Below are positions 1-27,131 of a DNA stretch of 27,131 nucleotides, piece by piece (positions within the stretch are counted from its first letter, which is position 1; every line of letters starts with the position of its first letter). A model generated the notes under the pieces. The model made no database searches. It worked only from the letters and a program-made list of their open reading frames with translations, and was not told where the DNA came from. Source of the DNA: a virus. The stretch is from IMG/VR virus record IMGVR_UViG_3300028840_004062, positions 1 to 27,131 of that record. One strand, given 5' to 3'. The position numbers and the translations under genes are program-made.

Positions 1-2
1 AG

Positions 3-704
3 CAATACAAGACTCCCCTGACCTATGTCGCGCCCGAACTGTTCACCGGCCATAAGAGCCTATGCGATATCGCGCAACGGGGAGCCGGGTACCAGACCGG
101 CCAACTGTTCTTCCCCATCGACCCGGACTTCCCTGTACCCAAGGACGCGATCAAGGAGCCCAAGTTCGATTTAGTTTATGTAGGCAATGACTACGATCGC
201 ACCGAAGAGTTCTTCCGCTTCTATTTCGCCGAGGTCGGTGAAAAGATCCAGGTGGTCGGCGACTTCGCGGATAAGGTGCGAACGAAACGGGTTTCCACGA
301 AGCGACTGATGGAGGCGAAGGGTGGCCGCACCGACTTCCCCGGACCTGTTCCCTACACCGAGGTCTTCGACTGCTACCATAACGGAAGGGCTTGCGTCCA
401 GATCGCCACGAAGGAATCCTGCGAAAGCGGTTACATAACTCCGAGAGTCAATGATGTCGTGATGTCCAAGAGGCTTCTCCTCTTTAGCGACCACATCAAG
501 TACATCACGAAACTATTTCGCGAGGAGGATGTGGTTTCCGACAAGAAGGATGCCATCGCGCAAGCGAGATCGTGGTGGAAACTGCCACCTGCCAAGCGTA
601 ACAAGCGGTTGAAGGATCAGCGCGACAGGCTGTACGAGGTGGCGCACATCGACATCTTCTGGGGAGACTTGTGCGGCTTTCTGCAGATGGGAGAAACGGC
701 ATGA
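3..704 (+). CDS. Putative glycosyltransferase, C-terminal part (5' partial)
   Basis: The reading frame is open from the left edge, so the N-terminus lies outside the window and 233 residues are visible. The visible part looks like the C-terminal Rossmann domain of a GT-B fold glycosyltransferase. A strand segment LVYVGNDYDRTEEFF opens the domain, followed by VVGDF and then a GPVPYTEVFDCYHNG stretch, which is the usual 'G.v.y.ev...y' element. After it come a SGYITPRVNDVV segment and KRLLLFSDH, where family members bind the sugar nucleotide and end the fold. It shares a 4-base ATGA overlap with the dCMP deaminase gene, so the two are co-transcribed. A phage enzyme of this type commonly glycosylates a modified DNA base, but it could also act on a protein or the cell surface. 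The family call rests on pattern only. Confidence 0.6.
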   Translation, partial: QYKTPLTYVAPELFTGHKSLCDIAQRGAGYQTGQLFFPIDPDFPVPKDAIKEPKFDLVYVGNDYDRTEEFFRFYFAEVGEKIQVVGDFADKVRTKRVSTKRLMEAKGGRTDFPGPVPYTEVFDCYHNGRACVQIATKESCESGYITPRVNDVVMSKRLLLFSDHIKYITKLFREEDVVSDKKDAIAQARSWWKLPPAKRNKRLKDQRDRLYEVAHIDIFWGDLCGFLQMGETA

Positions 705-1228
705 GCAGGGAAGGTGAAGGTACGGTCTTGGAAGGCAGGGACGTCTTGGATGTCTGCCGCTTGGACTGGGATAGTTATTTCATGCAGTTGGCGAACGATG
801 TCGCCATGCGAGCAACCTGTTCGCGCAAGCGTGTCGGAGCAGTGTTCGTCAGCGATGACCATGCTATCCTCGCGACCGGCTTCAATGGCGCACCGAGAGG
901 GATGCCGCATTGTGATCATTCAGTTACTGTGATTTCTTCAGCGGGAACACAGCATAAGCAAGTGGACAAGAACGGTAACTGCATTACGGCTGTCCATGCT
1001 GAAATGAATGGAATCTTCAATGCGGCGAGGCATGGGGTGTCGCTGGTCGGCGCGACGGTCTACCTTACCGTCGCACCCTGCCGTCACTGTTTCCACGGTC
1101 TGGTCCAGGTCGGCGTTCGGAGAATCGTTTACTGCGACACGTGTCCGTACTACGACTTTACCACGAAATGCGAACGGCTTGGTATCGTTGGGACACGACT
1201 CACCGAGCAGCGATGGGAGCCGGTTTGA
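701..1228 (+). CDS. dCMP (deoxycytidylate) deaminase
   Basis: This 175-residue protein matches zinc-dependent deoxycytidylate deaminases, which convert dCMP to dUMP for thymidylate-type synthesis in the cytoplasm. The zinc and proton-shuttle motif is HAE at residues 99-101, and the second zinc motif is PCRHC at 126-130 (Cys127 and Cys130). GFNGAP near residue 60 corresponds to the GYNG element that in this family contacts substrate and allosteric dCTP. The ATG at 701 is preferred because it overlaps the previous stop as ATGA and sits just after a GATGGGAGA sequence. An in-frame GTG at 671 would add ten residues that look unrelated. In a phage with base hypermodification, dUMP is the precursor of 5-hydroxymethyl-dUMP, so this gene fits its neighbours. 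Confidence 0.93.
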   Translation: MSREGEGTVLEGRDVLDVCRLDWDSYFMQLANDVAMRATCSRKRVGAVFVSDDHAILATGFNGAPRGMPHCDHSVTVISSAGTQHKQVDKNGNCITAVHAEMNGIFNAARHGVSLVGATVYLTVAPCRHCFHGLVQVGVRRIVYCDTCPYYDFTTKCERLGIVGTRLTEQRWEPV

Positions 1229-1611
1229 TGGGTTTCTATGCTCGACGAGTCGATGTGTGGTGGCCGGATCGTGGATGCCACGAACCTCGGTTCTTCGCTC
1301 TGCTAGGGTGTGATCACTGTGAAGGCGAGTGGGAGCAGCGGATCGCGAACAGGTTGCTTTCCATCCACATCAACGTCGGCTTGCCGCTTGCCTTGGAACA
1401 GGTGCGACAGGAAGCGATGGACCTTGGTGGCTGGCGTCGTACCGAGGAGGGCTGGTACTGTCCCTTATGCTGGGAGCGTCGCCGATGGCTGGCCGCATAC
1501 CACAAGGTCAGGACCAGTTACCGCCATCTGCCGCTCTCCCCGGCAGAACTGGCCGGTTTCCTAGCCTTGGAGGGTGTGGCAGGTGCGCCAGATACCTCCG
1601 GAAGTGGCTGA
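1228..1611 (+). CDS. Hypothetical protein with two CxxC pairs
   Basis: This 127-residue protein is not recognised. It contains GCDHC near residue 30 and YCPLCW near residue 77, a pair of CxxC knuckles spaced like a zinc ribbon, and is rich in Trp and Arg, which would suit nucleic-acid or protein binding. The ATG at 1228 shares its A with the stop of the dCMP deaminase, and GGGAG at about 1215-1219 serves as ribosome binding site. An in-frame ATG at 1213 is possible but would overlap more. It is the last gene before a 118-base intergenic gap that holds a strong hairpin, so it probably ends a transcriptional sub-block. Function is unknown. Confidence 0.6.
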   Translation: MGFYARRVDVWWPDRGCHEPRFFALLGCDHCEGEWEQRIANRLLSIHINVGLPLALEQVRQEAMDLGGWRRTEEGWYCPLCWERRRWLAAYHKVRTSYRHLPLSPAELAGFLALEGVAGAPDTSGSG

Positions 1612-1624
1612 AATGCGGTCGATA

Positions 1625-1670
1625 GGCTCGCCCGGAGGGGTAAATGCGGGGTTTTACCCTCCGGGGAGCC
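1625..1670 (+). terminator. GC-rich hairpin, possible terminator or attenuator
   Basis: An inverted repeat pairs CCCGGAGGGGTAAA (from 1631) with a TTTACCCTCCGGG arm ending near 1665, with one bulged G. It is extended by GGCT (1625-1628) against AGCC (1667-1670) across a small internal loop. No T-run follows, so it is not a classical intrinsic terminator; it could be an RNA-stability or attenuation hairpin. The rest of the 1612-1729 gap holds only the AGAAAGGAG ribosome binding site of the next gene. Confidence 0.5.
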
Positions 1671-1729
1671 CAAATCGTTAGAAAGGCTCTAATCCAACCT
1701 AAACAGTTGGACCAGAAAGGAGAAACAAG

Positions 1730-2077
1730 ATGCAAGTAGATGAGATCGTCATCTTTGAAGGTGTGCAAGTGGCAGCCGAAACCAAGAAAGCCTACCTGAT
1801 CGCCGTTCCCGGCTTGCAGGAAGTAAACCGCGAGCACACCGAACTCGGCTTGGCGATGTGGGTTCCACACAGCCAGACGACGGACATCCGCGAAACGCAA
1901 GACGAAACCGGCAAGCGTATCGCGACCATCGCCCTGCAAGGATGGCTCGTGGGCAAGAAGGTGGAGGAGTGGCCGAACATCGAGTCGTGCGAAATCCTGC
2001 TCTACGCCACGAGCGGCATCGAGCAGGGTGTGGCCGACAAGATCCGCAAGCGTCAACAGAAGAGGAGCAAGTTCTGA
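1730..2077 (+). CDS. Hypothetical protein
   Basis: This 115-residue protein has a well-placed AGAAAGGAG ribosome binding site about 7 bases before its ATG. I do not recognise the family. The N-terminal half reads as alternating beta strands (VDEIVIFEGVQVAAET, KAYLIAVPG), with a central AMWVPHSQT segment, and the C-terminus is a basic helix, KIRKRQQKRSKF. No signal peptide or membrane segment is present. Its stop overlaps the start of the base-hypermodification gene by one base, so the pair is translationally coupled. A supporting role for that enzyme is possible but only suggested by position. Confidence 0.65.
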   Translation: MQVDEIVIFEGVQVAAETKKAYLIAVPGLQEVNREHTELGLAMWVPHSQTTDIRETQDETGKRIATIALQGWLVGKKVEEWPNIESCEILLYATSGIEQGVADKIRKRQQKRSKF

Positions 2078-3105
2078 TGAAACGACTGGGAAAACCAGTA
2101 CGCAAGATCCTAGACCTCGCGGTTTACTGGATCAAGGAACGCGATTCTATCTGGCGCAAGCGACACGTAAAGAAACTGCCGCCACCCTGGACGTCAGATC
2201 CTGTCATGGAACAGTATTCCTGGACGAATACCACCCGGCGGAAGGACCGAGGAACTCTGATCATGTATCGCGACGTTTACGGGATGTGGAAATGCACACC
2301 CGGCTTCGGTGATCGTGGAAGGGCGGACCTTCTCATCTTCAACGTCTGCCTTTACCGAATCTTCAACCGAGTGGACACGTGGAGGGCGATCGTCAAGGCT
2401 CTCGGGAAACCGCTCGCCCCCGACTGGAGCGCGAAAACGCGACGCAAGGTGTTACGAGGCTTGGAGCGATACCGCGACGAGCAGGGCGGCAAGGTGTTCA
2501 CGCAAGCGTATATGACTTGGGGCGGAGGTAACCGCCGGAAAATCGGTTCAGGTAACAAGCCCAAGTTCTACGTCAACGAGCGCATCGCAGACTTATGGGA
2601 ACGACTGCCAGCGATTGATCTTTCGTTGAACTTTGGCGCACAGGAGCCTGTCTTTGACGAAATCAGCAAGGCTCTCGCCTTCGGTCCGTTTATCGCGTCG
2701 CAGATCGTGTTCGACCTGACCTACACCTGCATTATGGGAACACTTGGCGGATTGGAGCCTGCCTTCTACGAAACCGACGATGACACGATCGTCGGCTGGG
2801 AGGTCCCAAGAGGTAAGAGGTCGAACATCCAAGACTTGGATACGTGGGTAATGTGCGGTCCGGGTGCGCGACTGTTTCTGCGACTGCTCTGGCCGGACGA
2901 GAAGTTCGGCAAGCCGGAGGAGATGATTGAAGGGACACGAGCGTTCTGGAGAGCCTTGCAGAGGAAGAGTAAACACCCGGCAGTCCAGGACCTTGACCTC
3001 CATGACGCGGAGAATGCCCTGTGCGAATGCTGGAAGTTCTACAAGTTGACTCACACTGAGCGACGCTTTAATCCGAGACGGTTTCATGGGAAAGGAGATA
3101 AGTGA
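2077..3105 (+). CDS. Putative alpha-glutamyl/putrescinyl-thymine pyrophosphorylase-like (amino acid:DNA transferase) protein
   Basis: This 342-residue protein carries the hallmark blocks of the phage family proposed by Iyer, Aravind and colleagues to attach amino acids or polyamines to pyrophosphorylated 5-hydroxymethyl-uracil in DNA. The N-terminal block is WIKERDSIW followed by PPPWTSDPVMEQYSWTNTTR and a K-D pair, resembling the family's 'PWT.D.il......N.yR..Dr'. The middle block is FGPFIASQIVFDLTYT, resembling 'l..FmAyQi..DL.y'. Next come WVMCGPGARLFLRLL ('GPGa.rgl') and, near the end, LHDAENALCECWKFYK ('d.en.lCEfdKY'). The fold is thought to be helical and related to DNA glycosylases. The one-base TGATG overlap sets the start. 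The usual partners, hydroxymethylase and hydroxymethyl-uracil kinase, are not in the window and may lie to the left. The product made is unknown. Confidence 0.68.
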   Translation: MKRLGKPVRKILDLAVYWIKERDSIWRKRHVKKLPPPWTSDPVMEQYSWTNTTRRKDRGTLIMYRDVYGMWKCTPGFGDRGRADLLIFNVCLYRIFNRVDTWRAIVKALGKPLAPDWSAKTRRKVLRGLERYRDEQGGKVFTQAYMTWGGGNRRKIGSGNKPKFYVNERIADLWERLPAIDLSLNFGAQEPVFDEISKALAFGPFIASQIVFDLTYTCIMGTLGGLEPAFYETDDDTIVGWEVPRGKRSNIQDLDTWVMCGPGARLFLRLLWPDEKFGKPEEMIEGTRAFWRALQRKSKHPAVQDLDLHDAENALCECWKFYKLTHTERRFNPRRFHGKGDK

Positions 3106-3110
3106 TGAAA
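3090..3110 (+). repeat. 21-bp direct repeat at gene junction, copy 1
   Basis: The sequence GAAAGGAGATAAGTGATGAA plus one more A spans the last codons (KGDK), the stop and the start of the next gene. An identical 21-base copy lies at 3866-3886, at the other end of the methyltransferase gene. Each copy contains a complete ribosome binding site and a one-base stop/start overlap. Confidence 0.9.
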
Positions 3111-3881
3111 GTCAATACCATCTTCAATGAGGATTGTCTGAAGACGATGGCACGTATGGACGATAATTTCATTGACCTCGTTGTCACAAGTCCTCCCTAC
3201 GATAATCTCAGAACCTATAAAGGATATACGTTCCATTTCAAGGAAGTTGCTGATTCACTATTCAGGGTCATGAAACCAGGAGGAGTCATTGTCTGGATTG
3301 TCAATGATGCCACAATCAACGGCAGTGAGACTGGGACCAGTTTTCGTCAGGCTCTTTATTTCAAGGAGATTGGATTCAAGCTCCATGATACGATGATCTG
3401 GAATAAAGGAGCCTTTACAGCAACGGGTTCCTTGAAGGTTCGATACGCTTCCGTATTTGATTTCATGTTTATTCTGTCATTAGGTAAGCCTAAGACCTTC
3501 AATCCGATAAAGGACAGGAGAAATAAGCACCCAGGAAAACCCAAGGCGGGGACAATTCGGTCAGCAGACGGAAGTCTCAGACGAATGTCCAATGAAGGTA
3601 AGATTCGAGGCGAGTATAGTCAACGCTATAATGTCTGGGAGCAGAGTGCCGTAATGGACAGGTGTAGACAGGACAATCATCCTGCTCCTTTCCCTCTTCA
3701 ATTGGCAATAGATCATATTATCAGTTGGAGCAACGAAGGAGATCTGGTCTATGATCCATTCCTCGGTAGCGGGACTACTTGTTATGCTGCTAAAATTTTA
3801 GGTAGGAAGTATCTCGGAAGTGAAATTTCTTCTGAGTACTTTATAATGGCGAAAAATCGAGTTAAGAAAGGAGATAAGTGA
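3105..3881 (+). CDS. DNA methyltransferase (N4-cytosine or N6-adenine, beta class)
   Basis: This 258-residue protein has the catalytic motif IV TSPPY at residues 28-32 and, near the C-terminus, the S-adenosylmethionine motif I DPFLGSGTT at 217-225. Motif IV before motif I is the beta-class order. TSPPY is more usual for N4-cytosine enzymes but also occurs in N6-adenine ones, so the base is not decided. NHPAPFP (around residue 190) is a further family signature. No restriction endonuclease lies beside it, so it is an orphan that probably protects phage DNA or regulates genes. The ATG at 3105 is preferred over an overlapping GTG at 3102 because of the one-base stop/start overlap. The gene is visibly more AT-rich than the genes before it and is bounded by 21-bp repeats, both signs of separate acquisition. 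Confidence 0.92.
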   Translation: MKVNTIFNEDCLKTMARMDDNFIDLVVTSPPYDNLRTYKGYTFHFKEVADSLFRVMKPGGVIVWIVNDATINGSETGTSFRQALYFKEIGFKLHDTMIWNKGAFTATGSLKVRYASVFDFMFILSLGKPKTFNPIKDRRNKHPGKPKAGTIRSADGSLRRMSNEGKIRGEYSQRYNVWEQSAVMDRCRQDNHPAPFPLQLAIDHIISWSNEGDLVYDPFLGSGTTCYAAKILGRKYLGSEISSEYFIMAKNRVKKGDK

Positions 3882-3886
3882 TGAAA
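3866..3886 (+). repeat. 21-bp direct repeat at gene junction, copy 2
   Basis: This is an exact copy of the 3090-3110 junction: KGDK codons, AAAGGAG ribosome binding site, stop and overlapping ATG. The two copies bracket the methyltransferase gene exactly, so recombination between them would remove or add the gene without breaking translation of its neighbours. Confidence 0.9.
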
Positions 3887-4120
3887 AAGTCTGTCACGAT
3901 TCGATGCTGCAAGGCAGGACGATATGAGGTTTGCAAGGGATGTCGCCACTCGGTTCCACATGTGTGTGATACCGTGGAATTTCGGTGTAGCGAGTGGGGA
4001 GACTGCCTCGCCGGACTAGAATACGGTAAGAACTCGGTTCGGTGTGTAAGAGTTAAGGAAGACAGGGAAACGACAGCGACTGAAACTGGCGTGTCGCCAG
4101 ATGAAGGCCTAGAGGAATAA
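3881..4120 (+). CDS. Small Cys-rich protein, paralogue 1
   Basis: This 79-residue protein has cysteines at 9, 10, 18, 21, 29, 36, 42 and 55, arranged as CCKxG...CKGCxHSxPH...CxEWxDCLxG...VRCxRxK. The spacing suggests a compact zinc-binding domain. The last 25 residues are acidic and probably flexible. It starts at ATG 3881 inside the second junction repeat, with a one-base overlap with the methyltransferase stop. A related protein is encoded at 4340-4555, with a Lar-like gene between them. No known family is recognised. Its place beside a methyltransferase and a Lar-like protein suggests a part in modification or anti-restriction, which is an inference from position only. Confidence 0.75.
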   Translation: MKKSVTIRCCKAGRYEVCKGCRHSVPHVCDTVEFRCSEWGDCLAGLEYGKNSVRCVRVKEDRETTATETGVSPDEGLEE

Positions 4121-4124
4121 GACG

Positions 4125-4343
4125 ATGAAAATGCAGTACGTACACCCGGAATACCGAGGTGAGTCCGAGCGGCTGGCGCGATGTCCGTTCTGCCCTCCGC
4201 ACCTCAAGCCCAAGGTGGGAATGGAGAAGTGGAGGCGAAACTGGCATGTCAAGTGTTACGAGTGCGGAGCCACTGGTCCCCGCGAGTCGCGGAAGGATCA
4301 TGCCGCCGGATTCTGGAACCGATGGCTGAAGGAGATCGGATGA
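4125..4343 (+). CDS. Lar-like restriction alleviation zinc-ribbon protein
   Basis: This 72-residue protein matches the plan of Lar-type restriction alleviation proteins: an N-terminal CPFC (residues 20-23), a middle loop, then VKCYECGATGP (Cys44 and Cys47) and the ending AGFWNRW, which corresponds to the family's 'A...WN.R'. Lar of the E. coli Rac prophage lowers restriction by type I systems, reportedly by favouring methylation. Many phage homologues are only inferred to act this way. The ATG at 4125 lies four bases after the previous stop and follows an AGAGGA ribosome binding site. It sits between two paralogous Cys-rich genes and downstream of the orphan methyltransferase, which suits a host-restriction countermeasure. 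Confidence 0.62.
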   Translation: MKMQYVHPEYRGESERLARCPFCPPHLKPKVGMEKWRRNWHVKCYECGATGPRESRKDHAAGFWNRWLKEIG

Positions 4344-4555
4344 TGCCTAGGTCAAATCTATTCAAGTGCTGTAAATCGGGTTGCGATGACTCGTGCAAGG
4401 GCTGCATTCATTCAGGCCCTCATTCTGATGAAATCCGTTCCATGTATTCATGCGGGGAATGGGAAGACTGCCTTCTTGGTTCTGGGAAAACAATAAGAGT
4501 TCGATGCCTCAGAATCAAAAACGTAAATGATGAAAGGAGATCACATGACCGGTAA
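4340..4555 (+). CDS. Small Cys-rich protein, paralogue 2
   Basis: This 71-residue protein clearly aligns with the 3881-4120 product. Shared positions include KCCKSG, SCKGCIHSGPH, CGEWEDCLLG and VRCLRIK. Cysteines lie at 10, 11, 15, 19, 22, 38, 44 and 55, so the probable zinc-site spacing is kept while the acidic tail of paralogue 1 is replaced by a short basic one. ATG 4340 overlaps the Lar-like stop by four bases and is preceded by AAGGAG; the adjacent ATG at 4343 is equally possible. The 3' end overlaps the start of the HAD-family gene by 11 bases. Function is unknown. Confidence 0.75.
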   Translation: MMPRSNLFKCCKSGCDDSCKGCIHSGPHSDEIRSMYSCGEWEDCLLGSGKTIRVRCLRIKNVNDERRSHDR

Positions 4556-4979
4556 ACAGAACACCTTGAAGCAACGGGTCGACCGCTCGGTTGCGGTTGA
4601 CTTGGATGGCGTCCTTGCGCACTATTGCGGCTGGACTACTTTGGACAAGATCGGTTCCCCCTTGCCGGGTGCGCGAGAGTTCCTGCAAGCCCTCCGCGAT
4701 CGCGGCCACTGGATCGTCATTCATAGTGGTCGTATAAACAAGTTCGCGTCGGAGAGCAACGACATCGCCTTCAATACCGTCCTCGCGGCTGTGGCCGAGT
4801 GGCTGATCGATAACGAAATGCCCTACGACGAGATCTGGAGCAGTTCCGGCAAGCCGCTCGCGGTTGCTTACGTGGACGATCGTGCGCTCCAGTGCCAGTC
4901 GCAACGGAATAAGGGAGCGTTCAAGCAAACACTCCTGGACCTGGAGAAACTGGAAGGAACACATAAGGCAGGAGGCTAA
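4545..4979 (+). CDS. HAD-superfamily hydrolase/phosphatase
   Basis: This 144-residue protein has the haloacid dehalogenase motif I VDLDGVL with the nucleophile Asp19 and acid/base Asp21, a motif II region VIHSGR near residue 64, and motif IV YVDDRAL near residue 110, where the acidic pair binds magnesium. KPLAVAYVDDRA is typical of small phage and bacterial HAD phosphatases. The substrate cannot be read from the sequence; nucleotide or polynucleotide 3'-phosphate and sugar phosphate are all possible. The ATG at 4545 is chosen because AAAGGAG lies 8 bases upstream; earlier in-frame ATGs at 4527 and 4530 have no such site. It overlaps the Cys-rich gene and is followed by a frameshifted gene whose original ATG shares one base with its stop. 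Confidence 0.85.
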   Translation: MTGKQNTLKQRVDRSVAVDLDGVLAHYCGWTTLDKIGSPLPGAREFLQALRDRGHWIVIHSGRINKFASESNDIAFNTVLAAVAEWLIDNEMPYDEIWSSSGKPLAVAYVDDRALQCQSQRNKGAFKQTLLDLEKLEGTHKAGG

Positions 4980-5192
4980 TGAAGTAAAGTCGTCAACATC
5001 AACGACTATCGCCCTCATCTCTCGGTGTGGGAAGCGGCAGGTGCGAGCAATGTACTCCACGTAATCCCACGTTCGTTCTTCGACGATGTGATTGCAGGTA
5101 AGCGAGAGATAACCGAACTAGAGGGATGGGAGAAACTGATGCCGTCTATCCTTACCGAGTGGCTCACTTATCTGAAGCAGTTCCATGAGTGA
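4979..5192 (+). pseudogene. Frameshifted small gene
   Basis: An ATG at 4979 has a good GGAGG ribosome binding site and the one-base TAATG overlap typical of this genome, but reads Met-Lys-stop. If T4985 is ignored, the frame continues as Met-Lys-Lys-Val-Val-Asn-Ile-Asn-Asp-Tyr and stays open to the stop at 5190-5192, giving about 70 residues that look like a real protein (RSFFDDVIAGKREI, EGWEKLMPSILTEWLTYL). No ATG, GTG or TTG occurs in the downstream frame before GTG 5025, which lacks a ribosome binding site. So this is either a gene inactivated by a single-base insertion or a sequencing error. The intact product is not recognised. Confidence 0.6.
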
Positions 5193-5616
5193 GAAGGTCT
5201 TAGATGTTAACTCTGAGAAGGTCTTAGATGTTAACTCTGAGAAGGTCAAGTTTCGCCCTGTGGCCGGGTGGCCGAGGTTCTACGTGAGCGACTCTGGTCA
5301 CCTGTGGAGGCAGTACAAGAACGGTAAGATCAAAAACCTCAAATCCTGGAGGTCTGGGAACGGCTATCTGTACTGGACACTGTGCGCGAACGGGAGGAAG
5401 CGGAAGGTGGCTTGCCACTTGCTTATCGCGGAAACATTCCTGGAGAAGCCCGACCTTGACCACGAGAATCAGTATGTCGTGGTCAATCACAAGGACGGCC
5501 GGAAGGATAACGTTCGCCTGTCGAACCTTGAGTGGCTGAAAGGGAACGGAAACCTGCTCCACGCGATGGAGCATAAACTATGGAGAAGGAAAGGACATGG
5601 GAAACACGGCAACTGA
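5185..5616 (+). CDS. HNH homing endonuclease with NUMOD4 motif
   Basis: This 143-residue protein shows a NUMOD4-type DNA-binding motif (FRPVAGWPRFYVSDSGHLW, residues 23-41) followed by an HNH_3-type nuclease core: HLLIAETF with His78, VVNHKDGRKDN with Asn101, His102 and Asn109, then LSNLEWL. This is the standard layout of free-standing phage HNH homing endonucleases, which cut DNA lacking the gene and so promote their own spread. The N-terminus is odd because SEKVLDVN occurs twice, encoded by a perfect 24-bp tandem repeat. The first eight bases overlap the stop of the frameshifted gene, so insertion of the endonuclease may be linked to its decay. The ribosome binding site is weak. Confidence 0.88.
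   Translation: MSEKVLDVNSEKVLDVNSEKVKFRPVAGWPRFYVSDSGHLWRQYKNGKIKNLKSWRSGNGYLYWTLCANGRKRKVACHLLIAETFLEKPDLDHENQYVVVNHKDGRKDNVRLSNLEWLKGNGNLLHAMEHKLWRRKGHGKHGN
5190..5247 (+). repeat. 24-bp tandem repeat (2 full copies plus 10 bases)
   Basis: The unit starts TGAGAAGGTCTTAGATG and occupies 5190-5213 and 5214-5237 without mismatch, then TGAGAAGGTC at 5238-5247. It duplicates SEKVLDVN in frame at the start of the HNH gene, consistent with replication slippage. Confidence 0.95.
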
Positions 5617-5830
5617 AAAGAAGAAGCGTCGCATGAAACGCAAGCGGGAACGTGAACGCTTGCAGAAGCGAGACGGGTATACCATGGACAATATTCCGAG
5701 GTGCGACGGGTGCGGCAAGGAATGGAGTTACACGATCCTTGAACCTGCCCTACCTAACGGCTGGATATGCCCCGAGTGCATCGCACTGAACGTTTCGTGG
5801 ATGGAGGTCATGCAATCGGAAACAAGGTAA
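5597..5830 (+). CDS. Small zinc-ribbon-like protein
   Basis: This 77-residue protein has a strongly basic N-terminal helix (KKKRRMKRKRERERLQKR) followed by CDGCG near residue 36 and CPEC near residue 58, a pair of CxxC knuckles as in a zinc ribbon. A basic arm plus zinc ribbon suits nucleic-acid binding, but no family is recognised. The ATG at 5597 has GGAAAGG upstream and overlaps the HNH gene by 20 bases. It is the last gene of the accessory block, and an intrinsic terminator follows 38 bases after its stop. Confidence 0.65.
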   Translation: MGNTATEKKKRRMKRKRERERLQKRDGYTMDNIPRCDGCGKEWSYTILEPALPNGWICPECIALNVSWMEVMQSETR

Positions 5831-5868
5831 CAGAGTTCGTTCCCGGTTGCTACCGTACTGGGAACCTT

Positions 5869-5922
5869 GGACCTCGATCGGTTTTCACGAGTCCCCCTTG
5901 GCCGGTCGAGGTCCCTTTCTTT
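5869..5922 (+). terminator. Intrinsic terminator
   Basis: GGACCTCGATCGG (5869-5881) pairs with CCGGTCGAGGTCC (5902-5914) over 13 base pairs with one G-U wobble, and CTTTCTTT follows directly. It lies just after the last accessory gene and probably ends that transcription unit. Confidence 0.75.
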
Positions 5923-5927
5923 ACAGG

Positions 5928-5979
5928 GCGAAAACGGCGAAAACGGCATTTACCTAAGTGAGCAGGCTCGACGAAAGCG
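5928..5979 (+). repeat. Short direct repeats GCGAAAACG
   Basis: GCGAAAACG occurs back to back at 5928-5936 and 5937-5945, followed by GCATTT. A variant, ACGAAAGCG, at 5971-5979 is also followed by GCATTT. These might be operator-like half-sites or remnants; with three short units the evidence is weak. Confidence 0.3.
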
Positions 5980-6028
5980 GCATTTCGTACACCTACCACC
6001 TGCAAGACACCACTTTCTCTGATGCTGA

Positions 6029-6147
6029 AAAATAAAAAACAATTCCAGCCATCGACATAGGGTGTGCATTTATTTTTCTCCGCTACCTGTAAAGGGAAAT
6101 AAATAATGCACACCCTCCCCACTTCCCAACCCATTGTTTTTTATTTT
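6029..6147. other. Nested inverted repeat (cruciform-like) in the late-gene leader
   Basis: An outer perfect 15-bp inverted repeat, AAAATAAAAAACAAT at 6029-6043 and its complement at 6133-6147, encloses an inner stem. The inner stem pairs 6060-6075 (GGGTGTGCATT...) with 6101-6115 (...AATGCACACCC), with 11 perfect pairs, one bulge and 4 more A/T pairs. The spacers between arms are 16 and 17 bases. Read from either strand, a strong hairpin is followed after about 16 bases by a T-rich run, so it could act as a bidirectional terminator. A replication or packaging role is also possible. The stretch 5831-6196 holds no convincing gene. Confidence 0.6.
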
Positions 6148-6171
6148 CATTTCTCATTTTCCTTTTATATA
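6144..6171 (+). promoter_or_regulatory. Possible promoter for the late/lysis block
   Basis: TTTTCA (6144-6149) and TATATA (6166-6171) are separated by 16 bases in an AT-rich stretch upstream of the endolysin. Both boxes match the sigma-70 consensus at only four of six positions, and a phage-specific polymerase or activator may be used instead. Confidence 0.22.
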
Positions 6172-6196
6172 GTAGGTTTCTGTGTGGGCTAAGACC

Positions 6197-6313
6197 ATGA
6201 AGAATAATCCTTGCTTTTTACGGCTTGTCGGGTGCATAATAATTGTAGGCGAGAAAACCGAGATAAGAGATGACAACGGCCACATAACGGAGCAACCCGA
6301 TGCACCTTGCTAG
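6197..6313 (+). CDS. Possible 38-residue small protein
   Basis: A short frame reads MKNNPCFLRLVGCIIIVG then a hydrophilic tail ending QPDAPC. It overlaps the endolysin start by 14 bases. The hydrophobic centre (FLRLVGCIIIVG) could be a short membrane segment, as in small phage lysis or toxin peptides. There is no clear ribosome binding site and the length is within chance expectation, so this is a tentative call. It may instead be a leader peptide for the endolysin gene. Confidence 0.28.
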   Translation: MKNNPCFLRLVGCIIIVGEKTEIRDDNGHITEQPDAPC

Positions 6314-6914
6314 AGTCATCAGCGCGATAGGCGGGGCCCTCCACCTGCCGCTCGTGGTTATCCAACCCAAGTTCAACGAACTCCTGTTTACTGCCCTTGC
6401 GGATGTGGAAACTCAAGGTGGCGAGTGGAACCTCCCTCGCTTCGAGAAATCTTGGTTTGATCGCCTAACCAGCCAAGATCGTCAAGGTCCCCCTCATGGA
6501 TACGCTCGCTTCGCTGACTGGATCGCTGCATACGGTAAGCAAGTGGCGTCTTCATGGGGACCTTGGCAACTGATGGCGTTCAACGCTTACGATCGTGGTT
6601 ACCGAGGACGGCCAGACCTCCTCTCTTTACCGGAAGTGGCCGCGATCTGGACTGCCCTGTTCTTCAATTCCCTGCCCCTCACTGCTTACCTATCAAAGGA
6701 CATGCGACTCCACCACAAGAAGGAGAAGCCCGACGACGCTGTGCGGGTTGACTTGCGAACGCTGTCGCAGGTGCGCTACGATGATCGCCTGACGGTCTTG
6801 GCAGTGGTGGGAGACGCTTGGAATACGGGGAATGCGGCAGACGCGAACGTCCCGGAAACCTACATCAAGCGGCTCACCTGTGCTTACCTGAAGCGAGAGG
6901 AAGAAGCGAAATGA
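6300..6914 (+). CDS. Putative endolysin (muramidase/transglycosylase-like)
   Basis: This 204-residue protein resembles phage N-acetylmuramidase-type or lysozyme-like domains. DVETQGGEW (residues 35-43) offers the catalytic Glu37, RFEKSWF (48-54) matches the family's 'rFE.h.F', and ASSWGPWQLMAFNAYDRGY matches the 'S.G..Qim..n....Gy' substrate-cleft element. GDAWNTGN near residue 176 corresponds to the terminal 'YNG' region. It would cut peptidoglycan glycan strands at lysis. A first hydrophobic segment (residues 5-20) is too weak to call a signal anchor. GGAG at 6289-6292 lies 7 bases before ATG 6300. It is the first late gene after the intergenic region and overlaps the next membrane-protein gene by ATGA. 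Confidence 0.65.
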   Translation: MHLARVISAIGGALHLPLVVIQPKFNELLFTALADVETQGGEWNLPRFEKSWFDRLTSQDRQGPPHGYARFADWIAAYGKQVASSWGPWQLMAFNAYDRGYRGRPDLLSLPEVAAIWTALFFNSLPLTAYLSKDMRLHHKKEKPDDAVRVDLRTLSQVRYDDRLTVLAVVGDAWNTGNAADANVPETYIKRLTCAYLKREEEAK

Positions 6915-7171
6915 GGGAAGGACAGTTCATAGCGATACTCGCTGCTTTCGCCAGTGTGGCCGTTCCGCTTGTTTTGATGGGAATCAAGTTCGGCCACTTG
7001 TCGCAGAAAGTTTCGGACCTCTGTGAAACGGTAAAGAAGATTGACGATCTCGGTGGTTTGACCCAACGATCAGAAGACTTGCAGAAACAGGTTGACGCTC
7101 TGTTCGGCAGGACGAAAGAGAACGCTGAGAAGATTCACGACCTGCAACGGCAGGTCGATAAACTTGGATAA
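6911..7171 (+). CDS. Small membrane protein with coiled coil (i-spanin- or holin-like)
   Basis: This 86-residue protein has one N-terminal hydrophobic helix (about residues 6-25, FIAILAAFASVAVPLVLMG) followed by a heptad-rich hydrophilic helix to the C-terminus. That topology is typical of inner-membrane spanin subunits, which with an outer-membrane lipoprotein fuse the two membranes at lysis, but accessory holins can look the same. ATG 6911 overlaps the endolysin stop by four bases, with GAGGAAGAAG just upstream. Position in the lysis block supports a lysis role. No outer spanin partner is certain. Confidence 0.6.
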   Translation: MREGQFIAILAAFASVAVPLVLMGIKFGHLSQKVSDLCETVKKIDDLGGLTQRSEDLQKQVDALFGRTKENAEKIHDLQRQVDKLG

Positions 7172-7180
7172 GGTGAACTT

Positions 7181-7375
7181 ATGCCAGTCGGCGTACGGAA
7201 AGGCAGGTCCTCCAGTTGCAGGTGGGAGATCTTCGAGATCGAAACCGGAAAACGGGTGGCTTGCAGTCAAACCAGAAGGAACGCGGAAGCCAGTGCAAGG
7301 GCGAGAAACCAAGCGTTCCGAGAAGAGCAAGAGCGGCGGCGAAGACGCCAAGCCGCCAGAGGAGGTCCAAGATGA
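7181..7375 (+). CDS. Small Arg-rich hypothetical protein
   Basis: This 64-residue protein begins with a short beta-like part, CRWEIFEIETGKRVACSQ, followed by a long basic helix with repeated Arg, Ala and Glu (EEQERRRRRQAARGG). AAGGTG precedes the ATG at 7181, and the stop shares an ATGA overlap with the following membrane-protein gene. Two other frames are also open here, but only this one has both a ribosome binding site and the coupling overlap. Short proteins with a 'W.i.d..tG..v' start and basic helix occur in many phages without known function. The function is not recognised. Confidence 0.55.
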   Translation: MPVGVRKGRSSSCRWEIFEIETGKRVACSQTRRNAEASARARNQAFREEQERRRRRQAARGGPR

Positions 7376-8376
7376 AAACCTTGCTTGATAAACTAATGAA
7401 ACCGCTTATAGCTTCCCTGCTTGAACTCGGTCCAGTCAAGGCAGCCTTCAGTCGTAAGGCGACGATCACTCTTGTCGCTGTCGGCTGTGTGTACGCTTGG
7501 ACGAAGGAGGCAATGGCCGAAGGCTGGCCGGTATGGGTGACTTGTGTGGGGATGATTGCAGTGGCCATCGTTGCGGCTGCCTTCGTACTTGCGCAAGGTG
7601 GAGTGGACAAGGAGGAGGCGAAACAGGAAGGGGAACTTATGAAAGACCTAGGGCGACTCGGAAAGAATGGCCAAGGCGGTTTCGTTCAGGCGGCACTCAA
7701 TTACCAGTTGGCGTTCTGGTCTCTTGTAGCCGGTTGCCTCGGGCTCGCAATCATTCTCTTTATTGGGAGTTCCGGTTGCCGCGAAGCGGATGATGAGCAA
7801 GGATTCGTGGAGTTTGTTCCAACGAAGTACGAGGATTCAGTTGGGTGTTTCGGCGATTCGGTGACACAGGTTCCACAACTATGGGGGATCTACCAAGTTA
7901 CCGATGAAACTTTCAATGACTACTTTACAACCGAGATCAGAATCGTCGGAGATAAGTGTACGCCAGTTACCGAGTTCCGTGAAGTCGTCGGCCAAGTAAA
8001 GGAAGTCACGATTGGCGAGAACTGTGTGAGGCAGGTCCTGGATATGGAGCCGAACCTGGATACTGATTGCTTGGAAATAACGGGTGGCGCACAGGATGAC
8101 ATGGATGTCTATGTCTATCCTTTACTCTGGTATCCGCTTGAATTGAAGCGTGAATCGTTTCCTCCCAAGTCGGCCGGGACTAAGATGTTCAATCTTGTCC
8201 GTAATGAAGTACCAAGCATCATCGGGCAGGACCAGAAGATTTATCCGGATTGTGAACCTTTTGCGAAGAATTGCAGAGAACTTTCACTGGACTGTGATTT
8301 ACTACTTTCCTGCTGTAATGATCCGACTGTTCGAAGAAACCAAGCCGTTTCCACGTGTCTTACGGTGATGCAATGA
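7372..8376 (+). CDS. Multi-helix membrane protein with Cys-rich ectodomain
   Basis: This 334-residue protein has three hydrophobic segments: about residues 28-45, 54-75 and 115-132. The first two with short linkers resemble a two-helix holin. The third runs into IGSSGC (Cys136), which loosely resembles a lipobox, and is followed by a roughly 200-residue soluble domain containing 11 cysteines in total (136, 159, 196, 218, 233, 294, 301, 308, 314, 315, 329), suggesting disulfides in the periplasm or outside. An in-frame ATG at 7639 (residue 90) is preceded by AGGAAGGGG and could start a shorter product made of only the third helix and ectodomain. The start at 7372 has GGAGG upstream and an ATGA overlap. 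A holin fused to a lipoprotein-like lysis or exclusion factor is one reading. No family is recognised. Confidence 0.6.
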   Translation: MKTLLDKLMKPLIASLLELGPVKAAFSRKATITLVAVGCVYAWTKEAMAEGWPVWVTCVGMIAVAIVAAAFVLAQGGVDKEEAKQEGELMKDLGRLGKNGQGGFVQAALNYQLAFWSLVAGCLGLAIILFIGSSGCREADDEQGFVEFVPTKYEDSVGCFGDSVTQVPQLWGIYQVTDETFNDYFTTEIRIVGDKCTPVTEFREVVGQVKEVTIGENCVRQVLDMEPNLDTDCLEITGGAQDDMDVYVYPLLWYPLELKRESFPPKSAGTKMFNLVRNEVPSIIGQDQKIYPDCEPFAKNCRELSLDCDLLLSCCNDPTVRRNQAVSTCLTVMQ

Positions 8377-8954
8377 AGCCCCGATTCCGCATTCGTTCAG
8401 CCGTCGTGGCGGCGATGGCGGCACTTATCCTCCTTGGTCCCGGAGTGGTTTACGCTGAAACCGATGATTCCTCCGTTGGGGTGTCCACTCCGGGCCCATC
8501 TTCCACGAAGCCGGTATGGTTACAGAAACTGGAAGATCGCTTCTATCTGTCGCCAGTGGTGGCAACGGGTTATCGCTTCCAGGAACGGATCTTACGAACC
8601 GATGAAGGTAAGATCATTCGCGACGAAGGTGGTAATCCGCTCTACGAAGAACGTTCGGGCAGGTTGCTTACCTTGGCGGCTGTGCATTACAGCCTCAAGG
8701 AATACATGACGATCTTCGGTGTTTATGGCTTGGAGCATACATCGCCGAGTAATACTCTGCAAGCGGAAGTAGGCCAGATGGTAGGGCTCGGGGTTTCGTA
8801 CACTGACTACATCGGTGGAACGATCGGTGTCTGTGTGGAGATCGCTGATGGAGGTGGCTGGCAAGCGTTCGAATACACTGAGAACTACCTGCTCGTAGTG
8901 GGAATCGTGTGGCAAGGCTTGGATCTAGATCTGACCGGGATGATGGAGGACTAA
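8373..8954 (+). CDS. Secreted protein, possible beta-barrel or envelope protein
   Basis: This 193-residue protein has a clear Sec signal peptide: basic KPRFRIR, hydrophobic core AVVAAMAALILLGPGVV and a VYA cleavage site before ETDD at about residue 29. The mature part alternates short amphipathic strands (LLTLAAVHYSL, YMTIFGVYGLEH, MVGLGVSYTDYIGGTIGVC, YLLVVGIVW), a pattern seen in small outer-membrane beta barrels, but the C-terminus does not end in the usual aromatic residue. It is coupled by ATGA to the Cys-rich membrane gene. A late phage gene for an exported envelope protein suggests lysis or superinfection exclusion. The function is not identified. Confidence 0.6.
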   Translation: MKPRFRIRSAVVAAMAALILLGPGVVYAETDDSSVGVSTPGPSSTKPVWLQKLEDRFYLSPVVATGYRFQERILRTDEGKIIRDEGGNPLYEERSGRLLTLAAVHYSLKEYMTIFGVYGLEHTSPSNTLQAEVGQMVGLGVSYTDYIGGTIGVCVEIADGGGWQAFEYTENYLLVVGIVWQGLDLDLTGMMED

Positions 8955-9637
8955 TGCCAGCGAAGAAGGTTTCACCTAAAAAGAAATCGGCGACCTCGAA
9001 GACTTGGAAGTCCTCGAGGTCTTCGAAGTCTTCCGGAAAGAAACCAGTTCCACGCGAGAAGACCGTGGAGATGATAACTCGCGCCAATGAACTCTACTGG
9101 CAGAGCCTAACCTGGAACGACATCGCGGCCACCTTGAACGCCGAAGGACTTACTCGGCGCGATGGGAAAACTTGCCGCGATATTCCAAGTCAGTTCGCCG
9201 AATTGTGGGACAAGTTGAACGAAGGGCATAAAGCGAAGCATAAGGCAATCACCGAGCGGAATGCACTGATGCAGGTGCGGGAACTCATCACCTATCAATC
9301 GCCTATCTTCGTTCCCAAGAGTGCGAAGCGGCAGGAACTGGAGAATGCCCTCAACGATGTGGAACCCGAGGATAAGGCAGGTGTGCTCATCCAACTGAAC
9401 AGGGAAGACCGAGCAGACGCTTACGTTCGTTTACGGGCAGCGAGCGTCGCCCTGACCCGGCTGGACAAGTTGCATGTCGAACTCAATGCGAATACCTTCA
9501 ACTTTGATTTCAGCGAACAGGAAATCAAGGAGGAGACCGGCCGAGTGGCGGATGCCTTGCGCCAACTCGGGGAAGACATGCAACGGTATACCAAGGGCGG
9601 CAACGGCAAGAGCCACACAGAGGACTTTACTAACTGA
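8954..9637 (+). CDS. Terminase small subunit (probable)
   Basis: This 227-residue protein lies immediately before the large terminase and is coupled to it by a one-base overlap, the standard place for the DNA-recognition subunit of the packaging motor. Residues 1-33 are a Lys/Ser-rich basic tail. Residues 43-75 (ITRANELYWQSLTWNDIAAT and the following RRDGKTCRD) read as a helix-turn-helix. The rest is predicted helical with an acidic C-terminal part, as needed for a ring oligomer. I see no family-specific motif, so the call is mainly from position and the helix-turn-helix. GGAGG directly precedes the ATG. A near-perfect 36-base palindrome lies inside the basic-tail codons. Confidence 0.68.
   Translation: MPAKKVSPKKKSATSKTWKSSRSSKSSGKKPVPREKTVEMITRANELYWQSLTWNDIAATLNAEGLTRRDGKTCRDIPSQFAELWDKLNEGHKAKHKAITERNALMQVRELITYQSPIFVPKSAKRQELENALNDVEPEDKAGVLIQLNREDRADAYVRLRAASVALTRLDKLHVELNANTFNFDFSEQEIKEETGRVADALRQLGEDMQRYTKGGNGKSHTEDFTN
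8998..9033. other. 36-bp imperfect palindrome inside the small terminase gene
   Basis: The sequence is centred on CCTCGAGG and runs GAAGACTT...AAGTCTTC, with 16 of 18 position pairs complementary. Part of this may come from the Lys/Ser-rich codons, but a symmetric site within the small terminase gene is also where many phages keep the packaging signal. Confidence 0.45.
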
Positions 9638-11199
9638 TGCAAGATTCGTTCGCCATAGAAGACGAGTTTACTCGCGCACCTGCTCCACCTGCCTTTGATG
9701 ACAGGCGACAGGGAGCCGCATTCTATCGGCGGCTCGGCGAGCTCGGTATGCGGGATCCTTTCATCTTTATGAAAGTGATTCTCGGTTATGACTGGATGGA
9801 AGAATACCATTACCACTGGATTCAGCGTTACCTGTATTACCGCGACCGAAACATGCTCCGGCTCTACAGTCGTGGAACTGGCAAGAGCACAGTCCATACC
9901 ATCGGCTTCGCGCTATGGGAGGCTGTGCGAAAACCAACGATTCGTCAGATCATCGTCAATAACCGCGAGAAGAATGCAGTGGCATTCTTGCGGACGATTC
10001 GTCAGCATCTCAAGTACAACTTGCGATTCAAGATGTGCTATCCGCACCTGCAACTCGCCAAGGACGACCAGACTGAAATCGTGTTTATACTGGCCGAGAA
10101 GGACCCCCGTCCGGAACCGAGCATCGCGGCCATCGGTGTTCGCGGCAACTTGGTATCCGCTCACTGGGATATTATGCACCTGGATGATATTGTCAGCGAC
10201 AAGGATATGCTGAGCAATGAAATCCGCGAGGGAACGAAGGTGTGGTTTGAAGCCGCTCAGTCATTGCTCAATGTAGGTGGCCGCTTCTCCATTACCGGAA
10301 CACCTTGGCACTTGGATGACTTGTACGCCAAGATCAGGGAAGACAATCGATTACTCGAGGAGCATCGCCGTTATGTGATCGATGTGCAAGGTGCAACGAA
10401 TATGGATGGCTCGTTGGCGTATCCCACAGTGTACCCGGTTGGACGCTTGCGAGCTCTTCGGGAAACGATGGGAGTCGGACTCTACAATTCGCAGGTGCTA
10501 TGCAAGCCGCAACCGGCGGAGACCCAACTATTTTCATATGACACTGTGAAGTTATTCGACCATCGAACGAATAAGAATTTCTACCATGGATTTTATCTGT
10601 ATTTGGACCCGGCCACAGGTAAGAAGGGCGACGTTCCCGGCATGGATTATAATGCATTAGTCGCAGGTGGCTTGTCTCCAGATGGGACACTCGACATCAT
10701 GCGAGCCTTGCTTCTTCGCGCCAAGCCGAGTAAAATCTGCCAGTTGATTCTTCAGTTGCATCGCGAATATCATTTCGATGGTGTCATCGTGGAGTCGAAC
10801 GGCTTCCAGGAAATGATTGCTGATGAATTGGATAGGTTGGCAACGGCCAAGGGGATGGGACTTACTGTGCATCGCATGACGAACAGTAAATCAAAGACCC
10901 TGCGAATTTCCTCCATTGAGCCAATCTGGTTACGTGGATACTTACGGCTTCGCGACGACTTGGTTACTTTCGTGGATCCGCTTACCAAGACGACCAGTTA
11001 CCACGAGTTTATGGAGCAGGTGGTCGGATGGCCGGTTGCCGCTCACGATGATGCACCCGACGCTCTTGCCAGTTTATGTCGGGCTGTGAAATACTTGTTT
11101 CATAAAGTGACGATTGAAGAGCAACTCAACGTCGCGGGTAAAGGAGGCATCGATGCCGAAGCCATCGCTGCATTACGATATTCTGTTAGTTCTTCATAA
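9637..11199 (+). CDS. terL: Terminase large subunit (ATPase/nuclease)
   Basis: This 520-residue protein is the packaging motor. The ATPase has Walker A SRGTGKST at residues 78-85, Walker B IMHLDD at 179-184 with the acidic pair, and the coupling motif TGTPW at 220-224. The C-terminal RNase H-like nuclease shows acidic residues in LYLDPATG (Asp324), VIVESNG (Glu386) and HDDAPDAL (Asp471 to Asp475). It cuts concatemeric DNA and pumps it through the portal. The length is normal for the family. The start shares one base with the small-subunit stop, and the 3' end overlaps a small gene by 47 bases. TerL phylogeny is the usual guide to packaging type, which cannot be decided here. Confidence 0.95.
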   Translation: MQDSFAIEDEFTRAPAPPAFDDRRQGAAFYRRLGELGMRDPFIFMKVILGYDWMEEYHYHWIQRYLYYRDRNMLRLYSRGTGKSTVHTIGFALWEAVRKPTIRQIIVNNREKNAVAFLRTIRQHLKYNLRFKMCYPHLQLAKDDQTEIVFILAEKDPRPEPSIAAIGVRGNLVSAHWDIMHLDDIVSDKDMLSNEIREGTKVWFEAAQSLLNVGGRFSITGTPWHLDDLYAKIREDNRLLEEHRRYVIDVQGATNMDGSLAYPTVYPVGRLRALRETMGVGLYNSQVLCKPQPAETQLFSYDTVKLFDHRTNKNFYHGFYLYLDPATGKKGDVPGMDYNALVAGGLSPDGTLDIMRALLLRAKPSKICQLILQLHREYHFDGVIVESNGFQEMIADELDRLATAKGMGLTVHRMTNSKSKTLRISSIEPIWLRGYLRLRDDLVTFVDPLTKTTSYHEFMEQVVGWPVAAHDDAPDALASLCRAVKYLFHKVTIEEQLNVAGKGGIDAEAIAALRYSVSSS

Positions 11200-11395
11200 G
11201 AAGGGTGTCGTCTATTTGAATGACGTCGTCTCGGAATTGTATTACGAGAACGGAAACAAGAAGCCGACACAGGAGCAGATTCGTAAACGAGTAAAGAAAA
11301 AGAAAGACGAAGGCTGGCCGGGCATCAATCATCCAGGGAAGAAGGACAAGGACAAGGGTAAGCCGGAGCAGGGGAAAGGAAACAAATATGATTAG
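11153..11395 (+). CDS. Small Lys-rich protein with possible winged helix
   Basis: This 80-residue protein starts inside the end of the large terminase gene, with a strong AAAGGAGG five bases before ATG 11153. Residues 5-60 (HYDILLVLHKKGVVYLNDVV and the following PTQEQIRKRVKKK) look like a winged-helix DNA-binding fold. The tail is a low-complexity Lys/Gly stretch. It overlaps the portal start by eight bases. A small DNA-binding protein between terminase and portal could assist packaging, but that is a positional guess. Confidence 0.6.
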   Translation: MPKPSLHYDILLVLHKKGVVYLNDVVSELYYENGNKKPTQEQIRKRVKKKKDEGWPGINHPGKKDKDKGKPEQGKGNKYD

Positions 11396-12992
11396 ACCGT
11401 TCGATATGGCACTGTCGAGTCCGTTCATCGGATACGATTCCTATCTTCCTGAAACGAGGAGCGAGCCTGTCTTCCTTTCTTTACCGGAGCAGAAGCGAAT
11501 TCTTCGTTATGGATTACTGGCGTCTCTGTACCATAATTTCAACGAGTACTTTATGAAGGGACAGATGCCGCGACCCAAGGATAAGGAGCCTATTGAAACG
11601 GCTCGTGAGTATGGTGATTCACAGGTTATCGTGGACACGATTCGTGATGCCGTGATTGCCGGAGAGGTTACGCTGAGCGATTTCGTTTCGGATTCCCTCT
11701 GGGAAGTGTGGAACGATAATAAACTCGATAAACTAATCACCGATAATGAACTGCTTACCGGAATGCTCGGCGATGGTTTCTACCACTTCTATTCACGTCG
11801 ATCGGAGCAGTGGCGAGTGGAAGCGATTGATCCACGTTTCGCTGTGATCCAAACCTACGAACGTGAATTGCGTCACGTTCTGTTCTGGAGCATGGAGGTA
11901 ACGAAGGACGATACATTCGTTACTGCCCTGGAGTATGTTCTTACTCCGAGTGAGGGAGATTTCGTCTGTTATTGGCGGCAAGTTCGATGGAGAGTTCAGA
12001 ATACCAACGAGCGGAAAGCGGAAGATCTCATTTCCGATTTCCCTTTCAACTATAAGATTCTGGCCGATCCCAATGATTTACTCAGTCCGCAACTCGCCGA
12101 CACAGTCCAGGGCGAGGATCTGTCTCCGGCTTTCAATCCTGCTGGCGTGTCCTTACCTTGGTATCCCTTCATGGACAATAAGGGAAAACAAGTTGATTTC
12201 ATCCCCGTGATCCATATCGCCAATATCAATTCCGGCAGTGTGTACGGCTTGTCGGACTTGCATGGTAGTATCCAAACCTTGATCGACCTCAAGGATACGA
12301 ACGGCAGCCTTCGCGACGCGGAGCGATTGCTCGGAATTCCACCTGTGTCTGTGGAGGACGCGAAGGATGGTTTCGCAGATTTGAAGAGCGGATTCGATGT
12401 CGGAGGCAAGAAGGAAATAAAACAGGTGCGGCTCCAGCCGGGTCTATTACTCAACGGTAAGGTTTCGCTTGTCGATGTAAGCAAGTTGCTCGTCGCCCTG
12501 CTCGAAGGTAAGAAACAGAAAGTGGAGAACGTCTATGCGGTTTCCCATGTCCCGGAAATCGCTGCCGCTCCCTCTTCGTTACGTGTCGTCAGTGGCGAGG
12601 CTCTCAAGGTGGTCTTGCGTCCTCTCATTCTACTTGCCGAAAGAAAGCGGATTGATCGCCGAAGCAAGTTTACCTTGATGATGAAGTTCTTCGCCAAGTT
12701 ATACGGCGAAAACCTGGAACTGACTCGCGAGCAACCGACGATCATTAGTTTCGGTGATATCGAGCAGTGGCTCGCTTCGCGGTTCGCGGATCAGATTTTA
12801 CTTGCAGAGACAAGCCAAGTGATTACCAAGGAAGAAGCCCGAACCCATTTGATTCGAGGTGGCGTCTTGGATAAGCCATCCCTGGATCCTAACTGGGAGC
12901 CACCTGCAAGTAATAGTACCCTCGAGTTCGGCGAATCCATGGGACAAGGGATGTCGGACACAGATAATCAAGATGAAGGAGATGAAGAATGA
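11388..12992 (+). CDS. Portal protein
   Basis: This 534-residue protein has the size and place of a portal, between terminase and scaffold. The dodecameric portal forms the DNA channel at one capsid vertex. The central block VIHIANINSGSVYGLSDL, around residues 274-292, matches the 'iPh..N....yG.Sdl....' signature common to portal families, and the following segment TLIDLKDTNGSLRDAERL is the long clip/stem helix region. The C-terminal 20 residues are strongly acidic. The overall look is nearest the SPP1 gp6-like portals, but the exact family is uncertain. GGGAAAGGA precedes ATG 11388. The stop overlaps the scaffold start. Confidence 0.82.
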   Translation: MIRPFDMALSSPFIGYDSYLPETRSEPVFLSLPEQKRILRYGLLASLYHNFNEYFMKGQMPRPKDKEPIETAREYGDSQVIVDTIRDAVIAGEVTLSDFVSDSLWEVWNDNKLDKLITDNELLTGMLGDGFYHFYSRRSEQWRVEAIDPRFAVIQTYERELRHVLFWSMEVTKDDTFVTALEYVLTPSEGDFVCYWRQVRWRVQNTNERKAEDLISDFPFNYKILADPNDLLSPQLADTVQGEDLSPAFNPAGVSLPWYPFMDNKGKQVDFIPVIHIANINSGSVYGLSDLHGSIQTLIDLKDTNGSLRDAERLLGIPPVSVEDAKDGFADLKSGFDVGGKKEIKQVRLQPGLLLNGKVSLVDVSKLLVALLEGKKQKVENVYAVSHVPEIAAAPSSLRVVSGEALKVVLRPLILLAERKRIDRRSKFTLMMKFFAKLYGENLELTREQPTIISFGDIEQWLASRFADQILLAETSQVITKEEARTHLIRGGVLDKPSLDPNWEPPASNSTLEFGESMGQGMSDTDNQDEGDEE

Positions 12993-13909
12993 CGCTCAAA
13001 GAATTGCTCCGGGCGATCCGGAAGCACGATGAAGGCTTGGCGAACGAAGCCGAAGGTTTCCTCGAAAACCTTTCCGAACAGGCTGGGAAGGCTGCCAAGT
13101 TGGAACGCGATCTTGGTAGTGCGAACGCCGAGATGGAGAAACTGCGAGGACAGAAGGAGGAAGCGACAGGTGAAGCTATCGCCGAGCGGAAGAAGCGACA
13201 AGCGATGCAGGGTGCGATTCAGCCTTTCCAAGAGGCTGGATTAGTTGACAAGGAAATGAAGATTACACTCGGTGCGAGCGACTTGGCCGGGCTGAAGGAT
13301 GCCTCGAATAGGATGACCGAGATGTCCAAGGAGTTGGCAGGTTTCAGAGCCATCGAGCGACGGCGAACGTTGACTGAGGCGATCGAAACTGTTTACAAGG
13401 AAAAGGGATTCACATCCGGGTTGAAAGTCTTGCTTCGAGAAGCGGAGCGGCAAGGCGAAGCCCTTGATCCTAAAAACGCGGAAGCCCTTGGCACTTTCGT
13501 AACGGAGACCGTTGCGGAACTCGGCGAAGAACTTTTCAAAGTCGAGGCGAAGAAGGTGGAAGGGGAAGAGGACAAGGACGGTAACCAGAAGGATGCGAAT
13601 GCCGACGGTGACAAGAAGCCGAAACATGCGATTCCGTCGCCAACCGGCCATAAGGTCACTGATCCGGGCGATGGTCGTCCGGCGAAGATCAACCTTTCGA
13701 CAGGTGTCGCAGGCGTTTCGCCGGATCAGGTGCCGACTTTCGGTGAGTTCCTCAAGCAATCGTACGAGGCTGCTAACTTACCGGTACCACGAGTCATCGC
13801 TCATCGGGCAGGTCAGGCTCAGACTGAGCGTGATCAGCGCAAGGCGACGACAGTCGGGAAAGGTGCCGACGACAAGCCGGTTACTGATGTCACGAAGGCT
13901 GTCAGTTAG
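12989..13909 (+). CDS. Capsid scaffolding protein (probable)
   Basis: This 306-residue, highly charged protein lies between portal and capsid genes. Residues about 20-75 form a coiled coil (EGFLENLSEQAGKAAKLERD and on), followed by more helix, then a Lys/Asp/Glu-rich flexible linker around 190-215 and a disordered, basic C-terminal third. This is the classic profile of an internal scaffold that guides procapsid assembly and then leaves. No protease domain or Ser-His-Asp pattern is visible. It overlaps the portal gene by ATGA, with a GAAGGAGATGAAG ribosome binding site. A small hairpin (about 13905-13925) covers its stop region. Confidence 0.75.
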   Translation: MTLKELLRAIRKHDEGLANEAEGFLENLSEQAGKAAKLERDLGSANAEMEKLRGQKEEATGEAIAERKKRQAMQGAIQPFQEAGLVDKEMKITLGASDLAGLKDASNRMTEMSKELAGFRAIERRRTLTEAIETVYKEKGFTSGLKVLLREAERQGEALDPKNAEALGTFVTETVAELGEELFKVEAKKVEGEEDKDGNQKDANADGDKKPKHAIPSPTGHKVTDPGDGRPAKINLSTGVAGVSPDQVPTFGEFLKQSYEAANLPVPRVIAHRAGQAQTERDQRKATTVGKGADDKPVTDVTKAVS

Positions 13910-13945
13910 TAACATCGTTAACTAAAACGAAGGAGGTCATTTACA

Positions 13946-14590
13946 ATGGCGCAAGGTATTCGCAGTACGACGGTGACTCGTCAGGCGGAGCGACCTTGGG
14001 TTGATGTGGGATCGCCGATCTTCTATGCGGAAACGCGGATGTTCGATTATTCGCAGTTGATCGCTACGGGAGGAATCGATTTCACCCATCCTTGGGTTCG
14101 CGACGACAAGAAGGTCCTCGTCCCGAGCGGAGTACCTCTGGCAGTGGACGCGGGAGGCGATTCTCGCCTCGTGTTCCCCGTGAAACGTGTCACCCTTGCG
14201 GACGACGTCACCGATACCGATACGGATTATCCGGTGAACAATACCAAGCCGTTCAAGGTGGGAGACGAAATCACGCTGGACAGTGGTACTCCTCAGGCTA
14301 TCACGGCCATCGATCATTCCACGAAGGTCCTTACGGTCGGCACGACCATCGGTGTCGCGGCTTCCAACGGCGATGAACTGTGGACGCCGGACCACGATAC
14401 GGTCGTGGGTTGTCTGCTCGATGTGGTGGACCTCACTACCGGAACGGCCGACGTACCGATCGGGATGCTCGTGGAAGGCTATGTCTTCCCGGCTGTGATT
14501 CACAATTCCATTTTCGAAGTCACCACTCAGATGCTCGCGGATCTCAAGTCGGCGAACGTTCGAGTGAACCCGGCTTCGTGGACGCCGTAA
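13946..14590 (+). CDS. Capsid decoration / head-stabilising protein (probable)
   Basis: This 214-residue, beta-rich protein has a strong AAGGAGG site upstream and sits directly before the major capsid gene, where lambda-like phages encode their decoration protein. Sequence features are extended strands such as VLVPSGVPLAVD and RLVFPVKRVTLADDV, and a repeat-like pair around the DEITLDSGTP and TKVLTVGTTIGV segments that could form a small beta domain inserted in the fold. No signal or membrane segment is present. It probably trims or stabilises the expanded capsid. An alternative is a head fibre. The call is positional. Confidence 0.62.
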   Translation: MAQGIRSTTVTRQAERPWVDVGSPIFYAETRMFDYSQLIATGGIDFTHPWVRDDKKVLVPSGVPLAVDAGGDSRLVFPVKRVTLADDVTDTDTDYPVNNTKPFKVGDEITLDSGTPQAITAIDHSTKVLTVGTTIGVAASNGDELWTPDHDTVVGCLLDVVDLTTGTADVPIGMLVEGYVFPAVIHNSIFEVTTQMLADLKSANVRVNPASWTP

Positions 14591-14608
14591 GGAAGGGAGG
14601 TGAGATAG

Positions 14609-15664
14609 ATGGGTCTTTATACCATGCAAGATTTCCAGGTTGCAGTGGAACTATCGCAACTCGCGCGACAGACTCCGTTGCCGGTGAACTTCCTTTACCC
14701 GCAACTGTTCCCGGAGATCTCCATTCGCTCCCGTGTCTTCACGTACTCCAAGGGTCTGCCGAAACTGTGGATGGCTCCGTTTCACGCGGAGTCGGCCGAT
14801 GTCCCGGCACTGCCTCGGCGTGATGTGGAGTTCAGCGAAGGAACGCTCGGCAATATCGGCATCCAGCGTCCCCTCCGTTCGGAAGAGATTATCGATGCCG
14901 CCCTTGCAGGTCGACTCGGGGAAATCGACACCGAAGACGTCCAAGACTGTGCTCGCGCCATTCAGGCGACGTACGAATACTTGGCGATGCAAGCGTTGAC
15001 GAACGGCAGTGTGGACATCAGCAACGATCGCGGCATCGTGTTCACGCTATCTTTCGGAACGTTCGGTGTCGACACGACTCCGGGTGTGGACTGGGACGAA
15101 CCGTCAACGGCTGTCCCGCTCAACGACATCGTCACCTGGTGCGAGCAGATCAAGGACAAGACGAACTATTACCCGGCTGCCTTTCTCACCTCGCAGAAGC
15201 AGGTGAATAACATCATTCAGGCGACTTCGGTCAAGGAATTGATCTGGGGATGGGCAGCCGCGACGGGGATGGTTTCGTTGCGGCAAGTGAACAGTTTCCT
15301 CAGCGAGGTTCACGGCTTGCCGCCGATTCTCGTCTACGATCAGAAGATTACCAAGGTGGACTACTCCGACGACAGCGAAAGTGCGGTTCGCACGAGCAAC
15401 GAGGATGCCTTCATCGGCTTGCCTCCTGCCGAACTGACGAACGCTCCCGGAGCGACCATCACGGGAATCACACCCGAAGCGGCTGTGGCGTATGCCGAAG
15501 TGCGGCAGAACCTGGACGCGGTCGCGGAAGGAATCTGGGTCGACCTAATCGTGGAACGGCATCCTACCGTTCGTCGCACGATTCGGGCAAAGGCGAATGC
15601 GATTCCCGCATTCCCCTACATCGGCCAGACCATGCGAGCGGTCGTCCAGAGCGACGAAGAGTAA
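14609..15664 (+). CDS. Major capsid protein (lambda gpE-like family)
   Basis: This 351-residue protein matches the phage capsid protein E family, an HK97-fold shell protein. The N-terminus MGLYTMQDF parallels the MSMYTTAQL start of lambda gpE. Residues 38-130 contain the N-arm and spine-helix region (RRDVEF, PLRSEEIIDA, ATYEYLAMQALTNGSVDI), and a P-domain segment of the type 'W....a.pl.di..w' appears near 165. The C-terminal GIWVDLIVERHPTVRRTIRAK is like other gpE relatives. GGGAGGTGAG precedes the ATG, giving strong translation, and a hairpin follows the stop, which suits the most abundant virion protein. Confidence 0.87.
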   Translation: MGLYTMQDFQVAVELSQLARQTPLPVNFLYPQLFPEISIRSRVFTYSKGLPKLWMAPFHAESADVPALPRRDVEFSEGTLGNIGIQRPLRSEEIIDAALAGRLGEIDTEDVQDCARAIQATYEYLAMQALTNGSVDISNDRGIVFTLSFGTFGVDTTPGVDWDEPSTAVPLNDIVTWCEQIKDKTNYYPAAFLTSQKQVNNIIQATSVKELIWGWAAATGMVSLRQVNSFLSEVHGLPPILVYDQKITKVDYSDDSESAVRTSNEDAFIGLPPAELTNAPGATITGITPEAAVAYAEVRQNLDAVAEGIWVDLIVERHPTVRRTIRAKANAIPAFPYIGQTMRAVVQSDEE

Positions 15665-15679
15665 ACTGGGAGGGACTCA

Positions 15680-15704
15680 GAGAGGGGCCCTCGGTCCCCC
15701 TCTC
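15680..15704 (+). terminator. Hairpin after the major capsid gene
   Basis: GAGAGGGG (15680-15687) pairs with CCCCTCTC (15697-15704) around a nine-base loop, 15 bases after the capsid stop. The following bases are pyrimidine-rich (CCCTTCCCTTTAT) but not a pure T-run, so this is probably a partial terminator or a 3' protecting hairpin. Confidence 0.55.
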
Positions 15705-15710
15705 CCCTTC

Positions 15711-15726
15711 CCTTTATCGATAAAGG
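15711..15726. promoter_or_regulatory. 16-bp perfect palindrome covering a ribosome binding site
   Basis: CCTTTATCGATAAAGG is a perfect inverted repeat whose right half contains the AAGG of the AAGGAG ribosome binding site for the gene at 15738. It could be a protein-binding operator or could fold in RNA to limit translation initiation. Confidence 0.45.
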
Positions 15727-15737
15727 AGAGATGAAAG

Positions 15738-16259
15738 ATGGCAATGAAGAATGGAACCACAGCGAAATCTAAGACTCCTCGTAAACGGGTTCCGAAGAAA
15801 GTAATCGAGGAAAATGTTTCGGAAGAAAATACCGAAGTCCTCGATTCGAGTGCCGAGCCGCAACCGCGACAAGAGGACAGTAAGGTGTTCATCTGTGTGA
15901 AAGAGATGTTCCTGCCGGTCAATCCGAAAACCGGCTTACATCTGGGAGTAGTCAATCCGAATAAGTTCAAGAAAACGAATTCGGGTGCGCTACATATCCC
16001 CGGAGATACGCAACTGGATCGACACGACTTCGAACCTGAAATGTGGAAAGCATGGATGGCTTCTGGCAAGATCGCCGAGCAAGAACTCGTCGCCATTCTC
16101 GGCACTCGTCAAGCCCTAAAGCGAGTGATTCAACTGGTCCATGATAGCAAGGGGACGCTTACCATGGAATCCCTCAAGTGGCAGGGTGGATTCAATCGCC
16201 GCACGAATCGGAATGCAGGTGTGCATACTGGTCACCACATCGGCGACGAGGAAGGATAA
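15738..16259 (+). CDS. Hypothetical head protein
   Basis: This 173-residue protein follows the capsid gene. The first 45 residues are a low-complexity, Lys- then Glu-rich tail. Residues 48-125 look folded, with KVFICVKEMFLPVNPKTGLHLGV as paired strands and EMWKAWMASGKIAEQELVAIL as a helix. The C-terminus is Asn/Arg/His-rich. It is not recognised. The layout resembles small head-associated proteins found between capsid and connector genes in many siphophages. AAGGAG at 15723-15728 serves ATG 15738; a nearer ATG at 15731 is out of frame. Confidence 0.6.
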   Translation: MAMKNGTTAKSKTPRKRVPKKVIEENVSEENTEVLDSSAEPQPRQEDSKVFICVKEMFLPVNPKTGLHLGVVNPNKFKKTNSGALHIPGDTQLDRHDFEPEMWKAWMASGKIAEQELVAILGTRQALKRVIQLVHDSKGTLTMESLKWQGGFNRRTNRNAGVHTGHHIGDEEG

Positions 16260-16263
16260 ACCG

Positions 16264-16557
16264 ATGGCTCAGATAACTTTACAGAATGCCCTGGATTACT
16301 CCTATCGGGTGAACTTTCCGATCCGGAAAGCCGCCGATCCCGATGTGCATTATGCCGTCGGAGAGAAGGTGCATTACGAAGACCTGGAAGCGATGGGAGC
16401 GGCCAAGGTATTGTACCTCCTGGAAGCGAATACCCTGCTCCTGGAGGGTGAGCCTGTTACAGCCGATGTAACGAACCCGGAGCCGGAGCCAGATGAAATA
16501 CCTGAACCTGATTCCGAGGACGATGCCATCGACTCGTCAGACCCGGAGGAGGACTAA
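16264..16557 (+). CDS. Hypothetical protein with acidic tail
   Basis: This 97-residue protein has a compact N-terminal two-thirds (ITLQNALDYSYRVNFPIRKA, VHYEDLEAMGAAKVLYLLEA) and a 30-residue tail made almost only of Glu, Asp, Pro and Ser. The start ATG 16264 follows GAGGAAGGATAA of the preceding gene by four bases. It sits in the head-tail connector cluster. The acidic tail may mimic DNA or contact basic connector surfaces, but this is speculation. No family is recognised. Confidence 0.6.
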   Translation: MAQITLQNALDYSYRVNFPIRKAADPDVHYAVGEKVHYEDLEAMGAAKVLYLLEANTLLLEGEPVTADVTNPEPEPDEIPEPDSEDDAIDSSDPEED

Positions 16558-16959
16558 ATGGCGGCAACTAATCCGACGAGCAAGTGGCGCAACGACCTAG
16601 CTGGGTTGAAGCAACGGATTCGGCACTTCCCCGCCACACAGAATTCGCCTTTCTACGATAACGACAGGTTGCTCGGTCTGGTTTATTCTGGCGAGGAATT
16701 CATCTGCCAGCCGCTCATTAGTACTTCCGGGTGGTCGGTGGCCGCTCAGAATTCGTTCGACACTGCCGTCTTGGAGATGGTGAACCTGTGGATTGTCAAT
16801 CCGGATTTCGCGAAGTCCACGAAGGATGACTTGCAGTCGCGAGCCTATTGGGATCAAGTTCCATATGCTGTAAAAACTTTCTGGGAAAACTATGCGGATG
16901 GGAAGATCCCCGGCAGTGTTACCCGAGACTTCGTGTTAGGGAGATTCACTCGTGGCTGA
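16558..16959 (+). CDS. Head-tail connector candidate (adaptor-like)
   Basis: This 133-residue protein begins at the base after the preceding stop, with a GGAGGAGG site. It appears mostly helical with aromatic patches (SFDTAVLEMVNLWIVNPDFA, PYAVKTFWENYADG). Its length and place after the capsid gene and before the gp10-like gene fit an adaptor protein that binds beneath the portal, but no signature is visible, so the assignment is from gene order only. Confidence 0.5.
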   Translation: MAATNPTSKWRNDLAGLKQRIRHFPATQNSPFYDNDRLLGLVYSGEEFICQPLISTSGWSVAAQNSFDTAVLEMVNLWIVNPDFAKSTKDDLQSRAYWDQVPYAVKTFWENYADGKIPGSVTRDFVLGRFTRG

Positions 16960-17380
16960 CCTGCTACCGAATCGGGGATTGCCGAGTGGCGCACAAGCCG
17001 AATTCAAACGGCTGACCCGGGATCTCGGGAAAGACTTGATGGCACTGGTAATGCCTGAAATTACTCGTGCCATTGAAACCGGAACGATCCGCGAGAAGTT
17101 CGATGACGATCTGAAGAAGTTGATAACCGCTTGGCGTAACGACGCACAGGTGGCCGTCTTCCAGGAACTCTCTCGTCTTTATCGGCGTGAAGTAAATCGC
17201 TATGGCTCGTATTATCGCGGCAAGATCAAAGGCATCGTGAAGCCGGAAACACCGATCTCGTTTCCTAATCCGGCTCTCGCGATTGATGCCGTTGCGAAAA
17301 GCATATGGACCAGTGCTACCGATATCGTCAAGGAAGCCCGACTGGTCTATACTTTAACCCAAGGAGCGATCAGTGGCTGA
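16952..17380 (+). CDS. Hypothetical head protein (GTG start)
   Basis: This 142-residue, helix-rich protein starts with GTG at 16952, eight bases inside the previous gene, with GGGAG upstream. Segments such as MALVMPEITRAIETGTI and VAVFQELSRLYRREVNRYGS are amphipathic helices. It overlaps the following minor capsid gene by eight bases, also with a GTG start. The two may together carry what is one MuF/SPP1 gp7-like minor head protein in other phages, with this one supplying the helical N-terminal part. That is inference. Confidence 0.55.
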   Translation: MADLLPNRGLPSGAQAEFKRLTRDLGKDLMALVMPEITRAIETGTIREKFDDDLKKLITAWRNDAQVAVFQELSRLYRREVNRYGSYYRGKIKGIVKPETPISFPNPALAIDAVAKSIWTSATDIVKEARLVYTLTQGAISG

Positions 17381-17891
17381 GACGCCGACAGTCGGACCAT
17401 TGAGTTTCGAAAGAACTTTCAACGCACAGATTTTGACGAAACGGCAACGGGAACTCCTGGAGGAGAAACTCTTGGAGTTGGAGAGCGCGACGCTTGCTAC
17501 CCGGCAAGGCATCATCAATCAGTTGCGAAGACAACTTGGTTCTCGCTTCGAGAAAATCTTTGAAGACGGAATGGTCATTTACAAGGACGGGAAGCGAGTT
17601 CCGATAAATACTTGGGCAGACATGTACGCAAGGACTTCCAGTATGGATACCATGCGATCGGCTCAAGTTTCATTTTCAAAGGACAATGGAATGGATTTAC
17701 TTGTCATAAAAAACGATCCTACTCCTTGTCCGCTCTGTATTCCGTGGAACGAACAGATCGTCAGCATAAGTGGAGAAAGTACAGAATACCCTTCCCTTGA
17801 TGACGCCAAGTCAGATTTATGGGGACACCCTAATTGCGAGTGCATCGTTCTCGGTTTGACTCCTGATCAGGTGGAATCGAGGAGGCGATAA
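17373..17891 (+). CDS. Minor capsid protein, MuF / Phage_min_cap2-like
   Basis: This 172-residue protein has the C-terminal signature of MuF (SPP1 gp7-type) and minor-capsid-2 proteins. NTWADMYARTSSMDTMRSAQ is the conserved helix, and PCPLCIPW (Cys119 and Cys122) with GHPNCEC (His152, Cys155, Cys157) forms the typical 'C..C..w.....HPNC' metal-site pattern. Such proteins are packaged in the head near the portal and may be ejected with DNA. Most relatives are longer and lie near the portal gene; here the gene is short and lies after the capsid gene. GTG start at 17373 with AAGGAG upstream. Confidence 0.72.
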   Translation: MAETPTVGPLSFERTFNAQILTKRQRELLEEKLLELESATLATRQGIINQLRRQLGSRFEKIFEDGMVIYKDGKRVPINTWADMYARTSSMDTMRSAQVSFSKDNGMDLLVIKNDPTPCPLCIPWNEQIVSISGESTEYPSLDDAKSDLWGHPNCECIVLGLTPDQVESRRR

Positions 17892-18254
17892 ATGCGGAAA
17901 ATAAATGCGACAATCAATGTCTTCGTTGATGGCGGGAAAACCAGTTGGGATCCAGCCGCTTATAATTGGGTTCTCTTCATGGAGAACTGGCCGGTTTGGA
18001 TTGACCAAGATCGAAACGAAATGGAATTCAAACGTCCGGATGGTAGCGAATTCATTTATGAATATCGCGCTCATGCTCCGATGTCAGACGACGATATTAC
18101 AACGGCGATGCTCCTGCCGAGAAGTACCAAGTTTTTAATTCAAGTGGATCTTGGAGTTTTCGGACAAGTAAACTGGATAAGCGTCGATCTTCGTTTCGTT
18201 GGAACACAGGTTACTTTCTTGGCGAACAGGGTGAATGACCAGATTGCACCTTGA
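17892..18254 (+). CDS. Head-closure (stopper) candidate
   Basis: This 120-residue protein is beta-strand-rich with several Trp and Phe residues (YNWVLFMENWPVWID, STKFLIQVDLGVFGQVNWI). It starts directly after the previous stop. In siphophages the gene before the HK97 gp10-like gene is usually the head-closure or stopper protein, about 100-120 residues and beta-barrel. Size, composition and place fit, but no sequence motif confirms it. Confidence 0.5.
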   Translation: MRKINATINVFVDGGKTSWDPAAYNWVLFMENWPVWIDQDRNEMEFKRPDGSEFIYEYRAHAPMSDDDITTAMLLPRSTKFLIQVDLGVFGQVNWISVDLRFVGTQVTFLANRVNDQIAP

Positions 18255-18257
18255 ACG

Positions 18258-18914
18258 ATGGCACAGAAAGACCGAATCATAGGGCTGGGGATGGACTCCA
18301 AGGAACTCCAAGCGTTCCTTACTGGATTGCCGAAACATGCTCAACGACTTCGTCGTTATCAAGCGGCACGATTCTTCGATGTGGCTGTGGAAGTTCAGCA
18401 TCTGGCAACGGACCTCGCGCCTACTCGCACAGGGCGACTCGTTGCCAGCATCGGCGAATACGGAGTGCGCGACGATGAACTCGGTACCCATGCGAAACGA
18501 GGAACTTCGGTGAAACTTTCGGTCGGTGCTACTCGTCCTTATGCGGACTGGCTACATGACGGCTGGCGAAATGGCGATCCTTGGTTTCTCGGAATTGGAA
18601 CACAGCCTAAAACGGCCAAGAAGAAAGCAATGAGACAATCTGGAGGACGACGGCTCACTCGGCCGTTTCGTACAGTGGCAGCCGATGGCAGTGGTGGTAC
18701 GGAAATCCGTTATGGTTACCGCTTGGGAGGATCACTTGCGAAAGCCTTGAAAGGTGGCAAGGACTATGTCGGCATGGAATATCTTCGTCGTGCTTTCGAT
18801 GCCAGAATTGGACAGTTGATGGACTGGCCGCGATTGAAAGAGGAATCAAATGAAGTTATCATTGAAAGCATCAAGGATGCCAGGAAAGCCGCCAGAACTG
18901 GAGGAAGGAAATAA
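18258..18914 (+). CDS. HK97 gp10-like neck/tail-completion protein
   Basis: This 218-residue protein carries the marks of the HK97 gp10-like family: a long N-terminal amphipathic helix, then DLAPTRTGRLVASIG (the 'aP..TG.Lr.si' block around residues 53-67), SVGATRPYADWLHDGW ('yA..vEfGt' equivalent) and, near the end, KDYVGMEYLRRAFDARI ('pFl.pA.......'). Members act at the head-tail junction or in tail completion. The protein is somewhat longer than typical (about 130-170), the extra length lying in the central Lys/Arg-rich part. It overlaps the next gene by one base. Confidence 0.75.
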   Translation: MAQKDRIIGLGMDSKELQAFLTGLPKHAQRLRRYQAARFFDVAVEVQHLATDLAPTRTGRLVASIGEYGVRDDELGTHAKRGTSVKLSVGATRPYADWLHDGWRNGDPWFLGIGTQPKTAKKKAMRQSGGRRLTRPFRTVAADGSGGTEIRYGYRLGGSLAKALKGGKDYVGMEYLRRAFDARIGQLMDWPRLKEESNEVIIESIKDARKAARTGGRK

Positions 18915-19327
18915 TGGCAGTTACCATTGATGATATCGAAGTCGCGATCATCACACGAGCACAGCCGATTCTAGGTACGGCATTTCGCTTCTTCAAGGAA
19001 CAAATGGATTCGTTCCCGGCAGGTGCGGAAACCTTCACGATTATTTTCGAACGCGGAGACTCCAGCCTACGAAGCCCGAACGATGAACTACGATTTACAA
19101 TGGTCGTGGAAGGTAAGAACTATAGCGTCGGAAAGGTGGGCGCTATGAACATATATCGCGCGTTTCACGGACTGTGGGATGTGATGTCGGTAATCGGTGG
19201 CTCTGAAGGACAGTGTGGTTTCTTCTTGTGTGATCCTCCATATCGTTATAGCGACCCTAACCAGATACTTACGGTAAGCAATATCTGGATCATCGGCTGT
19301 CGCACTTGGGCGGAAACGAGGTCGTAA
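18914..19327 (+). CDS. Tail-completion or minor tail protein candidate
   Basis: This 137-residue alpha/beta protein lies between the gp10-like gene and the tail-tube gene. It has a start helix (DDIEVAIITRAQPIL), strands FTIIFERG and LRFTMVVEGK, and a Cys-containing segment GQCGFFLCDPPY. One of this gene and the next is expected to be the tail terminator by gene order. A one-base TAATG overlap joins it to the previous gene. No signature is recognised. Confidence 0.55.
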   Translation: MAVTIDDIEVAIITRAQPILGTAFRFFKEQMDSFPAGAETFTIIFERGDSSLRSPNDELRFTMVVEGKNYSVGKVGAMNIYRAFHGLWDVMSVIGGSEGQCGFFLCDPPYRYSDPNQILTVSNIWIIGCRTWAETRS

Positions 19328-19328
19328 C

Positions 19329-19823
19329 ATGGGATACCCGGCAATCAATGACGCTCTGGAATGGCTTGTCGATAGCCTTCAGAATTCAACTGACCTGCAA
19401 GCGGTTAGCATCCCCGATGTCTGGGATGGAACGAACTTCGGTGTTTACCGAGTGGTCGGTCCTCCTCTGTCTATTACTGAAGTAAGAATCTCTTATTTAT
19501 CGGGACGAGTTCATACTGGCGTGATCTATGTTTCAACCGATGCCGTCGCCAGTGATTGGACGAGCATCGAACGAAAGAGATTCTTTATGGATAAACCGAT
19601 TACGGTGACTCTGTACGCCCGTTACGATGGTGATGAGTCGAATCACGAAGCGTTGATTGCCGCACTCAATAACCATCTTCTTCGGGAAGTGGTGGGGACA
19701 CTTGGAGGAAATGCAGTCTTGGCGGCTCCGCAACCTATGGGAGGGGAACTCCCCGACGTCAGCCTGCGAATCCAGATTGTCCGCACAGTTCTCCAAACCA
19801 CTTTTCAAGCGTTGATCAGTTAG
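19329..19823 (+). CDS. Tail terminator candidate
   Basis: This 164-residue protein precedes the major tail protein, the usual place for the tail terminator that caps the tube and joins it to the head. The plan is helix first (ALEWLVDSLQNSTDL), then strands, ITVTLYARYDG, a second helix (HEALIAALNNHLL) and a final strand LRIQIVRTVLQTTF, which agrees in outline with lambda gpU-type terminators. The identity is too low to see by eye, so this is a fold-pattern and synteny call. Confidence 0.55.
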   Translation: MGYPAINDALEWLVDSLQNSTDLQAVSIPDVWDGTNFGVYRVVGPPLSITEVRISYLSGRVHTGVIYVSTDAVASDWTSIERKRFFMDKPITVTLYARYDGDESNHEALIAALNNHLLREVVGTLGGNAVLAAPQPMGGELPDVSLRIQIVRTVLQTTFQALIS

Positions 19824-19846
19824 CCAACTAAAGGAGGTGAAATCTT

Positions 19847-21139
19847 ATGGCGTATGTAGGCGATAAATTACCGCTCGGGCGGAATGACAAGTTCACGCTC
19901 CAGCCGGAAGTTACCTATGGAACCGATCCGGGCGATCCCACACAGGATAATATCCAACCGATCGAAACCGGCAGTATCGGGGAAGCTCCTGAACAGATTC
20001 GTGCTGGAACGATCCGTGAAAGCCGCTCGATGAATCGGAAGGATAATACCATCTGGACAAGCGAAGGCGAGATGGATTGTCTGTTTCGTGGTGGGAAGGC
20101 TTCGGGCGCTGATACGGTTGCTCCGGTTACCGGTGATGCACGACCCGAAGGGATCCATCATGCGATCAAAGCTCACTTGGGAAGCGAGCAAGAAATCGCC
20201 ACTACCGCAACGATCGCAGGGTGTACTACGATACTCCTGAAATTGGATGTCGGAGGTGGCACGAATCGCGCTCTCGGGGATCCGATTGTCTGGTACGACG
20301 CTGTTCAATCCAAGATCCTTTCCCGCTTCGTGACTGACGTATCTGGTGATGATGTAAGTATCTGGCCACCCTTGGACGCTGGAGATGTTCCAGGTGCCGG
20401 TGAAGTGGTCTACGGTTCGGTAATCGTACGGCAAGTTGGAACGAAGACACTGATGCCTTCCTTGTACGGCAAGTTCTATGACGGCGATGAAATCATTCGT
20501 GGCTTCCCTGGTATTGTCATCCCCACGATGAGCATCGATGTTCCACTTGCGGAATACTCAACGTTCAGTTTCACGATGAACGGTCTTCGTGGATCGGATC
20601 CTGTAAATGGGAATGTCCCAACTGGCATCGCTGGTCCGTACAATCCGAACTTCCCTGCTCTCGGTCTGGATGCCTTCATGATGTACTATTCCAAGGGAAC
20701 GGAGGATGCAGTGTTTCCGGTGAATCCGCTCACACTGTCAGTGGAATCGAACCTGGAATTGCATACCATTACTACCCTGGAAAGCGTAGACACACCGAAA
20801 CGTCTCCGGCTTGGTATGCGGGAAGTAACCGCCACCTTGGAAGTCTTGTACGAGGATAAGGCGATCCTCGAAGATTTCCGTCGTGCCGATCGTGTTTCGT
20901 TGATCGCGGTTATCGGTCGCGATTCATACAGTGTCGGCGGAGGATGGTTACCGAAGTCCTTCAATGCCTACGTGATTGGATTGCCTCAGTGTTCCATTGA
21001 CACAGTGGAAACTACCGAGCATGAAGACACGAAGAAGCTAACCATCGGACTTACGGCCGAGCCCATTACACTCGGTCTCGGTGACACTTCGTGGCTTGAC
21101 AAGGAGTTCGTACTGGCTTACTTGGGTGAGTCTGTATAA
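19847..21139 (+). CDS. Major tail protein (tail tube)
   Basis: This 430-residue, beta-rich protein lies before the tail chaperone pair and the tape measure, where siphophages encode the tube subunit. It has an AAAGGAGGTG ribosome binding site, among the strongest in the window. The N-terminal part GRNDKFTLQPEVTYGTDPG is typical of tube proteins ('....e.tygt'). It is about twice the usual length, with an apparent extra domain (approximately residues 100-210), perhaps surface-exposed Ig-like decoration. A hairpin terminator follows its stop. Confidence 0.8.
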   Translation: MAYVGDKLPLGRNDKFTLQPEVTYGTDPGDPTQDNIQPIETGSIGEAPEQIRAGTIRESRSMNRKDNTIWTSEGEMDCLFRGGKASGADTVAPVTGDARPEGIHHAIKAHLGSEQEIATTATIAGCTTILLKLDVGGGTNRALGDPIVWYDAVQSKILSRFVTDVSGDDVSIWPPLDAGDVPGAGEVVYGSVIVRQVGTKTLMPSLYGKFYDGDEIIRGFPGIVIPTMSIDVPLAEYSTFSFTMNGLRGSDPVNGNVPTGIAGPYNPNFPALGLDAFMMYYSKGTEDAVFPVNPLTLSVESNLELHTITTLESVDTPKRLRLGMREVTATLEVLYEDKAILEDFRRADRVSLIAVIGRDSYSVGGGWLPKSFNAYVIGLPQCSIDTVETTEHEDTKKLTIGLTAEPITLGLGDTSWLDKEFVLAYLGESV

Positions 21140-21149
21140 TAGTACAATC

Positions 21150-21173
21150 GTGGGGACTCTTGGGAGTCCCCAC
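21150..21173 (+). terminator. Hairpin terminator after the major tail gene
   Basis: GTGGGGACTC (21150-21159) pairs perfectly with GAGTCCCCAC (21164-21173) around a TTGG loop, followed by ATCATTTTC. The stem is strong and the T-run short, so it probably gives partial termination and lowers expression of the genes downstream. Confidence 0.7.
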
Positions 21174-21203
21174 ATCATTTTCAGATAAAAGAAAGGATGA
21201 GAG

Positions 21204-21722
21204 ATGAGCACACCGAAAACGGCGAAAGAACTTGGGTTCATTCCTGTGAGCCTCGCTGTGGATTATGGCAGGACTTTCCGCTTCGTGCCGGAAGGACAGG
21301 ACCACCTCGAGGGAGACCAGAGACTGGTCTACATCCTTCGGCCGCCTAAGAAGGCTGTCGTGGAGCAGGTTCAGAACACCGAAATTGATTTCCAGGTTTC
21401 GGACTTAACGGATAGGCATATCGGCCACATCCGGCAAGGAACGACGAGGAAACTTTTCGTGATGAACTGTCTCGTCGAATGGAAGAACCTGTATCGTCAA
21501 ACCGGTCGAACTCCGGAAGGGGAACCCACTTTCGAACTCGTTCCCTTTACCGATCCAGGTATCCCGGAATCACCCGGATTCAAAACGAAGCAAGAAAAGA
21601 ACTACGAGATGATCCCGGATGAGCATGTAACCGGCATCGTGCAAGCGATTCGGCAGAACAGTAAGATTCCGGAGGTAGTGGAGGGAAAGTCCGAGACTAC
21701 TGGCGATGGTGGTACGGAGTAA
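21204..21722 (+). CDS. Tail assembly chaperone, short form (G-like)
   Basis: This 172-residue acidic protein lies between the tube and tape-measure genes and ends in a Gly/Thr/Glu tail. It corresponds to lambda gpG: it helps wind the tape measure before tube polymerisation and is not in the virion. Fourteen codons before its stop is a GGGAAAG heptamer in the phase needed for -1 slippage, so most ribosomes make this form and a minority the longer GT-like form. AGAAAGGATGAG precedes the ATG. The sequence itself is not obviously related to gpG; the role is inferred from position and the frameshift site. Confidence 0.82.
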   Translation: MSTPKTAKELGFIPVSLAVDYGRTFRFVPEGQDHLEGDQRLVYILRPPKKAVVEQVQNTEIDFQVSDLTDRHIGHIRQGTTRKLFVMNCLVEWKNLYRQTGRTPEGEPTFELVPFTDPGIPESPGFKTKQEKNYEMIPDEHVTGIVQAIRQNSKIPEVVEGKSETTGDGGTE

Positions 21723-22141
21723 AATCGGAAGAAAAAGCCGGATGGGAGTGTGAAAGTTGCATAAAACGAGGACTCCAGAAGATTCGCAACTGCGACGGCC
21801 AAGACGAGAGCGGTCGTATAGTTGCACTGGTAAACGATGGACTCGGCGAGATCACGTTTACTCGGTGTCCCAAGCGAACACTTCCACCCGGTTTCGGTGG
21901 TTACCGAGATCCTGGAACCTTCTTGACGATGCACCTACTCGCCAAAGAATTCGGGATGCCGCCCTCCGTTGCCCTGCAAGAGGATGCCTTCCTACTCGAT
22001 ATGATCCTCATTGTTCAACGTTCTATGTCTTCAGCAGAGTGGGCAGCGACAGCCAAGATCGACAAGTCATCAAAGGTCGGAAAGAATGCCCCCAAGACTG
22101 TGAAGGGAGGCAATAAGTGGCGACGACGAAAGGCTCGGTAA
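21204..22141 (+). CDS. Tail assembly chaperone, frameshifted long form (GT-like)
   Basis: The long form is read as 21204-21689 joined by -1 slippage to 21689-22141, giving about 312 residues. The T-like part, in the -1 frame, is open from 21665 and begins VRDYWRWWYG right after the slip. It continues with WECESCIKRG, NCDGQ and FTRCPKR, whose cysteines suggest a small zinc knuckle, then a helical region around MPPSVALQEDAFLLDMILIV and a basic end KWRRRKAR. It lacks its own start near the 5' end, so frameshifting is the natural way to express it. In lambda, the T domain binds the tape measure and tube subunits. Its 3' end overlaps the tape-measure start by 25 bases. Confidence 0.83.
21683..21689 (+). 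promoter_or_regulatory. GGGAAAG slippery heptamer for programmed -1 frameshift
   Basis: G GGA AAG is in the X XXY YYZ phase relative to the G-like frame (GGA at 21684-21686, AAG at 21687-21689). It is the same heptamer used in the lambda G/T overlap. The -1 frame is open on both sides of it. No strong downstream stem-loop is evident. Confidence 0.88.
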
Positions 22142-25100
22142 TTGTTCGCTTCCTAGCGGACAGTAACATCGTCCAGGAATTGAAAAAGGTGGCGGCTGCC
22201 GGAGGTGCGGCTGTAAAGAAGTTGCGGGATAAACTAAATGGTCTGAACAATGGACTATCGGCTGGATTAAGTAAAGGCTTCAACCTTGCCAAGAAAGCCG
22301 CTCTCGCTTTTACAGCCGCCCTCACCGCCATTATCGTTCTTGGAGCGAGGTTCGAGAAACAGATATCGGAAGCGACAGCCGTTGCAGGTGGGGGAATGGA
22401 AGAACTTGCGGCAGCCGCTCGCGAGGCAGGTGCCACCACAGCCTATACGGCGACTCAGGGTGCGGAAGCCCTAACCAACTTAGCTCGAGCGGGACTCGGC
22501 GTCCAGGGATCTGTTGACGCTTTGAATCCTGTTCTTCATCTTGCAGGTGCGAATAACCTGGATCTCGCTTTCGCCGCTGAAACGGCAGCCGCCACACTAA
22601 AACAGTTTCAACTCAACACGAAAGACGCTACTCGTGTCGCTGATGATTTCACGGCAACCGCTGCGAACAGTAATACAGCCGTTGAAGATTTATCAGAAGC
22701 GATGAAATTAGCGGGTGGTGTCTCGAAAGGATTCGGGCTTTCAGTGGAAAAGACCCTTACCTTTATGGGAATGATGGGCGACTTGGGTTTTCGCGGCTCT
22801 ATCGCCGGAACTGCGATGGCGAATGCTCTTACGGAATTAGGGGATGTATCTGAGAAGGGAGCCAAGATACTCAAGAAATATGGCTTGGCTGTGGAAGATG
22901 TGAATCCACAAGTGCATCAACTCGATGAAGTCTTGATGACTCTTTCACAGACAAATATGGACGGCTTGGAAATCATGGAACTTTTCGGCAAGCGAGCCGG
23001 GAAGCCGTTTATTTCGTTAATCAATTCTACTCGCGAACAGATCAAGGAAGGTGGTATAGCGAATACTCGGTTCAAGCAACTCTTCAATACCATTTCCAAG
23101 AGCGGTGGTAAGGCTGCTTCTCAGTATGCCGCGATGATGAATAACGTGTCAGGACAAACTAAGATCGCTATTAGCAAGATGGAAGATCTCGGCTTATCAG
23201 TTTTTGATTTATTCAAAGAAGATTTAACTGATGCGTTGAAGGGTTTCAACGACTGGATTGGAGAAAATAAGAACGAGATCGTTGCTTGGGCAGGAACCTT
23301 TATTGCTTCGGTCCTGGATATGCTTTCTACAGTTGGCGATTTCCTCGTTGCGATCAGTCCAGTCCTGGAATTGATTTTCGTTGAAATTGCCAATATCGCT
23401 GAAGTCGTGTGGCTTGGAGTTCGGGTGGTAGTCAACGGCATTGAAGCCGCGATTAGCACACTGCTCAGGATGCTAGGAGATGCCCTGGATGGTTTCACTT
23501 GGTTATTGGATAAAATTCCCCTGGACATTACGAAAGAGTGGGCTAAGTCTCTGGATGGCGCGAGCGAAACCTTGGATACAATGGCGAATGAACTGGCCGG
23601 GGATGCCGCCGAAGGATTCGAGGATATCGCGGCAAGTGTGATGGAGGGATTTACTTGGGGCGAAAAATTATCGGGAGCAATGGTTTCTGTTACTGGTACT
23701 GTCAAGTCTCTAAGTGATCGAGCCGGTAAAGTATCAGATAACGTTCAGCAAGCCGCGAATAACGTCGGTAAGATGGAGGATAAAACCAAGTCCACTGAAA
23801 CCGCGATGGCAGGTGTAGCCGACGAAACGGAAATGGCCGCTAAAAGTGCTGAAAGTTTTAGTGAAAAGATGGCGAATATTCGTACCGAATTCCTGGACGC
23901 CAGTTCGTTCGAGAAGATGGGCGAGAGTCTTGCTAATAGTATATCAAAGGGTGTCGCTAGAATGAAGGTAGCGTTCGGTAGCGAACCAGGTGGAATTCTA
24001 GAGAAACTTGGAGATATGGCTGAAACATTGAACGCTGTTTTACCCGGACTCGGTTCTATCTTAGATACTCTGATTAATTTGAAAGATTTCCTCGCAGCCT
24101 TATTCAATGAATTGCCTCAAGCGATTATGGATACATTAAAAGGAATTCCAAAATTGATAGAAGAAAATCTTGCGAATTTCGTTTCATTCTTTATGATTGA
24201 ATTTCAGAAAATTTTTATGACTTTCGTTCCGATGCTAGTAGCTGCTCTTGGGAAAGCGATTGTAGATGTTCCGAAACAGATGTGGCGTGATGCAACCGCC
24301 GAATGGGATCGTACTTGGGAGAATGCAAAAGATATCGCCGGTAAAGTAAAAGATGGATTGCAAGCAGTAGGCGCGAAGATTGGGATTGGTTCGAAAAAGG
24401 AAGAGAAACCAGAATGGATGAAAGAACTCGAACGGATGGAAACAGCGACAGGACTATTGGCAGAAATGAAAGTTGGAAATATCGCTTTGGAAAATTTAAC
24501 TTCTAGTGTTTATAAAATCTCAAAAGGTGCAGAACAATTAGCGGATATCCTCGGTGTTCGCACTAATGAAGAATTCCTTATTTTTATTAGAAACGTAAAA
24601 ACGGCTAGAGAAAATATGCAGAAAGGGAGAGACCTGACTGAGGAACAGAAGAAGACCATGAATGATTTGATTAAGCTAACAGGTGAATGGAAGAATGCAC
24701 AGAATCTTATTCAAGAGAGCGTGGATGAATATCATAGAACAATGATGATTACAAAGGAAACTTTAGATGGGAGTAATGCCAGTGAGATAGAACGTAAAAA
24801 GTTAATCGATGACATAGTCGATGCACGTATGGGTTTAGTTACCCTAGAAAAGGATGAGTATAATAATGTCGAAAAAGTAAAAGATTCAATCGCTTCTTAT
24901 AATGCACTAATGGAAACAAGGACTGCTTTATTGGAGCATGATCGGGAAGTCTTATTACAACAAAGAGAAGCATGGAAAGAATTCGCAGATGTTTTCGCCA
25001 GTGCAATGACAACAGAAATAAAAGATCAATTAGAAGAAGATAAAAAAGCAATAGAAGCATTCTGGCAAGAGTGGGTTGATTTTTATGAGATTAATTTCGA

Positions 25101-26235
25101 AGAAAGTCGAATAGCATTAGAACAATGGCGAGATACTACTTTGTCGGCGATGGATAGCCTGATCGTGGCTGCCGGTTATCTTGCACAAGTGACGGCCGAC
25201 AACGAAGAAAGGGCGAAACGATTGGCCGAGGTCCTAGACCCTGTGGCTGCCCTAACCACAGACGATATCTCCGGCATACTTGCCGAGATCACTGATGTGG
25301 GAGATCTCGGAGGTATGACAGGTGTTGACTTGGATGCCTTCGCAGAAACGATCATCACCGCCTTCGAAGAGGGCGGTATTGATGAATCCACCTTTACACA
25401 GATTGCGAATGAAATCAATCGAGTCGGAGAGCTGATTGCTCAGCAAGGACAGGAAGCCCTAGAATTACAGAAGCAACTTGTCCTCGATCAACTAGCGAAG
25501 TTCGATGAAGGCTTATCATTCGATGAATTGTCAACCGATAAAATGACAACCGATATGATTCGGACTATGATCGAGCAAGGCGACCTGTCCGAAGCACAAG
25601 CGGCAATCAGCAGATTACACGAAGATGAACTTGCGAGACTTGAAGATGAACGAGATTGGCAGATTGAACAGTTGCAAGCCGCACGAGATGAGCAGATTGC
25701 CGAGTTACAGGTTGCCGCTAATGCGAAATTGTCAGACATCGCTCAAAGTCTGCAAGACACCTATAGTCTCATCGATGATCGATTTGAAACGAAATGGACT
25801 GAAAGATTATCTCGTTATCAAGATCAGATGTTAGAAGTTAATAGCGAAATGTCTAAATTACTTCAATCTATAAATAAGAATACTAGTTTATTAAGTGATC
25901 TGGCGGGATACCAAGTTGGCGGCAGTGTTCCTCATACTGGGATTGCTCGTGTCCATGCGAATGAAGTTATCCTTACCCCGGATCAATTTAGTAATCTGAC
26001 ACAAGCAGTCCGCGAAGGCAATCAGCGAGGTTCCACTGATCAGCAGACTATGCTTCTTTCCCAGATTGTCCAACTGCTAAGTCGGCAATCACAAGGTAGT
26101 ACTACGAGCACAGGCGTAACAGGAGGAAACGATTTCGTCAATCGCCTGTTCACTGCTTTTCTACAAGATGCAATTGAACGTGGAATCCTGGTAGGAGATA
26201 ACCTGCAAGTAGTCAATGTACAGGGAGTGCGATAA
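22117..26235 (+). CDS. Tail tape measure protein
   Basis: This 1372-residue protein sets tail length and is ejected with DNA. It begins with GTG at 22117, six bases after AAGGGAGG. Residues about 75-330 match the TP901-type tape-measure core (GARFEKQISEATAVAGG, AYTATQGAEALTNLARAG, MGMMGDLGFRGSIAGTAMAN). Hydrophobic stretches near 60-77, 390-450 and 700-720 could insert into the inner membrane. A coiled coil (LEDERDWQIEQLQAARDEQI) lies near 1170-1200, and close to the C-terminus is VGGSVPHTGIARVHANEVIL, a motif common at tape-measure ends. At about 0.15 nm per residue, the tail is near 200 nm. Codons from roughly 24110 to 25140 are conspicuously AT-rich compared with both sides. Confidence 0.93.
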   Translation: MATTKGSVIVRFLADSNIVQELKKVAAAGGAAVKKLRDKLNGLNNGLSAGLSKGFNLAKKAALAFTAALTAIIVLGARFEKQISEATAVAGGGMEELAAAAREAGATTAYTATQGAEALTNLARAGLGVQGSVDALNPVLHLAGANNLDLAFAAETAAATLKQFQLNTKDATRVADDFTATAANSNTAVEDLSEAMKLAGGVSKGFGLSVEKTLTFMGMMGDLGFRGSIAGTAMANALTELGDVSEKGAKILKKYGLAVEDVNPQVHQLDEVLMTLSQTNMDGLEIMELFGKRAGKPFISLINSTREQIKEGGIANTRFKQLFNTISKSGGKAASQYAAMMNNVSGQTKIAISKMEDLGLSVFDLFKEDLTDALKGFNDWIGENKNEIVAWAGTFIASVLDMLSTVGDFLVAISPVLELIFVEIANIAEVVWLGVRVVVNGIEAAISTLLRMLGDALDGFTWLLDKIPLDITKEWAKSLDGASETLDTMANELAGDAAEGFEDIAASVMEGFTWGEKLSGAMVSVTGTVKSLSDRAGKVSDNVQQAANNVGKMEDKTKSTETAMAGVADETEMAAKSAESFSEKMANIRTEFLDASSFEKMGESLANSISKGVARMKVAFGSEPGGILEKLGDMAETLNAVLPGLGSILDTLINLKDFLAALFNELPQAIMDTLKGIPKLIEENLANFVSFFMIEFQKIFMTFVPMLVAALGKAIVDVPKQMWRDATAEWDRTWENAKDIAGKVKDGLQAVGAKIGIGSKKEEKPEWMKELERMETATGLLAEMKVGNIALENLTSSVYKISKGAEQLADILGVRTNEEFLIFIRNVKTARENMQKGRDLTEEQKKTMNDLIKLTGEWKNAQNLIQESVDEYHRTMMITKETLDGSNASEIERKKLIDDIVDARMGLVTLEKDEYNNVEKVKDSIASYNALMETRTALLEHDREVLLQQREAWKEFADVFASAMTTEIKDQLEEDKKAIEAFWQEWVDFYEINFEESRIALEQWRDTTLSAMDSLIVAAGYLAQVTADNEERAKRLAEVLDPVAALTTDDISGILAEITDVGDLGGMTGVDLDAFAETIITAFEEGGIDESTFTQIANEINRVGELIAQQGQEALELQKQLVLDQLAKFDEGLSFDELSTDKMTTDMIRTMIEQGDLSEAQAAISRLHEDELARLEDERDWQIEQLQAARDEQIAELQVAANAKLSDIAQSLQDTYSLIDDRFETKWTERLSRYQDQMLEVNSEMSKLLQSINKNTSLLSDLAGYQVGGSVPHTGIARVHANEVILTPDQFSNLTQAVREGNQRGSTDQQTMLLSQIVQLLSRQSQGSTTSTGVTGGNDFVNRLFTAFLQDAIERGILVGDNLQVVNVQGVR

Positions 26236-27131
26236 TGCGAATCTATGCTCCACAGGTCAGCGCGAATATTTTACATAGCAACCTATTCAACTCATCACTG
26301 ATCGATGCTAACTCGCCGCTCTTCGACCCGGCTTATCCGTTATCTAATTTAGATAATCGTTCCCCGTCTGTTATTACCAGATTGACTGGGAATGGTTCTG
26401 TTTCTTCCCCTATTTACCTGGAACTCGATTTCAATGCTAAACAATACGTGGAAGCCGTTGCCGTTCTAGGCACGAATGTAAAGAGTTATGGTTCGGTTGC
26501 AGTGGTGGGAGATCCTGTCAACGATACCCCTATCGCTTGGCGGAAGCGGATGCTTACGATGCCGAACCTGCTCCAGAATGGCGGAGCCGAACGTGGAACG
26601 ATTTCTGATGGAACAGAAGTTGGCGGGGACTGCGATCTTTCCATGATAAATCTGTGGGACGATGTGCTCGGTAATGTGGGGTCAACGGCTGGAGTCGTGT
26701 ACCAGTTGCCGCTCGATTATCCGCTCCTGTTCGCACCTTATACGGGCGAAATTATTCCGAAGCCTGCTAGTTACAACGAGTATACGAATCGATTCTGTGG
26801 CAGATTCCGCAAGATAACCGGAGGAGTTACTCGGGCAGCCGCATTCCTGGAGACATCACATACACCTGCGTTTTCTGATACTGTAAATACAGAAAACATA
26901 TTCGTCGCTCGTGGTCGTTACCGTTTCCCGGGAACTCCTGGGACGCCACCGACAATCAACCTTCGGGCGACTTTTCAGAACTACACGAATCCAGTCGAAG
27001 TCTCCGTGAATGCTGTCACAGGAGACAACCTATGGCACGAGTTTGAATTGCGATTGAATCTGGGACAAGGACTAAGTAGTTTCGGGCGAGTAATTCTCGC
27101 CTTCTTCATTAGTGATGGAGATGAAGACTTG
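26235..27131 (+). CDS. Minor tail protein (3' partial)
   Basis: The frame is open for 299 codons to the right edge, with a one-base TAATG overlap with the tape-measure stop, so it is the next tail gene. The N-terminal 85 residues (FDPAYPLSNLDNRSPSVITR, IYLELDFNAKQYVEAVAVLG, TNVKSYGSVAVVG) resemble a discoidin-like beta-sandwich that phage tail proteins use for carbohydrate or protein binding. A second beta-rich domain follows (RGRYRFPGTP, LRATFQNYTNPVEVSVN). In gene order this is where distal-tail or tail-tip proteins lie, but the sequence does not identify which. Confidence 0.7.
   Translation, partial: MRIYAPQVSANILHSNLFNSSLIDANSPLFDPAYPLSNLDNRSPSVITRLTGNGSVSSPIYLELDFNAKQYVEAVAVLGTNVKSYGSVAVVGDPVNDTPIAWRKRMLTMPNLLQNGGAERGTISDGTEVGGDCDLSMINLWDDVLGNVGSTAGVVYQLPLDYPLLFAPYTGEIIPKPASYNEYTNRFCGRFRKITGGVTRAAAFLETSHTPAFSDTVNTENIFVARGRYRFPGTPGTPPTINLRATFQNYTNPVEVSVNAVTGDNLWHEFELRLNLGQGLSSFGRVILAFFISDGDEDL

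Follow-up and report, generated by a model that had tools for sequence, protein, structure and literature searches.

The left end of IMG/VR record IMGVR_UViG_3300028840_004062 raises the question of whether the phage it comes from carries hypermodified thymine and, if so, which kind of group is attached to the base. The original prediction proposed bulky non-canonical bases, possibly both glycosylated and amino-acid-linked. We analyzed positions 1 to 27,131 of the record (27,131 nucleotides, hereafter the window), a linear sequence cut at both ends. To the right of the region of interest lie genes for terminase, major head protein, minor tail protein, tape measure, and a portal-like protein (the last from weak matches). 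The closest terminase is that of ANMV-1 virus (29% identity), and there was no near DNA match to the window among phages. The genes of the first 4.3 kb are co-directional, as predicted, with stop/start overlaps at most junctions. The features of this run are as follows.

3..704, + strand: C-terminal part of a GT-B-like (Glyco_trans_1_2/CgeB-type) glycosyltransferase, a tentative assignment from a sub-cut-off PF13524 match; the gene starts left of the window.
701..1228, + strand: dCMP deaminase (PF00383, phrog_174), start read from the sequence.
1228..1611, + strand: small protein, an open frame whose start overlaps the deaminase stop; weak phrog_8303 match (2.7e-4).
1730..2077, + strand: 115-aa protein whose stop overlaps the HMUDK_hel start; no significant family match in Pfam, PHROG, or NCBIfam.
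2077..3105, + strand: HMUDK_hel protein (PF18723), 342 aa, assigned from PF18723, phrog_2396, invariant residues, an AlphaFold2 model, and structure comparison.
3090..3110, + strand: left copy of a 21-nt direct repeat, GAAAGGAGATAAGTGATGAAA, comprising a ribosome-binding site plus the stop/start overlap.
3105..3881, + strand: N6/N4 DNA methyltransferase (PF01555).
3866..3886, + strand: right copy of the repeat, GAAAGGAGATAAGTGATGAAA, identical to the left copy.
Between the methyltransferase and the Lar-like gene: 80-aa open frame.
4125..4343, + strand: Lar-like zinc-ribbon protein, possibly for restriction alleviation (PF14354, TIGR03655, phrog_599).

Judged by its sequence, the product of the central gene (2077-3105) belongs to PF18723 as a genuine though divergent member, with a match beyond chance. 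The ordered sequence blocks pointed out in the original prediction are present and belong to this family, and the HMUDK_hel profile matches the protein with an E value of 2.1e-39 (score 136 bits; cut-off 25 bits) in two stretches, the best of which covers profile positions 2-192 of 281; phrog_2396 matches at 1.1e-37. All 14 residues that are invariant in 12 aligned sequences are kept (R22, N51, R54, D57, A144, G203, F205, D213, G261-P262-G263, C316, E317, and K320), and these residues are common to the homologues found with kinases and to those found with glycosyltransferases. Identity to the 11 aligned homologues is 22-29%. On the tree, the protein sits on a long branch and shares no more than 29% identity with any relative; given both, its function may have shifted. 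The PF18724 profile matched neither this protein nor anything else in the record. In a control run on phage M6, the profiles assigned gp54 to the kinase family PF18748, gp55 to PF18723, and gp51 to PF18724. Pfam currently names PF18723 "5-hmdU DNA kinase, helical domain" and PF18724 "Amino acid:DNA transferase" (ADDT). Homologues still carry the name alpha-glutamyl/putrescinyl thymine pyrophosphorylase on GenBank records and in papers, which, from these annotations, we take to be the older name of PF18723.

The closest described proteins, of the family annotated elsewhere as aGPT-Pplase clade 1, are M6 gp55, Stenotrophomonas phage Sonora gp42, and the protein of Rhizobium phage RHph_I65. The window protein shares with them the profile family, the invariant residues, and a full-length alignment, but it is only 21-29% identical to them and has an insertion of about 30 residues at about 219-250, and no P-loop kinase, synthase, or ADDT gene is visible beside its gene.

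An AlphaFold2 model of the protein, built from a 53-sequence alignment, is all-helical, with 13 helices and a pLDDT of 84.8. In VIA-align the nearest structure was the glycinyltransferase gp46/PUGT of phage PaMx11 (Z 10.2, 216 aligned residues, rmsd 4.1), followed by DNA glycosylases of the AGOG, AlkA, OGG1, and EndoIII types (Z up to 9.7) and by the queuine salvage enzyme DUF2419; unrelated folds scored Z 4.8 or less. A Z near 10 among mostly helical models can reflect a common arrangement and is no proof. Foldseek gave no significant match with the model, its best being gp46/PUGT again (E 0.36), and sequence searches of the PDB with the single protein and with a 12-sequence family profile returned nothing significant. 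The top of the model-based structural list is nevertheless biologically coherent. The enzyme gp46, which we assume to belong to ADDT, acts on 5-phosphomethyl-dU (5-PmdU) in DNA, and ADDT proteins of the M6 gp51 type have a G-x-G-P-aromatic, HhH-like motif in common with the window protein. Unlike gp46 and ADDT, the window protein belongs to another sequence family and shows no significant overall profile similarity to them: when the HMUDK_hel and ADDT profiles are compared, the short HhH-like motif alone aligns (probability 1.3%). From the model, the protein probably has a base-flipping fold like that of HhH DNA glycosylases. Since these glycosylases, which are among the nearest folds, work by flipping a base out of the DNA helix, we infer a base-handling role.

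The neighboring genes were examined in the same way. The dCMP deaminase, named as such from the outset, matches PF00383 over the zinc-binding region (E 7.1e-26, 90.5 bits against a cut-off of 25) and phrog_174 (9.1e-40); a start at 701 is likelier than one at 671 because the ATG at 701 overlaps the stop of the upstream glycosyltransferase gene. Its predicted role is dUMP supply. The methyltransferase call likewise held (PF01555, 1.3e-39). This gene has a GC content of 43% (GC3 44%), against 55-61% (GC3 62-77%) for the five genes 5′ of it, and it is bounded on both sides by the perfect 21-nt direct repeat. From the contrast in GC and GC3, it is probably a recently acquired cassette. The Lar-like gene and the glycosyltransferase came out less firmly than predicted. 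The former does resemble PF14354 (9e-4), TIGR03655 (6e-5), and phrog_599 (7e-5), but its Pfam and NCBIfam scores (19.8 and 23.2 bits) lie below the curated cut-offs (28.6 and 39.6 bits). The glycosyltransferase fragment, which lacks its N terminus, resembles PF13524 (residues 79-208 on profile positions 14-127 of 144) with an E value of 1.8e-4, scoring 21.9 bits where the cut-off is 25. It had no match in PHROG, NCBIfam, or the PDB, and its single-sequence AlphaFold2 model has a pLDDT of 36. The target of the enzyme could lie on the cell surface or the virion.

To see with which genes the central family is associated elsewhere, we turned to its relatives. Among the 10 named phage genomes with PF18723, all have a gene of the thymidylate-synthase family (PF00303), 8 have the kinase PF18748, and 7 have ADDT. 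The two kinase-free phages are LuckyBarnes, which has two TAGT glycosyltransferase genes directly upstream of HMUDK_hel, and Pajaza, with a TAGT match below threshold. In Bacillus phage Goe26 the HMUDK_hel domain is fused to the kinase, and in Vi01 (ViI) a long distance separates the HMUDK_hel gene (87.6-88.6 kb) from the kinase and synthase genes (37-39 kb). Pattern scans added 88 further viral loci. Across the 101 loci surveyed, which are phages, plasmids, and one genome contig and include a few duplicate records, TAGT without a kinase was found in 40, a kinase in 33 (in 5 cases together with a GT-B-like gene), a GT-B-like gene without TAGT or kinase in 17, and none of these in 11. In no locus did TAGT and a kinase occur together (0/101), and ADDT, present in 11 loci, was always accompanied by a kinase. 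A gene of the thymidylate-synthase family is usually near HMUDK_hel; the synthases of four loci (L008, L016, L018, and L023) are 41-50% identical to that of phage M6.

The partner split is significant by Fisher's test over 77 de-duplicated clusters at 80% identity (p = 1e-8) and over 57 at 60% (p = 1e-5). It gives p = 0.14 over 20 single-linkage clusters at 50%, a level that merges sister lineages differing in their partners. A first pass used narrower profiles; for the 101-locus count they were widened with members of the survey, and that count is hence not blind. Independently of these local profiles, Pfam's own PF18748 matched none of 30 whole kinase-free records with TAGT or GT-B-like genes. 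The three GT-B-like clusters were called by inspection, have no Pfam match, and include one whose best PDB matches have an E value of 0.34. On a tree built by a quick search, kinase and glycosyltransferase labels interleave, and branches with good support require the kinase label to change at least 7 times. In the most clear-cut case, two loci, L050 and L040, share the gene order c3-c6-c7-c8-X-HMUDK_hel, in which position X is taken by a kinase in one locus and by TAGT in the other; their HMUDK_hel proteins are 54% identical, and L040 has two small extra frames.

TAGT enzymes have been implicated as DNA glucosyltransferases of T6-like phages, with the probable role of attaching a second glucose to glucosyl-hmC (PMC13390438). 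In pelagiphages of the HTVC023P type, TS is colocated with a PF18723-family protein (aG/PT-PPlase1), and in some of them the region also encodes a glucosyltransferase; unlike the survey, the accessible text of that report reads aG/PT-PPlase1 as an addition to the M6 system and gives no account of glycosyltransferase and kinase as alternatives (PMC9599517). We found no literature statement that the two are mutually exclusive partners, though key papers fell outside our search. Because the partner is a kinase or TAGT, never both, an HMUDK_hel gene alone does not imply an amino-acid-linked thymine.

The window itself departs from this pattern. The whole record, which is a fragment, contains no match to the kinase PF18748, ADDT PF18724, TAGT PF20691, or the thymidylate-synthase family PF00303. 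When relatives were viewed through an equivalent frame (2.07 kb of 5′ sequence and everything available 3′, usually 8-10 kb), the kinase was visible in 23/23 kinase loci with enough flank, TAGT in 29/30, and the synthase in 61/64. Since such a frame would show the partners in relatives, the layout of the window is an outlying one, and any further genes of the pathway lie to its left; Vi01 is a precedent for the scattering of pathway genes. Queries with the central protein or the glycosyltransferase fragment found no contig extending the window leftward; single-sequence searches of IMG/VR with either recovered no relative, nor did a search of genome contigs with the glycosyltransferase fragment. 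Major head protein and terminase queries returned two short contigs only, both without the region of interest. The GT-B-like fragment (3-704) is the sole candidate partner visible in the window. A proposed colinearity of this fragment with one of the relatives' GT-B-like clusters (cluster 14) was rejected (hhalign probability 0.6%; at least 7 of 2000 shuffles outscored it in HMMER), and it did not align with the other two clusters either. The LuckyBarnes cassette of HMUDK_hel, TAGT, and thymidylate synthase resembles the window in having a glycosyltransferase nearby and no kinase. It differs in that its TAGT (PF20691) is in direct tandem, whereas the enzyme of the window is GT-B PF13524-like and stands three small genes apart.

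The likeliest meaning of the locus is that the virion DNA carries a bulky base derived from 5-hydroxymethyluracil (5hmU). To this extent the original prediction stands, as the window does hold a gene of the thymine-hypermodification type. Amino-acid or polyamine linkage is not supported: the motifs that suggested it are those of PF18723, ADDT and P-loop kinase are absent from the window, and in dozens of phage loci the same protein adjoins a glycosyltransferase without a kinase. The combination of glycosylated and amino-acid-linked bases is least likely, given that TAGT and kinase stay apart and that ADDT occurred only with a kinase. The best explanation, to which we give close to even confidence, is that HMUDK_hel presents 5hmU to a partner enzyme, here probably the GT-B-like one. 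The phage would make 5hmU from dUMP, with the dCMP deaminase in the window and a hydroxymethylase expected in the missing left part. Judging from fold and gene context, HMUDK_hel would recognize 5hmU in replicated phage DNA and would present or flip it to a partner that modifies the hydroxymethyl group. In relatives that partner, sometimes in the same gene slot, would be either a P-loop kinase, on the way to amine-linked thymines, or a glycosyltransferase, with glycosylated 5hmU as the predicted product. Of the genes in view, the GT-B-like one is the likeliest partner, and this tips the balance slightly toward a sugar over an amino acid in this phage, a putative 5hmU-hypermodifying one whose left side is missing. 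Among the points against the best explanation are the lack of a hydroxymethylase in the record, although the synthase is so regularly visible in the equivalent frame of relatives, and the state of the glycosyltransferase fragment, which is below cut-off and not alignable with the relatives' GT-B-like clusters. A wider proposition, more tentative and at present rather doubtful, is that HMUDK_hel proteins are interchangeable base-presenting modules of 5hmU-DNA modification rather than subunits of the kinase, and that many phages, including this one with its GT-B-type enzyme, have swapped kinase for glycosyltransferase, sometimes in the same slot, to glycosylate 5hmU. Phage glycosylated 5hmU would, under such a swap, be a counterpart of base J.

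The alternative that survives best, though we consider it unlikely, is the classic amine pathway, in which hydroxymethylase, P-loop kinase, and ADDT genes lie left of the window, the thymine is amine-linked as in M6 and ViI, and the glycosyltransferase is unrelated. The frequency of kinase and ADDT among the named phages agrees with it, as does the distance of the HMUDK_hel gene from its partners in Vi01, near which the window protein falls on the tree, both on long branches. Against it, PF18748 and PF18724 are both absent from the window, and the kinase was visible in every kinase-type locus with enough flank.

A still less probable reading is that the phage has no 5hmU pathway and that its HMUDK_hel protein is an orphan with another role (inhibitor, defense, or counter-defense), perhaps like the kinase-free plasmid copies. 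Homologues do occur on bacterial and archaeal plasmids: the Natronomonas copy is beside no recognized pathway gene, and the Allocoleopsis copy is flanked by a thymidylate synthase gene on one side and a nucleoside triphosphate pyrophosphohydrolase gene on the other. In the DefensePredictor paper, some validated defense systems contain a 5-hmdU kinase or a thymidylate synthase domain, and aGPT-Pplase occurs in a predicted system (PMC13092281). The lack of synthase, kinase, and TAGT in the window fits as well, and no synthase appeared in 8 of the surveyed loci for which the 5′ flank was at least 4 kb long. However, the conserved residues are kept, the gene overlaps its neighbors within a run of phage genes, with a dCMP deaminase close by, and every named phage with PF18723 has a synthase-family gene. 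Finally, that HMUDK_hel is itself the transferase, adding a group to 5hmU or phosphorylated 5hmU like gp46 and with no dedicated partner, is improbable: gp46/PUGT is the best fold match and kinase-type and GT-type homologues alike keep the 14 invariant residues, but there is no PF18724 match, only the HhH-like motif aligns with ADDT, and the kinase fusion in Goe26 and the separate modifying enzyme adjoining in most relatives suit a partner role better.

The name "alpha-glutamyl/putrescinyl thymine pyrophosphorylase" is a trap, suggesting a chemistry that PF18723 alone does not show. Brevibacterium phage LuckyBarnes, with a synthase, two TAGT genes, HMUDK_hel, and no kinase, offers a cultivable test case. 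Glycosylated 5hmU was described in 2019 as unreported in phage genomes (PMC6449724). If the swapping of partners is true, this single family would be a marker of 5hmU-based modification of DNA at large rather than of amine-linked thymine, and glycosylated 5hmU would be present in many uncultivated phages.

The window's N6/N4 DNA methyltransferase gene lies directly 3' of its HMUDK_hel gene (5-hmdU DNA kinase, helical domain), with one copy of a direct repeat on each side.

Window 3090-3110: 21-nt direct repeat, left copy
Window 3866-3886: 21-nt direct repeat, right copy
Window 9637-11199: terminase large subunit, nearest match in ANMV-1 virus

The repeat copies match perfectly in the same orientation, and the repeat contains an RBS and a stop/start overlap. 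The methyltransferase gene has a GC content of 43% (GC3, 44%), whereas the genes on its 5' side have 55-61%. Because of the perfect flanking repeats and lower GC, the gene looks like a cassette inserted or swapped via recombination at the translation-start sequence. The phage is a member of a little-sampled lineage, since its terminase is 29% identical to the nearest match, from ANMV-1 virus of an uncultured archaeon, and just two short related contigs were found (L014 and L015).

Three other surveyed loci carry these features:

L063 7914-9762: two neighbouring HMUDK_hel genes
L012 (Allocoleopsis plasmid) 2172-5920: a single run of genes for an ImmA/IrrE-type peptidase, a thymidylate synthase, HMUDK_hel and a nucleoside triphosphate pyrophosphohydrolase
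L018 8315-9328: radical-SAM-like gene (cluster 16), assigned by inspection

The second HMUDK_hel gene of L063 is strongly diverged, and two kinase matches lie ~4-5 kb downstream. The four-gene plasmid run may be a defence system. Among the 101 loci, the sole exceptions to the kinase-or-glycosyltransferase split are L044, L047, L054, L074 and L075, where a kinase and a cluster-14 GT-B-like gene occur together.

The radical-SAM-like gene, again assigned by inspection, repeatedly adjoins HMUDK_hel, together with glycosyltransferases and the synthase; besides L018, it is present in L025, L026, L039, L041, L043, L058, L060, L071 and L074. This recurrence suggests additional chemistry acting on the modified base in these loci.
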